Source: Methylophilus methylotrophus DSM 46235 = ATCC 53528
Lineage (GTDB): Bacteria > Pseudomonadota > Gammaproteobacteria > Burkholderiales > Methylophilaceae
Direction of reading: 5' to 3'
DNA length: 64,000 nt
Assembly: GCF_000378225.1 (NCBI RefSeq)
Contig: NZ_KB905143.1
Coordinates: forward strand, 186,001-250,000
How positions within the stretch are numbered: position 1 is the first letter of the stretch; each line of letters starts with the position of its first letter. Shown piece by piece: positions 1-64,000 of the stretch. Under the pieces are notes generated by a model. That model was not told where the DNA came from and ran no database searches. It saw only the letters and a list, made by a program, of their open reading frames with translations. Made by a program: the position numbers and the translations under genes.

Positions 1-1
1 A

Positions 2-250
2 CGCCCGTTAAGCGTGTTATGCGGATTGATGCTCACCAAAACACGCTGGCCCATTCAGGCAACCCTGGCGTGGTTTGGCGTGCGTGGCATAGGCTCAATT
101 TACTACCTCATGTATGCCATTCAGCATGGCGTACCCGAGTCCATCGCCAGAGAGCTGATTCAACTCACCTTTATTGTCATTGCGCTCTCCATCGTGGTGC
201 ATGGTATCAGCGTCAAGCCTCTTCTTAATGGTTTATTCGATCGCAAGTGA
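2..250 (+). CDS. C-terminal part of a cation/proton antiporter (CPA family), cut by the window edge
   Basis: The reading frame is open from the first bases of the window and ends at a TGA, so only about the last 82 residues are visible. They hold the segment WFGVRGIGSIYYL followed by a hydrophobic helix (LTFIVIALSIVVHGISVKPLL), the usual ending of NhaP/CPA1-type membrane antiporters that exchange Na+ or K+ for protons across the inner membrane. The ion specificity cannot be read from this fragment. A GTG at 14 is in frame but is unlikely to be the start because the frame continues upstream. Confident about the superfamily, not about the substrate. Confidence 0.7.
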   Translation, partial: RPLSVLCGLMLTKTRWPIQATLAWFGVRGIGSIYYLMYAIQHGVPESIARELIQLTFIVIALSIVVHGISVKPLLNGLFDRK

Positions 251-391
251 GGAAACAAAGTAAAGCAGCAAAATGATTAGGCTTGGTTTGTGTTACTAAA
301 AGTCATGACATCTCTGTCAGGAGTGCATCGGCAAGCCGACGAAACTGTGCGATAAGTTTTCACGGTTTAATTGTTAAATGACATAATAATT

Positions 392-409
392 GTGACAGAA
401 ATATGACAT
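392..409 (-). promoter_or_regulatory. Putative Pho box (PhoB site) upstream of the porin gene
   Basis: GTGACAGAAATATGACAT matches the reverse complement of the PhoB consensus (CTGTCATA-W-A-W-CTGTCAC) at 16 of 18 positions. The two TGACA half-sites start at 393 and 404, the 11-bp spacing expected for tandem PhoB binding. A third TGACA lies at 379. The site is 42 bp before the chosen porin start, whose product belongs to a phosphate-selective porin family. The site reads on the strand opposite to the gene, less usual than the classical orientation. Confidence 0.6.
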
Positions 410-450
410 TTTAAACTTTCATTTAACACTTCAACATGACCGGTGACGAC

Positions 451-1959
451 ATGAACAACCTCCCACGTTTAACGTGCTATTTAATATTCGCTGCATTTTT
501 CAACCCTTCAGCGAACGCGCTGGATTTATATGTAGATAATGACACACAGCAAATTTATGCCGCCCCCGGTCATAACCGGACCAGATTAGGAACGTTTGAA
601 AAAAAAGAAGAGATTGAAAAATTACGGGCCAGCTTAAAAGCTGAAATCGAAAAAGAGCTGCAATTAAAAGAAAAACACCCTAGCAATAACGCCTTGACAG
701 AAAACCAAGCGGTGGCTTCTGTGCAGAATATTCTCACAGAAGAAGAAATGGCAAAAAATAGAACTGCGCCACCCAAAAACAAAGCAAACACCCCCGCTAC
801 CACCAGTTATGGCAAAAATGGTTTCGAATTCAGAACCGACAACGACAAGTTTTCGCTGGCGATTCAAAACCGGCTGCAGGCGCGCTATGCAGAACCGTTT
901 GACAGTGACCCCCGCACCCTCGCTGACGTACAGAGAGATGAAAGCTCTTTCATGATTCGTCGCGCACGCACCAAACTCAATGGTCACGCTTATTCCCCCT
1001 GGCTCAAATATTATCTGCAATATGACTGGTCGCAACCTGTATTACGTGATGCCAATTTAACCTATGATAAGTACAAATGGGCGCAGGTGCGGGTGGGGCG
1101 AGGCAAAGTGAGCTATAACAATGAGCGTGTCACTTCCTCAGGCAGCCAGCAATTTGTGAACCGTTCCATCGTCAACGACATCTTCACGGTTGATCGCCAG
1201 CAGGGCATAGAGGTGAAGGGTAACCTTTTTCCTGGTCAGTGGTACGACTTCACTTATTATGCGGGTGTATTTACCGGCCTGGGAGTGGGCGAACGAAACA
1301 ACGACGATGGCAACATGATGTATTCAGGTCGTTTGCAATGGAACGCACTGGGAGGGGAAATGAGGTTCAGCCAGTCCGATGTGGAATATCATGAACACCC
1401 GGCATTGAATATCTCGATCGCGGCAAACACTAACCGTAGTAAATGTACTGCCTTTGAAACCGATAGCCGCAGTTGCAGAAGACTGACGGATTTAAACGCT
1501 GCAGGTGGGGCGCGTTATAGAGATCCTGCCACCTCCGGCGCGGCAGGCGCCCAAAATGGGCAATATGAAATACAGCAGATGATGGAAGAAGTCCATTTTA
1601 AATGGAAAGGGTTTTCATTGTTACATGAGTTGCATGCCAAAGAGATCAAAGACACATTAAATAACGATGCACGCACCAAGTTACTGGGCGGGTTTGTGCA
1701 GGCAGGATACTTCCCGCACGCTTTTCTGGACTTCATCCCGACCGGCATCGAATTTGCAGGCCGTTATGCAGTGGTGGATATGGACACCAGCCGTGACAAT
1801 GACAAACAGACTGAATTCAGTGCTGTGATCAATTACTTTTTAGAAGGCCACTTCAACAAACTGAGTCTGCAATTTAGCCGCCTGAGTGTAGAGGATCCGG
1901 TCAGGTTGCAAAAAGATGCCGAAAACAGGATGTGGGCACAGTGGGATTTTTCTTTTTAA
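451..1959 (+). CDS. Phosphate-selective porin O/P-type outer-membrane porin
   Basis: The protein starts with a signal peptide (MNNLPRLTCYLIFAAFF..SANA) and a short coiled, Lys/Glu-rich segment (about residues 35-80). A beta-barrel follows, rich in alternating aromatic and polar residues, and ends in WAQWDFSF with the terminal Phe typical of barrels assembled by BAM. Segments such as FMIRRARTKLNG and WLKYYLQYDW are typical of the OprP/OprO family, trimeric porins that admit phosphate or polyphosphate. The ATG at 451 is preferred over an in-frame ATG at 436 because it directly precedes the signal peptide and follows GGTGA. The Pho box upstream suggests induction by phosphate starvation (inference). 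The anion preference is not proven. Confidence 0.75.
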   Translation: MNNLPRLTCYLIFAAFFNPSANALDLYVDNDTQQIYAAPGHNRTRLGTFEKKEEIEKLRASLKAEIEKELQLKEKHPSNNALTENQAVASVQNILTEEEMAKNRTAPPKNKANTPATTSYGKNGFEFRTDNDKFSLAIQNRLQARYAEPFDSDPRTLADVQRDESSFMIRRARTKLNGHAYSPWLKYYLQYDWSQPVLRDANLTYDKYKWAQVRVGRGKVSYNNERVTSSGSQQFVNRSIVNDIFTVDRQQGIEVKGNLFPGQWYDFTYYAGVFTGLGVGERNNDDGNMMYSGRLQWNALGGEMRFSQSDVEYHEHPALNISIAANTNRSKCTAFETDSRSCRRLTDLNAAGGARYRDPATSGAAGAQNGQYEIQQMMEEVHFKWKGFSLLHELHAKEIKDTLNNDARTKLLGGFVQAGYFPHAFLDFIPTGIEFAGRYAVVDMDTSRDNDKQTEFSAVINYFLEGHFNKLSLQFSRLSVEDPVRLQKDAENRMWAQWDFSF

Positions 1960-2021
1960 TGCTTAAGCTATGAGTGCATGCTAATAACGATTATAAGCAT
2001 GTATTCTGCCGAGTTTTTATT

Positions 2022-2055
2022 GACATTAGCAGCCGAAATCGCGGCTGTTAATGTC
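2022..2055. terminator. Hairpin after the porin gene (terminator-like, no T run on the + strand)
   Basis: GACATTAGCAGCCG and CGGCTGTTAATGTC form a 14-bp stem with one G.T wobble around the 6-nt loop AAATCG. It lies 63 bp after the porin stop. No T tract follows on the + strand, so it may be a Rho-assisted end or an RNA-stabilising 3' hairpin. The rest of the 317-bp gap up to ovoA shows nothing else I recognise. Confidence 0.5.
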
Positions 2056-2276
2056 TTCAAATGCTGTTCTACAAGCGCTGGATAGTTGAAGATACTTAAA
2101 GAGATCTCTACCAAGCAAACTCATTTCTCATGCTCAATTGAACCAATCACTTCATTTTTATTCAATAAACAAGCGCAAGCTGGCAGGTGATTGTTTTATT
2201 GGCCGCAGCACAGACCTGACTTCCAGCATGCATAGACACCTATAAGAGTAAAAACATACACACAACGATTAATAAT

Positions 2277-4382
2277 ATGAGCAAGCACCCTCACCGAAGC
2301 CCCTTATTAAACCATCCACAAACACCGCTGACACGCGAGCAGATACTGGCTTATTTTCATGAAACATCAGATATTTATGAATCATTGTTTGAGGTACTCA
2401 CCAGTGACGAGGCGTATTACATCAAACCGATTCCACTCCGGCATCCGCTGATTTTTTACTTCGGCCATACCCATACCTTTTTTATCAATAAGCTGATTCT
2501 GGCCGGGCTCATCACAGAACGCGTGAATCCCAGGTTTGAGTCCATGTTTGCTGTCGGCGTCGATGAAATGAGCTGGGACGATGTCAACGAGGCCCACTAC
2601 CAGTGGCCGACACCTGCCGAGGTCAAAGCTTACCGGGCCGGTGTGCGTGAAGTGGTGGATGACTTGATCAATCGCCTGCCGTTGGATAAAGCGATCGACT
2701 GGGAGAGCCCCTGGTGGCCGATTCTCATGGGCATAGAGCATGAGCGCATCCACCTGGAAACCAGCTCGGTGCTGATCCGCCAACACGCCTTAAAATATGT
2801 GCAACCCTCCCCCGCCTGGACGCATACTGCTGACTTGACGGCTGCCGCGCCTGAAAATACCTTGGTGACTATCCCGGCGCGTGAGATTGTGCTGAATAAG
2901 TCTGTCGAGTATTACGGCTGGGATAACGAGTACGGTCACTTTCACATGCACTGTCAGGCGTTTGAGGCGGCAAAATACCTCACCTCCAATGCCGAGTTTT
3001 TGAAGTTTGTAGAAGCAGGTGGCTACCAGAATGATGTCTACTGGCAAGAGGAAGGCCTGGCCTGGCGGCAATACGCACAAGCTGAACACCCCACCTTCTG
3101 GATCAAACACGGTAGCGGCTGGAAACTGCGTTTGATGACCGAAGAAGTCGACATGCCCTGGAGCTGGCCGGTAGAAGTGAATTACCATGAGGCCAAGGCG
3201 TTTTGCAACTGGCTGTCTGCGCAAACCGGCAAACCTGTGCGCCTGCCCACCGAGCATGAGTGGTATAGTCTGTATGAGCATGGAGGCTTGTCAGATGAGA
3301 AGATCGCCAATGGTCATCACGCCAACCTGTTTTTAGACCATGGCGCGTCATCCTGCCCGGTCAATCAGTTTGCGCATGGTGATCTCTATGATGTGGTAGG
3401 CAATGTCTGGCAATGGACAGAAACGCCGATTTTCCCGTTTGATGGGTTTAAAGTGCATCCCTTGTACGATGACTTTACGACACCGACCTACGATGGCCGC
3501 CATAACCTCATCAAAGGCGGTTCGTGGATTTCGACCGGTAACGAGGCGATTAAACACTCGCGCTATGCGTTTCGTCGCCACTTTTTTCAACATGCAGGAT
3601 TCCGCTATATTGTGACTGACACCCCCGTAGAAAATAAAGCCGCGTATTACGAATCGGACAAACAACTGTCTGAGTATGCTGAATTTCATTATGGCGACAG
3701 CTATTTTGGCGTACCTAACTTTCCCAAAGCCTTGAGCGATTATGCCTTAGAGCATTTACAAGCCAAGCCCAGACGCAAAGCGCTCGATTTAGGCTGTGCC
3801 ACCGGGCGCGCCACGTTTGAGCTGGCAAAAGCGTTTGAACACGTCACTGGCATCGATTTTTCTGCCCGCTTTATTGGACTGGCACTGCAGGCGGCCGAGC
3901 AAGGCGTGTTGCGTTACACCCTGGCGGACGAAGGTGAGTTAGTCAGCTACCAGGAACGCACCCTGAGCGCCCTGGGCTTAGACCAGGTAGTCGATAAAGT
4001 AGAGTTCTGGCAGGGCGATGCCTGCAACCTCAAAGCCCAATTCACGGGCTATGACTTTATTCTGGCTGCGAATTTAATTGACCGGCTGTATAGCCCGCGC
4101 CAGTTCTTAAGCAGCATTCATGAACGCCTGAATATGGGCGGCGTGCTCATGATCACCTCACCTTACACCTGGCTGGAGGAGCACACCCCACGCGAAGAAT
4201 GGATAGGCGGCTACAAGCAGGATGGTGAAAATGTGACCACGCTGGATGGTTTAAAAGCCCTGTTAAGCCCGCACTTGACACTCATGCAAGCTCCGGTAGA
4301 GATTCCGTTTGTGATCCGCGAAACCCGCCACAAATTCCAGCATACGCTGTCAGAAGTGACGCTATGGGAGCGCGTGCGTTGA
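2277..4382 (+). CDS. ovoA: OvoA, 5-histidylcysteine sulfoxide synthase / mercaptohistidine methyltransferase
   Basis: This 701-residue protein has the three-part OvoA layout. A DinB-like N-terminal domain carries the iron-binding HERIHLE (H-x3-H-x-E, about residue 158). A formylglycine-generating-enzyme-like domain contains RLPTEHEW, GNVWQWTE and GGSW..RHFFQHAGFRY (about 300-440). A C-terminal SAM-dependent methyltransferase contains LDLGCATGRATFELA (about 502). OvoA is a non-haem iron enzyme that joins cysteine to histidine as a sulfoxide, and its methyltransferase domain methylates the thiol-histidine to give ovothiol A. Length and domain order are normal for the fused form. It overlaps the next gene by 19 bp, so the two are one operon. 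The Shine-Dalgarno sequence is weak. Confidence 0.92.
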   Translation: MSKHPHRSPLLNHPQTPLTREQILAYFHETSDIYESLFEVLTSDEAYYIKPIPLRHPLIFYFGHTHTFFINKLILAGLITERVNPRFESMFAVGVDEMSWDDVNEAHYQWPTPAEVKAYRAGVREVVDDLINRLPLDKAIDWESPWWPILMGIEHERIHLETSSVLIRQHALKYVQPSPAWTHTADLTAAAPENTLVTIPAREIVLNKSVEYYGWDNEYGHFHMHCQAFEAAKYLTSNAEFLKFVEAGGYQNDVYWQEEGLAWRQYAQAEHPTFWIKHGSGWKLRLMTEEVDMPWSWPVEVNYHEAKAFCNWLSAQTGKPVRLPTEHEWYSLYEHGGLSDEKIANGHHANLFLDHGASSCPVNQFAHGDLYDVVGNVWQWTETPIFPFDGFKVHPLYDDFTTPTYDGRHNLIKGGSWISTGNEAIKHSRYAFRRHFFQHAGFRYIVTDTPVENKAAYYESDKQLSEYAEFHYGDSYFGVPNFPKALSDYALEHLQAKPRRKALDLGCATGRATFELAKAFEHVTGIDFSARFIGLALQAAEQGVLRYTLADEGELVSYQERTLSALGLDQVVDKVEFWQGDACNLKAQFTGYDFILAANLIDRLYSPRQFLSSIHERLNMGGVLMITSPYTWLEEHTPREEWIGGYKQDGENVTTLDGLKALLSPHLTLMQAPVEIPFVIRETRHKFQHTLSEVTLWERVR

Positions 4383-5587
4383 CCAGCCGCTTTGACCAAG
4401 CCATCGCGCGTGAAGGCAGCGGCGCATTAAAATACGATGGCCGTCAGCAGACCTTCGGCACCACCGAGGTCATGCCGATGTGGGTGGCCGATATGGATTT
4501 TGCCGTGCCTGAAGCGGTGATCCAGGCGCTGCAAGCCCGGGTCGCACATCCGGTGCTAGGGTATTCCCTGGCGCCAGACAGCCTCTATCAAGCACTGATG
4601 GATTGGCTAGCGACCAAGCATCATTGGCAAGTGCCACGCGAGTGGATTGTGCTCACGCCCGGCGTGGTGCCTTCACTGAATATGGTCGTTGCAGCGCTCA
4701 CTCAGCCAGACGATGGCGTAATTGTGCAACCGCCGGTGTATTTCCCGTTTTTTTCGGCGGTCACCGGGCAGCAACGGCGTTTAATTGAAAACCCGTTACG
4801 TCTGATGGATGGCGCAGGCCAGCCGCACTACCAGATAGACATGGACCACCTGGCCGTATGCGCCGAACAGGCCCGGCTGCTTTTACTATGCTCACCGCAT
4901 AATCCGGTAGGTCGTGTGTGGCAAACGGCAGAATTGGAAGCCATGTTAAGCATCGCTAACCAGCACGACCTGATTGTGCTCTCCGACGAAATCCATGCCG
5001 ATTTAGTCTATGCCGATGCACAACACCAGCCGTTGAGCCGCCTGGCGATGCAGGCCGAAACCGCAGAGCAAACTGCGCAGTCGCACCGAGTGATTACCGC
5101 CGTCTCGCCCAGCAAAACCTTTAATATCCCGGGGCTGGGGCTCTCTGCCTTGATTGTGCCTAACACCGCCCATAGACAAGCCATTCAACGCCATCTCAAC
5201 ATCCTGGGCATCTCAGTCACCAACCCCCTCAATATGGCCGCCTTTGAAGCGGCCTATCGCGGCGGCGGCAACTGGCTAAATGAGCTGATGCCTTATCTGC
5301 AAGCCACACGCGATGCAGCCGTGGCGTATATTCAAGCCGAGCTGCCCAGTATTAAAGTCATCGCGCCGCAAGCCACTTATCTGCTCTGGCTAGATTGCCG
5401 CGCACTCAAGCTGGATGACGCCGCTTTAAAACGCTTTTTTATTGATGAAGCTCAGCTCGGCCTTTCCCCTGGCCCCATGTTTGGTCATGGCGGCGAAGGC
5501 TTTATGCGCATGAACATAGGCACCACCAAAGCCAACGTACTAGAAGCACTGGCGCGATTAAAAACCGCTTTAACTCGCCATGCATAA
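4364..5587 (+). CDS. ovoB: OvoB, PLP-dependent C-S lyase (MalY/PatB family)
   Basis: A fold-type I PLP enzyme of about 400 residues. VMPMWVADMDF near the N-terminus is typical of MalY/PatB cystathionine beta-lyases. SPHNPVGRVW and LSDEIHADL hold PLP-contacting Asn and Asp, and VSPSKTFNIPGLG holds the Schiff-base lysine. Placed translationally coupled behind ovoA, it is the expected sulfoxide lyase that cleaves the histidylcysteine sulfoxide to 5-thiohistidine, pyruvate and ammonia. The start is uncertain: a TTG at 4379 has GGGAG at a good distance and would begin LTSRFDQA. A general cystathionine beta-lyase role is possible but less likely given the neighbour. Confidence 0.85.
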   Translation: MGARALTSRFDQAIAREGSGALKYDGRQQTFGTTEVMPMWVADMDFAVPEAVIQALQARVAHPVLGYSLAPDSLYQALMDWLATKHHWQVPREWIVLTPGVVPSLNMVVAALTQPDDGVIVQPPVYFPFFSAVTGQQRRLIENPLRLMDGAGQPHYQIDMDHLAVCAEQARLLLLCSPHNPVGRVWQTAELEAMLSIANQHDLIVLSDEIHADLVYADAQHQPLSRLAMQAETAEQTAQSHRVITAVSPSKTFNIPGLGLSALIVPNTAHRQAIQRHLNILGISVTNPLNMAAFEAAYRGGGNWLNELMPYLQATRDAAVAYIQAELPSIKVIAPQATYLLWLDCRALKLDDAALKRFFIDEAQLGLSPGPMFGHGGEGFMRMNIGTTKANVLEALARLKTALTRHA

Positions 5588-5618
5588 CAAACGCAGCATT
5601 CACCTTTAAGGAAAACGC

Positions 5619-6341
5619 ATGATGCAAACAGGGAAAATGATGTTAGCTGGGCTGTTGTTATTTGCATTGTTCACAGGCATCGTGGCGCAAGCAAACACGC
5701 TGGAAGAAGCCAGACAAAAGCTCGCAGAAAAAGACTATGCCGCCGCCCACGCCATATATTTGGCCCTGGCGAACCAGAACGATGCCAAAGCCTGCTACAA
5801 CCTGGGCCTGATGTATCAAGATGGCGATGGCGTGACCAAAAACATGGATGAAGCGGTCAAGTGGTACACCAAGTCAGCAGATCTGGGTTACAAAGAAGCG
5901 CAGTACCTGCTGGCCTCACTGGTGTTTCAGCGCCAGACTCAAAGCATCAGCTACCCGCAAGCCGTGACTTATTATGAGCAGGCAGCCAAGCAAGGGCATG
6001 TGAAGTCGCAACTCAACTTAGGCATGCTGTATTTGCGTGGCGATGTGATCGCACAAGACATGCCCGCCGCGGTGAAATGGATAAGCCAGGCCGCCAGCAA
6101 TAACAATAGTGAAGCCCAAGGTTATCTGGCTGACCTCTACCAGCAAGGGGCCGGGGTTGAGCAAAACACGGTCAAAGCAGCCATGTGGCTATTGCTAGCC
6201 ACGCAAAACGAAGACAAGCGCTTTGTGAACCGCCACACCAAAATGCTCAATTATCTTGCTGCGCAAATGAGCGAAGAACAAAAAGCCACTGCCAAACAAT
6301 TGGCCGCACAATGTAACAGCCAACATTTACAAGGCTGTTAA
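5619..6341 (+). CDS. Exported Sel1-repeat (TPR-like) protein
   Basis: A signal peptide (GLLLFALFTGIVAQANT) is followed by four or five Sel1-like repeats with the pattern ACYNLGLMYQDGDGV, AVKWYTKSADLG, SQLNLGMLYLRGD and AQGYLADLYQQGAGV. Such repeats form a solenoid that binds other proteins. The C-terminus has two Cys residues (CNSQHLQGC) that could form a disulfide in the periplasm. AAGGAAAACGC before ATG 5619 supports the start. No enzymatic motif is visible and the partner is unknown. It follows ovoB by 31 bp, so cotranscription is possible, but a role in ovothiol metabolism cannot be claimed. Confidence 0.75.
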   Translation: MMQTGKMMLAGLLLFALFTGIVAQANTLEEARQKLAEKDYAAAHAIYLALANQNDAKACYNLGLMYQDGDGVTKNMDEAVKWYTKSADLGYKEAQYLLASLVFQRQTQSISYPQAVTYYEQAAKQGHVKSQLNLGMLYLRGDVIAQDMPAAVKWISQAASNNNSEAQGYLADLYQQGAGVEQNTVKAAMWLLLATQNEDKRFVNRHTKMLNYLAAQMSEEQKATAKQLAAQCNSQHLQGC

Positions 6342-6506
6342 ATATTGCGTTGGTTACCAGAAGCAAGCCTTCACTGACCGCAAAAGGCTTATGTATTCTG
6401 CAGTATCGTAATAAAATGAGTGCCAATATATTATTCGGTGTCTCCAGTTCCAGTGATGTCTACCGTTTAAACGCATCAGGCAAAAATCAAAGTTAGGTTG
6501 TAACGC

Positions 6507-7895
6507 ATGTCTATCAGCAAAAAAGCAGCGGGTATTGAAAAAGATGGGGTGATTTACGCCCCGTGGGAAAGAATCTTCACCAAAGTCATTACCCCGTTTG
6601 AACATTTTGTTCATCAACAAACCACCAGTGGCATCCTGTTAATGCTGGCGGCAGTCTTTGCACTGATCATCGCCAACAGCAATCTGGCAGAGGTTTACGA
6701 GCATTTATTGCACACACCTGTTGGCGTCATGTTCGGCGAGTGGCAAATGCAAATGAGCCTGCATCATTTCGTCAATGATGGCTTGATGGCAATCTTCTTT
6801 TTTGTCGTCGGCCTGGAGTTAAAGCGGGAGTTTCTGGTTGGCGAACTTTCAGATATTAAACAAGCCGCCTTACCCATCATTGCTGCCATCGGCGGCATGG
6901 TCATGCCAGCGTTGACGTTCCTTGCCTTTAATCATGGCACCGATGCCGTGCCGGGCTGGGGCATTCCCATGGCGACCGATATTGCGTTTGCGGTCGGCGT
7001 GCTGGCATTGCTGGCCTTCCGGGTGCCCAAAACCCTCATCACCTTTTTAGTCGCGCTTGCCATTGCAGATGACCTGGGTGCGGTATTAGTCATCGCTTTT
7101 TTCTACACGCAACATCTCTCAATTTCATGGTTACTCATTGCGGCCAGCCTGGTGCTCATCTTGATCACCTTGAATTTCTCTGGTGTGCGCAAAGTCAGCC
7201 CCTATTTTATTGTCGCGGTTTTCCTCTGGTACGCCTTATTTCAATCTGGCGTCCATGCCACATTGGCTGGGGTATTAGGGGCATTTACAGTCCCGGCCAG
7301 GTCCAGATACAACCTCGATAGATTTGCCGCAAACATTCAAGATCTGGTGACTCGATTTAACGAGAGCCGCACTGACCATGACACCGTCATGACCAATGAT
7401 CGCCTCTACATGCTGGCTGAAGAAGTAGAACAAAACGCAAACAAGGTACAAACCCCTTTGCAGCGTTTAGAGCATGTGTGGCACTTGCCGGTCGCGTTTC
7501 TCATCATCCCCTTGTTTGCCATCATTAACGCAGGCATCACCATCGATGCATCTACGTTTGGCGCCACATTCTCTCACCCGGTGTTTCTGGGCGTATTCCT
7601 CGGCTTGGCGCTCGGCAAGCTGGTAGGCATTTCCGGTGCCTGCTGGATCGCGATTAAACTCAAACTGGGGCAACTGCCTACTGGCACTACGTTTTCGCAA
7701 ATTATGGCCGTCTCCATTCTTGGCGGGATCGGATTCACCATGTCCATCTTTATTGCTGAGTTAGCCTTTAAAGGTAGTCCGGAATATTTACTCATGGCAA
7801 AAACCGGCGTGCTGGCAGCCTCCATCATTGCTGGCATCGTGGGTTATTCTGTCTTAAGATTTTTAGGCAGGCATATACAAAAACCTGCTGCATAA
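6507..7895 (+). CDS. nhaA: Na+/H+ antiporter NhaA
   Basis: An inner-membrane protein of 462 residues with about 12 hydrophobic helices. It has the NhaA signatures MATDIAFAVGVLALL and ALAIADDLGAV, the latter with the paired aspartates that bind Na+ and protons, and GGIGFTMSIFIAELAF near the C-terminus. NhaA exchanges internal Na+ for external protons and protects against salt and alkali. It is longer than the roughly 390-residue E. coli protein because of a hydrophilic linker (about residues 270-325, LDRFAANIQDLV..RLEHVWH), found in many NhaA relatives. The 165 bp before it contain no riboswitch that I recognise. This is the last core gene before the accessory island. Confidence 0.93.
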   Translation: MSISKKAAGIEKDGVIYAPWERIFTKVITPFEHFVHQQTTSGILLMLAAVFALIIANSNLAEVYEHLLHTPVGVMFGEWQMQMSLHHFVNDGLMAIFFFVVGLELKREFLVGELSDIKQAALPIIAAIGGMVMPALTFLAFNHGTDAVPGWGIPMATDIAFAVGVLALLAFRVPKTLITFLVALAIADDLGAVLVIAFFYTQHLSISWLLIAASLVLILITLNFSGVRKVSPYFIVAVFLWYALFQSGVHATLAGVLGAFTVPARSRYNLDRFAANIQDLVTRFNESRTDHDTVMTNDRLYMLAEEVEQNANKVQTPLQRLEHVWHLPVAFLIIPLFAIINAGITIDASTFGATFSHPVFLGVFLGLALGKLVGISGACWIAIKLKLGQLPTGTTFSQIMAVSILGGIGFTMSIFIAELAFKGSPEYLLMAKTGVLAASIIAGIVGYSVLRFLGRHIQKPAA

Positions 7896-7960
7896 AATCG
7901 CGGCTGAATTCGGGGGCATTGAGCAAGACCTGCTCCTCAACTATCCTTGGTCAACATTGA

Positions 7961-8176
7961 TTAAGTGGCAACGTTGTCTAACAACGCTAACCCACGCTCA
8001 ACATTGTCAGCACCACGCATCGCCCTTAACCTAAAGTGCGTTTCAGCATCAAACTCCGCCAGCATTAGAGTTGTCATTTCATCCACCAGGCGATTAACTG
8101 TGGTACCGCGTGATTTTGCTAAAGCACGCAACCGCTGATGTTTGTCATCGGGTAAACGTAAGGTTAAAGCACTCAT
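7961..8176 (-). CDS. Ribbon-helix-helix (CopG-type) antitoxin
   Basis: A 71-residue protein starting MSALTLRLPDDKHQRLRALA. This is the beta-strand plus two helices of RHH DNA-binding antitoxins, which dimerise on operators and neutralise a toxin. A GAGCGG just upstream supports this start, so the longer in-frame reading from 8284 is not used. Its start codon overlaps (ATGA) the stop of the toxin-like remnant in front of it. The cognate toxin gene is not intact, so this antitoxin is probably an orphan. Confidence 0.65.
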   Translation of the reverse strand: MSALTLRLPDDKHQRLRALAKSRGTTVNRLVDEMTTLMLAEFDAETHFRLRAMRGADNVERGLALLDNVAT

Positions 8177-8289
8177 TTCAACCGCTCCTTTAACAAATCT
8201 TCTGGGCTGATAACACGCAAATTTGGAAAGCGCAACAAGCCAGGTAGCCAATTGGCTGCTCGATTCAAAAGACAGGAATTGCAATCCTA
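8173..8289 (-). pseudogene. Remnant of a PIN-type toxin gene (C-terminal tail only)
   Basis: Between the DarT-like gene and the RHH antitoxin, a 38-codon open stretch reads RFPNLRVISPEDLLKERLK before a TGA that overlaps the antitoxin ATG. The xxRVISPEDLL ending resembles the last strand and tail of PIN-domain toxins paired with RHH antitoxins. Everything upstream of this tail is missing. The stretch follows directly, in the same frame, the TAG that ends the DarT-like gene, which suggests a deletion fused two toxin loci. The family assignment rests on a short segment and is tentative. Confidence 0.4.
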
Positions 8290-8766
8290 TTTCAAACTTT
8301 GAAGTAGGACTTTGAGCATCGGATTTGTCGGAAACTTATCTGGAAGACGAAGAGCTGCGCGAGTAGGTTTATTCGGAGCTTCAGCGAACATGTTATTAAA
8401 CGCTTGCAGGGTTTTTCTTTGTGCAATTGGTATATTAGCTACCTGAGCACTTGCTGCATTTTCATGACAGAAAGCACATTCTTTTTCCCACAAAATATTT
8501 CTCTGCACACCTAGCACAATCCATTGTTGGGTTGTACTTAGCATTCGCAGCCTCCAAAACATCTTGTAATTTGGATGTTCAATTGACAAGCTGCTTGCAC
8601 CAAGATGTCCATCCAATCTTATATCATCATTAAACTGATAAGGTAACCCTAAATTATCTAGGTGCCCCCTCGGTAAGATTCCGTTCGTCATGATAGACGG
8701 AAGACTTTCAATTTTAGTGAAATGGTATAAACACTGAATATCTCTTCTTAAAACTTCTGCCTGCAT
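8287..8766 (-). CDS. DarT-like DNA ADP-ribosyltransferase, C-terminally truncated and probably inactive
   Basis: The 159-residue product has the DarT (DUF4433) pattern: LYHFTKIESLPSIMTNGILPRG, an Arg in NDDIRLDG, ASSLSIEHPNYKMFWR and AFCHENAAS. DarT enzymes attach ADP-ribose to thymidine in single-stranded DNA and are countered by the macrodomain antitoxin DarG. Family members usually continue with a TDPQAEVLV-like strand, which I recall as carrying the catalytic Glu, and about 30 more residues. Here the matching stretch is TNPMLKVLLQSLK and then a stop, so the Glu position appears to be Lys and the tail is absent. No DarG gene is adjacent. AAAGG before ATG 8766 supports the start. An intact divergent subfamily cannot be excluded. 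Confidence 0.6.
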   Translation of the reverse strand: MQAEVLRRDIQCLYHFTKIESLPSIMTNGILPRGHLDNLGLPYQFNDDIRLDGHLGASSLSIEHPNYKMFWRLRMLSTTQQWIVLGVQRNILWEKECAFCHENAASAQVANIPIAQRKTLQAFNNMFAEAPNKPTRAALRLPDKFPTNPMLKVLLQSLK

Positions 8767-8832
8767 ACAAAAGCCTTTAAATAAACTACAAATAAAAAGG
8801 TGTGCCCTCCTACATAAGACGCAACCATTCAA

Positions 8833-9124
8833 CTTTTAAAATCAAATAATTAATCTTCGCTCAATCAGTAGATATTGCAGCAAAATATCGCCATAAATTG
8901 CACTACTGCTGGACACATCACACATAAACTGCAATTCATTTACCGAATTCTCCTAAGGTCGATTTATTACCTAATATCAGCCAGTAAATAGTAATTCTTG
9001 TTCTGAATTAATTAAGTCGGTTGTATAATTTTTATATGGGGATTCAGCAGCCTCCCCGTTTCAAGACGATTTCCGTCCAAGGTCTGCTCAAATCTTGGGG
9101 GGAATCCCCACGAAATGAGAACTT
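8833..9124 (+). promoter_or_regulatory. chrA leader region with a candidate structured RNA
   Basis: No gene is seen in this A/T-rich gap. Its last 90 bp fold strongly. TGGGGATTC (9037-9045) pairs perfectly with GAATCCCCA (9102-9110). Inside are AGCAG/CTGCT (9046-9050 with 9084-9088) and a small hairpin GACG-ATTTC-CGTC (9065-9077). The closing stem ends 14 bp before the chrA start codon, so it could control translation. TTGTATAATTTT near 9020 can serve as a -10 region. I do not recognise the fold as a known riboswitch class. Confidence 0.45.
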
Positions 9125-10474
9125 ATGGACGAAACGAATAAAAACTCTTCATCTCAAATATCCCCAATCTCTGTTAAAGAGGCATTTCTTTATTGGTTAA
9201 AGCTAGGCTTCATTAGCTTCGGTGGACCGGCAGGTCAAATTGCCATCATGCACCACGACCTGGTAGAGAAAAAACGCTGGATATCAGAAAAGCGCTTTTT
9301 GCATGCGCTCAACTATTGCATGTTGCTACCTGGTCCCGAAGCACAGCAACTTGCCACCTATATTGGCTGGTTGATGCACCGTACTTGGGGAGGGCTTGTT
9401 GCTGGAGTATTGTTTGTGCTCCCCTCATTTTTCATCTTGGTAGGACTTGCTTGGGTATATATGGCCTATGGGAGCGTGCCTGCTGTCGCTGGCGTTCTGT
9501 ATGGCATCAAGCCTGCTGTCGTGGCAATTGTTTTGTTTGCAGCTTACCGAATAGGCTCCCGAACGCTCAAAAACAAAGTATTGTGGTCTATCGCTGCATT
9601 AGCCTTCATAGCTATCTTTTTACTAAAACTGCCTTTTCCTTTGATTATTCTTGCAGCCGGTATTATTGGTCATTTCGGTGGACGCAAAACGCCTCAGTTT
9701 TTTAAAGTTGGCGGAGGTCATGGAGCAGCCGATAAAAATTACGGCAAGGCATTGATAGACGACGATACCCCAACTCCTTCACATGCACTTTTCAGTTGGA
9801 ATAAGTTGTGGCGAATGGCGGGTATAGGCTTGGCGATATGGTTCGCGGCAATGCTGGTCTTAGTGGGTTTGTATGGGTGGGAGGCAACACTCACTCAAAT
9901 GGGTTGGTTCTTTACTAAAGCGGCCCTCATGACTTTTGGTGGCGCTTATGCGGTATTACCGTATGTATTTCAGGGCGCCGTCGAACATTACCAATGGTTA
10001 AGCCCAACACAAATGATTGACGGTCTGGCTTTAGGGGAAACCACCCCAGGCCCGCTTATTATGGTGGTCACTTTCGTTGGATTCGTTGGTGGTTGGATGA
10101 CGCATGCTCTAGGCGTTGATGCCATTTTTGCGTCTGCATTTGCTGCGGCATCTGTTGTCACTTTCTTTACGTTTTTACCCAGCTTTATTTTTATTTTTAT
10201 GGGCGCTCCATTTATTGAGACGACACACGGCAACTTGAAGTTTACCGCGCCACTGAGTGCTATTACCGCTGCGGTGGTAGGGGTGATTCTAAATCTGGCA
10301 TTGTTCTTTGCTTATCATGTCTTTTGGCCAACTGGCTTTGAGGGCGCAGTTGACTGGCCATCTGTTTTATTGACTATCGTGGCTTCTATAGCCATTTTCA
10401 GGTTCAAGATAGGCGTGATACCGGTCATTATCACCAGTGGTGTATTAGGGATGATTTGGAAACTACTGATGTGA
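9125..10474 (+). CDS. chrA: Chromate transporter ChrA (two-domain, long-chain form)
   Basis: A 449-residue inner-membrane protein with two homologous halves. Each has the CHR-family motif: FGGPAGQIA and LLPGPEAQQLATYIGW in the first half, FGGAYAVLPYV and GLALGETTPGPLIMV in the second. ChrA expels chromate, probably with protons, and gives chromate resistance. Length and duplicated domain fit the long-chain family. A structured leader precedes it and a metal-type DMT exporter gene lies convergent to it. It sits downstream of the Tn7-like transposition genes, as cargo of such elements usually does, but the element border was not found. Confidence 0.9.
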   Translation: MDETNKNSSSQISPISVKEAFLYWLKLGFISFGGPAGQIAIMHHDLVEKKRWISEKRFLHALNYCMLLPGPEAQQLATYIGWLMHRTWGGLVAGVLFVLPSFFILVGLAWVYMAYGSVPAVAGVLYGIKPAVVAIVLFAAYRIGSRTLKNKVLWSIAALAFIAIFLLKLPFPLIILAAGIIGHFGGRKTPQFFKVGGGHGAADKNYGKALIDDDTPTPSHALFSWNKLWRMAGIGLAIWFAAMLVLVGLYGWEATLTQMGWFFTKAALMTFGGAYAVLPYVFQGAVEHYQWLSPTQMIDGLALGETTPGPLIMVVTFVGFVGGWMTHALGVDAIFASAFAAASVVTFFTFLPSFIFIFMGAPFIETTHGNLKFTAPLSAITAAVVGVILNLALFFAYHVFWPTGFEGAVDWPSVLLTIVASIAIFRFKIGVIPVIITSGVLGMIWKLLM

Positions 10475-10567
10475 ATTTTCAAATTAGTACAGTACGGTTG
10501 TGACCAGTCAGGTTGCACAAGTAGTCAGAGAACATTCCGGATGACTTGATGAAGCACTGAGCAAGTA

Positions 10568-11623
10568 TTAATGCTTGTGTTGATGATGTAGATCAGGGAA
10601 ATGCGGGTGGCTATGATTTAATGGCACATGTTGATGGGAGTGAGTGTGAGGCTCACTTCCGTCCCAATCGAAGGCATGTTCATGGTTGTGATGCTCGTCA
10701 TGTATGTGACGATGTTGATGTTGCAGTTCCTCATGATGATGAAGGTGAACATGATGCTCACTTAAATGCAGCCAAACACCTATCATCATTAAGCCTGTTG
10801 CGATCCAAAACATAGTATTAGGCTGCTCGTGTAGCAGCACAAAAGAGCAGATCACGCCAGCAAAGGGTGCTATAGAAAAATATGCGCCGGTTCTGGCTGT
10901 GCCAATATGGCGCAAAGAAATGACAAACAATACTAGGCTTACCCCGTAACCTAATAAGCCGATACTCGCTGCACTTAAGCCCACTGATAAAGCCGGTAAT
11001 TTGTAACCGAGGCTAAGTGCAATTCCTAGGTTTACAAAACCAGCTACCAACCCTTTTATACAAGCAATTTGTAGCGCATCATTGGCTGATATTTTCCGGG
11101 TGAGGTTGTTATCAATTCCCCAACATAGGCACGCGCCTGCTATAGCCAGCGCTCCCCAAGGGAACGTTACATTCAACTCGTTTGGCCATGAAAGCAGAAG
11201 GCTACCCAGTACAATGCAGATCATTCCAAGGAGTATTCGCCGATCAAAATGCTCTTTGAAAACGTACCAGGCGAGTAATGCAGTTATTACGCTTTCCAGA
11301 TTGAGTTATAACGATGCTATAGAAGCAGGCGTAGATAGCAATCCCTGCATAAGTAATACTGGCCCTATCACACCTCCAAACACAGTTGCACCCGCGAGCC
11401 AGGGCAAGTCCGATGTTTGTATAGGATGGTGTCTTTGGGATTTATTTTGTAAAATTCGAGTGATGCCATAGAAGGCAAACAGACCAAGACCACTGCCTGC
11501 ATACAATAAGCCTGCAAGCATTTGCGGTGAAACATCAGTGATTAATAGCTTTGCTATAGGTGTTGCCAAGCCGAAAAGAAGGGCTGCTAAAACGGCATAA
11601 AACGCTTCAGGATGTATCTTCAT
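10568..11623 (-). pseudogene. EamA/DMT-family exporter with His-rich C-terminus, interrupted by one in-frame stop
   Basis: Two open stretches (11623-11306 and 11224-10568) are in the same frame and belong to one gene of 352 codons. Codon 106 is TAA (complement of 11306-11308) and the DMT sequence continues straight after it (LNLESVITALLAWYVFKEHF). Ten helices form two EamA domains. The last 60 residues are a His/Asp/Glu-rich tail (HHVHLHHHEELQHQHRH onwards), likely a metal-binding segment. The protein would be an inner-membrane exporter, perhaps of a metal or metal complex given chrA next door (inference). TTA to TAA is a single substitution, so this may be recent loss, a sequencing error or a re-initiated split gene (ATG at 11224). 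Confidence 0.65.
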
Positions 11624-11649
11624 CAAGGCATCATATCAAACAACTGAGT

Positions 11650-11859
11650 TTAAACCGCTCCACCATAACTGATCGCACTTAGCATTTTCTGAACCTCAAC
11701 AAATCCAGAGGGCGATTCTGCCACAACGATAGGAGCGGCTCCTAACAAAGCATGATATTGATTGAGCCAAGACTCTGCCGCTGACTCGGAACCAAAGGTA
11801 TCAATAGCCAAAGATCGAATCTTTGCCAGATTTTGTGCAGGATTAGATTCAATAGTCAT
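11650..11859 (-). CDS. Small protein with MbcA/ParS/Xre-antitoxin-like C-terminal domain
   Basis: 69 residues from MTIESNPAQNL. AIDTFGSESAAESWL and a nearby ALLGAAPIVVAESPSGFVEVQKML resemble the toxin-binding domain (DUF2384) of Xre/ParS/MbcA antitoxins, which normally neutralise RES-domain toxins. No RES-domain gene is visible nearby. It overlaps the preceding gene by 4 bp (ATGA), so the pair is translationally coupled. A DNA-binding helix-turn-helix part is missing. The role behind tniQ is unknown. Confidence 0.5.
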   Translation of the reverse strand: MTIESNPAQNLAKIRSLAIDTFGSESAAESWLNQYHALLGAAPIVVAESPSGFVEVQKMLSAISYGGAV

Positions 11860-12095
11860 GAAAACCTCAGCGGTACAATGCGTAACCACTCCCCCAATAC
11901 GTCTTTAAGGCAATGCTGGCAAATGTCGACTGAAATTCGATTGCCATCCCCAAAAATCGAGCAATACCCGCCCACTCGATCAATTGAGAGGAGTTCCTCA
12001 GCCTCTCCTCCATGAGCTTCGGCTTCACGGCCACAACGATCACAAACGTAGCCAGATATTTCAGGGACCACTTTTTCTCGAAACTTTTTCATCAT
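11856..12095 (-). CDS. Small protein with two CxxC motifs (zinc-ribbon-like)
   Basis: 79 residues with CDRCG (about residue 18) and CQHC (about 60), enough for one zinc site, followed by LKDVLGEWLRI. GGAG before the ATG at 12095 supports the start. It lies 25 bp after tniQ on the same strand and is coupled to the following antitoxin-like gene. I do not recognise a named family. Zinc-ribbon proteins of this size bind nucleic acid or a partner protein, but which applies here is not visible. Confidence 0.5.
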   Translation of the reverse strand: MMKKFREKVVPEISGYVCDRCGREAEAHGGEAEELLSIDRVGGYCSIFGDGNRISVDICQHCLKDVLGEWLRIVPLRFS

Positions 12096-12120
12096 GATGC
12101 TCCTTCAATTATTGGCCAAA

Positions 12121-13812
12121 TCATGCTCGATTGACAGAATACTCTTGCATACTAGATTGGTTAAATCCAACCAAAGACTCTTCGATCACATATATCCCGT
12201 AATCTGTAGAGCATGCCTCAAACGCACTAGCTTTGATCAGGCTTTTAACCACCTTGGCGTCTACCCCTAAAATCTCGCCGGCATCTTCCGATGAAATCAT
12301 GCCAGAGAATTTTTGTGCTAGCCTAGAAATGGCTTCATCAATTTGTGAGCGCTGAAAGAGTAAATCACCTGGCTTCTCACCTGCGATGCCAGCAGGCACA
12401 ATCTCGCGAACTCTGATAGCTTCAATCAATGCCGCCTTGATCACCGACGGTCCCAGCTTCTTGAGCAGAATCTGCTTTAAACTGATGTACCGAATATCTT
12501 GTGGTGAATTGGATATAAACTCCACTCCGTCCACCAACTCACTTCTCAACCGCTCAACATCCCGCTCATGAAATAACTTCATTGGGTTGGTCATGAAGTG
12601 TGCCTGGTAATACCCTTTTTGGCGATACACATTCAAAATGGCCACTGGCAAATCCAACCGCTCCGCAGCTTCTTTAATTGTGAGGCTTTGGCCTGCGGCA
12701 AACTCAAATACTAACTGCTCAGTGACCTCAAACAGTGCCTGTCCTTTGGCATTGACTGTATGTACAGGGATCAAGCCTGCAGCCACCATTTTTCGTAATG
12801 TGGCAGGCTGCTTGCTCAATGCCTGTGCCAGTCCATAAATCCCTACGATATTTGATGTGCCACCTTGTTGGAGTTTAGGGTGGATCAATGCTTTACGCCA
12901 CTGGCTTTGGCCAAACTCAACAAAGGCCTGATACATGAATGCCACTTCATCCTTGGGTAGCCCATTCTTAAACAAGGTTTCATAGATCGGCAGAAACTGC
13001 TTACGCAGCCCTGTGCTTGCCATATCGGCCTGTGGTCCCTGCGTTTCCTCCAGATATTGGTGAAAACCCCGAGGCCAGTTCGTAAAGATGCTGGCCGCCA
13101 AAGTGACTGTAGCCATTAAGTCACCATTGGGTTGCGCATCAGCTGAGCGTCCCTCCAGCCGGTATAACAAACTCAGCACTGTGTTGAGCGACAACTTAGC
13201 AATCGCCTCGACAGGAAATCCTAAGGGCTCAAGCAATGAGTTATCCAAATCCTGATTTTCCAGTTTGGCTTTGAGGATATGCATCAAACCAATCACCGTA
13301 TGATTTGTTACCTCGCGAGCCTTTGCATGCTTAAAATCATAGCCGCACTGACATTTGGTGAGCCCTGGTCGAAAGACATCCAGCCCTTTACCGCAGCTTG
13401 GACATTGTTCGATGGTTTCAATCTTATGCTCAGGGCAGACAACAGCATACTTGAGCTCAGTAAAACTGGAGATATAACCCTTCTCAGCGATACAACAAGG
13501 ACAGACTCTCGTATGCTTAGAGCGCAGATACAAACTCGGGATACGATGTCCTGAAAGCACCTGATAGCGACTATGCTTGGTTTTCTCAGAGAGGAAGTCA
13601 AACTCTGACAGATCACTGCCTACCAACCGCTTTAATTTTTCAGGGTCAGGCGTTGCCGAACGGATTTCGTTCTCAGTCATTCCGGCATGCCGGAGCATGC
13701 CGTGAATGGAACGATAACCGTTAGCCTCAGCCACTCTCAAAATATAGCCCTTATAGCTTTCAAAAGGCACAGGTTGAGGTGTGACCACTAATGGCTGAAC
13801 GTTATCAAACAT
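12121..13812 (-). CDS. tniQ: TniQ/TnsD-family transposition target-selection protein
   Basis: 563 residues. The N-terminus (VPFESYKGYILRVAEANGY) is the TniQ start motif. A zinc-finger set follows (CPCCIAEKG, CPEHK..CPSCGKGLDVF, KCQCGYDF, about residues 105-165), then a long helical C-terminal part with HTH-like segments (SLTIKEAAERLDLPVA). TniQ/TnsD proteins bind the target site and recruit the TnsC ATPase. The size resembles TnsD rather than the shorter TniQ of CRISPR-associated elements. The ATG at 13812 shares one base with the tnsC stop (TGATG), so the four genes form one operon. Confidence 0.85.
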   Translation of the reverse strand: MFDNVQPLVVTPQPVPFESYKGYILRVAEANGYRSIHGMLRHAGMTENEIRSATPDPEKLKRLVGSDLSEFDFLSEKTKHSRYQVLSGHRIPSLYLRSKHTRVCPCCIAEKGYISSFTELKYAVVCPEHKIETIEQCPSCGKGLDVFRPGLTKCQCGYDFKHAKAREVTNHTVIGLMHILKAKLENQDLDNSLLEPLGFPVEAIAKLSLNTVLSLLYRLEGRSADAQPNGDLMATVTLAASIFTNWPRGFHQYLEETQGPQADMASTGLRKQFLPIYETLFKNGLPKDEVAFMYQAFVEFGQSQWRKALIHPKLQQGGTSNIVGIYGLAQALSKQPATLRKMVAAGLIPVHTVNAKGQALFEVTEQLVFEFAAGQSLTIKEAAERLDLPVAILNVYRQKGYYQAHFMTNPMKLFHERDVERLRSELVDGVEFISNSPQDIRYISLKQILLKKLGPSVIKAALIEAIRVREIVPAGIAGEKPGDLLFQRSQIDEAISRLAQKFSGMISSEDAGEILGVDAKVVKSLIKASAFEACSTDYGIYVIEESLVGFNQSSMQEYSVNRA

Positions 13813-14843
13813 CAATTGTACAAACCTCCTTTCGGTGTCAATAATGCCCCTTTGGTATTGAGCTCGCGCATGCGTAAACTCTCCAGATCAACAGCCGAAA
13901 GACCAATCCTTGCAACCTGATCCATGAGCGCTTTGGTGGGAGTAGGATCGAATGATGAGGCAAACGGGTTATGTGCAACCGAGACGCCCTCTAGCCATAT
14001 GGCCTTACTGAAAGCCTCCTCCAGGTGTCGCATGGTGATTTCTGCTCTATCATCCTCAATGGCATCCCATACCGCCTGTTTGAGAATCTTGACGACATAC
14101 CCAATCAAGCCACCCGAAGCGCAAAAAAAGCGGAAGGCGATATTCTCATTACCGATCGCCGGCAGTTTGAAATCAACCAACCCAGATTCGAACCCTTTCA
14201 GAATTCTGACGAACTCATGCTGGGAGTCCTGATTCGACCAGTTGTAACGCTGCATTTTGATAGAACCCAGCATACGACCGCTCAACTGCTCGTTCTGGTT
14301 AATCACGTTAATGGAAGTTGGCAGACCAACAACGACCAGGAAAATCTTGGTTTCCTCCAGCAGGTTTTTCAGAAAATCAGACAGGTGATGCTGAACCTTA
14401 TGTGAGCCACGATCATAGAAATGCTGAAACTCTTCAATCACCAGCAAAGTTGTACCAGCCTGTTTAAGTAGCAACTTTAACCGTTCTGTTTTCGTGATTT
14501 CAGTTTCCCGGCCAGTCTTGACGCGGTCACCAATGGCATACAGCATCTCGTCTACGAATCCTTTGACAGTAGGTTTAGCTGGCGTGGTGACTTTGAGAAT
14601 TGGCACCCGCAATCCTTCTTCAGTACGCTCCTGACTATGATTGAGCATCAAGTTATCAATCACTCTGGACTTCCCGCTCCGAGACTCACCAACCACCGCA
14701 ATTCCCAGCGGTTCAACCGCAGTGACAGAGTTATTGAAGTGCTGCTCAAGGCGTTTTGAGGCCATCTGAAAATTGAAACTTGGTATCAATAAGTTATCGA
14801 TACAATTACGGATATTGGTTTGGTTCATAGTTTGTGTATTCAT
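13812..14843 (-). CDS. tnsC: TnsC/TniB-type AAA+ ATPase
   Basis: 343 residues. Walker A is GESRSGKSRVIDNL (about residue 51), Walker B is TLLVIEEFQHF (about 133), and VVGLPTSINVI holds the sensor region. TnsC polymerises on DNA with ATP and connects the target-selection protein to the TnsA/TnsB transposase. Length and motifs are normal for the family. Its start overlaps the tnsB stop by 4 bp (ATGA). Confidence 0.85.
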   Translation of the reverse strand: MNTQTMNQTNIRNCIDNLLIPSFNFQMASKRLEQHFNNSVTAVEPLGIAVVGESRSGKSRVIDNLMLNHSQERTEEGLRVPILKVTTPAKPTVKGFVDEMLYAIGDRVKTGRETEITKTERLKLLLKQAGTTLLVIEEFQHFYDRGSHKVQHHLSDFLKNLLEETKIFLVVVGLPTSINVINQNEQLSGRMLGSIKMQRYNWSNQDSQHEFVRILKGFESGLVDFKLPAIGNENIAFRFFCASGGLIGYVVKILKQAVWDAIEDDRAEITMRHLEEAFSKAIWLEGVSVAHNPFASSFDPTPTKALMDQVARIGLSAVDLESLRMRELNTKGALLTPKGGLYN

Positions 14844-16792
14844 TTACGACGCTCCTGTACGATTGCGGAAAAACCTTCAACTTCATTTAGGGATAAAGAC
14901 ACCATCATGGCATCCGGCATCAACTCAGCCTCAGCTTCGCGATGCTGCTCGACGATGTCTTGGGTACGCTTTTGATCTTCAATCAGACGACCCCGTTTGG
15001 CTCGTAGTCTTGCGCTGGTCTTTTTAAAACCGACCTCCGACATCACCATTTCGTGGATGTCTTTAGAAGCACGCATCCATCCTTTTTCGTTATCCTGGCC
15101 GATTCTGTTTTTGGCATACTTGCGATAAAGCTTGTGCTGCCAAAGCGATAAGCCTTGGGCGTATGCCTGATTCAGCGCAGGCACCGCGACATAGTTACCA
15201 TCCACTGGATGCTTGATATGCACTTGGCCAAGATTGCCCTCATCAACCAAGACTTCGACCGTCAATTTGTCGCCACACTGCTTACGCCAGAGGATCATTT
15301 CCTGCGAGTTGTAGAGCAGGTTATTGACCTGGATGCCCTTATGCGTGAGAGAGCACTCATCGCGTCTGCCCAACAACATGTCGATGACTTCAAGATTGGT
15401 GGCGACTGGCGTATTACTGACTGAGTCAGCATTTCGCCAAGCATCCGCCGGCTTCACCCTTTCGAGACCTGCGTGAGGCTTCTGGTGGTAATAGTCAGCA
15501 ATCCACTTGAAAACGATTTCCTTGAACTTTTCATAACGAATCACGGCATGTTTCTCTGGGTCGTAATCCTCTTTCTCAAAGATGTTGCTGAACGTAGTCC
15601 CAGGGTTGCCATGACTGATACCATCGTTGATCGTTCTCATAAAACGCTCAACACTGCCCTTGTACCAGGGAGACTTACGAGGTGTATATTTGATCTCGAT
15701 ATCAAACTGATAGCAGGCCTTTTCAAAGCTATCGCTGTGAAACTCCATTCCGTTATCCACCACCAGTGTTTTCATCACACCAAACGCCTCCCAGGCATTT
15801 TTAATACTCGGGTATTCCGTTTGCAGAGAAAGCTTAGGTTTCAGCGCATGCTTCAAGCATCTGGCGACAGACAGATAACTAGGCGACTCGAAACCGATAT
15901 AAATACCCAAGATGCAACGGGTATGCTTATCAATACAGACAGTGAGCCACGGACGCCCCAGTGGAATACCAGCGTCATCCACCACAAAGATATCCAGTTG
16001 GGTGTGATCAATCTCAGCCACCTCTAGCCGCTGATTGGTCTCGATATGGTTGAGCTTGCCGCGATACATTCTGCGCGCGACAGTCGCCCCGCGACGGGCA
16101 ACATCCCTGTCAAAGGCCGGGATTTGATCAATTAAACGCTTCACCAGCCGCGCAGATGGCAGAGGTAACTTGCCACTTTGCATCGCCCATTGATTGCGCT
16201 CCTGAATATCCGCTGTGGCCAACTCTAGAATCCTTGTTTGGGTTGGGCGTGATGTGGTTAGGTAAACGTTATCGATAAAACGCTCAACCACTTCAATCAC
16301 TGCATCAGGATAGCGGTTGCAACGATTACCTTTGCGTTGATGCTGTTCCAAAAGAGCTTGAATATCCCGTGCCCCTTTCAGGAACTTCAATACCCATCTT
16401 CGCACCGTGATCCAGTGGGGAATCGGCTGCTTCAAACTGTGGGTATTCCAGAACTCCTGTAAGGCGGCTTGATACATTGCCTTAGTCGCGGGTAGACCCT
16501 CTACTGCTTTCACGCATCCACGTTTGAGCTTGGCCCGATCAAATCCTGCATCAGTAGTATCAATCAGCAGTGCTTTCGCAGGGGGTGTTTTGACAAACTT
16601 GTCACGCTCCAAAATAAAAGTCAGATCCCCGGACTCAAGCGCCAATAACATCTCATCCAACTTAGAAGTCTCAAGATAGCCGGTCTGTGAATCCTCAAGC
16701 TGCCATAGGGCTTCACCTACTTCACGCTTGAGCGTAGACACGCGTCCTTTGAACGAAATTACTGCACCTTTTTGGAAATAAGCGACGCCCAT
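14840..16792 (-). CDS. tnsB: TnsB-type DDE transposase (Mu-type integrase core)
   Basis: 650 residues. N-terminal helical DNA-binding segments are followed by an RNase H-like core with the DDE triad: Asp in VAEIDHTQLDI (about 273), Asp in LVVDNGMEFH (about 355) and Glu in SPWYKGSVERFMRT (about 391). A Mu-transposase C-terminal beta-barrel comes next. TnsB binds the transposon ends, cuts the 3' strands and joins them to target DNA with TnsA and TnsC. It starts 34 bp inside the tnsA gene. The catalytic residues are present, so the enzyme may be active. Confidence 0.88.
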   Translation of the reverse strand: MGVAYFQKGAVISFKGRVSTLKREVGEALWQLEDSQTGYLETSKLDEMLLALESGDLTFILERDKFVKTPPAKALLIDTTDAGFDRAKLKRGCVKAVEGLPATKAMYQAALQEFWNTHSLKQPIPHWITVRRWVLKFLKGARDIQALLEQHQRKGNRCNRYPDAVIEVVERFIDNVYLTTSRPTQTRILELATADIQERNQWAMQSGKLPLPSARLVKRLIDQIPAFDRDVARRGATVARRMYRGKLNHIETNQRLEVAEIDHTQLDIFVVDDAGIPLGRPWLTVCIDKHTRCILGIYIGFESPSYLSVARCLKHALKPKLSLQTEYPSIKNAWEAFGVMKTLVVDNGMEFHSDSFEKACYQFDIEIKYTPRKSPWYKGSVERFMRTINDGISHGNPGTTFSNIFEKEDYDPEKHAVIRYEKFKEIVFKWIADYYHQKPHAGLERVKPADAWRNADSVSNTPVATNLEVIDMLLGRRDECSLTHKGIQVNNLLYNSQEMILWRKQCGDKLTVEVLVDEGNLGQVHIKHPVDGNYVAVPALNQAYAQGLSLWQHKLYRKYAKNRIGQDNEKGWMRASKDIHEMVMSEVGFKKTSARLRAKRGRLIEDQKRTQDIVEQHREAEAELMPDAMMVSLSLNEVEGFSAIVQERRK

Positions 16793-17490
16793 GTTCCTTC
16801 TCCTTCCGCATGTTGATAATTCACCCAGGCAACCAATGTTTCAGCGGTGATGGGCTTTGTAAGGTCAACGAGGAGCAACCCCTCCATAATCAGTTGGCAG
16901 ATGTACTGATTGAGGTATGGATTATCAGGAGTACTCTGCAGAGAGCGCCATGGAATACCGCCCATGCTCTGAAAAAGCCGACGAAGTTGCTCACGGGCCA
17001 ACATAGGCATTTGAATCTTGCCGTTGCGCTTGATGTACCAGGCGTTACTCAAAAACACTGGGTTATCAATCAACTCAGCAATCACTACGTGGTACTGGAA
17101 TCCGTGATTCGGCAACAGCTTTGTCAGCAGATCTGAGCGATCACAAATATGCTGATCCAGACCCGATAAGGTTTTAACCTCAATGAGGTGTTGACCACCA
17201 TTGGTCTCAACATGGAAGTCAGGATAGTGGACATGGTCTTGCCCATTCATGACATACTGGATTTCGCAGGGCTGTGGTCTGAAGCTGATGACATGAGGGC
17301 TCATGTCCAGATACAGCATGCAGTTGCGCTCGTTTTCAGATTCGCACTGCAGACTGGTCTGCATTTTCCAACTTGGGTACTTCAAGGTCACCCGGGCATT
17401 GGACCGCTTCACAACCTTGCGGCTTAATTCCCCAGGTGGGGCAAAAGCGATGCTCGTGACTGAGCAGTCTGATGGTATTAAATAACTCAT
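16759..17490 (-). CDS. tnsA: TnsA-type endonuclease
   Basis: 243 residues. The nuclease core shows Glu in CESENERNCMLYLDM (about residue 50), Asp in VHYPDFHVE (about 92) and EVK in HLIEVKTLSG (about 105), the E..D..ExK arrangement of TnsA. TnsA cuts the 5' strands so that Tn7-type elements move by cut-and-paste. A helical C-terminal domain probably contacts TnsB/TnsC. It is the first gene of the transposition operon. CTCCTAGGAG-like bases just before the ATG supply a ribosome site. Confidence 0.82.
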   Translation of the reverse strand: MSYLIPSDCSVTSIAFAPPGELSRKVVKRSNARVTLKYPSWKMQTSLQCESENERNCMLYLDMSPHVISFRPQPCEIQYVMNGQDHVHYPDFHVETNGGQHLIEVKTLSGLDQHICDRSDLLTKLLPNHGFQYHVVIAELIDNPVFLSNAWYIKRNGKIQMPMLAREQLRRLFQSMGGIPWRSLQSTPDNPYLNQYICQLIMEGLLLVDLTKPITAETLVAWVNYQHAEGEGTWASLISKKVQ

Positions 17491-17965
17491 AAAAATCTCC
17501 TAGAAAAAATCTAGAGACGATCTAGTGAGCGAATTGAAGATGACATCAGCAATACTGCCTGCTGGAATCACCTTTCCAGAAGAAATGCGAGACTACCCGC
17601 GTTAAGGCTCTTGACTAGCAGCTAACGTGTCGTAGAATAGAATCATCTGGTACACAAGCAGATGTTCTTAAAAGCGACTCAAGTATTTGCCGTACTTGGG
17701 TCGTTTTGCATTTCATGTCCGCAAAAGACATTCTTGGCTATATCAACTCTTCTGAACTAGTTCCTCTCTTGTTTACAACAACCGGATGGTTGCTGACCTT
17801 TTGAGACACCCAGCATTGGTTGCATTTAATGGGGGTCTCCATTTCAAACTAACCTAGGACTTTCAATAATCAAGACTTGCCATTAGTAGCAAGTTATTCA
17901 TGTAAAATATGACACTATTAGCATAAAATCCCTTTAAATTCCTCTGTGTATACTCGGAATTCGCA
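17491..17965. other. 475-bp non-coding gap upstream of tnsA, expected home of the Tn7-like right end
   Basis: The gap separates divergent tnsA and the hypothetical gene at 17966. It contains a strong hairpin flanked by A and T tracts (17670-17707) and a smaller inverted repeat CATCTG...CAGATG near 17644-17664. A short open stretch at 17540-17605 reads MTSAILPAGITFPEEMRDYPR, too short to assign. ACA triplets that could close a transposon end occur at several places (for example near 17727 and 17911), but none is paired with an identified left end. Confidence 0.4.
17670..17707. terminator. Bidirectional hairpin with A/T tracts
   Basis: CGACTCAAGTA (17675-17685) pairs with TACTTGGGTCG (17693-17703) over 11 bp with one G.T wobble and a 7-nt loop. 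AAAA precedes and TTTT follows, the layout of a factor-independent terminator usable from both sides. The inverted CGACYCAAGTA motif could instead be a pair of TnsB-binding sites, since this is where the transposon end is expected. Confidence 0.5.
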
Positions 17966-18652
17966 ATGGTCGAATCAAAATCAGCAGAAAAAAAGCCTGT
18001 AGGTAGGCCCAAAACAGATAAATTACTGAAAAAATTTAGGGTACAGACATGGTTTAATGCCGTTGCGGAAGCCAGTGGAAAAACGGCTTATGAATTAGAA
18101 AAGGAATTCGCACCGTCCATTTTGGTCAGGGAAAACTTCAATAAACATCGTGCGAGACTTTGGGAGAAATACCGTCTTGGCAAGACAATGCCGTCGATTA
18201 AGGAAAAGAAAGGCGGTAGAAAAGGAATTGCTCAAATAGTTGAAGAAAAATACCCTGGTACCATCCATTGGCTGACTGATGAACGTTTTGACTTGGCCAA
18301 CGTGGATAAAGAAATCACGATGAAATTTATCAGAGAGGTTTTTGAATCACTACCCCCCGAGATACGTAAATATATCGTTCGCGAAAATGCTAACGCGTCA
18401 ACATTGTTTTGGCGGAAGAAATTTATTACAGAGCTGCCGTTTTACGAAAGCCTAGTTAGAAATCCCTCTCCCCTCGCATTCATAGCACTACTGGCTTTAT
18501 TAAGAGAGTCTTTAATTTGTCAAAATGAAACATGTTTCAATCTCGTCAAAAAAGCGTTAATAAAAATCGAAGATGAAGGCATTCGGCATGGCCCTATTTT
18601 TTCTAGCGTTTTTACAAAGATAATTCTCACTCCGATTCTGATCATTTATTAA
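17966..18652 (+). CDS. Uncharacterised basic protein with AT-hook-like N-terminus
   Basis: 228 residues. The N-terminus is basic and contains KKPVGRPKTDK, an AT-hook-like GRP motif, followed by FRVQTWFNAVAEASG and RARLWEKYRLGKTMP. A second basic GGRKG element precedes a helical middle and a C-terminus that becomes hydrophobic (FTKIILTPILIIY), which might be the result of truncation. No enzyme motif is recognised. It lies in A/T-rich accessory DNA ahead of the nucleotide-enzyme block, 195 bp away, and could be a DNA-binding regulator or an unrelated gene. Confidence 0.5.
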   Translation: MVESKSAEKKPVGRPKTDKLLKKFRVQTWFNAVAEASGKTAYELEKEFAPSILVRENFNKHRARLWEKYRLGKTMPSIKEKKGGRKGIAQIVEEKYPGTIHWLTDERFDLANVDKEITMKFIREVFESLPPEIRKYIVRENANASTLFWRKKFITELPFYESLVRNPSPLAFIALLALLRESLICQNETCFNLVKKALIKIEDEGIRHGPIFSSVFTKIILTPILIIY

Positions 18653-18847
18653 GTGATGGAGATAATCAAAAGCTCTCGGAGCCATGCTCTTCAGGCTAAC
18701 ATAGCATTTAAGTGAGTATTTATTGCTAGCCTGATCTTCATTATTTTGTTTGATGAATGGTAAGATTCAAAGGGCTCTTATGAAAGCCGCCTAAAACACC
18801 TTATGTTTTTGAGATAATCAACTAAACAATAGCAGGGAGTTAAAAGT

Positions 18848-19162
18848 ATGGCTGGTTCAAAAGGGGGATGGCAACCGACTGTGCCGAGCAACCCATGTGA
18901 GCGCGTAAACTTTCGAGCAAACATAAACTCACCCCAACCTGCAGTACTTGGGCCACTCGGTATAACAACAGAACTTGAGGTGAAACTCCAAACGGCTCCA
19001 ACGATTTCCGTAATAGTGGAATATATGGGCGATACAGCAGGATCACTAACAGGCACTCAAGTTGCAGCGCTAATTAACTGTATCCAAAACGGATATAAAT
19101 ACTCCGCTACCATCGTTTCAATAGACAAGGGAAATTATACGGTTCAGGTATCTATAAAATGA
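18848..19162 (+). CDS. Small uncharacterised protein, first gene of the PfkB-NDT/QueC-like block
   Basis: 104 residues starting MAGSKGGWQPTVPSNPCERV. The composition is mainly beta-strand with a C-terminal KGNYTVQVSIK, and there is no signal peptide. CAGGGAG before the ATG is a good ribosome site. Its stop overlaps the next start (ATGA), so it is translationally coupled to the kinase/transferase fusion. The exposed small N-terminal residues (Ala-Gly after Met removal) are noteworthy because QueC-like enzymes of type IV CBASS and Qat systems have been reported to modify a partner protein at its N-terminus. That this protein is such a substrate is inference only. Confidence 0.6.
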   Translation: MAGSKGGWQPTVPSNPCERVNFRANINSPQPAVLGPLGITTELEVKLQTAPTISVIVEYMGDTAGSLTGTQVAALINCIQNGYKYSATIVSIDKGNYTVQVSIK

Positions 19163-20400
19163 CCACATCTCCTATAACTGTTGTCGGTGGCTCATATGGG
19201 GAAGAGTGCGCCTACCCTCGTCTTCAGCTTTACAGAGGAAGCGGTGGTCGAGCAGCAGCAATACTTGCAAGCCTTCATAGCGAGGTTACTTTTCATACTA
19301 CTACAGGCCCTAAGCTGAAACCTATCTTCGAATCAATAGCATCGAATTTAGGTTATAGATTAGTTAATCATCCTAGAATAGATGATATTTGGTTTAGATA
19401 TAGGTATCCTTTAGGTAAACCTACCATCCATTATTGCCTCAATATCGAAAATTCGAACATTCCTCCAATTCATGCAGACCTAGCAATTGTGTATGGGATG
19501 ATAGAGGGTAGGCCTCCAATTCATGCAAAACGAGTAGTATACGATCCTCAGGATGGTATCAAATCTAAACCCTTTGACATTAACGGTTCGACTGCAGATG
19601 AGCTAGCTTTAGTTGTTTCCCACTCTGAAGGCGTGGCTTTAACAGGGGAGACTGAATGTACAAAAATTGCAGAAAAGTTATTCGAGCAACCTAACGTTTC
19701 AGTTGTGGTAGTGAAATGTGGGCCACAAGGTGCATTAGTTAAAACCTCAACAACTCATGACTGGGTGCGTCCATTTCCTACTTATCACGTTCACAAGATC
19801 GGATCAGGAGATGCTTTTTCAGCAGCTTTTGCATACGCTTGGTTGATTGAGGGACAACCACCAGTTTCTGCAGCATGGTTTGCTTCTAGAATAACTGCCG
19901 CCTACGTCGAAGGAGGGCAAGACACGATTGATTCAAATCTTCTTCCCAATTATCGAGAGGAGGCAAAATCAGCAGAACTCAATTTTTCGGGGCAAGGACA
20001 GAGGTTTATACCTAACACACAAATTTATATAGCAGCTCCTTTTTTCAATACCGCAGAACAATGGCGAGTTGATGAAGTCAGAGATGCCCTTCAGGACATG
20101 GGATTCAAAGTATTCTCTCCTATACATGATGTCGGCATAGGACCCGCAGAAGAGGTCGCGCCTGCTGACCTCTTTGGACTTGAACAGTCTGGTGTAGTCA
20201 TTGCATTACTAGATGGTTTAGATCCTGGTACTGTATTTGAAGTAGGATACGCAAGAGCTAAAGACATTCCTGTAGTAATTGTAGCTGAAAGTGTTAATCC
20301 TGAATTACTAACTATGATTATAGGATCAGGTTGTGAAGTTACAACTGATCTTACTACTGGTATATATGCTGTATGCTGGTTTCTGATGGGTGATGTCTGA
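19159..20400 (+). CDS. PfkB-family kinase fused to a nucleoside 2-deoxyribosyltransferase domain
   Basis: 413 residues. Residues 1 to about 270 are a PfkB-type carbohydrate/nucleoside kinase: VVGGSYGEECAY at the start, GSGGRAAAILASL, and the catalytic KIGSGDAFSAAFAYAW (about 215). Residues about 290-405 are a nucleoside 2-deoxyribosyltransferase-like domain with IYIAAPFF, a central ADLFGLEQSGVVIALLDG, and GTVFEVGYARA holding the conserved Glu. Such domains cut or swap the base on (deoxy)nucleosides. The fusion suggests one protein that releases and phosphorylates a nucleoside-like compound. It is coupled upstream to the small protein and overlaps the QueC-like gene by 8 bp. Confidence 0.75.
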   Translation: MTTSPITVVGGSYGEECAYPRLQLYRGSGGRAAAILASLHSEVTFHTTTGPKLKPIFESIASNLGYRLVNHPRIDDIWFRYRYPLGKPTIHYCLNIENSNIPPIHADLAIVYGMIEGRPPIHAKRVVYDPQDGIKSKPFDINGSTADELALVVSHSEGVALTGETECTKIAEKLFEQPNVSVVVVKCGPQGALVKTSTTHDWVRPFPTYHVHKIGSGDAFSAAFAYAWLIEGQPPVSAAWFASRITAAYVEGGQDTIDSNLLPNYREEAKSAELNFSGQGQRFIPNTQIYIAAPFFNTAEQWRVDEVRDALQDMGFKVFSPIHDVGIGPAEEVAPADLFGLEQSGVVIALLDGLDPGTVFEVGYARAKDIPVVIVAESVNPELLTMIIGSGCEVTTDLTTGIYAVCWFLMGDV

Positions 20401-20986
20401 TCTCCTGCTACTCTCTGGCGGTATTGAGTCATCTGCAATAGCCGCATGGCTGCGGCCTTCTCTATGCTTAACAATTGACTATGGGCAACTTGCATCACAA
20501 GCAGAAATCACTTCTGCGGCTCAAATATGCAAAGAATTAAAGCTTAAGCATCTGGTTAGGAAGGCCGATACAACTCAATTTGGCAGTGGTGATATGTTAA
20601 ATAGAAAGGGATCCGTTCATTCGGAGAATTCAGAATTTTGGCCTTTCCGTAACCAGCTCCTCATTACTCTTGGAGCTATGATCGCAATGCAGCATGATTG
20701 TGCCCGCATTCTAATTGGTACTGTTGTAACTGATTTGAGGCATAAAGATGGTACAAAAGACTTTATAGTAGCAATGAATAAATTACTAATTATTCAGGAA
20801 GGTAAACTAAACCTCTCGGCACCAGGTATAGAATTAACAAGTATTGAACTGATCCATAAATCAAAAATATCGACAGGAACCCTTGGATGGTGTCATTCAT
20901 GCCATATGAGTAATTTTGCTTGTGGTCAATGCCGAGGTTGCTTTAAGCATTCCGAGATAATGAGAACGCTGGGGTACGAACGCTAG
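20393..20986 (+). CDS. QueC-like 7-deazaguanine synthase homologue
   Basis: 198 residues. The N-terminal P-loop SGGIESSAIAAWL is the PP-loop ATPase motif of QueC (7-cyano-7-deazaguanine synthase). LTIDYGQLA follows, then PFRNQLLITLGAMIA, and a Cys cluster at the C-terminus (CHSCHMSNFACGQCRGC) binds zinc as in QueC. QueC turns 7-carboxy-7-deazaguanine into preQ0. Relatives occur in antiviral loci such as type IV CBASS and QatABCD. No queD/queE/queF is nearby, so a tRNA-queuosine role is not suggested by context. The ATG at 20393 is preferred to the GTG at 20390. Its TAG shares the CTAG palindrome with the convergent glycosylase gene. Confidence 0.8.
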   Translation: MSDLLLLSGGIESSAIAAWLRPSLCLTIDYGQLASQAEITSAAQICKELKLKHLVRKADTTQFGSGDMLNRKGSVHSENSEFWPFRNQLLITLGAMIAMQHDCARILIGTVVTDLRHKDGTKDFIVAMNKLLIIQEGKLNLSAPGIELTSIELIHKSKISTGTLGWCHSCHMSNFACGQCRGCFKHSEIMRTLGYER

Positions 20987-21822
20987 AAACCCTTAAAAAG
21001 AAGTTGTGTTTGCCGCCTTTCAGGCTGTGTTAGTTTAGTTTGATTATTTGTTTTGCATAACTGCTTATCTCGCAATGCATTTAATGCTACCCCACCGAGA
21101 CTACGCATTTGATCCCATATAAGACAGTCAAGAACAGAAGGTCTAACACCTAAAGCCTCGCTGAATTTAAGGAAACGTGTTTCCATTGCAAAATAATTTT
21201 TTTCTACTCGTTCATCCGAGCTAAAAAAACCACATAGCACGCCAGCGCGAACGATATGAATATCTAATATGGCCACCTCATCGGAATCAGAATAGTTGCG
21301 AGTAATCCAGCCAGCTGTTTTTGGACCAATACCCTGTATTTTTAACAACGAATCTCTAAGTGCTAGACCAGAGACCTTCTCTAAAGGATTCTCCTGTAAA
21401 AATCCCATAGCAGCACCAAGAAAACGTGCTTTTTGGTTCGGGTAGCGATAATGTTGCGTTTTGCCATTCAAACTTAAAGGTCGCAGAAGCACAGCACTCC
21501 AAACCTCAGGATTTGACTCCATTGTTTGTATCAGCCCTCTTTCGCAACAGGCTTCAAATGCTGCTGTTGCAAGCTCTGCAGTAATCCCAAATCCTCCGAG
21601 CAAACAAAAAACCACTTCTTCAGCAAGAGTTCCTCGAGCTTGATACGGTGAATGCTGAACTTTATCCAAGTCATTCATCCAAAATTGAGACAACCAATAT
21701 GCGGGAGTAAACAATGTCCAAGGTTCGCCCCACCGAACACCGGGCATAACCTCTGCATCAGCAGCAGGAAAATGACGAACTATTTCCTCTTCATTAATCC
21801 AATAGCGTAATGTTTGAGTCAT
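20983..21822 (-). CDS. HhH-GPD DNA glycosylase, 8-oxoguanine (OGG)-like
   Basis: 279 residues. The helix-hairpin-helix motif IQGIGPKTAGWITRN (about residues 170-185) carries the candidate catalytic Lys, and the following VAILDIHIVRAG carries the conserved Asp. This is the arrangement of bifunctional OGG/AP-lyase enzymes that remove an oxidised or otherwise modified purine. The flanking sequence differs from housekeeping OGG/MutY and there is no iron-sulfur cluster. OGG-like genes are known companions of QueC-like genes in type IV CBASS. It overlaps the methylase gene by 4 bp and shares its stop palindrome with the QueC-like gene. Confidence 0.72.
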   Translation of the reverse strand: MTQTLRYWINEEEIVRHFPAADAEVMPGVRWGEPWTLFTPAYWLSQFWMNDLDKVQHSPYQARGTLAEEVVFCLLGGFGITAELATAAFEACCERGLIQTMESNPEVWSAVLLRPLSLNGKTQHYRYPNQKARFLGAAMGFLQENPLEKVSGLALRDSLLKIQGIGPKTAGWITRNYSDSDEVAILDIHIVRAGVLCGFFSSDERVEKNYFAMETRFLKFSEALGVRPSVLDCLIWDQMRSLGGVALNALRDKQLCKTNNQTKLTQPERRQTQLLFKGF

Positions 21823-22544
21823 ATATCAACTCGCTGTTTAACTTCATTGGATAACCAAGAATAAAGTGAGGACTTTTCTGACTCAGATAACTTGCTAATA
21901 CGATCTCTGAGCCGGTCTTGTCTACGCTTGATTAGTTCGCGTTCACGAAAGTCGCTGCCCAAATAACGATCGTCGTGAAGTACACTTGGTTTTTTATAGT
22001 TAAACCATACCCATTCTTCCCGAATTCCTACGTGTGTCTTTGCTTCAAATCTATACACTGACCAATTCGCCAGATATTTCTCGTATAGTTTTGATGGATA
22101 GCCAGACAATATGACCTTGCAAGGAAGAGATGTTAAGCACTCCAATAGACGGACATGATCCTGCTCCGTGTAATCACATCGATAGACACGGGTCCGACGG
22201 CGTGTTTCTGTCATGTATGGGGGGTCTGCATATACCACCGTATCAGCATCAAGGCTCATAAACTCGAGGTGACTTACGGCATCACCATGAATAATGTCGC
22301 AATAATGGGGAAAATTCTGACTCCAAGTTTCTATTACCTTAGAATCAAGATCTATTCCTATTTGACTGATAGCTGGTCGTTTATGCCGCATTACAGCACC
22401 GCCACCTAGGTGAGTTTCTATGTACCTCCGATGAGGAGGTATGAGATTAATGATATGAGGGAAACTGACCCCTTTTCCACCGTCGTAGCGCATGACGAAA
22501 TCATCGCTAAATGTGGCGATGGTGTCAAGTTGGATTATTAACAC
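21819..22544 (-). CDS. D12-class (Dam-type) N6-adenine DNA methyltransferase
   Basis: 241 residues. RYDGGKG at the N-terminus, ETHLGGGAV (SAM-binding motif I, about residue 45) and VVYADPPYMTETRR (catalytic DPPY, about 108) define the D12/Dam class that methylates adenine N6. The C-terminal part is charged and helical. The target sequence is unknown and no restriction enzyme gene is adjacent. The start is uncertain: an in-frame ATG at 22493 (MRYDGGKG) fits the family better than the GTG at 22544. It is coupled to the OGG-like gene (ATGA overlap). Confidence 0.8.
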   Translation of the reverse strand: MLIIQLDTIATFSDDFVMRYDGGKGVSFPHIINLIPPHRRYIETHLGGGAVMRHKRPAISQIGIDLDSKVIETWSQNFPHYCDIIHGDAVSHLEFMSLDADTVVYADPPYMTETRRRTRVYRCDYTEQDHVRLLECLTSLPCKVILSGYPSKLYEKYLANWSVYRFEAKTHVGIREEWVWFNYKKPSVLHDDRYLGSDFRERELIKRRQDRLRDRISKLSESEKSSLYSWLSNEVKQRVDI

Positions 22545-22900
22545 CTGAGTTTAATTACGAAGTTAATTTGTAAGCGCCGCCTTCTTCACGCCTATTAATT
22601 CATATCTAGGAGAACTGAAAATTGTCGCTCATTTTCCTTATTCATCGATTACAGCCTGGTGGGGCAGTGAACAGTACACAACAATTCAATGTCAATAATG
22701 TTGACGGTTTAATGCATATGAAAACTTTGAAGTTTTACTACCCATTTACCGTTAAATGAAAAACCTGTGACATAAACTTTACTGAATATATATTGGTTCG
22801 CATAAAAAATGCTCCGTATTTTCAAATCGCAAACAGATTCATTTCAACCGCGCGGCAGCGAAATTTGGTAGAATTCGAAAGTTTCTTTAGGGGAGTTATC
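22545..22900. other. A/T-rich intergenic region between divergent accessory genes
   Basis: This 356-bp gap holds the promoters of the divergent methylase and ImmA/IrrE genes. A small open stretch from a TTG at 22622 (AGGAG nine bases upstream) to 22759 would encode 45 residues (LIHRLQPGGAV..VNNVDGLMHM). It shows no family features and may be decayed coding DNA. Nothing else is recognised. Confidence 0.35.
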
Positions 22901-23422
22901 ATGAGCGAAGATATTAGGCCATGTAAGCTTGGTAAAGATAAAATCTTCGAGTTTAGTGAAATAGTCGCTCGAGACTTAGGTTATAAACCTGGCGATTCAT
23001 TAGCTCCAATCGTCGAAAAGCTCGGCGGCAAGATTCATTATCAAAGCTTGCTTGAAATGGATTCTGCATCTGGCTCTATATCAATTAGCGATATCGGAAA
23101 CTTTGAAATAAATCTTGCAGACCATACAAGTGAATCAAGGGATAGATTCACAATTTGTCATGAACTAGGCCATTATTTCCTGCATTACATTTTTCATAAA
23201 AGCAATGGGGATGAAATAGGCTCGCTCAAAGCAATGCGTTATGGCGACTCCTTCGCAGAATATGAGGCCAATTGGTTTGCTGCAGGATTCCTAATGCCAA
23301 AAGAAGAATTCACTTCAAGTTATGTGAAGTTTGCTGGAGACTTGTACTCTCTTGCTTCTCATTTTTTCGTCTCTGTTCAGGCGGCTGAAGTTAGAGCTAA
23401 ATCGCTAAATCTCCTCAATTGA
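22901..23422 (+). CDS. ImmA/IrrE-family metallopeptidase
   Basis: 173 residues from MSEDIRPCKLGKDKIFEF. FTICHELGHYFLHY contains the HExxH zinc motif (HELGH), and EYEANWFAAGFLMP supplies the downstream Glu typical of ImmA/IrrE peptidases. These usually cleave a repressor or partner in response to a signal such as damaged or phage DNA. GGGGAG before ATG 22901 supports this start over the longer frame from 22793. It ends one base before the cyclase start, so the two are one operon. No Xre-type repressor domain is fused or adjacent. Confidence 0.8.
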   Translation: MSEDIRPCKLGKDKIFEFSEIVARDLGYKPGDSLAPIVEKLGGKIHYQSLLEMDSASGSISISDIGNFEINLADHTSESRDRFTICHELGHYFLHYIFHKSNGDEIGSLKAMRYGDSFAEYEANWFAAGFLMPKEEFTSSYVKFAGDLYSLASHFFVSVQAAEVRAKSLNLLN

Positions 23423-23423
23423 A

Positions 23424-24053
23424 ATGCAGGATATCAGCTTAGCGGAACTGAATGTTCCCCAATTCCTTAAGCCTAAGCTACGATTATTTCTTAGTGTAGA
23501 TATAGTTGGCTCAACCGCATTTAAACAATCCACTCCCAAAAATCTCAACTCTACAGAGGTTAGTCCTGCTTGGTTTAGGGCAACCACGAATTTTTATCGA
23601 GAGATTGATCGGCTCTTCATCCAAGAGTGGAGAGCATTGAATAAAGAAAATCAGACCGACTATAGCTGGCCAAGTGGTGACGAACCAAACCTATGGAAGA
23701 GTGCTGGTGATGAGCTCATCTACACTGTTCAAATCAAAGATTATAGACATGTAGCAGTGTATGTAATTGCGTGGAAAAGAGCTGCAGAAAAATTTAGGCC
23801 GGCCATTAAGAAGTTTTCAAAAAGCTTGGACTTAAAACTGACTGGTTGGATAGCGGGGTTTCCTGTAATTAATCATGAGCTAATCCTAAGATCAGGTCAG
23901 TCAGAGGATATGGTAGATGATGACTCAGTTGTTGCAAATTTTAGATTGCTGCAAAAATGTCGTCTGCAATTTGACTTAAGACCCAACATCAATACAAATC
24001 AAAGACTTAGTAGGAGTCATGCAAATATGAATTTCAAGCCATTTGCAACATAA
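23424..24053 (+). pseudogene. N-terminal half of a class III nucleotide cyclase gene, interrupted by the czc element
   Basis: Genuine coding runs to codon 178 (23957). The remaining residues up to the TAA at 24051 are read from the transposon end. The genuine part holds the two cyclase metal-site motifs, LFLSVDIVGSTAF (about residue 25) and WKSAGDELIYTV (about 92), and the strand WIAGFPVINHEL. Class III cyclases of similar layout make cyclic nucleotides, including the cCMP/cUMP signals of Pycsar antiphage systems. The DYIGPSIDNGFRL segment with the transition-state Asn/Arg positions is missing here and is found 8.6 kb away. The product is therefore expected to be inactive. Confidence 0.8.
23953..23957. 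repeat. Target-site duplication, left copy (AAAAA)
   Basis: AAAAA directly before TGTCGT at 23958. The matching copy is at 32547-32551. Keeping only one copy joins codon CAA-AAA of the N-terminal half to TTT-GAG of the C-terminal half in frame. The sequence is low-complexity on its own, and the frame restoration is what makes it convincing. Confidence 0.8.
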
Positions 24054-24180
24054 GTTGAGATTTAGCATGTGTCTTGCAAATTAACTCGAAATTTAACAGA
24101 ACAGTGAGTTGAAAGTCTGAGGCATTAGTCTAAAATCAGTACAACAGTTGTGCTCTGTCTCGAGATTTTTATATGTTTAT

Positions 24181-25584
24181 CTACCACCTGATCGTAAAAC
24201 AGGCACCCCCTCCAGAATGTTGACTGGCTGTCACCACACAACCTGAAAATTCAGCCAGTATTTTTACTAATGCCAAACCCAAACCACATCCTGGAATTTG
24301 TTTTTTCAAAGACTCCCTACCTCTGAAAAATCGATCAAAAATAAAGGGAAGTTCATCTTGTAGAAATCCATCGCCCGCATCTATGATATTTAACTCAATA
24401 CGGCCTTGATTCCTACTGCCCTTAACAAGAATTGAGGTTCCAGCTGGACTGTATTTGACGGCATTATCGAGAATATTGCTGATGATTAAAGTCGCAAACT
24501 CTCGATGCGTTCTCACTTCAAATTCATTCTCCAGTATTATGTTAAGTAGAATCCCTTTTTCCCTGAATGCGTTTTCTTGTAGTCTCACTGCTGCATTTAC
24601 TAGGCCAGTAACAGAGACTAATTCATGACGTTCTAACGTTTGTTTGGCATCTAACTCAGCCAGTAACGTCAATCCATGCACGATATTCGTAAGGTTCTCA
24701 ACTTCGACTAAACATGATTGCACCGTTTGCAAATAAGTTTGGGAATCACGACTTCTTCTTAGTGTGACCTCAATATCGGTGCGCATGCGAGATAGAGGTG
24801 ATCTCAATTCATGTGATGCGTGCGCGGTAAAGCTCTTTTGTATTAGAAATGACTGTTCAAGCCTGCTTAACATCTCATTCAGTGTCTCAATGAGTTTAGA
24901 GATTTCATCCTGACCATCGTCGTGAGGTAAACGCAGGTTTAAACTATCCTGACTAATTTCTTTAGCCTTGGTCACGATATGATCTATGACTTTTAGTAAC
25001 CGTTTGATTGGAATAGCGCTCGCCCAAGTGATGGCAAGCGCGAGCACGATTGTCATGGAGACAAAAGTGAAAGTTGCGGAATCGAGTGTTTGGTGGATAT
25101 CATCCAATGATCCCGCCACTAGGATGAAATAGCGATGATGATTTTTTTCTACAGGGTAGATGACAACTCTGAGAGGTTCATTGGCAAAATGTTTGACAGT
25201 TGCAAATTGAATATCTTTACCGAATCTAGATCGCAATTTTTGGATGGGGAGATTTGCGTTACCAAGGTTGTGGCTTTTGGCTATCGTAAATCCTTGCGGA
25301 TCGACTATTTGGATGAGTCTATCAATTCTGCTAAGTGAAGGGGTTTCCTTTTCGTGCTGACTGTCATGAACTCTGATCTCTTGTTCATCATGGGCAAACA
25401 TCATCATATCTGCTTCAGTTTCGGCCAAGGCCACTAAAGCTGCATCCAATTGCCCATTTATGACAATCGATAGGCGCCACCACGAAAACAAAGCCGTCGC
25501 AGTGACAATGAATATGATTGTAACAAGATGAATAAGCGTGAGTTTTTGCCGAAAGTTAAGTTTCAATTTCTCTTCTTTCTTCAA
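24181..25584 (-). CDS. czcS: Metal-responsive sensor histidine kinase (CzcS/CusS type)
   Basis: 467 residues with two membrane helices (about 15-35 and 170-190) around a periplasmic sensor of about 130 residues that contains a His/Glu/Asp-rich stretch (MMMFAHDEQEIRVHDSQHEKE), plausible for metal binding. Then come HAMP, the phospho-acceptor H-box FTAHASHELRSPLSRMR and the ATPase boxes ISNILDNAVKYSP, DAGDGF and GCGLGLALVK. It should phosphorylate the adjacent response regulator when periplasmic metal is high. It overlaps that gene by 29 bp and is divergent from czcCBA. Confidence 0.85.
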   Translation of the reverse strand: MKKEEKLKLNFRQKLTLIHLVTIIFIVTATALFSWWRLSIVINGQLDAALVALAETEADMMMFAHDEQEIRVHDSQHEKETPSLSRIDRLIQIVDPQGFTIAKSHNLGNANLPIQKLRSRFGKDIQFATVKHFANEPLRVVIYPVEKNHHRYFILVAGSLDDIHQTLDSATFTFVSMTIVLALAITWASAIPIKRLLKVIDHIVTKAKEISQDSLNLRLPHDDGQDEISKLIETLNEMLSRLEQSFLIQKSFTAHASHELRSPLSRMRTDIEVTLRRSRDSQTYLQTVQSCLVEVENLTNIVHGLTLLAELDAKQTLERHELVSVTGLVNAAVRLQENAFREKGILLNIILENEFEVRTHREFATLIISNILDNAVKYSPAGTSILVKGSRNQGRIELNIIDAGDGFLQDELPFIFDRFFRGRESLKKQIPGCGLGLALVKILAEFSGCVVTASQHSGGGACFTIRW

Positions 25585-26239
25585 AAATAAAACCAGCGCC
25601 TCTAACGGTATGAATTAACTTGGACTGGGATGGCAAGTCTATTTTTTGTCTCAGATTTTTGATATTGACGTCAATTAAATTGTCTATCCCGATCATGTCT
25701 TGCTGCCATAGTCGTTGAGCGATTTCTTTTCTGGAGATAACGTTGCCAGCATTTCGCATCAACATTTCTAAAAGATCAAATTCCTTTGCGGTCAGAATCA
25801 CCCGGTGACCATGCCTGATGACCGTTTTTGTGTAGGTTTGGATACTAATGCCAGCAATGGTGATCATTTCAACTTTGGTATATGCATTACGCCTTAATAA
25901 TGAATGCATACGTGCAAGAAGCTCTTCAAATACAAATGGCTTAGGCAGGTAATCATCGGCGCCACTATTTAAACCAGTTATTTTGTCAGTCACTGTATCT
26001 CTGGCCGTTAACATCAGAATGGGGATCATCATTTTGCTTTTACGTAGTTTGATGCAAACGTCTAGGCCATCTCCATCAGGCAACATCCAGTCCAGAAGTA
26101 TTAAATGATATATCCCCAGTGGAGCTGCCAATGCTTCGGCGACCGTTGAAACAATGTCGATATAAAAGCCTTCCTCCAATAGTCCTCTGGCAATTAATTT
26201 TGCAGCTTTTGCATCATCCTCTACTAAAAGTATCTTCAC
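25556..26239 (-). CDS. czcR: OmpR-family response regulator (CzcR type)
   Basis: 227 residues. The receiver domain has the acidic pair in LLVEDDAKAA, the phospho-acceptor Asp in LILLDWMLPDGDGL (about residue 51) and the conserved Lys in GADDYLPKPFVF. The C-terminal winged helix has LTAKEFDLLEMLMRN and the recognition region NLIDVNIKNLRQKI..IHTVRGAGF. It should activate the divergent czcCBA operon. The 189-bp intergenic region holds two palindromes that could be its operators. Confidence 0.88.
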   Translation of the reverse strand: MKILLVEDDAKAAKLIARGLLEEGFYIDIVSTVAEALAAPLGIYHLILLDWMLPDGDGLDVCIKLRKSKMMIPILMLTARDTVTDKITGLNSGADDYLPKPFVFEELLARMHSLLRRNAYTKVEMITIAGISIQTYTKTVIRHGHRVILTAKEFDLLEMLMRNAGNVISRKEIAQRLWQQDMIGIDNLIDVNIKNLRQKIDLPSQSKLIHTVRGAGFIFEERREIET

Positions 26240-26340
26240 ACGTTATTCACCTTGTCAGACAACATGACTTGTTATTCCTGCTTAAGTCACTTTCTTCATT
26301 TTAAGAAAACCCACCAACATATCGCAATCATAACCAGTAT

Positions 26341-26379
26341 TTCTGAATAGAAATTCAGAATTTCATTTGGCCAAATGAA
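26341..26379. promoter_or_regulatory. Two adjacent palindromes between czcR and czcC, candidate operators
   Basis: TTCTGAATAGAAATTCAGAA (26341-26360) has two perfect 8-bp arms around AGAA. TTCATTTGGCCAAATGAA (26362-26379) is a perfect 18-bp palindrome. They lie 50-88 bp before czcC, in the control region shared with the divergent two-component genes. Binding by the response regulator is inferred from position. Confidence 0.5.
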
Positions 26380-26428
26380 TTAGCATGCTGCAACTTCAGG
26401 ATATAACACAACAAAATTAAACAGCGTT

Positions 26429-27826
26429 ATGGCACAAACTAATTGTCACAAACCATCTTTTGTCATAGCAAGCATATTGTTTTTATTTGCTTCACATAAT
26501 GTCGCTGAGGAGATCATTAGCCCGCCTGCATTTGTGTCTGACGAACGCCCGACTCTCCTTAAAAAAAGTTCTCAAGCGCAGATTGATCGCATCGACCAAC
26601 CAGCCACAACTGCCATACTTGGACTGGATGAAGTGATTCTTAAAGCTTTATATGCCGATGCACAGATACGTGGAGCAATTGAATCCATTCGACAGGCAGA
26701 GGCTGATTTGCAGACAGCCAAGCTCCCGCCGAACCCCGTGATCTCTACCAGTGGTACTTTAATGCCACTAAATCGTCCCTTTACCGCAGACAGGCAAGGA
26801 GGCCCTCCGCAGTTTGATATAGGTGTTTCCTATCCGGTTGACTGGTTTCTATTTGGTAAAAAAGCTGCTGAGGTGGCTGAGGCAGAAAAAGGCATTGATG
26901 TTGCCAGGTTCAATGTGAATGATGTGATCAGGCAGCGAATTGCGGGGGCAATTGCCTCTTTTTATGATGTCTTAGAGGCGCAGCAATTATTAAAGCTGGC
27001 CGAGGAGGACTTGAAGGACATTGTCGAACTGCAAAAAATCACTACCCAGCGTGTTGTTGTTGGTGGAGTTGGCACTATTGAGCTTGATCGCGTCAAATTA
27101 TCAATAATCACTAGCAGAAGTGAAGTAAGAGCACGAGAGGCGACTTTGCAAGCGGCGCTTAGCCAATTAAAAAGCTACCTTGGTACGAGCAAGACCAGCC
27201 AGGTTCAAATTCACGGCGACTTATTGATTACACATCTGATTCCCCCGGCAGATATTCAAACATTATTAGCCGTTGCAGAAGAAAATAGACCGGATATCCA
27301 GGCAATACGTAAACAAATAGAACGCTCATCCGCCGCACTCAAAGTGGAAGAGGTTAATGCCTACCCTTCTGTCACACCCAGATTCGGTTTAACGAGACAG
27401 TTTCAGCAGAAAGCAATCGGTTACCCGGACGCTAACTCATGGGGAATTGGCATTGACATCTCGTTACCATTATTTGATCGGAATCAAGGGAATATTGCCA
27501 AGGCAAAGTCTGTAAAAACGCAATCTGAATATTTGTTGGACAGTCAATTGGTCGAACTGCGGTCAGAGATAGAGCAACTCCATCAAAACTATGCGAATGT
27601 TCATCAAGTTTTGTCTATCGACTCGGAAGCCAAACTAGAGTCAGCCCGCTTCATCAGAGACAAGATCAAAACGGCATATGCGCTTGGCGGCAACAGTTTG
27701 TTTGAGTTGCTGGATGCCCAAAGAAATTACCGAGACAGTTATCGCTCACATATCCAGAATTTATCAAGCTACTGGCATACCTTATACGCATTGAATGCAG
27801 CTGTTGGAAAGCAAATTTTAAAATGA
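26429..27826 (+). CDS. czcC: CzcC-type outer-membrane efflux protein (TolC family)
   Basis: 465 residues with an N-terminal signal sequence (FVIASILFLFASHNVAEE). Two repeated long helical segments are typical of outer-membrane efflux proteins (for example AEADLQTAKLPPNPVIS and KVEEVNAYPSVTPRFGL), as is SWGIGIDISLPLFDRNQGNIAKAKS. It forms the trimeric outer-membrane tunnel of the metal efflux complex. It overlaps czcB by 4 bp. Divergence from the CzcRS genes fits control by that pair. Confidence 0.85.
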   Translation: MAQTNCHKPSFVIASILFLFASHNVAEEIISPPAFVSDERPTLLKKSSQAQIDRIDQPATTAILGLDEVILKALYADAQIRGAIESIRQAEADLQTAKLPPNPVISTSGTLMPLNRPFTADRQGGPPQFDIGVSYPVDWFLFGKKAAEVAEAEKGIDVARFNVNDVIRQRIAGAIASFYDVLEAQQLLKLAEEDLKDIVELQKITTQRVVVGGVGTIELDRVKLSIITSRSEVRAREATLQAALSQLKSYLGTSKTSQVQIHGDLLITHLIPPADIQTLLAVAEENRPDIQAIRKQIERSSAALKVEEVNAYPSVTPRFGLTRQFQQKAIGYPDANSWGIGIDISLPLFDRNQGNIAKAKSVKTQSEYLLDSQLVELRSEIEQLHQNYANVHQVLSIDSEAKLESARFIRDKIKTAYALGGNSLFELLDAQRNYRDSYRSHIQNLSSYWHTLYALNAAVGKQILK

Positions 27827-28977
27827 ATAGCAAAAAACACATTCACCTCAGTTATATCGCCTTATTGGTCATCGCGCTAGCACTGGTGCTCTGGTTTAAC
27901 CTAAAAGAAACCAGCGGAAAGTCCCGCCCTATAAAGAGTCAAGTGCCGACACCTTCTCCGGTGACTGTATTAAATAATCATACGATCAAAATTGATCCAC
28001 AATCTCCGTTGTATCGAAAAATGAGCATCCTTCAACTACAGAAAACATCTGTTTCTATCCCCATGTTGACAATGACCGGGACTGTAATTGCAAAAAGAAA
28101 AAGTGGACTATTGCCACAGGAAGATAATTTTGAATTTAATAGTCAAGAACTGTCTGCCATTTATGCTGACTGGCAGAAGTATGGAACCGACATTGCATTT
28201 TTGAAAAAACAAATACTTAAAACACAAGAATTGATAGCCACTCAATTACGCACTCAGAAAACGGAAGTTGAAAGGCTGAGGAAGCTTGTAGAGATTGGTA
28301 CTGAAGCGGCACGGGACTTGAATCTTGCAGAATCGAATCTATTACAAACACAACTGGAAGGACAAAAGTCATTATTTGATTTGCAAAATGCAATGGTACA
28401 GGCGAAGCATAGTTTTGCCGATGCCGAGAGACGCTTGCTGCAAGCCGGGGTGGATGTAGAGCTACTGGCAAAACTCGGACAAACCGCTGTATTGGTGGCA
28501 GGGGATGTGCCTGAAGTCAGTATCGACAAAATTAAAGTTAACCAGCAACTTGCTGCCCGCTTTTATGGTCATCTTGATAAAGTTTTTACAGGACGTGTAC
28601 AGAGCATCTCTCCCTCGCTGTCTATCGAGAAAAGAACCCTAAAAGTATTCTTTACAATATCAGATCAGAATGGTGAATTAATTCCTGGCATGTTCTCCGA
28701 CATTGGTTTAGGCACTGATGCCCGAGACTCGCTCTTAATACCGTCCGATGCATTGATCCATATTCGTGATAAAGACTATGTCTTCCGAATGGTTCAAGAT
28801 AATCAATGGCAAGTCACAGAAGTGAAGGTCGGTGAGCGTTTTGACGCGAATTGGGTAGAGATTTTAGATGGGCTGACTGAAGAAGAAAAAGTGATCGGTC
28901 ACGGGGCCATTTTATTAAAGCCAATCGCTGAGAAAGTCGTCATGACAATAACTTCTCTATCCAAGCAGGCGGCATAG
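27823..28977 (+). CDS. czcB: CzcB-type periplasmic adaptor (membrane fusion protein)
   Basis: 384 residues. An N-terminal membrane anchor (YIALLVIALALVLWFNL) is followed by a lipoyl/coiled-coil region (about 130-230, with long heptad-like EVERLRKLVEIGTEAARDLNLAESNL) and beta-barrel and membrane-proximal domains (GRVQSISPSLSIEKRTLKVFF). It links the RND pump to the outer-membrane channel. The first lipoyl half looks short compared with classical CzcB, and no His-rich N-terminal extension is seen. Confidence 0.82.
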   Translation: MNSKKHIHLSYIALLVIALALVLWFNLKETSGKSRPIKSQVPTPSPVTVLNNHTIKIDPQSPLYRKMSILQLQKTSVSIPMLTMTGTVIAKRKSGLLPQEDNFEFNSQELSAIYADWQKYGTDIAFLKKQILKTQELIATQLRTQKTEVERLRKLVEIGTEAARDLNLAESNLLQTQLEGQKSLFDLQNAMVQAKHSFADAERRLLQAGVDVELLAKLGQTAVLVAGDVPEVSIDKIKVNQQLAARFYGHLDKVFTGRVQSISPSLSIEKRTLKVFFTISDQNGELIPGMFSDIGLGTDARDSLLIPSDALIHIRDKDYVFRMVQDNQWQVTEVKVGERFDANWVEILDGLTEEEKVIGHGAILLKPIAEKVVMTITSLSKQAA

Positions 28978-28979
28978 TC

Positions 28980-31900
28980 ATGATTGCCCGCTTTATTAAA
29001 TACGCTCTCCAATATCGTTGGGCGGTACTACTAATTGCATCGGCTATTTCCATAGCAGGCATATTTTTATTCACACAAATGAAAATAGACGCCTACCCGG
29101 ACATATCCTCACAGATGGTACAAGTTATCACTGTGTTTCCAGGTCAGGCACCTGAGGAAGTAGAGCGACAGGTAACTGTACCGATAGAGATCGCCATGAA
29201 AAATGTTCCGCATGTCGAAACAATAAGGTCTCGCACAATTTTTGGCTTATCTGTTGTTCAACTCATCTTTAAAGAAGGCACAGAAAGTTATTGGGCAAGG
29301 CAAAGAGTACAGGAAAAATTAGCGCTGATCAGCTTACCGGCTGGTGCTGAGGCAGAAATTGGACCTCTCGCTACGGCGTATGGTGAAATGGTGCGTTATG
29401 AACTGGTATCTGATGGTCGGCAGGATTTAATCGAATTACGTACGCTCAATGATTGGGTAATCATTCCCCGCCTATTGCGTGCAGAGGGGGTTGCCGAGGT
29501 TTCAAATTTTGGCGGTTTTGAAAAGCAATATGGCATTATTCTTAATCCTTCACAGCTATTGCGTTATGGTCTTTCAGTGCAAGAGGCCATCAGTGCAATA
29601 GAATCAAACAATACCAATTCTGGTGGGAGCGTGCTGTCTAGAGGCGGGATGTCTTTCGTCATCCGCGGCACTGGTGTTTTAAAAAATGAGAAAGAGATTG
29701 GCGATGTATTCATCAAATCTGTCGATGGCCAGCCGCTATATCTGCGGGATATTTCCAGTATACAAATTTCAAAAAAAATACCTGCGGGGATCTTTAGTAA
29801 AAATAATGAAGATGCAAGTGTCGAAGGTATCGTTTTACTCCGAAAAGGCGAGAACCCTTCCGATGTATTGAACCGGGTACAGTCAGCTATCCACGAGCTC
29901 AATAAGTCAGGTTTGCCCTTGGGCGTAAAAATCGTGCCGTTTTATGATAGAAGTCAATTAATCGCCAGCACCATACACACGGTTGCACATAGTGTCACTT
30001 TTGGCGTGATGCTCGTATTGTTTATTTTACTCATGTTTTTGGGGCGGCCAGCGCTTGCTATCCTGGTTGCATTAACCATCCCATTTTCATTACTCTTTGC
30101 CATCATTCTCATGTACCTGACGGGTATCCCGATTGGCCTCCTATCCATTGGTGCAATTGACTTTGGCATTATTGTAGATGGCGCCATCATTATTGCTGAA
30201 AGCATAGCCAGAGCACTGCACGCAAACAATGAGGCGCATGCGAGCAATCCTGATGCGCCTGATAAGACTATTCAAACGATTGCTCAAGCGACGCAAGAAG
30301 TAGAACGCCCAGTCTTTTTTTCAGTTCTGATTATTGTGGGCGCCTTTTTGCCTTTGCTTACCCTCACTCATATAGAGGGCCTACTGTTTAGACCCATGGC
30401 GCAAACGATCGTCTTTGCCTTGATCGGAGCAGTCATTTTCTCCTTGTTTGTTTTACCAGTCATCGCTTCTTTTTTGTTTAAAAATGGCTTTAAGGATACA
30501 GAAAGTAAGCTGTTGCTGTACCTAAAGAAACAATATCATGCTGCGCTAACATGGTCGCTCAAGCACACGCAATCGATTGTTGTATTGTCTGCATTATTGA
30601 TCGGATTACTGACGATTTTTATTTTCCCTAGAGTGGGCTCCGAGTTTTTGCCTTATATGGATGAGGGCGTCATTTGGGTCAGGGCAAACTTCCCCGAGGG
30701 TACCTCGCTAGAGCAAACATCGCTCTTCGGAAAACGCCTGAGAGAGGTTGCCATGTCCTTTCCAGACATTAAATTTGTGACCGTACAAGCTGGTCGAAAT
30801 GACAGTGGTACAGACCCATATCCACCCAGCAGAGTTGAAATGATGATAGGTCCAAATGATCCGACAACCTGGACACAAGTACATAGCAAGAGCGAACTCA
30901 TTACCGTGATTGGAAACGCATTCAGAACAGAGTTTCCAACCACCCGATTTAATTTCACACAGCCTATTATTGATAGTGTGACAGAAGACTCCAATGGAAC
31001 TTCAGCAAACATGGCTGTTGAGTTTTCCGGCAATGATTCAACCGTATTGCTATCACTCGCAAAGCAAGCTGAAACATTGTTAAAAACAATTCCTGGCGCG
31101 GTGGATGTCAACATTGAGCAGGAAGGGCCGCAGCCACAGCTGGTTATTGAGCCAGACAGAGCCTTGTGCGCACGTTATAAAGTCAATATTATCGACTTGT
31201 CCACCTTAATAAATACCGCTATTGGTGGATCGCCAGTGGGCGTGATTTACGAAGATGAGAAAAGATTCGATATCGCTGTGAAGTTTTCTTCTGAATATAT
31301 GAACTCCATGCAGTCGATACAGCGCTTACCCGTATTTAATGCTGATGGGATTCCCATTCCATTGTCTCAAGTGGCAAAAGTTAAAGTCGTGGATGGTCAA
31401 ACGATGATTGCGCGGGCAGACAGTGTGCGTCGTCTTACTGTGCGCAGTGATATTCAGGGCCGTGATCAGGGTGGCTTTGTTTCTGAAGCCCAAGGGGTGT
31501 TTGCCAAGCAACTGAAGCTGCCAGAAGGCTATCGTTTAAATTGGATAGGCATGTTTGAGAATCTGGATCGAGCAGGCAAACATTTTTCCATCTTGGTACC
31601 CATCACAATTTTGATTATTTATCTATTGATCGTGGCAATCTTTAAATCACAGCGATATGCCCTGATTTTACTTTCTACAATCCCATTTGCATTTACAGGG
31701 GGATTGGTGGCGCTCTATTTGCGCGGGATGAATTTGAATGTCTCTTCAGGGGTTGGTTTTGCTGCGGTATTTGGCATATCAATCATGAGTGGTGTATTAA
31801 TGATCAAGGCGATTACAACCCTTGAGAAGGATGGACTCCCGACGGACGATGCCATCATACAGGGTGCCATGGATTGTTTTAGGCCAATAGTGATCGCCTC

Positions 31901-32063
31901 TTTAGTGGCCATCTTGGGACTATTGCCTGCGTCTCTGGCGCATGGGCTAGGTTCTGATGTACAAAGACCATTGTCAACGGTGATCGTTTGGGGTTTAGGA
32001 GGTGCATCAATGATGACACTAATGCTATTACCATTAATATATAGGCTATTTCATACTAAATAA
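28980..32063 (+). CDS. czcA: CzcA-type heavy-metal RND pump
   Basis: 1027 residues with 12 membrane helices and two large periplasmic loops. Helix 4 contains AIDFGIIVDGAIIIAES, matching the DFGxxxDGAxxxxE proton/metal-relay signature of HME-RND pumps for divalent cations (Zn, Co, Cd, Ni) rather than the Cu/Ag pumps, which lack these acidic residues. IDAYPDISSQMVQVITVFPGQAPEEVE at the N-terminus is also typical. It exports metal from the periplasm or cytoplasm through CzcC using protons. Exact metal preference is not determinable from this sequence alone. Confidence 0.88.
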   Translation: MIARFIKYALQYRWAVLLIASAISIAGIFLFTQMKIDAYPDISSQMVQVITVFPGQAPEEVERQVTVPIEIAMKNVPHVETIRSRTIFGLSVVQLIFKEGTESYWARQRVQEKLALISLPAGAEAEIGPLATAYGEMVRYELVSDGRQDLIELRTLNDWVIIPRLLRAEGVAEVSNFGGFEKQYGIILNPSQLLRYGLSVQEAISAIESNNTNSGGSVLSRGGMSFVIRGTGVLKNEKEIGDVFIKSVDGQPLYLRDISSIQISKKIPAGIFSKNNEDASVEGIVLLRKGENPSDVLNRVQSAIHELNKSGLPLGVKIVPFYDRSQLIASTIHTVAHSVTFGVMLVLFILLMFLGRPALAILVALTIPFSLLFAIILMYLTGIPIGLLSIGAIDFGIIVDGAIIIAESIARALHANNEAHASNPDAPDKTIQTIAQATQEVERPVFFSVLIIVGAFLPLLTLTHIEGLLFRPMAQTIVFALIGAVIFSLFVLPVIASFLFKNGFKDTESKLLLYLKKQYHAALTWSLKHTQSIVVLSALLIGLLTIFIFPRVGSEFLPYMDEGVIWVRANFPEGTSLEQTSLFGKRLREVAMSFPDIKFVTVQAGRNDSGTDPYPPSRVEMMIGPNDPTTWTQVHSKSELITVIGNAFRTEFPTTRFNFTQPIIDSVTEDSNGTSANMAVEFSGNDSTVLLSLAKQAETLLKTIPGAVDVNIEQEGPQPQLVIEPDRALCARYKVNIIDLSTLINTAIGGSPVGVIYEDEKRFDIAVKFSSEYMNSMQSIQRLPVFNADGIPIPLSQVAKVKVVDGQTMIARADSVRRLTVRSDIQGRDQGGFVSEAQGVFAKQLKLPEGYRLNWIGMFENLDRAGKHFSILVPITILIIYLLIVAIFKSQRYALILLSTIPFAFTGGLVALYLRGMNLNVSSGVGFAAVFGISIMSGVLMIKAITTLEKDGLPTDDAIIQGAMDCFRPIVIASLVAILGLLPASLAHGLGSDVQRPLSTVIVWGLGGASMMTLMLLPLIYRLFHTK

Positions 32064-32141
32064 CTTGTGTAACATTATTCAATATCCTTACCTCCAGTAT
32101 TATCTGCAAATACATTTCTACACGGACAAGGATGATTATAA

Positions 32142-32315
32142 TTAGCCGCTACAGCTTTCAAATGTCGCTAGTATTTGTGTATATGTAGCGCTTTCATATG
32201 CCTCAGCAAAACTCACAGAATCAGTAGCGTATGATTCCGATTTTTTCAATGCCGTAACTGAGCTTCTCTGGCGACGGGCACGCATATTTGCAAGTTTTTG
32301 ACTATAGTCAGTCAT
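32142..32315 (-). CDS. Small hypothetical protein (57 aa) inside the czc element
   Basis: This short frame reads MTDYSQKLANMRARRQRSS and ends ILATFESCSG before a TAA. AGGAAAG lies about nine bases before the ATG, a strong ribosome site. It is convergent with czcA, between czcA and the right end of the element. The N-terminus is basic and the rest polar, with no signal or membrane helix. I do not recognise a family. It could be a small regulator or a remnant of the lost transposition genes. Confidence 0.45.
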   Translation of the reverse strand: MTDYSQKLANMRARRQRSSVTALKKSESYATDSVSFAEAYESATYTQILATFESCSG

Positions 32316-32546
32316 TGTTCTTTTCTTTCCTGGTAAGTTTCATGCGCCCAAAAGTAACGCGCCCGCGATTGTTAAAGTAATTACCTTCAGCTGTTTTTAG
32401 AACTTCATCAACACAAATCTCAAATTTGGCAAAAAACCATTTTTGGTGCAACTTTGTAGGTTGAGTTATTTGTTAATCAATTGATTTTATTAAAATGACA
32501 ATCTCGAGTTGAATTGCAAGAATCTCGATTTGAATCACAAACGACA

Positions 32547-32551
32547 AAAAA
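32547..32551. repeat. Target-site duplication, right copy (AAAAA)
   Basis: AAAAA directly after ACGACA, the right end of the czc element. It matches 23953-23957. The next bases, TTTGAGAACGAC, continue the cyclase reading frame. Confidence 0.8.
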
Positions 32552-33166
32552 TTTGAGAACGACACGAAAGGCCTTATAAAAGATTATATTGGCCCATCAA
32601 TTGATAATGGCTTTCGATTAGGAAGCCATGCCACCCCCAGGAAATTTATCCTATCAATTGATTTGGCTTTACTTTTAGCAAAATGCATACAAGCTTGGCC
32701 CCAAGTTAAGTCATTAAAATCCGATGTGAAATTCTTTTATGACCAGAGGGTTTGTTTAAAGGGCGTAATGGGTGGAATTCCATATCCCCTCTTTTGGATT
32801 GATAATAATACCCAAACAAACAATCTTGAAACCCTAGAGGATAAGTTTAACAATAGGACTGATATTGCGGTATCAGATGTATTTGACTACTGCATGAGAT
32901 TTATTCATGAGATGGAAAGTGAAGTTTTAATCAAGCCATATATATACGAAGAGAACGACTCTTTCTTTAATGAAATGCCTTCAGAACATAAAGAGTTCAT
33001 TACTAAGTACAATGCATACTGGCAAGAGGAAGAGCAAAAAAGAAAAGTTGAGAGTGCCTCTGATAATCAACCAACTCAATACGAAAAGAAAGAGCTAGAC
33101 AACCCCTCACTGGTGCTTGCGAAGAGTATCATCGAATTTATCAACAAATCAAAAAAAGAATCCTGA
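32552..33166 (+). pseudogene. C-terminal half of the class III nucleotide cyclase gene
   Basis: The frame starts right after the duplication with FENDTKGLIKDYIGPSIDNG, then FRLGSHATPRKFILSIDLALLL, the last conserved block of class III cyclases (it holds the residues that position the substrate base and stabilise the transition state). It then runs 150 more residues to TAA. Joined to the N-terminal half (23424-23957) it gives 382 codons in one frame. A TTG at 32663 could start a shorter product, but there is no reason to think it is expressed. The Glu/Lys-rich tail (about the last 60 residues) has no recognised domain. Confidence 0.75.
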
Positions 33167-33236
33167 AATCTGCGAGATAAATCCTCTCAAGACATCAATA
33201 ATCCGAAAGCGAAAAATCCCTAATTTGTATCAATAC

Positions 33237-33260
33237 AAAAGCCCCGTTATTGGGGCTTTT
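33237..33260 (+). terminator. Factor-independent terminator after the cyclase gene
   Basis: AAAAGCCCC and GGGGCTTTT form a perfect 9-bp stem with loop GTTATT. T/A-rich flanks allow it to act in both directions. Confidence 0.75.
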
Positions 33261-33349
33261 CGTTTTAATAAGTTAACTTAAGTTGCATCTTTTAGGGGCA
33301 GAAGTTGCAGCTTATGAAGCCAAACTTGCAATTTATGCTGCCACTCACA

Positions 33350-33369
33350 AAAGGAGCCGAAGCTCCTTT
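33350..33369 (-). terminator. Terminator-like hairpin after nrdJ small-subunit gene
   Basis: AAAGGAGC and GCTCCTTT form an 8-bp perfect stem with a CGAA tetraloop, 12 bp beyond the stop codon of the minus-strand gene. The arm ends in a short T run on that strand. Confidence 0.6.
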
Positions 33370-33380
33370 CATTTAATTGT

Positions 33381-34073
33381 TTAACCGCACTTACTATCCC
33401 CGCAGTTCAAGCAAGTCATGCATCCATCCATCAGGATGCTTGCTTTGGTATTACACTTTTTGCAAAGCTGCGCTCCTTTTGGGAAGCCTTCATCATTTGA
33501 TTCTTCACCCGATTTGGCGTGTTTTTCCAGGTATTCGGCTTTTTTCTCTTCTACCAGTTTTTGCTGGTGTTCGTCTAAACCTGGCTTTTTCAGCATACCG
33601 ATTTCTTGCAGGTGTTTTTCTACCACTTCACCAATCTCGGCTACCAGGCTGGGCACAAACTTGCCGCCTTTTTTAAAGTAGCCGCCGCTAGGCTCAAACA
33701 CGCTTTTGAGTTCCTCAACCAAAAAGGTGACATCGCCACCTTTGCGGAACACGGCGGACATGACGCGGGTGAGCGCGACTATCCACTGGAAGTGCTCCAT
33801 GTTTTTGGAGTTGATGAAGATCTCAAACGGGCGGCGGTGTTCTTGTGGCGTGCCTTCGTTCATGATGACGTCGTTGATGGTGATGTAGAGCGCGTGCTCG
33901 GTCACCGGGGTTTTGATCTTGTAGGTGTTACCCACAAGCATATCTGGGCGGCTTAATGGTTCGCCCATTTGGATAACATTCGTGACAGGCGCTGCTGCGG
34001 CCTCGGCTGCTTTTTTGTCTTCATCGGTCACCAGTTTGTAGGCGGTGATTTTTTTGTCGATCTTAATTGCCAT
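33381..34073 (-). CDS. nrdJb: B12-dependent ribonucleotide reductase, separate C-terminal part (NrdJb, TSCPD/zinc tail)
   Basis: 230 residues. MVGNTYKIKTPVTEHALYITIND and RRPFEIFINSKN..QWIVALTRVMSAVFRKGGD are the TSCPD domain that in one-piece class II reductases follows the catalytic barrel. The end has four Cys pairs (CKKCNTKAS..GCMTCLNCGDSKC) that bind zinc and pass electrons to the active site. It is encoded downstream of the large subunit gene, as in organisms with a split NrdJ. The 130-bp spacer contains a long hairpin. Confidence 0.85.
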   Translation of the reverse strand: MAIKIDKKITAYKLVTDEDKKAAEAAAAPVTNVIQMGEPLSRPDMLVGNTYKIKTPVTEHALYITINDVIMNEGTPQEHRRPFEIFINSKNMEHFQWIVALTRVMSAVFRKGGDVTFLVEELKSVFEPSGGYFKKGGKFVPSLVAEIGEVVEKHLQEIGMLKKPGLDEHQQKLVEEKKAEYLEKHAKSGEESNDEGFPKGAQLCKKCNTKASILMDGCMTCLNCGDSKCG

Positions 34074-34159
34074 GTTGTTCTCCCTATTGGAGCTTAATTT
34101 TTTAATAAACTCAATCTTTTAACGTGCTCAAATTTTGATGGTTGCCACTACTTTTAATG

Positions 34160-34215
34160 GGCAAGTTTTTAGAGCAGCGGACTTTTAATCCGCTTGGCTC
34201 TAATTAAAACTTGCC
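34160..34215. other. Long imperfect hairpin between the two nrdJ genes
   Basis: GGCAAGTT (34160-34167) pairs with AACTTGCC (34208-34215). Inside, TTAGAGC pairs with GCTCTAA and GCGGA with TCCGC around loop CTTTTAA. It overlaps the last codons of the large-subunit gene and lies in the transcribed spacer, so it could slow transcription, protect an mRNA end or set the subunit ratio. The core resembles a tRNA-Lys anticodon arm, but no complete tRNA can be built. Confidence 0.5.
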
Positions 34216-36369
34216 ATAATAACCTTCCTTAAAGGCGTCGAATAAGTTGGCGGCGGTGTGGATTTCTCCGTCGTACTCAATCTCTTCATTCCCTTTGGCT
34301 TCGATCTCGGTGCCATCTTCGAGCGTAAACTTGTAAGTGGTGCTCTCTAAATCCTTCTCGGTCACCAGAACCCCTTGGAATGCCTCGGGATTAAATCTAA
34401 AGGTCGTGCAACCTTTCAAGCCCTTGTCGTAAGCGTAGAGGTAGATGTCTTTGAAATCCTCAAAGTCGTAATCGGTAGGCACGTTAATGGTTTTGGAGAT
34501 GGAGCTATCAATCCATTTTTGCGCCGCGGCCTGAATATCCACGTGGGCTTTTGCCATGATGGTGGATGAATCGAGGAAGTAATCCGGCAATTGTTCTTCT
34601 GGTTTGTCGCTGAACGGCATCGCGTTCGGGTTCACCAGTTCACGGTAGGCCAGCAGCTCGTAGCTGAATACGTCCACCTTCTCTTTGGACTTTTTGCCTT
34701 CACGGATCACGTTACGTGCATAGTGGTGGGCAAAGCTCGGCTCGATGCCGTTGCTGGCGTTGTTTGCCAGACTCAGTGAGATCGTGCCGGTGGGCGCAAT
34801 AGAGCTGTGGTGCGTAAAGCGCACACCCTTGGTGGCGATCTGGTTACGCAAGCCTTCTGGGAACTGCTGCATATAGCGGCTGTATTTGCCCAGCAAAACT
34901 TTACCGGCCAGTTTCTGGCCAACCTTGATGCCATCAGCCGCCATTTCGGGGCGAACGCGCAGCATGTCGGCAGTGACTTCAAATTTCTCGTCCATGATCG
35001 GTGCCGGGCCTTTTTCTTCGGCCAGTTGCACACCGATTTCCCAGCCCACTTCGGCCATGATGCGGGTGACTTCTTCAGTGAATTTCACTGAATCTTCATC
35101 ACCGTATTTCATTTTGAGCATGGTGAGTGTTGAGCCCAGGCCCAGGTAGCCCATACCGTGACGGCGTTTGCGGGCGATTTCCTGGCGTTGCTGCTCGAGT
35201 GGCAAACCGTTGATTTCGACCACGTTGTCGAGCATGCGGGTGAACACGGCCACCACTTCGCGGTATTCGTCCCAGTCAAAATGCGCATTGTCGGTGAATG
35301 GCTCGCGTACAAACTTGGTCAGGTTCACAGAACCCAGCAGGCAGGCGCCGTATGGCGGCAAGGGTTGCTCGCCGCATGGGTTGGTGGCGCGGATGTTTTC
35401 GCAGAACCAGTTGTTGTTCATCTCGTTGACGCGGTCGATCAGGATAAAGCCTGGCTCGGCAAAGTCGTAGGTGGAAGACATAATGACATCCCACAGACGG
35501 CGTGCCTTGATGGTTTTGTAAATGCGGCAAGCCACTTTACCGGCCTCTGGGCCTTCCAGCTTGGTGAGGTATTTGCCTTTGATTGGCCAGTCGCGCCACA
35601 CCACTTGTGACTCATCGTTGACATTGAGGCCATCAATAATGGCTTCTTTTTCAGTCACCGGGAAAGCCAGGCGCCACTCGGCATCAGCTTTGACGGCTTC
35701 CATAAATTCTTTGGTGATCAGGCAGCTCAGGTTGAACTGGCGCAAACGGCCGTTTTCACGCTTCGCTTTGATAAAGTCAGTCACGTCTGGATGCGAAATA
35801 TCAAAGGTTGCCATTTGTGCACCACGGCGGCCACCGGCAGATGACACGGTGAAGCACATTTTGTCGTAGATATCCATAAACGACAGCGGGCCGGAAGTAT
35901 AGGCACCGGCACCGGCGACAAACGCGCCTTTTGGACGCAGGGTGGAGAACTCGTAACCGATACCGCAACCGGCTTTGAGCGTCAGACCGGCTTCGTGCAC
36001 TTTGCCCAGGATATCGTCCATGCTGTCTTCGACCACGCCTGACACGGTACAGTTAATGGTAGAGGTAGCTGGCTTGTGCTCTTGTGCGCCAGCGTTGGAG
36101 GTAATACGGCCTGCCGGAATCGCGCCACGGCGCAAGGCCCACAGGAATTTTTCGTGCCATTCTTGCTTTTTTTCTTCGGTGGTTTCGACGTCCGCCAGCG
36201 CACGGGCGACTCGGCTATAAGAGTCGTCCATGTCTTTATCCACATGCTCGCCAGACTTGGTTTTGAGACGGTATTTCTTGTCCCAGATATCGAGTGAGAC
36301 GGGCTGCACCGGAATCTCCACAGCAACTCCTTCTGACTGGACTTTCTTTTGTTCAACTGCTTTCAGCAT
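34204..36369 (-). CDS. nrdJa: Adenosylcobalamin-dependent ribonucleoside-diphosphate reductase, large part (NrdJa)
   Basis: 721 residues. INCTVSGVVEDSMDDI holds the first active-site Cys. NPCGEQPLPPYGACLLGSVNL holds the N-x-C-x-E radical and catalytic residues, and STIAPTGTISLSLANNASNGIEPSF is the distal barrel motif. Class II reductases make deoxynucleotides without oxygen, using coenzyme B12. The polypeptide lacks the TSCPD/zinc tail, which is a separate downstream gene. The dedicated promoter has two NrdR boxes. Start ATG at 36369 gives MLKAVEQKKVQSEG. Confidence 0.93.
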   Translation of the reverse strand: MLKAVEQKKVQSEGVAVEIPVQPVSLDIWDKKYRLKTKSGEHVDKDMDDSYSRVARALADVETTEEKKQEWHEKFLWALRRGAIPAGRITSNAGAQEHKPATSTINCTVSGVVEDSMDDILGKVHEAGLTLKAGCGIGYEFSTLRPKGAFVAGAGAYTSGPLSFMDIYDKMCFTVSSAGGRRGAQMATFDISHPDVTDFIKAKRENGRLRQFNLSCLITKEFMEAVKADAEWRLAFPVTEKEAIIDGLNVNDESQVVWRDWPIKGKYLTKLEGPEAGKVACRIYKTIKARRLWDVIMSSTYDFAEPGFILIDRVNEMNNNWFCENIRATNPCGEQPLPPYGACLLGSVNLTKFVREPFTDNAHFDWDEYREVVAVFTRMLDNVVEINGLPLEQQRQEIARKRRHGMGYLGLGSTLTMLKMKYGDEDSVKFTEEVTRIMAEVGWEIGVQLAEEKGPAPIMDEKFEVTADMLRVRPEMAADGIKVGQKLAGKVLLGKYSRYMQQFPEGLRNQIATKGVRFTHHSSIAPTGTISLSLANNASNGIEPSFAHHYARNVIREGKKSKEKVDVFSYELLAYRELVNPNAMPFSDKPEEQLPDYFLDSSTIMAKAHVDIQAAAQKWIDSSISKTINVPTDYDFEDFKDIYLYAYDKGLKGCTTFRFNPEAFQGVLVTEKDLESTTYKFTLEDGTEIEAKGNEEIEYDGEIHTAANLFDAFKEGYYGKF

Positions 36370-36529
36370 CGAGTTCTCCCACCTTGGTGTTTCTTATTAA
36401 ATTGATAACGCGTTGTGCACCGGAAAAAACCCCTGCGGTAAACAACGCGTTGCAACAGGACCGGCTTAAAACAAGCGTTTTCACGCTTGCATGGCCGCAC
36501 GCTATGGCTTGAGGCGCGGCACCGGTCAA

Positions 36530-36584
36530 ACACAATATCTTGTGTTGTTGGCAATAATTTATGCCTATAGCTTGTTGACGTCAA
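36530..36584 (-). promoter_or_regulatory. nrdJ promoter with tandem NrdR boxes
   Basis: ACACAATATCTTGTGT (36530-36545) matches the NrdR consensus acaCwAtATaTwGtgt at 15 of 16 positions. A weaker second box with core CTATAGCTTG lies at 36562-36577, 32 bp away, the normal three-turn spacing. On the minus strand, TTGACG (36579-36584) and TAAATT (36556-36561) are 17 bp apart and fit a sigma70 promoter that the second box overlaps. NrdR would therefore repress nrdJ when dATP is high. Confidence 0.72.
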
Positions 36585-36767
36585 TGCTTTTTTTGTGATT
36601 TTTTTTGCGGTATATGTATTGCATTTTTTTGAGCGTGAAAGAAACAGGCGCCAAAGCATAGGTGAGTCATCACTCACGTGTTTTTTGAGGTGTGTCGGCA
36701 ATACAACAAGTCTCTAAACAACGACCAGAAGCACCCATTTTGGTAGCATTAATGCGAGAATAGCGCC

Positions 36768-38033
36768 ATGCCAAAAATCGTGTATTCCCTACTCATGACA
36801 CTGGTGGCGCTACTGCTGCCACTCAAGCTGCTCTGGCGTGGCCTGAAACAACCCGAATACCGCCAGCATGTGCGCGAACGCTATGGCTATTACACGCAAA
36901 CCGTCAACGCCCCGCTAATTTGGGTGCATTGCGTCTCCGTCGGTGAAACGCGCGCGACACAGCCGCTGATCCATGCCTTGCTTGAACAGTATCCGCAACA
37001 CCAGATACTCATCACCCACGGCACGCCTACTGGCCGTGACACCGGTCGCCAGCTGTTTAGCCAGCACATTACCCAGGGCCGTGTACTGCAAGCCTATTTA
37101 CCGGTAGACACGCCGGGCGCCAGCAAACGCTTCCTTGCGCACTTCAAGCCGGTATTAGGTTTGTTAATGGAAACCGAGTTATGGTTCCATGTGATTGACC
37201 AGGCCACGCGCCAGCACATCCCGGTGGCGCTGCTGAGTGCGCGCCTCTCGGCCAAATCGGCCGCTGGCTACGCCAGACTCGGCAGCCTGACACGGCAAGG
37301 CTTGCAACAACTGGCACTGGTGGCCGCACAAACCGCCGCGGATGCCGAACGCCTGCAAGCGCTTGGGGCACCGCATCCAATCATCTGCGGCAACCTTAAA
37401 TTTGACGTCACGCCTCCCACAGACAGCGCTGACAAAGGTGCGGCATTGCGCCAGCGAATCGGCCAGGACCGCACCGTATTGATGGCTGCCAGCACACGTG
37501 AAGGTGAAGAGTCACTGATCCTCGATGCCGTGCAAGGCACAGGCGTACTCACGCTGCTGGTGCCCCGCCACCCGCAACGCTTTGCCGAGGTGGAATCGCT
37601 ACTGAAATCACGTGGCCTGCGTTATGTGCTGCGTACAGAACTGGTACAACCCTTAAATGCCGATGTGCAAGTGGTGCTGGGCAATAGCATGGGGGAAATG
37701 TATACCTATTACGCCGCCAGTGACTTTGCCGTGATGGGTGGCAGCCTGCAGCCGCTGGGCGGGCAAAACCTGATTGAAGCGGCGGCCATGGGCGTCCCGA
37801 CGATACTAGGGCCGCATATGTTTAATTTTACGCAGGTGGCACAAGCAGCCGTGCTGGCCGATGCGGCGGTGCAGTTAAAAGAGGTGAGTGAGCTGCATGA
37901 CATGATTGCAGCCTTGGCGGCGGATAAGGTGAAAGTGCGTATGATGGCGGAGGCGGCGAAAGGGTTTACGTTGCAGCATAGAGGGACAACGGAAAGACTG
38001 ATGATGGCGATGGCGCCATTGTTAAAAAAGTAA
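36768..38033 (+). CDS. waaA: 3-deoxy-D-manno-octulosonic acid (Kdo) transferase WaaA
   Basis: 421 residues, GT-B glycosyltransferase. An N-terminal membrane-anchor segment (LLMTLVALLLPLKLLWRG) is followed by WVHCVSVGETRATQPLI with the catalytic Glu, then FETELW-type GLLMETELWF, and GNSMGEMYTYYAASDFAVMGGSL..GGQNLIEAAAMGVP for CMP-Kdo binding. It adds Kdo to lipid A at the inner membrane, an essential step of LPS assembly. It is divergent from nrdJ. Confidence 0.9.
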   Translation: MPKIVYSLLMTLVALLLPLKLLWRGLKQPEYRQHVRERYGYYTQTVNAPLIWVHCVSVGETRATQPLIHALLEQYPQHQILITHGTPTGRDTGRQLFSQHITQGRVLQAYLPVDTPGASKRFLAHFKPVLGLLMETELWFHVIDQATRQHIPVALLSARLSAKSAAGYARLGSLTRQGLQQLALVAAQTAADAERLQALGAPHPIICGNLKFDVTPPTDSADKGAALRQRIGQDRTVLMAASTREGEESLILDAVQGTGVLTLLVPRHPQRFAEVESLLKSRGLRYVLRTELVQPLNADVQVVLGNSMGEMYTYYAASDFAVMGGSLQPLGGQNLIEAAAMGVPTILGPHMFNFTQVAQAAVLADAAVQLKEVSELHDMIAALAADKVKVRMMAEAAKGFTLQHRGTTERLMMAMAPLLKK

Positions 38034-38644
38034 TTCTTTAGTGAGGTACTTAAGTCATTTCGATATTAGTTGATTGTTGTGGCGATTTATTTCGCCTTTG
38101 GGCGAGTTACTTTCTGTTGCTTGCCCCACAGAAAGTAACCAAAGAAGAGGGCACCCAGCCATCACGGCCTGCGGCTCCCTTGCGTTGCTCAACAAAGTAA
38201 GTGGTCACGAAACTCGACCTGGCAGCTCACATAAAACGTGAGCTGCTGCGGGACTCGGACAGTCGCTCCCTTCTTCCTTACTTTGTTTCCGCTACTCAGC
38301 GTGATGGAATGGGATTTGTCTCGCCAAACTCGCATCGTTGAAGTTTGGACCGTTGAAAAACACCAATTCCTTTCTTCAATCCACGGATCGTTGCGCTCAT
38401 CGGGTGTTCAGGGTCCCCATCTGCCGCGCCGAGTAGCGCAGGCAAAATAAGATGAAGCGAGCGGCTGTCCGAATCCCGCAGTGGCCTGCGATTTGTGCAG
38501 GCCGCTAGGATGAGTTTCGCGAGCGCTTATTTTGGTGAGCAACGCAGGAAACAAGCGGAAGCTGGGGTGCACTTTCTTTTGGTTACTTTATCTTTGGGCA
38601 AGCAAAGAAAAGTAACTCGCCTACAGGCGAAAAGAACATCACAA

Positions 38645-38794
38645 ACAACACACACCAATCCGCGTGGGCATACATGCCCACCCTACAACTTCTATTTTTC
38701 ACCTAAGATTGAGCGGGATGCAGGGGAAAGAATCTGACCAAAGTGAAAGCGTGTGCTTTTCATGGGCCCCTATCTGACGCGCCGAGTAGCGCAG
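38645..38794. repeat. 150-bp direct repeat, copy 1
   Basis: Identical by eye to 39202-39351 (offset 557 bp). It contains the GTGGGCATACATGCCCAC palindrome at its left side and ends in GCGCCGAGTAGCGCAG. Confidence 0.8.
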
Positions 38795-39201
38795 TCAGCG
38801 TGGGGGACTTCGGCCAGCGGCTGTCTGAGGTCCGCGGTGGCTTGCGAACTTTGCAAGCCGCTAGGGCGAGTTTCGCTGGACGCCTACGCTGATGAGCAAC
38901 GCAGGATAAAAGCGGAAGCTAGGGTGCACTTTCTTTTGGTTACTTTATCTTTGTGCAAGCAAAGAAAAGTAACTCGCTGAAAAAGCGAAAAGCAACCTGA
39001 CAAACATCCATTTAATTTACTGAGCAACGCAAGGCAGCCGAAGGCCGTGATGGCTGGGTGCCCTCTTCTTTGGCTACGGCCGCCACTTTGTGGCTTAACC
39101 TAAAGGTTAGCCTACGCCGCAACACTTCGTTAGTTGTGGTTACTTTCTGTGGGGCAAGCAACAGAAAGTAACTCGCCTAAAGGCGAAACAGAACATCACA
39201 T

Positions 39202-39351
39202 ACAACACACACCAATCCGCGTGGGCATACATGCCCACCCTACAACTTCTATTTTTCACCTAAGATTGAGCGGGATGCAGGGGAAAGAATCTGACCAAAG
39301 TGAAAGCGTGTGCTTTTCATGGGCCCCTATCTGACGCGCCGAGTAGCGCAG
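39202..39351. repeat. 150-bp direct repeat, copy 2
   Basis: Perfect copy of 38645-38794 as far as can be read by eye. The sequences diverge immediately outside on both sides. Confidence 0.8.
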
Positions 39352-39671
39352 ACAAAACAAGGGAGAAGGGAGCGACTGTTCGAGTCCCGCAGCAGCTCAC
39401 GCATTTCGTGAGCTGCCAGGTCGAGTTTCGTGACCGCTTGTTTTGGTGAGCAACGCAGGAATCAAGCGGAAGCTAGGGTGCACTTTCTTTTGGTTACTTG
39501 TTCTTTGTGCAAGCAAAGAAAAGTCACTCGCCTACAGGCGAAAAAGAACATCACAAACAACACACACCAATCCGCGTGGGCATACATGCCCACCCTATAA
39601 CTGGATTCTGAACGACGCCAGAATGACGACCAGATGAAATAGACTAGAGTGGGAATGATCCCAACCACATT

Positions 39672-40412
39672 TCAAAACCCCAAATGCGGCCGTAAATAAG
39701 TCAACACAATCGGCAATCCTATGGCGCTGATCACGCCATTCAGCCCCATGGCCATGCTGGCGTAAATCCCCGCCTCTTCATTCACACTAAACGCTCGCGT
39801 AATCCCCAGCCCATGTGCACCCACACCAATTGCCGTACCGCGTATCCACCATTGCTGCACTTTGACGGCATTGAGGATGTAAGGCGCCAGAATCGCACCC
39901 AGCATGCCTGTAATCACGGTGAACACTGCTGTCAGGGTCGGCGAAACGCTTAAGCGCTCGGCAATGCCCATGGCAATTGGGGCGGTGACCGATTTGGCAT
40001 ACATGCTGCCGACAATGTTATCAGTCGCCCCCATGAGTTTGGCAATGGCCACTGCACTGGCAATGGAGACAGTGCTGCCTACAGTGAGCGCTACCCAGAT
40101 ATGGAAGATCTTGCCCTGCATGCGTTTGAAACCGTGATAGATCGGTACGGCGAGTGCCACGGTCGCGGTGCCCAGTAAAAAGTGCACAAACTGGGCGCCT
40201 TCAAAATACTTTTCATAGGGCATGTCCAGCACGTCTATCGCCAGGCAGGTCAGGATCACGGAAATAGCGACCGGGTTGACCAATGGATTGCGCTTGGCAC
40301 GCACATACAGCAGGTAACCCAGCTGGTAAGTGGCCAATGTAATGATCAGCGCAAACAGCGGGTCGCCCGAGAGGTAGACCCAGATGTCGGAAATCGGCAA
40401 ACGCTTATTCAT
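39672..40412 (-). CDS. lrgB: LrgB-family membrane protein
   Basis: 246 residues with about seven hydrophobic helices. Characteristic stretches are NPLVNPVAISVILT, LLGTATVALAVPIY, AKSVTAPIAMGIAERL and AHGLGITRAFSVNEEAGIYASMAMGLNG. LrgB works with LrgA in the holin/antiholin-like CidA/LrgA system. In plants and several bacteria the pair transports glycolate/glycerate or pyruvate, so the role may be metabolite export rather than autolysis control. It overlaps lrgA by 8 bp. Confidence 0.85.
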   Translation of the reverse strand: MNKRLPISDIWVYLSGDPLFALIITLATYQLGYLLYVRAKRNPLVNPVAISVILTCLAIDVLDMPYEKYFEGAQFVHFLLGTATVALAVPIYHGFKRMQGKIFHIWVALTVGSTVSIASAVAIAKLMGATDNIVGSMYAKSVTAPIAMGIAERLSVSPTLTAVFTVITGMLGAILAPYILNAVKVQQWWIRGTAIGVGAHGLGITRAFSVNEEAGIYASMAMGLNGVISAIGLPIVLTYLRPHLGF

Positions 40413-40791
40413 GGCGCTGCTCCCTGTGCAAGGCGTTGCCTTTGTGGCGTTTTAGTGAAAAATACCAGAACATCTTCAACACAATCGCGGTGACCGCTAT
40501 GGTCAAAATCACACTGATCACCAGCGCCGTACTCACTGCCAGCGCATGGGTCTTTAATTCTGGCAAAAACAGCAAAACACCGACTGAGGCAGGCACAAAC
40601 AACAGGCCCAGATGCTGGCGAAAACTGTCCGCCACCTCGGCCAGGTCTTTATCTACCTGGCCGCGCAAACATAAAAATGCCAGCAGTAGCAGCAAGCCCA
40701 GCACTGGCCCAGGAATGCCAGGTAAAAAGAACTTGCTGAGCAGTTCACCCAGTCCTTGCCATAAGAAAAGTTGTACCAAGCCTGAAATCAT
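40405..40791 (-). CDS. lrgA: CidA/LrgA-family holin-like membrane protein
   Basis: 128 residues with four helices. LLSKFFLPGIPGPVLGLLLLLAFL and LLFVPASVGVL are the family signature (P-G-P-V-x-G followed by F-x-P-x-x-V-G). The C-terminus is basic and His-rich (KRHKGNALHREQRHE). It pairs with the overlapping lrgB. A regulator of the LytR or LysR type is not adjacent. Confidence 0.82.
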   Translation of the reverse strand: MISGLVQLFLWQGLGELLSKFFLPGIPGPVLGLLLLLAFLCLRGQVDKDLAEVADSFRQHLGLLFVPASVGVLLFLPELKTHALAVSTALVISVILTIAVTAIVLKMFWYFSLKRHKGNALHREQRHE

Positions 40792-40882
40792 GTATTGATC
40801 CGTTTATATGCGGGTTTGAATGCGCCATGCGCCGTATCAGCGATATGTTAAAGACATTTGTTGAATTCGCCTATCCATGTGA

Positions 40883-40938
40883 GCAAGGTCGGGAGTAACC
40901 CCTAATGCCACAAGTGCTGTGGCCGACTTGCAAGGGGT
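40883..40938 (+). other. Pseudoknot-capable element upstream of metH
   Basis: GCAAGGTCG (40883-) pairs with CGACTTGC (40924-40931) with one bulge. This stem encloses the hairpin GCCACA-AGTGC-TGTGGC (40907-40923), and ACCCCT (40898-40903) pairs with AGGGGT (40933-40938), giving an H-type pseudoknot. The layout recalls small SAM/SAH riboswitches, but their conserved bases are absent. An extended -10 (TGATAAAAT, near 40952-40960) lies downstream, so the element may be upstream of the main start site and not in the mRNA. Confidence 0.35.
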
Positions 40939-40987
40939 GGCGTTGTCATTGTGATAAAATATTGCTTTTATTTTCAAGTTGAAACGC

Positions 40988-43900
40988 ATGACACAGCTGC
41001 CGGTTTCTGCCACTGAGCAATGGCTACGTGAGGCCCTCTCCCAACGCATCCTGATCCTGGATGGCGCCATGGGGACCATGATTCAGCGCTACAAGCTGAC
41101 AGAAGCCGATTATCGTGGCGAGCGGTTCAAGGATTTTCAGGGGCCTGCCGGTGAGCGTGAGCTGTTTGTCAAAGGCAATAACGAACTGCTGACCCTGACC
41201 CAGCCGCACGTCATCCAGGAAATCCACGAACAATACCTGGCAGCTGGGGCCGATATCATTGAAACCAATACCTTTGGGGCCACCAGCGTCGCCCAAGACG
41301 ATTACCATATGGCGCATCTGGTGTACGAGATGAACGTCGAAGCGGCCAAGCTGGCCAAGGCCGCCTGCGTCAAATACAGCACGCCGGACAAGCCGCGTTT
41401 TGTGGCAGGCGCCCTGGGCCCGACACCAAAAACCGCTTCGATTTCACCCGACGTGAACGACCCCGCGGCCCGTAACGTCAGCTTTGACCAGCTGGTGACT
41501 TCTTACCTGGAGCAAATTCGCGGCCTGGTCGAAGGCGGGGCAGATATCCTCATGGTGGAAACCATTTTTGATACGCTCAACTGCAAGGCCGCGCTGTTTG
41601 CCATCGACAGTTTCTTTGAAGAACAGGGCAAGACCTGGCCGATCATGATCTCGGGCACGGTGACCGATGCGTCTGGACGTATTCTCTCAGGCCAGACCGT
41701 GACGGCCTTCTGGCATTCGGTACGCCACGCCAAACCACTGACCGTGGGCCTCAACTGTGCACTGGGTGCGACCCTGATGCGCCCGTATGCCGAAGAGCTC
41801 AGCAAAGTGGCCGATACCTTTGTCTGTATTTACCCGAATGCAGGTTTGCCCAACCCGATGTCTGATACCGGCTTTGATGAGACGCCCGACATCACCGCCA
41901 GCCTGGTCAAAGAATTTGCGCAAAGCGGCTTTATCAATATTGCCGGTGGTTGCTGCGGGACGACGCCACCGCATATCAATGCCATTTACAACGCGATTAA
42001 AGACCTGCCACCACGCCAGGTGCCAACCTTACCGGTGACGACCAAGCTGTCCGGCCTGGAACCGTTTGTGATTGATGAGCAATCGCTGTTTGTGAACGTG
42101 GGTGAGCGTACCAATGTCACCGGCTCCAAGGCGTTTGCACGCATGATCATCAACGAGCAATACGAAGAAGCGCTCAGCGTGGCGCGCCAACAGGTGGAAA
42201 ACGGCGCCCAGGTCATCGACATCAACATGGATGAAGGCATGCTGGATGCGGTCAAGGCCATGACGCATTTCCTGAATCTAGTCGCTTCCGAGCCGGACAT
42301 TGCCCGCGTGCCCATCATGATCGACTCCTCCAAATGGAGCGTGATTGAAGCCGGCCTCAAGTGTGTGCAGGGTAAAGCCATCGTTAACTCCATCTCGATG
42401 AAAGAAGGCGAAGCCGAATTTTTGCGCCAGGCCAAATTGTGCCGCCGCTACGGCGCTTCCGTCATCGTCATGGCCTTTGATGAAAAGGGCCAGGCTGATA
42501 CTTTTGAACGCAAAATCGAAATCTGTAAACGCGCTTATGATTTGTTAGTGAGCACTGGCTTTCCGCCTGAAGATATTATTTTCGACCCGAATATCTTCGC
42601 CATTGCCACCGGCATTGAAGAACACAACAATTACGCCGTGGACTTTATCGAAGCCACACGCTGGATCAAGCAGAACCTGCCATATGCGCGTATTTCCGGC
42701 GGGGTGTCCAATGTGAGCTTCAGCTTCCGCGGCAATGAGCCTGCGCGTGAAGCCATTCATACCGTGTTCCTCTACCATGCGATTAAAGCGGGCATGACCA
42801 TGGGCATCGTCAATGCGGGCATGGTCGGCGTCTATGACGATATTGATCCGGAATTGCGTGAGCGCGTCGAAGACGTCGTGCTCAACCGCGTGGTAGACCC
42901 GGCAAATCCATTAGCGGCCACTGAACGCATGATTGAGATTGCGGGCACGCTGGTCGCTGGCGGCAAAAAAGCCGAAGCGACGCTGGCCTGGCGTGGCACG
43001 CCCGAGAATCCGGTGCCTGCCACCAAGCGCCTGGAATATGCGCTGGTGCATGGGATTACCGACTTTATCGTCGCCGACACTGAAGAAGTGCGTCAGGACA
43101 TCATGAGCAAGGGCGGCCGTCCTATCCACGTGATTGAAGGCCCGCTCATGGATGGCATGAATGTGGTGGGTGACTTGTTCGGCCAGGGCAAGATGTTTTT
43201 GCCGCAAGTGGTCAAATCCGCGCGCGTCATGAAATCCGCCGTGGCGCACCTGATCCCGTTTATTGAAGAAGAAAAAGCTGCCGAAGAGCGTCGCACCGGC
43301 ATGGTTGCCAAGCCCAAAGGCAAAGTGGTGATCGCCACGGTGAAAGGCGATGTACACGATATCGGTAAGAATATTGTGTCGGTGGTGTTGCAGTGCAACA
43401 ACTTCGAAGTGGTGAACATGGGCGTCATGGTGCCTGCGGCTGAAATTCTGGAGATGGCTAAACGCGAAAACGCTGACATTATCGGCCTGTCTGGCCTGAT
43501 TACACCCTCACTGGAAGAAATGGCCTATATCGCCAAAGAGATGCAACGCGACCCACATTTTGTCGAAAACCAGACGCCTTTGCTGATTGGTGGCGCCACC
43601 ACTTCACGTGCGCACACCGCCGTGAAAATTGCGCCTAACTACGAAGGCCCTGTGATTTACGTGCCGGATGCCTCGCGTTCGGTCAGCGTCATGCAAAACC
43701 TGCTAACGCCAGAAACGCGCGGTGCCTATCTGGCCGAGATTCAGGCCGACTACGAAAAAGCCCGCTCTCAGCACGCCAATAAAAAAGGCGTGCCCATGCT
43801 GAGCCTGGCCGAAGCCAGGGCCAATGCGGCAAAATTCGAATTTACAGGCGAAAATACCCCGGTGAAGCCTAAGTTTATTGGCCGTCGCGTGTTCAAAAAT

Positions 43901-44776
43901 ATCGACTTGGCATTGATCGCGCAATACATAGACTGGGGCCCGTTCTTCCAGACCTGGGACCTGGCCGGTTTTTATCCAGCGATTTTAAAAGATGAAGTCG
44001 TCGGCGAAGCGGCGACCAAGGTATTTGCCGAAGCGCAGGTCATGCTCAAGCGCATCATTGATGGCCGCTGGTTATCAGCCAATGGCGTGATTGCCCTGCT
44101 ACCCGCTAATCGCGTCAATGAAGATGATATCGAAATCTACACCGACGACAGCCGCAGCCAGGTCGCGCTGACCTGGTATGGCATGCGCCAGCAAACCCAA
44201 AAGCCGGTCATCGATGGTGTCGCCAGACCCAATCAGTGTATGGCTGACTTTATTGCGCCTAAGGGTACTGACGACTATATCGGCCTGTTTGCGGTAACTG
44301 CTGGCCTGGGTATGGAAAAACGCCTGGCCGAGTTTGAAAAGAACCATGATGACTACAACGCCATCATGTTCAAGTCACTGGCCGACCGCCTGGCCGAAGC
44401 CTTTGCCGAATACATGCATGAGCGTGTGCGTAAAGACCTGTGGGGGTATGCTGCAGATGAAAGCTTGAGCAATGAAGCACTGATCAAAGAGCAATACAAA
44501 GGCATCCGCCCGGCACCAGGGTATCCTGCTTGCCCGGACCACACGGTCAAGTCGGAGATGTTTAAGGTGCTGCAAGCCAGCGAGATCGAGATGCAGCTTA
44601 CCGATAGCTATGCCATGATCCCGGCGGCAGCCGTGAGTGGGTTCTACCTGGCGCATCCTGAGTCACGGTATTTCAGTGTGGATAAGATTGGCAATGACCA
44701 GCTGGAAGACATGGCGAAGAGACGGAATGTGGATAAGGCTTGGTTGGAGAGATGGTTAGCGCCGAATCTGGGCTAG
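40988..44776 (+). CDS. metH: Cobalamin-dependent methionine synthase MetH
   Basis: About 1262 residues, full length. The homocysteine domain (1 to about 340) starts [10 protein letters not shown] and ends with the zinc-binding Cys pair [10 protein letters not shown]. The pterin domain (about 370-630) has [16 protein letters not shown]. The B12 domain (about 670-920) has [15 protein letters not shown], whose His ligates cobalt. The C-terminal reactivation domain has [15 protein letters not shown] for SAM binding. It moves a methyl group from methyltetrahydrofolate to homocysteine. ATG 40988 is preferred over the in-frame TTG 40979. A B12 requirement is shared with the nearby nrdJ. Confidence 0.95.
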
Positions 44777-44807
44777 TTTTGCGTTCATCAAAAAAGATGC
44801 TGCGGAC

Positions 44808-44824
44808 GGGGGTTCAATTCCCCC
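44808..44824 (+). other. tRNA/tmRNA T-arm-like fragment
   Basis: GGGGG-TTCAATT-CCCCC is a perfect 5-bp stem with a TTCRANY loop, preceded by TGCGGAC, a context seen at the 3' end of betaproteobacterial tmRNA. No other tRNA or tmRNA parts are found around it and no CCA follows. It may be an attachment-site scar left by an integrated element or part of the metH 3' end. A chance hairpin remains possible. Confidence 0.35.
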
Positions 44825-44848
44825 AAGCAGTGAAATAAAAATGTAAAT

Positions 44849-44877
44849 AAAAAAGCGCACTGAAAAGTGCGCTTTTT
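44849..44877 (+). terminator. Factor-independent terminator after metH
   Basis: GCGCACT (44855-44861) and AGTGCGC (44866-44872) form a 7-bp stem, extended by AAAA/TTTT, with a short GAAA loop and a T run after it. Confidence 0.8.
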
Positions 44878-44954
44878 TATTTATCCGATGAGGAGAAAAG
44901 TAATTCGTTTGTTGTCATTCCGGCGTAGGCCTGGAATCCAGGCAAGGTTAACGT

Positions 44955-45600
44955 TAATAGGTAGGGTGGGCATGTATGCCCACGCGGAGAGTTGGTGGCT
45001 ATTTGTGCTATTTATTTCGCCTGTAGGCGAGTTACTTTTCTTTGCTTGCCCAAAGATAAAGTAACCAAAAGAAAGTGCACCCTAGCTTCCGCTTGTTTCC
45101 TGCGTTGCTCACCAAAATAAGCGCTCGCGAAACTCATCCTAGCGGCCTGCACAAATCGCAGGCCACTGCGGGATTCGGACAGCCGCTCGCTTGATCTTAT
45201 TTTGCCTGCGCTACTCGGCGCGGCAGATAGGGGCCCCGGAACACCATGCGACTACCACCGTTGGCGGATTGAATAAAAGAATTATTTTTTTGAACGGTCC
45301 AAACTTCTACGCTCGTAGTTTGGCGAGACAAATCCCATCCCATCACGCTGAGTAGCGCAGGCGAAGTGGGAGTTGTCGGCCATCGGCTGTTCGAGTTCCG
45401 CGGCAGCTTGCGTAGTGTGCAAGCTGCTAGGGCGAGTTTCGATGGACGCCCGCATGAAGTCCGGTAACGGACGAAAGTCCTTGGCCGAGCAACGCAAGGG
45501 AGCCGCAGGCCGTGATGGCTGGGTGCCCTCTTCTTTGGTTACTTTCTGTGGGGCAAGCAACAGAAAGTAACTCGCCTAAAGGCGAAATAGTCTGTCGCAG
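44955..45600. repeat. Second repeat block, largely inverted relative to the 38-39.6 kb block
   Basis: From the palindrome at 44965 (GTGGGCATGTATGCCCAC) through 45245 the sequence is nearly the reverse complement of the unit at about 38420-38690. It includes GAGTTACTTTTCTTTGCTTG, the AGCGGCCTGCACAAATCGCA segment and GCGCTACTCGGCGCGGCAGA. A further unit (45300-45590) ends in the GTTACTTTCTG...CAGAAAGTAAC hairpin. The small open frames here are repeat translations. The rest of the gap to 45863 is A/T-rich and holds nothing I recognise. Confidence 0.72.
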
Positions 45601-45863
45601 AATCAGTCGTAATGATGAGTGACATAGTTGAAAGATTCCCTCTCTACATCCCGCAAACCCTTCATCAATTGCAATAAATGCTTCTGAAACTGACACCCAG
45701 CTTACAAACCCCGTTTTTCTTCGAACTACGCGTTTTCGCTTATTGTCATTTGCTATGTAAAACGGTTTAATGTAAGCATTGTAAAGGTATAAAAAGTAGC
45801 GCTGATCACAGCTCTCACAGTTAACACTTTAAAGAAATTTGATTATTTCCCGTTACTCAGTCA

Positions 45864-46205
45864 ATGCATAAACATCTGAACACCGCCGCGTTGCAAATCA
45901 GACTGTGGGTCGTCACAGTGCTGCTGGCTGTGCTCGGCTTTGCATTAGTCGCAGAATTTTCCGATCACTCAGGCTACAGTGACGACACGGTACGTGTACG
46001 TGTGGCGGAAGTGGTAGAATATACAGGGGATGGCGAGTCCCCTCTGACCTCGCTGACGCCACTCATCTCTCCTCCCGCAAGCATGACCATTGCCTGCGTG
46101 ATTCCCTTTGCTTTACTGGCTCTGCCTCGCCGTCACGTCATCCCACGTCCGGCGGTTGCCCATCACCTGCATTCGCGCGCGCCACCCGCCCAGCCCCAGG
46201 TGTGA
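45864..46205 (+). CDS. Hypothetical small membrane protein upstream of an RND operon
   Basis: 113 residues. One strong N-terminal helix (LWVVTVLLAVLGFALVAEF) and a second hydrophobic stretch (MTIACVIPFALLALP) surround a polar loop. The end is Pro/His-rich. It resembles small proteins that precede efflux operons in some proteobacteria, but I do not recognise a family and the ribosome site is weak. It lies 212 bp before the adaptor gene on the same strand. Confidence 0.45.
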   Translation: MHKHLNTAALQIRLWVVTVLLAVLGFALVAEFSDHSGYSDDTVRVRVAEVVEYTGDGESPLTSLTPLISPPASMTIACVIPFALLALPRRHVIPRPAVAHHLHSRAPPAQPQV

Positions 46206-46417
46206 TCTGCGCTTGCATGCTTGCAAGCCGCCGCTGATCACCCTCTTTTCCTGCCATACCCTCAGATTCTAAACTGCCGACCTTCAAGGGCCGCCTGGAT
46301 AAATTGCGGGGTTTAGCAAGACAAATAGTGCTGACGACAGACAAATCTTTGCAGCTTCGCACCGCCACCACCTGTTTTGCAAGTTATTTTCTTCATTTTT
46401 TAAGATAAGAACACACT

Positions 46418-47500
46418 ATGATTAAACAGAACTTAATCGTTTTAGGCTTGCTGGGTATGTTACTTGGCGCTTGTCATAAGGAAGAGGCCCACAAAGAGGC
46501 GCTACCAAAACTCGAAGTCACCTCACCGCTGCGTAAAGACTCCATCATTACCAAGGAATACGTGTGCCAGATTCACGCGATTCAGCACATTGAGATGCGG
46601 GCTCTTGAGCGCGGATATTTACAGGACATTTTTGTCGATGAAGGCCAAATGGTGAAACAGGGCCAACGCATGTTCAAAATCATGCCCAATGTGTATGAGG
46701 TCGAGTTACTCAAGGCGCAAGCTGAGGCCAAATCGGTAGAAATCGAATACCAGAACACCAAGGCGCTGGCCGAGAAAAACATCGTCTCGTCCAATGAGCT
46801 ATCAATGGCCAAGGCCAAGCTGGAAAAAGCCAATGCCGAAGTTAAACTGGCACAAACCCATTTGAACTTTACCGACATCAAAGCCCCCTTCACCGGCATC
46901 ATGGACCATCTGGCCGTGCGTAGAGGCAGCCTGATGGACGAAGGCGACCTGCTGACGACCCTGTCTGACAACAGCCGCATGTGGGTCTATTTTAATGTGC
47001 CTGAATCTGAGTATCTGGACTTTAGAGACCAGCATGATAAAGAAAAAGGCGTGAAGGTCAGGCTACGCATGGCTAATGGCAAAGTGTTTGACCAGGCGGG
47101 TGCCATCGAGACGATTGAAGCCGACTTTGACAACAAAACCGGCAACATTGAGTTCCGTGCCGATTTTAACAACCCTAGCCGCTTACTCAGGCACGGCGAG
47201 ACCGGCACCATCCTCATGGATGTGGCCTATCCGAATGCCATGCTGATTCCACAAAAAGCCACTTTTGAGATTCTGGACAAAATCTATGTCTATGTCGTCA
47301 CCAAGGACAACAAGCTGGAGCAGCGCCTGGTGAAAGTCGCAGCCGAATTACCTCACTTGTACATTATTCAGTCTGGCCTTAAAGACGGTGAGCGCGTGTT
47401 GATTGAAGGCCTGCGGCGTGTACACGGGGGTGACAAGATTGCGGTCAACTACAAGGCACCCGAAAAAGTGCTGCCAGAACTTGAACTCTACGCAGAATAA
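46418..47500 (+). CDS. RND efflux periplasmic adaptor lipoprotein (AcrA/MexE type)
   Basis: 360 residues. The lipobox LLGMLLGAC marks a lipoprotein anchored in the inner membrane. The lipoyl halves (ERGYLQDIFVDEGQMVKQGQ and FTDIKAPFTGIMDHLAVRRG) surround a short coiled coil, and the barrel region has ESEYLDF and NPSRLLRHGETGTI. It joins the RND pump to the outer-membrane channel. First gene of a three-gene operon with an 18-bp gap to the pump gene. Confidence 0.88.
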   Translation: MIKQNLIVLGLLGMLLGACHKEEAHKEALPKLEVTSPLRKDSIITKEYVCQIHAIQHIEMRALERGYLQDIFVDEGQMVKQGQRMFKIMPNVYEVELLKAQAEAKSVEIEYQNTKALAEKNIVSSNELSMAKAKLEKANAEVKLAQTHLNFTDIKAPFTGIMDHLAVRRGSLMDEGDLLTTLSDNSRMWVYFNVPESEYLDFRDQHDKEKGVKVRLRMANGKVFDQAGAIETIEADFDNKTGNIEFRADFNNPSRLLRHGETGTILMDVAYPNAMLIPQKATFEILDKIYVYVVTKDNKLEQRLVKVAAELPHLYIIQSGLKDGERVLIEGLRRVHGGDKIAVNYKAPEKVLPELELYAE

Positions 47501-47518
47501 GCCCAAAGGTCACCCACT

Positions 47519-50500
47519 ATGCTAAACGTGTTTATCAAACGTCCGGTGATGGCCATTGTGCTGTCACTGCTGATGATGTTTATGGGCTTTTTGTCGATCA
47601 AAAGCCTGCCGACATCACAATTTCCTGACATTGCACCGCCACGCGTCATTATTTCACTGGCGTATCCCGGCGCAAGTGCCGATGTATTGGTGCAATCTTC
47701 ACTGATTACCATCGAGCGCGCCATTAACGGCGTACCTGGAATGAAGTACATCATTTCAGATGCGACCAGTGCCGGTGAAGCGACTATCCAGGTCATTTTT
47801 GACTTGGGCGTAGACCCTAACCAGGCCATGATTAACGTCAAAACGCGTCTTGACCAGGTGATGAGCCGCCTGCCACAACTGGTGCAACTCGAAGGCGTGG
47901 TGGTAGAGCGTGTGCAGCCGAGCATGCTGATGTATATCAACCTCTACAGTAAGGATAAAAACGCTGACGAGAAGTTTCTGTTTAACTTTGCCAACGTTAA
48001 CGTCATTCCTGAAATCCAGCGTGTGAACGGCATTGCCCAGGCCAAGATTCTCGGCAGCCGACAGTATGCGATGCGTATCTGGCTAAACCCGGACCGTATG
48101 CGTGCTTATAAAGTCTCGACTGATGAAGTGATGGAAGCCATCAATAACCAGAGCATCATTGGCCGCCCCGGGCGCCTGGGGCAGAGTTCGGGCCTGAGCG
48201 CACAATCTAAGGAATATGTGCTGGTATATCAAGGCCGGTATAACAAACCTGAGCAATACGAAGACATCATCGTACGCGCCAATGCCGAAGGTGAAATCCT
48301 GCACCTTAAAGACATTGCCAAAGTCGAGTTGAGCAGTGAGTTTTACGACATTTATTCCAACAAGGACGGCTATCCGTCTGCCGCGATTGTGCTCAAGCAG
48401 AACTACGGCAGTAACGCCAGCGAAGTGATCGAGAACGTCAAGAAACGCATGGAAGAATTGAAGCCAGTGTTTCCTGAGGGCATGGATTACGAAATCAATT
48501 ATGACGTCTCCAAGTTTCTGGATGCTTCTATTGAGAAAGTGTTGCACACACTGGTCGAAGCCTTTGTTCTGGTCGCGCTAGTCGTGTTTATTTTCCTCGG
48601 TGACTGGCGCTCGACGCTGATCCCGATTCTGGCGGTGCCGGTTTCATTGATTGGCGCGTTTGCGTGCATGCAGATGTTTGGCTTGTCTATTAACCTGATC
48701 ACGCTGTTCGCGCTGGTGCTGGCGATTGGTATCGTGGTGGATAACGCCATTGTGGTGGTGGAGGCGGTACACGCCAAATTTGAAGAAGATGCGCACATCA
48801 CACCTTACCGTGCCACGCAAAAAGTACTCGGTGAAATTGGTGGCGCCATTGTGGCCATCACCCTGGTGATGACGGCAGTGTTTGTGCCGGTGGCGTTTAT
48901 GACAGGCCCCGTCGGTGTGTTCTATCGCCAGTTCTCTATCACCATGGCGTCCTCCATCGTGATTTCAGGCATTGTGGCGCTGTCACTCACGCCAGTGTTG
49001 TGTGCCATGCTGCTCAAAAACACGCACGGCCAGAAAAAGCGCAATACGCCCATCAGCCTGTTTATCCGCGGTTTTAACGTGGTGTTTGAAAAAATCACCG
49101 GCCGTTACACCGGCCTGGTCAGTTTGATTGTCACCCGTCGCATTGTGACCTTGTTAGTGATTGGCGGCTTTGTATTCGGCACTTTTATCATCAACAAAAC
49201 TTTGCCTTCCGGCTTTATCCCGGGCGAAGACCAAGGCATGATTTACGCCATTATTCAGACCCCGCCCGGCTCTACACTGGAAGCCACCAACAAGGTCGCT
49301 CGCCAGTTACAAGCGGTAGCCTCCAAGGTGGAAGGTGTGCAGTCTGTGTCGTCTCTGGCAGGTTATGAAGTCCTGACCGAAGGCCGCGGCTCCAACGCGG
49401 GTACGTGTATCATCAACTTAAAAGACTGGTCCAAACGCAAGATGTCCGTGCATCAGGTGATGGAAGAACTTGAAGCGAAAACGCGTAATTTTGGTGCAAT
49501 CATTGAGTTCTTTGAACCGCCACCCGTGCCAGGCTATGGTGCCGCGTCTGGATTGGCGCTGCGCTTGCTGGACAAAACAAACGGCACCGACTATCACGAG
49601 TTCGACAAGATCAACCAGGAGTTCATGGCCAACCTGGGTAAACGCAAAGAATTGACCGGCCTGTTTACCTTTTATGCTGCCAATTACCCGCAATATGAAC
49701 TGGTCATTGATAACAAGCAAGCCATGCAGAAGAATGTTTCGATTGCCAAAGCAATGGACAATCTCGACATTCTGATCGGCAGTACGTTTGAGCAAGGCTT
49801 TATCCGTTTTAACAACTACTTCCGCGTCTATACCCAGGCGGGGCCTGAGTTCCGCCGCTACCCTTCTGACATCCTGAACTACTTTGTGAAAAACGAAGAA
49901 GGTGAGATGGTGCCCTACTCCGCCTTTATGAAACTGAAGAAAATGCAGGGCCCCAACGAGATTACGCGTTACAACCTGTATAACTCAGCCACTATCCGTG
50001 CCGTTCCTGCCCCGGGTTACACCTCAGCCGACGCCATCCGTGCCGTGCAGGAAGTCGCCAAGGCGACCTTGCCACGCGGCTATGATATCGGCTGGGAGGG
50101 CTTGTCTTTTGATGAAGCCAACCGTGGTAACGAAGCTGTCGTGATTTTCGTAGTAGTGCTGATCTTTGTGTACATGGTGCTGGCGGCGCAATATGAAAGC
50201 TTCCTGTTGCCACTGGCGGTGATTCTGTCGCTGCCCACCGGCGTGTTCGGTACTTTCTTTCTGCTCAAGGCACTCGGCCTGGCCAACGATATTTACGCTC
50301 AGGTTGGCCTCGTCATGCTGGTCGGCCTGCTCGGTAAAAACGCGGTGCTGATCGTGGAGTTTGCCGTGCAGAAACGCCAGCAAGGCATGTCCCTGAAAGA
50401 CGCTGCGATTGAAGGCGCACGTGCGCGGTTCCGCCCTATCCTAATGACCTCGTTTGCCTTCCTGGCAGGTCTGATCCCGCTCGTCATCGCCACCGGTGCC

Positions 50501-50704
50501 GGTGCAGTAGGCAACCGCACTATCGGCACCTCGGCGTTTGGCGGCATGCTGTTCGGCACGATTTTTGGTGTGCTCGTGATTCCTGGCCTGTTCTACCTGT
50601 TCGCCAAAATCACCGATGGTAAAACGCTCATCAAGCATGAAGAGCTACAGCCACTAACAGAAACTTATCATTACAGTGAAGTGACCGAAGATGACGATGA
50701 ATAA
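47519..50704 (+). CDS. RND multidrug efflux pump (AcrB/MexF, HAE1 type)
   Basis: 1061 residues. FIKRPVMAIVLSLLMMFMGF at the start, LPTSQFPDIAPPRVIISLAYPGASADV, and helix 4 with LVLAIGIVVDNAIVVVEAV (the two Asp of the proton relay, as in drug pumps and unlike the DFGxxxDG of metal pumps). VVLIFVYMVLAAQYESFLLP and GLLGKNAVLIVEF mark the second half. Exports hydrophobic drugs or solvents by proton exchange. It overlaps the next gene by 14 bp. Substrates are unknown. Confidence 0.9.
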   Translation: MLNVFIKRPVMAIVLSLLMMFMGFLSIKSLPTSQFPDIAPPRVIISLAYPGASADVLVQSSLITIERAINGVPGMKYIISDATSAGEATIQVIFDLGVDPNQAMINVKTRLDQVMSRLPQLVQLEGVVVERVQPSMLMYINLYSKDKNADEKFLFNFANVNVIPEIQRVNGIAQAKILGSRQYAMRIWLNPDRMRAYKVSTDEVMEAINNQSIIGRPGRLGQSSGLSAQSKEYVLVYQGRYNKPEQYEDIIVRANAEGEILHLKDIAKVELSSEFYDIYSNKDGYPSAAIVLKQNYGSNASEVIENVKKRMEELKPVFPEGMDYEINYDVSKFLDASIEKVLHTLVEAFVLVALVVFIFLGDWRSTLIPILAVPVSLIGAFACMQMFGLSINLITLFALVLAIGIVVDNAIVVVEAVHAKFEEDAHITPYRATQKVLGEIGGAIVAITLVMTAVFVPVAFMTGPVGVFYRQFSITMASSIVISGIVALSLTPVLCAMLLKNTHGQKKRNTPISLFIRGFNVVFEKITGRYTGLVSLIVTRRIVTLLVIGGFVFGTFIINKTLPSGFIPGEDQGMIYAIIQTPPGSTLEATNKVARQLQAVASKVEGVQSVSSLAGYEVLTEGRGSNAGTCIINLKDWSKRKMSVHQVMEELEAKTRNFGAIIEFFEPPPVPGYGAASGLALRLLDKTNGTDYHEFDKINQEFMANLGKRKELTGLFTFYAANYPQYELVIDNKQAMQKNVSIAKAMDNLDILIGSTFEQGFIRFNNYFRVYTQAGPEFRRYPSDILNYFVKNEEGEMVPYSAFMKLKKMQGPNEITRYNLYNSATIRAVPAPGYTSADAIRAVQEVAKATLPRGYDIGWEGLSFDEANRGNEAVVIFVVVLIFVYMVLAAQYESFLLPLAVILSLPTGVFGTFFLLKALGLANDIYAQVGLVMLVGLLGKNAVLIVEFAVQKRQQGMSLKDAAIEGARARFRPILMTSFAFLAGLIPLVIATGAGAVGNRTIGTSAFGGMLFGTIFGVLVIPGLFYLFAKITDGKTLIKHEELQPLTETYHYSEVTEDDDE

Positions 50705-52196
50705 CCACTCTCCAGCCATGATGCGTAGCCCTGGGTTCAAGCGCAAGGCGTTATCCGCAGCTGTGGCGGTTGTCACCGCCATGATGCTGCAATCATGCGC
50801 AATCCCATTGATCACCAGCAAGCAGGCCGACACCTCCTTACCTGCGCAATACCAGGAAACGGTAGCGTCCGCCAGCAATAGTGCCAGCATCAAGTGGCAG
50901 GACTTTTTTGAGGACCCTCACCTGGTCTCGCTGATAGACACCGCCGTCAACAACAACAAGGAAATTCATATGATGGCGCAACGGATTAGCGTTGCCCAGA
51001 ATGAAATCCAGGCCCGCAAGGGTGAGTACTTACCGTTTGTCGGCATCGGCGCCAGCGCCGATAAAGAGAAAGTCGGCAAGTACACCCGTAACGGGGCAGT
51101 TGAAGAAAACCTGAATATCAAGGAAGGCCGTTCCAATCCGCGTTTCCTGGGCAATTACCAGTTTGGGCTGGTCGCCTCCTGGGAGCTGGACGTGTGGAAG
51201 AAGCTACGCAATGCGACCAAAGTAGCCGTGATGGAATACATGGCGACCATTGAAGGCAAGAACTTCCTGGTGACTAACCTGGTGGCTGAGGTGGCACATG
51301 CCTACTATGAATTGATCGCATTGGATAACGAGCTGACCACGCTGGACCAGAATATCCAGATCCAGCAGAACGCGCTCGAAGTGGTGAAGCAGTTGCAGCA
51401 GTATGCACGCGCCAACTCGCTGGCAGTGAAACGGTTTGAAGCTGAGGTACAGAAAAACCAGAGCCGCCAGTATGTGCTGAAGCAAAGCATTGTTGAAACC
51501 GAAAACCGCATCAACTTCCTGCTAGGTAGGACGCCACAACCCATTGCACGTGCATCGGCAAATTTCATGTCCATGCAAAACAAGGTGATGCAAACTGGCG
51601 TGCCTTCGGAGTTGCTGTCAAATCGTCCGGATGTCCGCCAGGCGGAGCTGGAGCTTTCGGCCGCCAAGCTGAATATTGATGTAGCCAAAGCCAACTTCTA
51701 CCCGTCGTTCTCGATCCGGGCAGGACTGGGCTTCCAGGCGTTTGATCCGAAATACCTCCTGAATATTCCGGCTTCGGTCATGGCCGGCTTTGGTGGCGAG
51801 CTGGTGGCACCGCTGATTAACCGGAATGCCATCGAGGCACAGTACAAGAGTGCCAACGCGATGCAGATCCAGGCCGCGTATGACTACGAGCAAAAGATTA
51901 TCAATGCTTATATGGAGGTCGCTAACCAGATTGCCAATATTGACAACCTGGATAAAAACTACCAGTTGAAGAACAAGCAGGTAGAAGCTTTAACACAGTC
52001 AATTGAGGTGGCCAACCAGTTGTTTAAAGCCGCACGCGCAGACTACATGGAAGTGTTGCTCACACAGCGTGACGCTTTGGATGCGAAAATGGAACTGATA
52101 GAAACCAAGCAGCAGCAAGTGGCCGCAGTAGTGGATTTATACCGCTCGCTGGGTGGCGGCTGGCAGACCGCGGAAACAACAGCAACCAAGCAATAA
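50691..52196 (+). CDS. Outer-membrane efflux lipoprotein (OprM/NodT family)
   Basis: 501 residues. The lipobox in MMLQSCAIPLI directs it to the outer membrane. IKWQDFFEDPHLVSLIDTAVNNNKEIHMMAQRI and the repeat SNRPDVRQAELELSAAKLNIDVAKANFYPSFSI are typical of the NodT subfamily. As a trimer it forms the outer-membrane exit duct for the RND pump encoded upstream, which it overlaps by 14 bp. Confidence 0.9.
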   Translation: MTMNNHSPAMMRSPGFKRKALSAAVAVVTAMMLQSCAIPLITSKQADTSLPAQYQETVASASNSASIKWQDFFEDPHLVSLIDTAVNNNKEIHMMAQRISVAQNEIQARKGEYLPFVGIGASADKEKVGKYTRNGAVEENLNIKEGRSNPRFLGNYQFGLVASWELDVWKKLRNATKVAVMEYMATIEGKNFLVTNLVAEVAHAYYELIALDNELTTLDQNIQIQQNALEVVKQLQQYARANSLAVKRFEAEVQKNQSRQYVLKQSIVETENRINFLLGRTPQPIARASANFMSMQNKVMQTGVPSELLSNRPDVRQAELELSAAKLNIDVAKANFYPSFSIRAGLGFQAFDPKYLLNIPASVMAGFGGELVAPLINRNAIEAQYKSANAMQIQAAYDYEQKIINAYMEVANQIANIDNLDKNYQLKNKQVEALTQSIEVANQLFKAARADYMEVLLTQRDALDAKMELIETKQQQVAAVVDLYRSLGGGWQTAETTATKQ

Positions 52197-52211
52197 CACA
52201 ATGTCTCTCAC

Positions 52212-52242
52212 AAGGAGAAGCGCCCAAGGCCTTCTCCTTTTT
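52212..52242 (+). terminator. Terminator of the RND efflux operon
   Basis: AAGGAGAAG (52212-52220) and CTTCTCCTT (52231-52239) form a 9-bp perfect stem followed by a T run. It is 16 bp after the operon's last stop codon. Confidence 0.82.
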
Positions 52243-52269
52243 TATTTATTCCTTCTTATTTCTCACACC

Positions 52270-52632
52270 CTACTTTGGTGCTGATAAGTAGCGTTGCAAC
52301 CAGTGCTCTATGATCACCACGATATACGCCTGCTCCTCCAGTGTCAGCGCCCGGCCTGCCGGCAGGCGATGCCATTTGGCCAAACAGCCACGGCAACACG
52401 TCGCCGTCGCATGCTGCGCCACAAATACCGGGTGACCGCGCATCGGTGTTTGTTGACCATCATTGGCAATGTCGGCAGGTGCCAACCGCTCGGCAATGAA
52501 TTTTTCGGCATGATCCAGCACCACTGACAAGCCTTTTTGCTGCAGGTAGCGCCGGTCTTTGGCATTCAGGCGAAAACCTGTGCGGAATTTGGAGCGCTGC
52601 AAGGCTTGAAACAACTGATCCAGATCGCGCAT
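52270..52632 (-). CDS. DUF4186 family protein
   Basis: 120 residues. FRLNAKDRRYLQQKG, IAERLAPADIANDGQQTPM, RGHPVFVAQHATATCCRGCL and KWHRLPAGRALTLEEQAYIV are the conserved blocks of DUF4186, a small protein of unknown function. The HATATCCRGC motif with adjacent Cys and His suggests a metal or redox site. Family length is normal. Convergent with the RND operon and separate from the MFS gene. Confidence 0.8.
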   Translation of the reverse strand: MRDLDQLFQALQRSKFRTGFRLNAKDRRYLQQKGLSVVLDHAEKFIAERLAPADIANDGQQTPMRGHPVFVAQHATATCCRGCLAKWHRLPAGRALTLEEQAYIVVIIEHWLQRYLSAPK

Positions 52633-52769
52633 GACTTTCCTTGAATTCTTAGTGCAGTGCTACTGCCACTTCAACACTCACATACTGCATCCGAGTGAAA
52701 GAGAGAGCTACCGCCTGGTTTCATCCTGGCAGTTGTGGATAAATCATTATAGGTCATCCGGTGGCTGGA

Positions 52770-53999
52770 TCAATGCAGGTCCACGAGATGCAAATTTCTT
52801 AATTTAGGGGCTTTAAACCAAGTCACGCCGACCACCAGAAGTGTCATGCATCCGCCAAAGACCACCGAAGGCACCAAGCCCATCAGCCTGGCTGTGAGTC
52901 CGGACTCGAATGCTCCCAGCTCATTGGATGAGCCGATAAAAATGCCATTGATGGCTGAAACCCGGCCCCGCATACCATCTGGCGTGGCCAGTTGCAAAAT
53001 GGTTTGCCGCAAGATCACAGACACGGCATCCATCATGCCCGAGATCGCCAGGATAAGAATGCCCAGCCAATAGGTGCGACACAAACCAAACGCAATCATG
53101 CACAGGCCAAATCCGGCGACAGCCAGCAATAACCAGCGGCCACTATGTTTGTGAATCGGATGTTTTGCCAGCCAGATACCGGTCACAATCGCACCAAAAG
53201 CAGGTGCCGCACGCAGTACGCCCAGCCCTTCCGGACCCATCTGGTAAATATCATGTACAAAGGCTGGCAGCATGGCAACCGCACCGCCAAATAGCACGGC
53301 GAACATATCCAGCAACTGGGCAGCCAACACCACTTGTGTACGGCTGACAAAGCGCAGGCCTTCGCCTATGCTGGCAAACACCTGCATGGGGGCGTGGCTG
53401 CGGTGCTCCTTAACACGCAAGCCCAGTGCAGCAATTGCCCCCCCCAAAGCCAGGATGGCTGAAATTTCATAAGTGACATACTTATCGGCAAACCCGACCA
53501 GCAGACCGCCGATGGCGGGGCCAACAATCAGGCCAACCTGGAACATGGAACTACCGATGCCAGAGGCCTTGGCAATGGACGCACGCGGAATAATCAGCGC
53601 AAACAGGGTGTTGTAGCTTGGCGAAATCAAGGCGCGTGCAAAACCGGTCAGGGCTACCGTAGCATAAATCCATGTAACAGTATGAGCGCCGGGATATTGG
53701 ACAATCCATACAAGCAAACCAGCATTCATGGCCAGAAAAAGTGCAGAGACCATTGCAAATCCACGCCTAGAAAAATAGTGATCCACGGCATGTCCGGCAA
53801 ATAACGCGCTACCCATATATGGAATCACTTCGGCCAGACCAATCAGGCCTAAAGACCAAGGGTCATGTGTCAGTTCATAAATATGCCAGCCGATGGCCAC
53901 CATCATCATCTGGTATGACAACACCATTAAAATACGGTAAGTGAGCAGCTTGGGAAACGCATAGCCCTGATGGGCAAGAATCTGACGGATGGATAAGGA
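52770..53999 (-). CDS. MFS transporter (EntS-like exporter family)
   Basis: 409 residues from MSLSIRQILAHQGYAFPKLL, with about 12 membrane helices. AEVIPYMGSALFAGHAVDHYFSRRGFA is the loop 2-3 MFS motif. SPSYNTLFALIIPRASIAKASG, and LQLATPDGMRGRVSAINGIFIGSSNELGAFESG in the second half, resemble EntS/YfmO-like exporters with a proteobacterial uptake-and-export background. The substrate is unknown. ATG 53999 is chosen because the ten-residue extension from 54029 has no conserved look. Confidence 0.8.
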   Translation of the reverse strand, partial: SLSIRQILAHQGYAFPKLLTYRILMVLSYQMMMVAIGWHIYELTHDPWSLGLIGLAEVIPYMGSALFAGHAVDHYFSRRGFAMVSALFLAMNAGLLVWIVQYPGAHTVTWIYATVALTGFARALISPSYNTLFALIIPRASIAKASGIGSSMFQVGLIVGPAIGGLLVGFADKYVTYEISAILALGGAIAALGLRVKEHRSHAPMQVFASIGEGLRFVSRTQVVLAAQLLDMFAVLFGGAVAMLPAFVHDIYQMGPEGLGVLRAAPAFGAIVTGIWLAKHPIHKHSGRWLLLAVAGFGLCMIAFGLCRTYWLGILILAISGMMDAVSVILRQTILQLATPDGMRGRVSAINGIFIGSSNELGAFESGLTARLMGLVPSVVFGGCMTLLVVGVTWFKAPKLRNLHLVDLH

Positions 54000-54363
54000 C
54001 ATCCACTGATTATACGCTATGCCGTTCATGGCTGAATGGTGCGGAATGACCTACAATACGGTGGCGGGTGCAGTGAATCAGGCAGTAGGCGAAAGCTGAT
54101 GAGCCGTCGTTGACCTCGTGCGACTCTGCCGCTATAGATGAGGCGCACCCGCCACAGGAACATGAAATGAGCCACCCCTCAGACAGATGCATGAAGAGCC
54201 CCGGTATCAATCGCCAGTCAGCGCTTTATTCATTAGTCCCTCACATAAAGTTGCTGTCTCATCAATAGGCTGACGTGAAAATGCGTCATGGGCCTACAGC
54301 GATTTCAATGGAACCGTTTTATTGTGAGTCATCTTAGCGCATGACGACAATCAGGAGGACGAT
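54000..54363. other. Intergenic region between the divergent MFS gene and a small acidic protein gene
   Basis: About 360 bp with no convincing gene. Reading frames in it show no family features. CAGGAGG at the right edge is the ribosome site of the next gene. No hairpin or known motif stands out. Confidence 0.4.
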
Positions 54364-54582
54364 ATGACGGACTCAAACGATCAAACAGGCACAACTTCAG
54401 ACAAACCGAAAAAGACTCAACCGAAAACTGCTGAAGTAATTTCCGAAAACCTCCCCGCCTCAGAGTCGGAAGAAGGTCAGGAAGTCTATCAACAACAAAA
54501 CGATGCGCTTGATTTGCATATTAAAACTCACCCGCACCCATTCAACGACAAGGAAATACTCGATAAAAATGCAGATGCGTAG
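54364..54582 (+). CDS. Small hydrophilic hypothetical protein
   Basis: 72 residues, very polar (Thr/Ser/Lys-rich start, Glu/Gln-rich middle SESEEGQEVYQQQND, His-rich KTHPHPFNDKE near the end). It has no signal peptide or hydrophobic core, so it is probably disordered. AGGAGG at an ideal distance before the ATG makes it a credible expressed gene. I do not recognise a family. Confidence 0.6.
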   Translation: MTDSNDQTGTTSDKPKKTQPKTAEVISENLPASESEEGQEVYQQQNDALDLHIKTHPHPFNDKEILDKNADA

Positions 54583-54727
54583 TTCTCATTATCATAGTGC
54601 AGGTGTGTTCTTTTTTTGAAGTATCTACCCCGCACAAGATCGCGCAGGCGTTGAAGAGTTAAACGCAAATTTACACGCAACACAAATATAATGGAAAATA
54701 CTGCTTTGCAATCAATGAGTCATTTTC

Positions 54728-55300
54728 ATGAAATCCCTTTTCCTGTTTTTATTCCTGGTCTCATCAGCACTTATGGCCGCTGAAGAATACAGCATAGAAA
54801 AACATTTTCAGAACCCTGTTAAACTCCCGGCGAACATCACCTCTTACCTGACTAAAGAAGTACAAACAGGCCGTAGCGCCAGTTGCCATGAGCTGAAACC
54901 CAATGAGGTGTTTGAAGCTGAGATCGTTCACCTGAATGCCGCCTCCAAGGCTTACCTGGTTAAACCCGCGCATATGTGTGCCTGCAGCACGCATTACTGC
55001 CCAATGTGGATGTTTCCAGTGAAAGCAAAGACAGCGAAGCCTATTTGGACACACCCGGCCACGCATACCCTGGAAATTCTGGATAAGAAATTAAGCGGAT
55101 ACAGAAAACTCAAAGAAATGGGCGAGGAACCCACGCGCGGCCATGACTCCGTCTGGTCATGGGACAGAGACCACTACACAGAAATTGACAATACCGAGTG
55201 GACGCTGGATCCCGAAAAAGAATGCCGTTTGACCAAGCAAACCTCGCAAATGATGGATGGCAGAATGGTACAACACTTCATTAAATGCGCTCAGAATTAG
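54728..55300 (+). CDS. Exported hypothetical protein with Cys-rich core
   Basis: 190 residues. A signal peptide (MKSLFLFLFLVSSALMA) is followed by a mature protein with five to six Cys, four of them in a segment AHMCACSTHYCPMW and others at CHELK, KECRL and FIKCAQN, suggesting disulfides in the periplasm or a metal site. WSWDRDHYTEIDNTEW is aromatic-rich. No family is recognised. It ends 3 bp before the deacetylase-like gene, so the two are probably cotranscribed. Confidence 0.6.
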   Translation: MKSLFLFLFLVSSALMAAEEYSIEKHFQNPVKLPANITSYLTKEVQTGRSASCHELKPNEVFEAEIVHLNAASKAYLVKPAHMCACSTHYCPMWMFPVKAKTAKPIWTHPATHTLEILDKKLSGYRKLKEMGEEPTRGHDSVWSWDRDHYTEIDNTEWTLDPEKECRLTKQTSQMMDGRMVQHFIKCAQN

Positions 55301-55303
55301 CCT

Positions 55304-56227
55304 ATGCTTGCAAAGACCGCGGACATGCTTGTAAAAATAGTGTTCACGGTCTTGATTGCTTGCCTGGCTTTACCGCTAAAGGCAGAGGAAACCATGCAGC
55401 TTTGGGTTACCGTCGATTGGGAAGGCCTGTCACTGGAGGAAGACAATCTGCAGGCCATGCGCAGTTTCAGGGAAAAATTTCCGCACATCCCCTTATTACA
55501 TCTGATTAACCCGGCCTATTTTTTACAACCTGGCGCCAACCGTGCGCAAATCGGCAGCCATATCCGCAGCACGTTCCTGCCGCAGGATACCGTTGGCCTG
55601 CATCTGCATCCCATGCGCTCACTGGTGCAACACTGCGGCGTCACCTTTCAAACGGCCCCCTCCATCTCCGATGCGAAAGAGGACTGTCGCGAAGCAAGCT
55701 GTGGTTACTCAGTGAGCCTCGAATATGCTTACAGCCAACTGGAACTGACGCAACTCGTTGCTTGCAGCAGTGATCTGCTGGTCAGTAACGGCTTTCAACG
55801 CCCCCGTCACTTTCGTGCCGGGGCATGGCAATTTGGCCCCAAATTACAAGCGGCACTGGAAGCTAACCGGTTTAGCTGGGACAGTTCTTATATCGATGCT
55901 GATCTACTCACCACCCGCTGGCACAAAGACAGTCGCCTGGTCCGCCTGCTTAAACAGTTACATCCGCAGAGCAAGCCCTTTGAGCAACCATTCGCACTCA
56001 GTGTCGAACTCATGGAGTATCCGAATAATGCAAGCCTGGCAGACTATACGAACACAAAACATCTGCTAAAACTGTTTGAGCAATTATTGACCGCTCAGCA
56101 ACCCGTCATGGTGCTTGGTTTTCACCAGGAAACTGCGTCGGACTATCTGGTGCATCTGGAACGCGCCATCCCGCATATGGAAAAACTTGCGCGGCAAAAG
56201 AATGTCCGTATTGAGTGGATGCACTAA
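55304..56227 (+). CDS. Exported polysaccharide-deacetylase-like (NodB fold) protein
   Basis: 307 residues. A signal-like helix (VKIVFTVLIACLALPLKA) precedes LWVTVDWEGL, the first NodB-type strand with its Asp pair position. VGLHLHPMRSL gives the H-x-H metal ligands, and PRHFRAGAWQFGPKLQAAL is the Arg-containing motif. MVLGFHQETA supplies a late His. Such proteins remove acetyl groups from surface sugars. The catalytic set looks complete but diverged. It is probably cotranscribed with the Cys-rich protein before it and slightly overlaps the alkB reading region. Confidence 0.6.
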   Translation: MLAKTADMLVKIVFTVLIACLALPLKAEETMQLWVTVDWEGLSLEEDNLQAMRSFREKFPHIPLLHLINPAYFLQPGANRAQIGSHIRSTFLPQDTVGLHLHPMRSLVQHCGVTFQTAPSISDAKEDCREASCGYSVSLEYAYSQLELTQLVACSSDLLVSNGFQRPRHFRAGAWQFGPKLQAALEANRFSWDSSYIDADLLTTRWHKDSRLVRLLKQLHPQSKPFEQPFALSVELMEYPNNASLADYTNTKHLLKLFEQLLTAQQPVMVLGFHQETASDYLVHLERAIPHMEKLARQKNVRIEWMH

Positions 56228-56253
56228 TCCACTTTTCTCTTCGAACGCAAGCC

Positions 56254-56898
56254 ATGACGATGGATTTATTTACCGAACAACGCCCACACTCAATTGCAAT
56301 TGCGGAAGGCGCCTGTTGGCTGCCTGGATTTGCCCTGCCAGAAATGCATGCCTTGTGGCCCTGTGTAAAACACCATCTGACCGCACACCCACCGCAACAA
56401 ATGATGACCCCCATGGGCTATGTGATGTCGGTGCAAACCAGCAGTATGGGAGCATTAGGCTGGGTTAGTAACGCGCAAGGCTATGGTTACAGCCCGGTCA
56501 ATCCTTCAACCAATGTATCGTGGCCTCCCCTGCCCCCAGTGATTTTGCAACTGGCGGCAGAGGCCGCCGGTAAAGCGGGCTATTCCCAGTTTGTGCCTGA
56601 TAGCTGCCTGATCAATGTCTATGCCCCGGGCTGCAAAATGGGTCTGCATCAGGATAAAGACGAAAAAGACTTCACTCAGCCGATTGTCTCTGTCTCACTT
56701 GGCCTGCCGGCCACGTTTCTGTTTGGGGGCAGCAAGCGTAGTGACAAACCCGTGAAAATTCCGCTACAGCATGGCGATGTGGTGGTCTGGGGAGGTGCCA
56801 GCAGAAGGTTTTACCATGGTGTTAGCAGCGTCAAGGCAGGCACAGATTCTCTGACAGGCAACTGCCGCATCAATCTCACCTTGAGAAAGGCGGGATGA
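56254..56898 (+). CDS. alkB: AlkB-type 2-oxoglutarate/Fe(II) DNA dealkylase
   Basis: 214 residues from MTMDLFTEQRPHS. The iron ligands are the H-x-D in GCKMGLHQDKDEKDF and the His in SRRFYHGVSSVK. The 2-oxoglutarate contacts are NVYAPG and the Arg pair in CRINLTLRKAG. The Trp-rich lid (MGALGWVSNAQGYGYSP) contacts the damaged base. AlkB removes methyl groups from 1-methyladenine and 3-methylcytosine by oxidation. Length is normal. An in-frame upstream ATG at 56215 lies inside the previous gene and is not preferred. Confidence 0.9.
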   Translation: MTMDLFTEQRPHSIAIAEGACWLPGFALPEMHALWPCVKHHLTAHPPQQMMTPMGYVMSVQTSSMGALGWVSNAQGYGYSPVNPSTNVSWPPLPPVILQLAAEAAGKAGYSQFVPDSCLINVYAPGCKMGLHQDKDEKDFTQPIVSVSLGLPATFLFGGSKRSDKPVKIPLQHGDVVVWGGASRRFYHGVSSVKAGTDSLTGNCRINLTLRKAG

Positions 56899-57090
56899 CT
56901 TTGCGCACAACGGGAAACTCCACGATGGGCTTGGTAAAAAGTCTGCGCAACACCTGATTAACATCAATAAAGCACCTCACTTCCGGGTTGCATCTGTTTC
57001 TCAAAAGAGTAAACTGAAACTGTCCTCTCCATCCAATTGATAAGGCAACTGGCTCTGGAAAGGCACCATTTCTGAGAAAAGGAGTTTGTC

Positions 57091-57417
57091 ATGAATTTAC
57101 AACTTACTGGACATCATTTAGAAATCACTCCGGCATTACGCGATTACGTTTCATCCAAATTTACGCGTATCAGTAATCACTTCGACCATGTGATCGATGT
57201 CAAAGTCACCATGTCTGTTGAAAAGCTCGCCCAAAAGGTTGAAGCCACACTGCATGTTCCAGGCAACGATTTGCACGCTGCCTGCACCGATGAGAACATG
57301 TACAGTGCCATCGACATGCTTACTGACAAACTTGACCGTCAGGTATTAAAACACAAGGAAAAAAACGGTGACCACCATAAATCTGGTGGCGCAGTGAAAC
57401 ATCAGTTGAGTTCCTAA
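57091..57417 (+). CDS. hpf: Ribosome hibernation promoting factor (short HPF / YfiA family)
   Basis: 108 residues. MNLQLTGHHLEITPALRDYVSSKFTRI is the conserved start of the family, DVKVTMSVEKLAQKVEATLHVPG and AIDMLTDKLDRQVLKHKEK complete the single ribosome-binding domain. In this short form it helps dimerise and silence ribosomes in stationary phase. The usual neighbours are rpoN (before) and ptsN/hprK (after). GGAG precedes the ATG. An 11-bp hairpin follows the gene. Confidence 0.9.
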   Translation: MNLQLTGHHLEITPALRDYVSSKFTRISNHFDHVIDVKVTMSVEKLAQKVEATLHVPGNDLHAACTDENMYSAIDMLTDKLDRQVLKHKEKNGDHHKSGGAVKHQLSS

Positions 57418-57429
57418 GTTTTGCCGTCC

Positions 57430-57455
57430 ATTCTCTACCCGCTCGGGTAGAGAAT
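57430..57455 (+). terminator. Hairpin between hpf and hprK
   Basis: ATTCTCTACCC and GGGTAGAGAAT form an 11-bp perfect stem with a 4-nt loop GCTC. No long T run follows, so it is probably an attenuating or RNA-processing hairpin. Confidence 0.6.
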
Positions 57456-57538
57456 TCAAACAACCACTTCTGTATCACTTTTACGTCGTTTCACTCCCAC
57501 CACCTGCTATTCAGTTGTAAAATGAGCCTCAATCACTT

Positions 57539-58510
57539 GTGGACATGTTGACACCCCGTATGGCGCAAATCTCTGTCGCTGATTTGTACAAACAGATACG
57601 CAGCAAACTCAAATTGAAATGGGTGGCTGGCGAGTCTGGTGGTCAAAAAATCCTGACTTCAGGCACCGTGACTAAACCGTCGCTGGCGCTTGTCGGTCAT
57701 TTGAATTTTGTGCACCCCAATCGCGTACAAGTGCTGGGCTGTGCCGAAATGGATTACCTGGGCGGTTTGAGCATACTCGCGGTGCAACAGGCGGTGAGTA
57801 ATTTATTTTCAACAGATCTGGCTATGGTGGTGGTCGCCAACGGCGAAAAAGTCCCTGCCATCATGCTCGAAGCCGCACAACAAACACAAACTCCCTTGTT
57901 TACTACACCGTTGATCAGCCCGCAGCTGATGGAGTTGCTGAGCCATTACCTGGCCGTGGCCACCGCAGAAACCACCAGCATGCATGGCGTGTTTATGGAG
58001 GTACAAGGCTTTGGCGTATTGATCACCGGTAGCGCCGCGATTGGTAAGAGCGAACTGGCGCTGGAACTGATCTCGCGCGGTCACCGCCTGGTGGCCGATG
58101 ATATTGTCGATTTTTACCGTATCTCGCCAGAACGCATAGAAGGCCGCTGCCCGGAATTACTGCAAGATTTTTTAGAGGTGCGTGGCCTGGGTATCCTCAA
58201 TATCCGCGCACTCTACGGCGACAATGCGGTCAAACCGACTAAGCCCTTGGACATGATGATACAGCTGGAACTGGCCGATGAGATGAAACCGCAAGACCTG
58301 GACCGCCTGAGTGCAAACCGCCAAACTCAGCACGTGCTGGATGTGGAAGTCAGCAAGGTCATTATCCCCATTGCGGCTGGCCGCAACATCGCGGTACTGG
58401 TTGAAGCCGCCGTGCGCAACCATATGTTGCTGCTGCGCGGCGTGAATGCCACCAAACAGCTGACGCAACGGCAAAAACAAATCATGCTCCGGGAAAGCAA
58501 ATTAAGATGA
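57539..58510 (+). CDS. hprK: HPr kinase/phosphorylase
   Basis: 323 residues. The Walker A loop is GSAAIGKSELALELI (about residue 160), followed by RLVADDIVDF, and the HprK signature EVRGLGILNIRALYG (about 215) is present. The protein phosphorylates and dephosphorylates a serine of HPr (Ser46 region) in response to metabolites. In betaproteobacteria the PTS is incomplete and serves regulation. Next to rapZ, EIIA(Man), HPr and EI genes it forms the expected cluster. An intervening ptsN, often present here, is missing. Confidence 0.92.
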   Translation: MDMLTPRMAQISVADLYKQIRSKLKLKWVAGESGGQKILTSGTVTKPSLALVGHLNFVHPNRVQVLGCAEMDYLGGLSILAVQQAVSNLFSTDLAMVVVANGEKVPAIMLEAAQQTQTPLFTTPLISPQLMELLSHYLAVATAETTSMHGVFMEVQGFGVLITGSAAIGKSELALELISRGHRLVADDIVDFYRISPERIEGRCPELLQDFLEVRGLGILNIRALYGDNAVKPTKPLDMMIQLELADEMKPQDLDRLSANRQTQHVLDVEVSKVIIPIAAGRNIAVLVEAAVRNHMLLLRGVNATKQLTQRQKQIMLRESKLR

Positions 58511-58523
58511 AAAGGTTGGGTAC

Positions 58524-59405
58524 ATGCAGCTGGTGATCGTGACAGGACTATCGGGCTCGGGTAAAACCATTGCTTTGCGCGTGTTTGAAGACAGCGGCTA
58601 TTATTGTATTGATAACCTGCCTGCTACCCTGTTGCCTCATATCCAGAACCATGTGGCTGACCGTGACGCGGCCAAAGTCGCTGTGAGTATCGATAGCCGC
58701 AGCATTGCCATTGAATCGCTACCAGATATCCTGCAAACGCTGAAAACACAGGGAATTGCCGTTCACCTGCTGTTTCTGGATGCCAACCGAGAGACGCTGG
58801 TGAAACGTTTTTCCGAAACCCGGCGCAAGCATCCATTAAGTACGCCTGACCAGGCGCTGGACGAAAGCATCAATCACGAACGTGACCTGTTATCCGGGCT
58901 GAGTAACCTGGGCCATCATGTCGATACCAGCAACCTGTCGGCCAATGCATTGCGTCATCATACGCGTGAATGGATGCTGCAACTCGAGCAAAGCTACCAG
59001 CAAGCGCGCGCCCACTCACTGGTGCTGTCATTTATCTCATTTGGCTTTAAACATGGCATCCCGCTGGATGCTGACTTTGTGTTTGATGTGCGCAGCCTGC
59101 CTAACCCGCATTACGACCCAATTTTGCGCCCTTACAATGGCAAGGAAGCGCCTATCCAGCAATTTCTGCAAAACGAACCCATGGTGCTTGAAATGCAGCA
59201 AGACATTCAGCACTATATAGAAAAATGGCTACCAAGCTTTTATCACGATCATCGCAGCTACGTCACTGTCGGCATCGGCTGCACCGGGGGGCAACACCGT
59301 TCTGTCTATCTAGTGGAACAGCTGGGCGCCTATTTCAAGCAACAGCATCAAGTGATGACACGTCATCGTGAATTGCACGATGCACCTGTCACCGCCACCC
59401 CTTAA
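58524..59405 (+). CDS. rapZ: RNase adapter / nucleotide-binding protein RapZ
   Basis: 293 residues. VTGLSGSGKTIALRVFEDSGYYCIDNLP is the Walker A with the conserved downstream segment. FLDANRETLVKRFSETRRKHPL and the C-terminal VGIGCTGGQHRSVYL are family hallmarks. RapZ binds GlcNAc6P-pathway signals and small RNAs in enterobacteria; in betaproteobacteria it is linked to the PTS cluster. The gene starts 13 bp after hprK. Confidence 0.92.
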   Translation: MQLVIVTGLSGSGKTIALRVFEDSGYYCIDNLPATLLPHIQNHVADRDAAKVAVSIDSRSIAIESLPDILQTLKTQGIAVHLLFLDANRETLVKRFSETRRKHPLSTPDQALDESINHERDLLSGLSNLGHHVDTSNLSANALRHHTREWMLQLEQSYQQARAHSLVLSFISFGFKHGIPLDADFVFDVRSLPNPHYDPILRPYNGKEAPIQQFLQNEPMVLEMQQDIQHYIEKWLPSFYHDHRSYVTVGIGCTGGQHRSVYLVEQLGAYFKQQHQVMTRHRELHDAPVTATP

Positions 59406-59428
59406 TTACGGATTCTGAGAGCATACTT

Positions 59429-59836
59429 ATGATTGGTGTATTGATTATTGCGCATGGCAGCCTGGGGCCCAGCCTGATTGATTGCGCGACGCATGTGATG
59501 GGCAATCGCCCGGCACAGCTGGATTTCCTGGAAATCTCCAAACATGATGACCCGGCTGATATCCTGCCCAAGGCTCAGGCACTGGTTAAAAACCTCGATA
59601 GCGGCCAAGGGGTATTGGTATTGTCAGACATTTACGGCGCAACGCCCTGCAATATTGTCACTCGCCTGCTAACGCCAGATGAAATCGAAGGCGTTGCCGG
59701 AGTGAATCTGCCCATGCTGGTCCGCGTCCTCAATTACCGCCACGAAGGCCTGCATTCCTGCATCCAGAAAGCACTGAGTGGCGGCCGTGATGGCGTCGTC
59801 CACTTCACCAAAACCACTTGTCATCACGCACAATAA
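59429..59836 (+). CDS. PTS EIIA component, mannose type
   Basis: 135 residues. MIGVLIIAHGSLGPSLIDCATHV carries the phospho-accepting His in IIAHG. VLVLSDIYGATPCNIVTRLL is the second conserved block of EIIA(Man). No EIIB, EIIC or EIID genes follow, so the protein is probably regulatory and not part of a sugar transporter. It lies between rapZ and the HPr gene. Confidence 0.85.
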   Translation: MIGVLIIAHGSLGPSLIDCATHVMGNRPAQLDFLEISKHDDPADILPKAQALVKNLDSGQGVLVLSDIYGATPCNIVTRLLTPDEIEGVAGVNLPMLVRVLNYRHEGLHSCIQKALSGGRDGVVHFTKTTCHHAQ

Positions 59837-59848
59837 CTTTAAACATTT

Positions 59849-60118
59849 ATGGCCAAACTCTCTGTAGAAATCATTAACAAACTCGGCTTGCATGCTCGCG
59901 CCTCGACCAAATTCACCCAAACGGCCAGCCAGTTCAAAAGCGAAGTCTGGGTCGAAAAAAACGGCCGTCGTGTCAACGCCAAAAGCATTATGGGCGTCAT
60001 GATGCTGGCTGCAGCCAAAGGCAGCATCATCGACATTGAAGCCACGGGGCCGGACGAAGAACAGGCATTGGCGGCACTACAAGCGCTGGTAAACGACTAC
60101 TTTGGTGAGGGTGAGTAA
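59849..60118 (+). CDS. ptsH: Phosphocarrier protein HPr
   Basis: 89 residues. The phospho-accepting His is in LGLHARASTKFTQ (position about 15) and the regulatory Ser is in NAKSIMGVMMLAA (about 46), the target of HprK. It accepts phosphate from EI and passes it to EIIA. The stop codon directly adjoins the EI start. Confidence 0.92.
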   Translation: MAKLSVEIINKLGLHARASTKFTQTASQFKSEVWVEKNGRRVNAKSIMGVMMLAAAKGSIIDIEATGPDEEQALAALQALVNDYFGEGE

Positions 60119-61870
60119 TTGACCAGTTTCAGCATGCACGGCGTCGGTGTGTCCAGTGGCATCGCCATTGGACATGCCCACCTGATTTCCCATGCCTTGC
60201 TGGAGGTCGTGCACTTCAAGATTGAGGCTAGCGGTGTCGATGACGAAATCGCCCGTTTTGAACGCGCGATTGCCCTGGTCAAACACGATCTGGAGCAACT
60301 CAAGTCACAATTGCCCAAAAATGCTCCGGCTGAACTGGGTGCTTTTATCAATACGCACCTGGCCATGCTCAGTGACAAGTCGCTCTCCGAGGCACCCAAG
60401 GCCATTATCCGCGATGAGCTATGCAATGCCGAGTGGGCGCTCAAGCAGCAAATGGATGATATCGTGGCCCAGTTTGATGCCATTGAAGATGCCTATTTGC
60501 GCGAGCGCAAACAGGATGTGGTACAGGTCGTCGAGCGTGTGATCAAGGTGTTGCTGGGGCGTGACCAGCTGGCCGCCAGTGAAAAGAAACTGCTAGCCAG
60601 GCAGGAGCGTGCCATGATCCTGGTGGCACACGATGTGTCCCCGGCCGATGCCATCCAGTTCAAGCATCACCAGTTTGCGGCGTTTATCACCGATGTCGGC
60701 GGGGTCACCTCGCATACCGCGATTCTGGCGCGTAGCCTGAATATTCCATCGATTGTGGCGCTGCAACGTGCACGCGACCTCATTGACGATGGCGAACTGA
60801 TGATTGTCGATGGCGCCGCCGGGGTTGTGATTGTCAATCCTGACCCGGAAGTCCTGTCCGAATACAAACTCAAGCAAAACCAGTGGCAACTGGCGCAACA
60901 AAAGCTGCAACTGATCAAAACCACTAAAGCGGTGACCGTTGATGGCGTGGCGATCGATCTGCTGGCCAATATTGAAGTCCCCGAAGATGTGATCAGTGCC
61001 AAAGCATCTGGTGCGGTGGGGGTGGGTTTGTACCGGACCGAGTTCCTGTTTATGAACCGTAGTGAAATGCCTGGCGAGCAGGAGCAGTTTGAAGCGTACA
61101 AGCACGTGGCCGAGGCCATGAAAGGCTATCCGGTGACCATACGCACGCTGGATATAGGTGCAGACAAACAACTCAATCCGGACGAAGTGGTCACTGCGAC
61201 TAACCCGGCGCTAGGTCTGCGCGCCGTGCGCTATTGCCTGGCGGAGCCGCATATTTTTCACACGCAGTTCCGTGCGCTGTTAAGGGCCTCACGTTACGGA
61301 CAGGTCAAAATCCTCATCCCCATGCTCTCCAACCTGGCAGAACTACGCCAGGCCAGGCTGTTACTCGAGCGGGCCAAGGAGTCACTGCGCAAGGAAAACG
61401 TCCCGTTTGACGAGCAGATTCAGATGGGCGGCATGGTAGAAGTACCGGCTGCAGCCATCAATGCGGAAGCCTTTGCCCAAGAGCTGGACTTTTTGTCCAT
61501 AGGCACCAACGACCTGATCCAGTACACGCTGGCGATTGACCGTGCCGATGATGCGGTGGCGCATTTGTATAACCCGTTGCACCCCGCCGTGTTGCGCCTG
61601 ATCCAGCTCACCATACAGGCCGCAGAAAAGTACCAGAAACCGGTGTCGGTCTGCGGTGAAATGGCTGGTGATATCAAGCTTACGCGCCTGCTGGTCGGCA
61701 TGGGCATGCGCCAGCTGTCCATGCATCCTTCGCATATTTTGAGTGTGAAATCGCAGATTCTACAAAGCGAAGAAAGCGTGCTGGCCAAGCAAGCTAAGAA
61801 AATCCTGTCGTTCAGCGACCTGGAAAAAATTGAACCGCTGATCAAGAAATATAACGGTGAGATGCTGTAA
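60119..61870 (+). CDS. ptsI: PTS enzyme I (phosphoenolpyruvate-protein phosphotransferase)
   Basis: 583 residues. The active-site His is in DVGGVTSHTAILARSLNIP (about 195). Catalytic PEP-binding blocks include GVGLYRTEFLFM, RTLDIGADKQ, GLRAVRYCL and SIGTNDLIQYTLAIDRA. EI takes phosphate from PEP and gives it to HPr. The start at TTG 60119 (directly behind the HPr stop, with GGTGAGG upstream) is likely; ATG 60134 (MHGVGVSSG) is an alternative. Size is normal for the family. Confidence 0.93.
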   Translation: MTSFSMHGVGVSSGIAIGHAHLISHALLEVVHFKIEASGVDDEIARFERAIALVKHDLEQLKSQLPKNAPAELGAFINTHLAMLSDKSLSEAPKAIIRDELCNAEWALKQQMDDIVAQFDAIEDAYLRERKQDVVQVVERVIKVLLGRDQLAASEKKLLARQERAMILVAHDVSPADAIQFKHHQFAAFITDVGGVTSHTAILARSLNIPSIVALQRARDLIDDGELMIVDGAAGVVIVNPDPEVLSEYKLKQNQWQLAQQKLQLIKTTKAVTVDGVAIDLLANIEVPEDVISAKASGAVGVGLYRTEFLFMNRSEMPGEQEQFEAYKHVAEAMKGYPVTIRTLDIGADKQLNPDEVVTATNPALGLRAVRYCLAEPHIFHTQFRALLRASRYGQVKILIPMLSNLAELRQARLLLERAKESLRKENVPFDEQIQMGGMVEVPAAAINAEAFAQELDFLSIGTNDLIQYTLAIDRADDAVAHLYNPLHPAVLRLIQLTIQAAEKYQKPVSVCGEMAGDIKLTRLLVGMGMRQLSMHPSHILSVKSQILQSEESVLAKQAKKILSFSDLEKIEPLIKKYNGEML

Positions 61871-61999
61871 CAGGGGTCGGCCATGCCCTTGTATTTGCAA
61901 AACTCATCACCATCATCAATATATACAATCACCTACACACGAACATTTGGCTAATAATAGTCTCTATCAAGCATATTGCATTCATCAAAGGACAACGTC

Positions 62000-64000
62000 G
62001 TGAGCACCAACCCATTACTCGTTTTTAGTGGCCTGCCCAAATTTAATGATATCCGTCCCGAGCATGTGTCTCCGGCCATAGACAGTTTGCTGGCAGAGGG
62101 GCGCGCCCTGGTTGAACAACTGGCCACAGCAACAGAGACGCCTGACTGGCAACACTTCGTGCAGCCGATTGAGGACTTTTCGGAGAAACTGTCGCGTAGC
62201 TGGGGCCCGGTGGGACATATGAATGCCGTGGTCAACACGCCGGAATTGCGCGAAGCCTATAACGACAACCTGGCAAAACTGACCGACTTTTATAGCGACC
62301 TGTCGCAGGACGAACGCCTGTATAACAAATACAAGGCGATCCAGGCCAGTGCCGAATACGCCCAACTCAGCCGGGCACAAAAGAAAATCATCGATAACGA
62401 AGTGCGTGGTTTTAAACTCGGCGGTGCCGAGCTGCCACCCGCAGAAAAAGTACGCTTTAAAGAAATTGCCGAGCAACTGTCCAAACTGGGCAGCAAGTTT
62501 GAAGAGAATATTCTGGACAACACGAATGACTTCAAGCATGTGGTTGCAGACGCTGCTGAGTTGACCGGCCTGCCTGATGACGCGCTGCAAGCAGCTGCGG
62601 AAGCTGCAAAAGCGGACGGCCAGAGCGGTTACCTGTTTACCCTGCATTTCCCATCTTATATGCCGGTGATGCAGTATTGCGACAATCGCGCATTGCGCGA
62701 AACGCTGTACCGCGCCTATGCCACGCGTGCATCCGAGTTCAGCAAACCGGAATGGGACAACACCCATTTAATTGCCGACCTGCTCAAACTGAAGCAGGAA
62801 GAGGCGCAACTGCTGGGCTTTAAAAACTACGCAGAGCTGTCACTGGCCACCAAAATGGCCGATACACCACAACAGGTGATTGAGTTTCTGGATACACTGG
62901 CCAAGCGCGCCAAACCTTATGCCGAAAAAGATATGGCCGAGCTTAAAGCCTACGCCGAGAAACTGGGCTTTAACGATATGCAAGCCTGGGACGTGGCCTA
63001 TATCAGCGAAAAACTGCGTGAAGAAAAATACGCATTCTCTGATCAGGAAGTGAAACAATACTTCCCGGAAGACAAAGTGCTGGCCGGATTATTTAAAGTG
63101 GTCGAAACCATTTTTGGCGTGCAGGTACGCAAAACCGACGCGCCCTTATGGCATAAGGATGCAAGTTTCTACGAGATCAGCGACCAGCAACGCCAACCGA
63201 TTGCCTACTTCTACCTCGACTTATATGCGCGTCATGGCAAACGTGGCGGCGCCTGGATGGACGAATGTATCACACGCCGTAAAACGGCCAGCGGCATTGA
63301 GCTGCCCGTCGCTTACCTGACCTGCAACTTCTCGGCCCCGGTCGGTGACAAGCCAGCCCTGTTTACGCACGACGAAGTCATTACGCTGTTCCATGAGTTT
63401 GGCCATGGCCTGCACCATATGCTGACACAGGTCGATGAATACAGCGTCTCTGGTATCAAAGGCGTGGAATGGGATGCCGTCGAGCTGCCTAGCCAGTTTA
63501 TGGAAAACTTCTGCTGGGAGTGGGATGTGCTGCGTCATATGACGGCACATGTTGATAGTGGCGAACAACTGCCACGCCCCTTGTTCGACAAAATGGTGGC
63601 CGCCAAAAACTTCCAGGCTGGCATGCAGACTGTGCGCCAGATTGAGTTCTCACTGTTTGATATGCGCCTGCACAGCAACTTTGACCCGGCGGGCAAGCAA
63701 ACCGCCCTGGACGTGCTAGAGCAAGTACGTGAAGAAGTGGCCGTATTACGCCCACCGAAGTGGAACCGCTTCCCCAACAGCTTTAGCCATATTTTTGCTG
63801 GTGGTTATGCCGCAGGCTATTACAGCTACAAGTGGGCAGAAGTACTCTCTGCAGACGCCTATAGCCTGTTTGAAGAATTGGGCGTATTGTCTGAAGAAGC
63901 GGGAAGCCGCTTTAAGAATGAGGTGCTGGCACAAGGTGGTGCACGTCCGGCCATGGAATCGTTTGTGGCCTTCAGAGGCCGCGAACCGAGCATGGATGCT
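62000..64000 (+). CDS. prlC: Oligopeptidase A (M3 family, PrlC), 3' end cut by the window
   Basis: 667 codons are visible and the frame is still open at the window end, so only about a dozen residues are missing compared with the usual 680. GTG 62000 (MSTNPLLVFSGLPKF) follows AAAGGA. LFHEFGHGLHHML (about residue 465) is the HExxH zinc motif of M3 peptidases, and ESFVAFRGREPSMDA is the typical C-terminus. The enzyme degrades short peptides, including signal-peptide fragments, in the cytoplasm. It is read from the sequence directly because the frame runs out of the window. Confidence 0.92.
   Translation, partial: MSTNPLLVFSGLPKFNDIRPEHVSPAIDSLLAEGRALVEQLATATETPDWQHFVQPIEDFSEKLSRSWGPVGHMNAVVNTPELREAYNDNLAKLTDFYSDLSQDERLYNKYKAIQASAEYAQLSRAQKKIIDNEVRGFKLGGAELPPAEKVRFKEIAEQLSKLGSKFEENILDNTNDFKHVVADAAELTGLPDDALQAAAEAAKADGQSGYLFTLHFPSYMPVMQYCDNRALRETLYRAYATRASEFSKPEWDNTHLIADLLKLKQEEAQLLGFKNYAELSLATKMADTPQQVIEFLDTLAKRAKPYAEKDMAELKAYAEKLGFNDMQAWDVAYISEKLREEKYAFSDQEVKQYFPEDKVLAGLFKVVETIFGVQVRKTDAPLWHKDASFYEISDQQRQPIAYFYLDLYARHGKRGGAWMDECITRRKTASGIELPVAYLTCNFSAPVGDKPALFTHDEVITLFHEFGHGLHHMLTQVDEYSVSGIKGVEWDAVELPSQFMENFCWEWDVLRHMTAHVDSGEQLPRPLFDKMVAAKNFQAGMQTVRQIEFSLFDMRLHSNFDPAGKQTALDVLEQVREEVAVLRPPKWNRFPNSFSHIFAGGYAAGYYSYKWAEVLSADAYSLFEELGVLSEEAGSRFKNEVLAQGGARPAMESFVAFRGREPSMDA

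What the first reader, a model, noticed from the sequence alone, without database searches (positions are those of the whole stretch)
18848..22544. Compact five-gene nucleotide-centred block: small protein, PfkB-NDT fusion, QueC-like enzyme, OGG-like glycosylase, Dam-type methylase
Three + strand genes are coupled (ATGA overlap, then 8-bp overlap). Two minus-strand genes are coupled to each other (ATGA) and meet the + operon tail-to-tail with the stop codons sharing CTAG. Base-handling activities (deoxyribosyltransfer, PfkB kinase, deazaguanine synthase-like, glycosylase) are combined with DNA methylation. QueC-like plus OGG-like proteins are known companions in type IV CBASS, but no CD-NTase or TGT gene is here, so this is a different arrangement. 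It may be an undescribed conflict or DNA/protein-modification system; the small first protein could be the modified partner.
Basis: partly seen in the sequence, partly recalled or inferred. Interest (0 to 1): 0.85.

Follow-up and report, generated by a model that had tools for sequence, protein, structure and literature searches.

The report
Mobile base-to-protein tagging defence block
A small mobile gene block, found in bacteria and archaea and often beside anti-virus genes, appears to attach a guanine-like base to the tip of a small DNA-binding-type protein; if true it is a new member of a recently discovered kind of bacterial immunity.

Summary
The block is real and conserved. In 61 loci found through the QueC-like gene, the small protein is in 59, PfkB-NDT in 60, the OGG-like glycosylase in 42, the Dam-type methylase in 22. 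A SagB-like gene (39) and a dGTPase (11) are further companions, absent from the window set. The QueC/PfkB-NDT pairing is in print as QueC "Cluster 4", read there as purine salvage (PMC13329287). My evidence favours defence-linked protein modification. The small protein has a Gly/Ser-rich M[S/G]GS-type N-terminus, like QueC-family substrates in type IV CBASS and Qat, on a predicted HIRAN-like fold. The QueC-like model is closest to Cap9 and keeps the guanine-reading Asp. In one Microbacterium genome queD- and queE-like genes sit beside the block and no canonical queC was found. Neighbours are rich in defence genes. A related Rhizobiales system pairs QueC, OGG and a TIR-TGT protein with an MGGG-tailed TIR protein. 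Best model: QueC conjugates 7-carboxy-7-deazaguanine to the tail; NDT and PfkB may build a nucleotide on it. No reaction or phage resistance was tested.

The parts
18848..19162 (+). Small protein, 104 aa, proposed substrate of the QueC-like enzyme: N-terminal MAGSKGG tail, then a predicted HIRAN-like core
   Evidence: ORF. No Pfam, PADLOC or NCBIfam match at E <= 1. 59 of 61 loci. G at residue 3 in 55 of 57, with starts picked by a pattern that allowed G or S there; C17 and C78 invariant in 51 of 51. AF2 pLDDT 90.9; best folds 3k2y Z 11.8, HLTF HIRAN Z 9.2.
18848..18895 (+). Codons of the lower-confidence, presumably flexible N-terminal tail (about residues 1-16)
   Evidence: mean pLDDT 60 for residues 1-10 and 79 for 11-20, against 95-97 beyond
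19159..20400 (+). PfkB-like kinase fused to a nucleoside 2-deoxyribosyltransferase (NDT) domain
   Evidence: Pfam PF00294 (C-terminal part of the model only) and PF05014. PfkB D218 in 57 of 57, NDT G357 and T358 in 57 of 57 and E361 in 56 of 57 homologues. Present in 60 of 61 loci.
20393..20986 (+). QueC-like enzyme (QueC 'Cluster 4'), proposed to conjugate 7-carboxy-7-deazaguanine to the small protein
   Evidence: PF06508 1.3e-21; SGG..S, YGQ, RN, HxDG and four-Cys motifs; AF2 model pLDDT 92.2, closest chain Cap9 9nto_B Z 21.4
20983..21822 (-). OGG-like HhH DNA glycosylase with K168 and D187 in place (their catalytic role is recalled from the family)
   Evidence: PF22175 7.4e-12; K168 and D187 invariant in 27 of 27 aligned; 42 of 61 loci
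21819..22544 (-). D12/Dam-type adenine methylase, an optional part
   Evidence: PF02086 1.3e-9, TIGR00571 8.5e-12 but below its cut-off; 22 of 61 loci
12121..17490 (-). Tn7-like genes next to the block (TniQ-like 12121-13815, TnsC-like 13812-14843, TnsB-like 14840-16792, TnsA-like 16759-17490): possible vehicle
   Evidence: TnsB- and/or TnsC-like relatives also near L012, L024, L027, L047 and L051, 0 of 32 control regions. The Tns labels of the window genes are my reading; the L012 relative is annotated TniB. Element ends not found.

Best explanation
The block is a mobile, defence-associated system built on N-terminal conjugation of a nucleobase to a protein. After removal of the first Met, the QueC-like enzyme (ATP-dependent) joins 7-carboxy-7-deazaguanine (CDG) to the N-terminus of the small protein's flexible M[S/G]GS-type tail, as Cap9 does to the CD-NTase in type IV CBASS. 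The PfkB-NDT fusion then probably elaborates the attached base: NDT swaps it onto a deoxyribose taken from a deoxynucleoside, and PfkB phosphorylates it, so the protein carries a tethered nucleotide. The HIRAN-like core takes the conjugate to DNA, perhaps to DNA ends. The OGG-like glycosylase and the methylase handle DNA or spare host DNA. Shown by computation: gene set, motifs, predicted folds, mobility, defence context. Inferred: the CDG conjugation (likely), the NDT/PfkB elaboration (moderately likely), the roles of HIRAN, OGG and methylase and the anti-phage outcome (open).
For: (1) Small protein, PfkB-NDT and QueC in 59, 60 and 61 of 61 loci; the two loci that miss a core gene start at a contig edge. 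Five further genomes from a 398-genome phylum sample have all three plus SagB-like and OGG genes, 5 of 5. (2) Tail: the longest-ORF start itself carries M[SGACT]G[SGT] in 33 of 59, against 0 of 289 ATG-started control genes. The CD-NTase that Cap9 modifies and QatB have MGGS and MGTS (PMC13279940). (3) QueC model nearest Cap9 in its NDG complex, Z 21.4, ahead of QueC 18.9 and QatC 15.2; D119, aligned with Cap9's guanine-reading Asp, invariant in 44 of 44. (4) In Microbacterium L060, a queD and a queE-like gene lie beside the block's OGG gene, and the only QueC-family match in that genome is the block's. (5) Defence context: 253 against 7 PADLOC families in 120 neighbour and 120 control proteins; E. 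coli islands with integrases. (6) Related Rhizobiales system with OGG, QueC, TIR-TGT and MGGG-tailed TIR; in the two sequences compared the NDT motif is degenerate while PfkB's is intact. (7) dGTPase, a source of deoxyguanosine (recalled), near 11 of 61 loci, 0 of 32 controls.
Against: No reaction, complex or phage resistance was measured. Residue 2 is mostly Ser (48 of 57), whereas the modified residue in CBASS is Gly. The base-stacking Tyr of Cap9 is His here, so the base could differ from CDG. Five of 42 system genomes had no QueD match: four MAGs and Sphingomonas aquatilis, which has a canonical QueC; three of the MAGs (L018, L032, L053) also showed no full canonical QueC, so no CDG source is visible there. 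queD/queE beside the block was found in one locus only. OGG is missing from 19 of 61 loci and the SagB-like gene from 22. The dGTPase link is modest (p = 0.014, related loci included, two of the 11 supplied the queries). HIRAN is a fold match of moderate strength on a predicted model, with no Pfam HIRAN hit.
Confidence: 0.66

Rival explanations
1. Purine or deazapurine salvage: NDT and PfkB recycle deoxynucleosides and the QueC-like enzyme activates a purine carboxylate (close to the reading in print for QueC Cluster 4).
For: Published reading based on the PfkB-NDT neighbour (PMC13329287). NDT and PfkB motif residues are intact.
Against: Leaves the tailed small protein unexplained although it is in 59 of 61 loci. 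Patchy: 6 of 398 genomes of the phylum, small protein in 1 of 101 genomes of the window's own circle. Defence-rich neighbours. OGG, TIR and TGT partners fit poorly.
Confidence: 0.1
2. DNA base modification or restriction: the block makes a deazaguanine (deoxy)nucleotide, places it in DNA, and OGG/Dam act as restriction and marking parts; the small HIRAN-like protein only binds DNA.
For: OGG-like and Dam-type genes, HIRAN-like fold, CDG genes in L060, defence setting; 7-deazaguanines do occur in DNA (introduction of PMC13329287).
Against: No TGT/DpdA-type match among the eight window proteins scanned. Dam in only 22 of 61 and OGG in 42 of 61. Does not explain the conserved N-terminal tail, nor its reappearance on a TIR protein.
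Confidence: 0.14
3. A RiPP-like pathway: the small protein is a precursor whose tail is altered by the SagB-like oxidase and the adenylating QueC-like enzyme.
For: SagB-like fourth gene in 39 of 61 loci, profile matched to CyaGox and BmdC; Gly/Ser-rich tail.
Against: The SagB-like gene is missing from the window set and 21 other loci. No cyclodehydratase match among the eight window proteins. A confidently folded core with conserved Cys is not typical of a precursor (recalled).
Confidence: 0.05
4. Unrelated genes brought together by chance in a mobile element.
For: Some loci lie beside transposition genes and some parts are optional.
Against: The 61 loci fall in 52 QueC groups at 85% identity and keep the core. 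OGG-anchored search: 19 of 20 plasmid records also have the QueC gene; NDT-anchored: 24 of 24 closer records.
Confidence: 0.01

Closest known systems
Type IV CBASS (CD-NTase, Cap9 QueC-like, Cap10 TGT-like)
   Same: QueC-like conjugase nearest in fold; partner protein with a Gly/Ser N-terminal motif (PMC13279940); a base-exchange-type enzyme (TGT there, NDT here); OGG companion (recalled for CBASS, seen in no call)
   Different: No CD-NTase and no TGT match in the window set; proposed substrate is a HIRAN-like protein; PfkB-NDT, SagB-like and Dam-type genes added; HxDG in place of YxDC
Qat (qatABCD)
   Same: QueC-family enzyme plus a partner with a disordered N-terminus and Gly motif (PMC13279940)
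   Different: No QatA KAP ATPase or QatD TatD match in the set; QatB is helical, here HIRAN-like; QatC replaced the guanine-reading Tyr/Asp by Thr, this enzyme keeps the Asp
QueC Cluster 4 of Libby et al. 2026 (PMC13329287)
   Same: Same enzyme group: CH(x)5CxxCxGCxK signature and PfkB-NDT neighbour (about 89% there)
   Different: The parts I read (1-3 of 5) mention neither the small tailed protein, OGG, SagB-like, dGTPase nor defence for this cluster, and read it as purine salvage; a term search of the main text gave 0 for glycosylase and methyltransferase
Rhizobiales TIR-TGT hybrid (L147, L145, L151), met here
   Same: PfkB, QueC, OGG and a Gly-rich N-terminal tail
   Different: Tail sits on a TIR protein; TGT fused to TIR; NDT motif degenerate in L147 and L145
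HIRAN domains (HLTF, Rad5; HamB of Hachiman)
   Same: Predicted fold, best Z 9.2, 7.9 and 7.5
   Different: No Pfam-level sequence match; a second HamB chain scored only 3.8 and an HLTF NMR model 6.5; stand-alone 104-aa protein; DNA-end binding not tested

Membership tests
QueC superfamily, Cluster 4 (Libby et al. 2026) | CH(x)5CxxCxGCxK signature | tested here: met
   window reads C-H-MSNFA-C-GQ-C-R-G-C-F-K; C170, H171, C177, C180, G182, C183, K185 invariant in the 44 rows of A6
QueC superfamily, Cluster 4 (Libby et al. 2026) | YGQ(x)6E motif | tested here: inconclusive
   Y30, G31 and E38 invariant and Q32 nearly so, with five residues between Q and E, not six; possibly a counting difference
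QueC superfamily, Cluster 4 (Libby et al. 2026) | PfkB-NDT (PF00294-PF05014) neighbour in operon | tested here: met
   60 of 61 loci
Canonical QueC (preQ0 synthase) | YPDC motif | tested here: not met
   HxDG in its place; TIGR00364 score 69.4, cut-off 150.3
Type IV CBASS | CD-NTase gene in the operon | tested here: not met
   no such match among the eight window proteins scanned (17966-24053)
Type IV CBASS | TGT-like Cap10 | tested here: not met
   none among the eight window proteins; TGT matches came in the Rhizobiales hybrid
QueC-mediated N-terminal protein conjugation (works like) | partner protein with a conserved small-residue/Gly N-terminus on a flexible tail | tested here: met
   33 of 59 longest-ORF starts against 0 of 289 controls; nine of nine starts annotated by others fit M-small-[G/S]
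QueC-mediated N-terminal protein conjugation (works like) | acceptor residue 2 is Gly | tested here: not met
   Ser 48, Gly 6, Ala 1, Thr 1, Cys 1 of 57 (start choice allowed only these five); window Ala. Lowers the claim of an identical acceptor, not of like chemistry
QueC-mediated N-terminal protein conjugation (works like) | base-protein adduct formed | not testable with these tools
   needs mass spectrometry
Qat | QatA KAP ATPase and QatD TatD nuclease | tested here: not met
   absent from the eight window proteins scanned
HIRAN domain | HIRAN fold | tested here: met
   on a predicted model only: HLTF HIRAN crystal chains Z 8.6-9.2 over 88-91 residues, rmsd 3.4-4.6 A (NMR model 6.5); 3k2y Z 11.8; Foldseek best E 1.7e-3. 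Moderate strength
HIRAN domain | sequence-family match | tested here: inconclusive
   no HIRAN hit for 51 members at E <= 0.5; single-sequence hmmscan can miss distant relatives
Anti-phage defence system | phage protection when expressed | not testable with these tools
   only context evidence

The most novel reading that the evidence does not exclude
The block makes a protein-tethered deoxynucleotide weapon. dGTPase, where present, supplies deoxyguanosine; NDT exchanges its guanine for the protein-borne 7-deazaguanine; PfkB phosphorylates the sugar; the HIRAN-like domain delivers this nucleotide-headed protein to exposed 3' DNA ends of invading genomes, where it is built in or caps the end as a DNA-protein block. 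The OGG-like glycosylase cuts the conjugated base out of host DNA as self-repair. By this logic TGT (type IV CBASS and the TIR hybrid) and NDT are interchangeable base-exchange steps in one family of 'nucleobase-headed' immune proteins whose body is swappable: CD-NTase, HIRAN-like, TIR.
Probability: 0.14. Interest if true: 0.97.

Novelty: new variant of a known kind. Interest (0 to 1): 0.86.

Why it matters
QueC-driven protein deazaguanylation was reported in 2025 in one defence system and is suggested in a second. This block would be a third, widespread one, on a partner with a different body and with enzymes that can act on nucleosides. That gives a testable lead on what the attached group is for, which the Qat paper leaves open for QatB: the NDT, PfkB and dGTPase partners point to conversion of the base into a nucleotide. 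It also re-reads a published enzyme cluster (purine salvage) as immunity. Ten of 5426 complete E. coli genomes carry a version, so tests in laboratory E. coli are direct.

Tried and rejected
Pfam, PADLOC and NCBIfam gave nothing for the small protein; its sequence profile against PDB gave only E-values of 0.5 and above; fold comparison gave HIRAN-like. I looked for type IV CBASS loci with the PADLOC QueC model in 398 genomes at E <= 1e-30: nothing, and the controls were silent too, so uninformative. No repeats convincing enough to mark the ends of a Tn7-like element. No tRNA in the window. Phage collection: no QueC match at E <= 1e-20; seven IMG/VR contigs carry a relative, whose neighbourhoods I did not examine.

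Of the 26 plasmid records with a QueC match, two (H34, H35) are distant, canonical-type hits. The small protein was found in only 9 records by single-sequence tblastn, although several others of the 26 have one by profile. The one OGG record without QueC is P. putida L146.

Known weak points of my counts. Start codons of the small proteins were chosen by a pattern that requires S/A/G/T/C at residue 2 and G or S at residue 3, so counts at those positions are partly by construction; two ORFs (L036, L051) had no fitting start. The fair figure is 33 of 59 longest-ORF starts; with any in-frame ATG it is 53 of 59 against 5 of 488 control genes. Control regions are 32 stretches around queD-family genes in system genomes, some genomes twice. 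For some searches I passed 120 of 150 listed proteins each, trimmed by hand; dGTPases, QueD/QueE, some Tns genes and all of L015 and L038 were among those left out on the system side. PADLOC family numbers are redundant (one protein can hit many models), and only the 25 top families were shown for the system side. Genes were called by a crude longest-ORF rule.

Literature: ten searches in open PMC papers gave, in their listings, no report of this block as a defence or protein-tagging system beyond Cluster 4; subscription papers are mostly not held. Read: PMC13329287 parts 1-3 of 5 and a term search; PMC13279940 parts 1-3 of 6 and a term search; PMC11996544 abstract (all that is held). The Science version of the deazaguanylation paper and Millman 2020 are not held. 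Recalled, from no call: that type IV CBASS carries an OGG gene, that methionine aminopeptidase needs a small second residue, that dGTPase yields deoxyguanosine, that HLTF HIRAN binds DNA 3' ends.
Full report
WHAT IS IN THE WINDOW. The small protein, the PfkB-NDT fusion and the QueC-like enzyme form an overlapping + strand operon; the OGG-like and Dam-type genes form an overlapping pair on the other strand that meets the operon stop to stop. The window is part of a 2.86-Mb genome with a strong canonical-type QueC match (2.7e-78) and a QueD-family match elsewhere, so the QueC-like gene is an extra copy. Of 101 genomes searched (this one and 100 relatives), only this one has the small protein.

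CO-OCCURRENCE. A plasmid search with the QueC-like protein found 26 records (two of them distant canonical-type hits), and with the small protein 9; all 9 are among the 26. Five show none of the companions and were set aside. In the remaining 61 loci (window, 10 plasmid, 50 genome), the small protein is in 59, PfkB-NDT in 60, OGG in 42, a nitroreductase-fold gene in 39, Dam in 22, dGTPase in 11. The nitroreductase-fold gene is SagB-like by profile (CyaGox, SagB-type dehydrogenase, BmdC). L042 and L053, which miss core genes, have their QueC match within about 550 bases of a contig edge. The 61 fall into 52 groups at 85% QueC identity and, by record titles, come from Pseudomonadota, Bacteroidota, Planctomycetota, Verrucomicrobiota, Acidobacteriota, Campylobacterota, a spirochaete, a Geobacter, an actinobacterium, a Bacillaceae MAG, a cyanobacterium and haloarchaea. 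In an even sample of 398 genomes of the window's phylum, 6 including this one have the enzyme; 5 of the 5 others have small protein, PfkB-NDT, SagB-like and OGG genes, three have Dam, one a dGTPase. Reverse tests: 19 of 20 plasmid records with this OGG and 24 of 24 records with the closer PfkB-NDT also have the QueC-like gene. OGG is downstream on the minus strand in 31 loci, upstream on the plus strand in 10 and inside the operon in 1: it changes place yet stays adjacent, which argues for function rather than descent of one fixed block.

THE SMALL PROTEIN. Homologues are 16-40% identical to it, yet the N-terminus is mostly M-S-G-S or a like M-small-G-S/G, followed by a Gly/Ser-rich stretch. 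Because starts there were chosen with a motif-friendly pattern, the fair figure is 33 of 59 longest-ORF starts with M[SGACT]G[SGT], against 0 of 289 ATG-started control genes; allowing any in-frame ATG it is 53 of 59 against 5 of 488. Nine of nine starts annotated by others in the plasmid records begin M-[S/G/C]-[G/S]. Gao et al. report MGGS in the CD-NTase that Cap9 modifies and MGTS in QatB (PMC13279940). The core model is confident (pLDDT 90.9, tail low) and resembles 3k2y lp_0118 (Z 11.8, 2.2 A, 87 residues), HLTF HIRAN (best Z 9.2, 4.6 A, 91 residues; an NMR model 6.5), Rad5 (7.9) and HamB of Hachiman (7.5 in one structure, 3.8 in another), with SmpB next at 6.4. The tool warns that Z below 8 is common, and Foldseek E-values are weak (best 1.7e-3), so 'HIRAN-like' is a moderate claim. 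HIRAN in HLTF binds DNA 3' ends (recalled). Two cysteines, C17 and C78, are invariant in 51 of 51, unexplained.

THE QUEC-LIKE ENZYME. It fits QueC Cluster 4 of Libby et al., who noted the PfkB-NDT neighbour (about 89%) and suggested purine salvage (PMC13329287). The AF2 model (pLDDT 92.2) matches Cap9 in the Cap9-CdnD complex with NDG best (Z 21.4, 2.2 A, 174 residues), then QueC (18.9, 17.9) and QatC (15.2). By sequence profile alone canonical QueC (4.6e-14) scores slightly ahead of Cap9 (5.1e-12). In that alignment D119 falls on the Asp that the paper numbers D117 and assigns to the guanine edge; H117 falls on its stacking Tyr (Y115). D119 is invariant in 44 of 44 and in nine sequences from four groups. 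QatC has Thr at both places (PMC13279940). So a guanine-like base is likely here, perhaps with altered stacking.

CDG SUPPLY. Of 42 system genomes, 37 have a QueD-family match. The five without are four MAGs and Sphingomonas aquatilis; the last and one MAG (L037) have a canonical QueC, while three MAGs (L018, L032, L053) show no full canonical QueC either, so a CDG source is not visible there. The telling case is Microbacterium L060: a QueD that meets the NCBIfam cut-off and a radical-SAM protein whose five best models are all QueE (each below cut-off) sit directly beside the OGG gene, and the only QueC-family match in that genome is the block's. Of 79 genomes of its genus, itself included, 15 have a QueD-family match. 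In 396 genomes of its phylum the enzyme scores at this level in that genome alone (4.6e-69; 32 others match at 8e-21 or weaker). A phmmer search with these two proteins found no second case in the 61 loci (the weak L066 hit is outside the set), so this is one pointed observation.

PFKB-NDT AND PARTNERS. The PfkB Asp (57 of 57) and the NDT G, T and E (57, 57 and 56 of 57) are intact. In 13 Rhizobiales plasmid records, of which I read three, a PfkB protein is followed by a TIR-TGT fusion (L147: PADLOC TGT 8.5e-23, Pfam TGT 6e-5 below cut-off; L151: Pfam TGT 1.6e-9), OGG, QueC, and a ThsB-like TIR protein that starts MGGGSSGS or MGGGGGGD. The NDT motif is degenerate in the two compared (L147, L145). 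In R. etli L145 the TIR-TGT frame is broken. Thus the tail appears on another body, and a TGT appears where the NDT has decayed. A third lineage (Neotabrizicola L148, Cupriavidus L149, Proteus L150) has an MGS[S/T]GSG small protein, PfkB-NDT and QueC. In L149 the next protein is glycosylase-like by profile comparison (probability 90) though it and its L148 counterpart match no Pfam family, and the small protein's core is related to the window's (probability 83). dGTPases lie near 11 of 61 loci and 0 of 32 controls (p = 0.014; two of the 11 supplied the queries); in L004 and L055 they overlap the QueC stop and in L045 and L054 they end 23 and 133 bases upstream of the small gene.

MOBILITY AND DEFENCE CONTEXT. 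Tn7-like genes lie next to the window block and five other loci. Ten of 5426 E. coli genomes carry the block, on the chromosome. In the four viewed it lies beside integrase genes and a dGTPase and upstream of yjcB; ssb1 is in view on the other side in three. Two carry a UvrD-helicase plus ATP-dependent nuclease pair, two a response-regulator cassette. Neighbour proteins hit 253 PADLOC families (AbiLi, AriA, Old, PtuA, GajA, AbiEi among the 25 shown) against 7 for controls, 120 proteins each.

CONCLUSION. A protein-tagging defence system is the best reading (0.66). The nucleotide elaboration and the DNA-end weapon are progressively bolder. By the genes tested it is not a member of type IV CBASS or Qat, but it very likely works with the same kind of chemistry.

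Noticed in passing
L147 5953-10364; L151 1667-6067; L145 6010-10374: Related Rhizobiales system: PfkB (NDT motif degenerate in L147 and L145), TIR-TGT fusion, OGG, QueC and an MGGG-tailed ThsB-like TIR protein; 13 plasmid records share its QueC and PfkB, three were read.
   Followed up: partly
L148 3269-6285; L149 3287-6268; L150 3277-5627: Third lineage with MGS[S/T]GSG small protein, PfkB-NDT, QueC with an IDC motif, and (L148, L149) a following protein that is glycosylase-like by profile for L149 and by eye for L148.
   Followed up: partly
L060 4233-5375: queE-like and queD genes beside the block in Microbacterium, whose genome has no other QueC-family match.
   Followed up: yes
L013 5700-6269; L015 5740-6315: Gene between a dGTPase and the small protein; AEP-like primase by Pfam PF24387 in L013 (L015 by position only).
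   Followed up: no
L007 4146-4781; L011 4119-4778: Haloarchaeal small proteins appear, by reading, to carry two tandem copies of the core domain.
   Followed up: no
window 22793-23422: M78/ImmA-IrrE-like peptidase gene (PADLOC capP-like, 3.6e-22) next to the block, followed by an unassigned ORF 23424-24053.
   Followed up: no
window 12121-17490: Tn7-like TniQ/TnsC/TnsB/TnsA-type genes; element ends not located.
   Followed up: partly
L146 2392-3141: P. putida plasmid with an OGG of this family; the record is not among those with a QueC-like match.
   Followed up: partly
L049 1-2873: Methylorubrum locus with two NDT stretches and the small gene placed after QueC.
   Followed up: no
window 18848-19162: C17 and C78 of the small protein are invariant in 51 aligned homologues; their role is unknown.
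   Followed up: no
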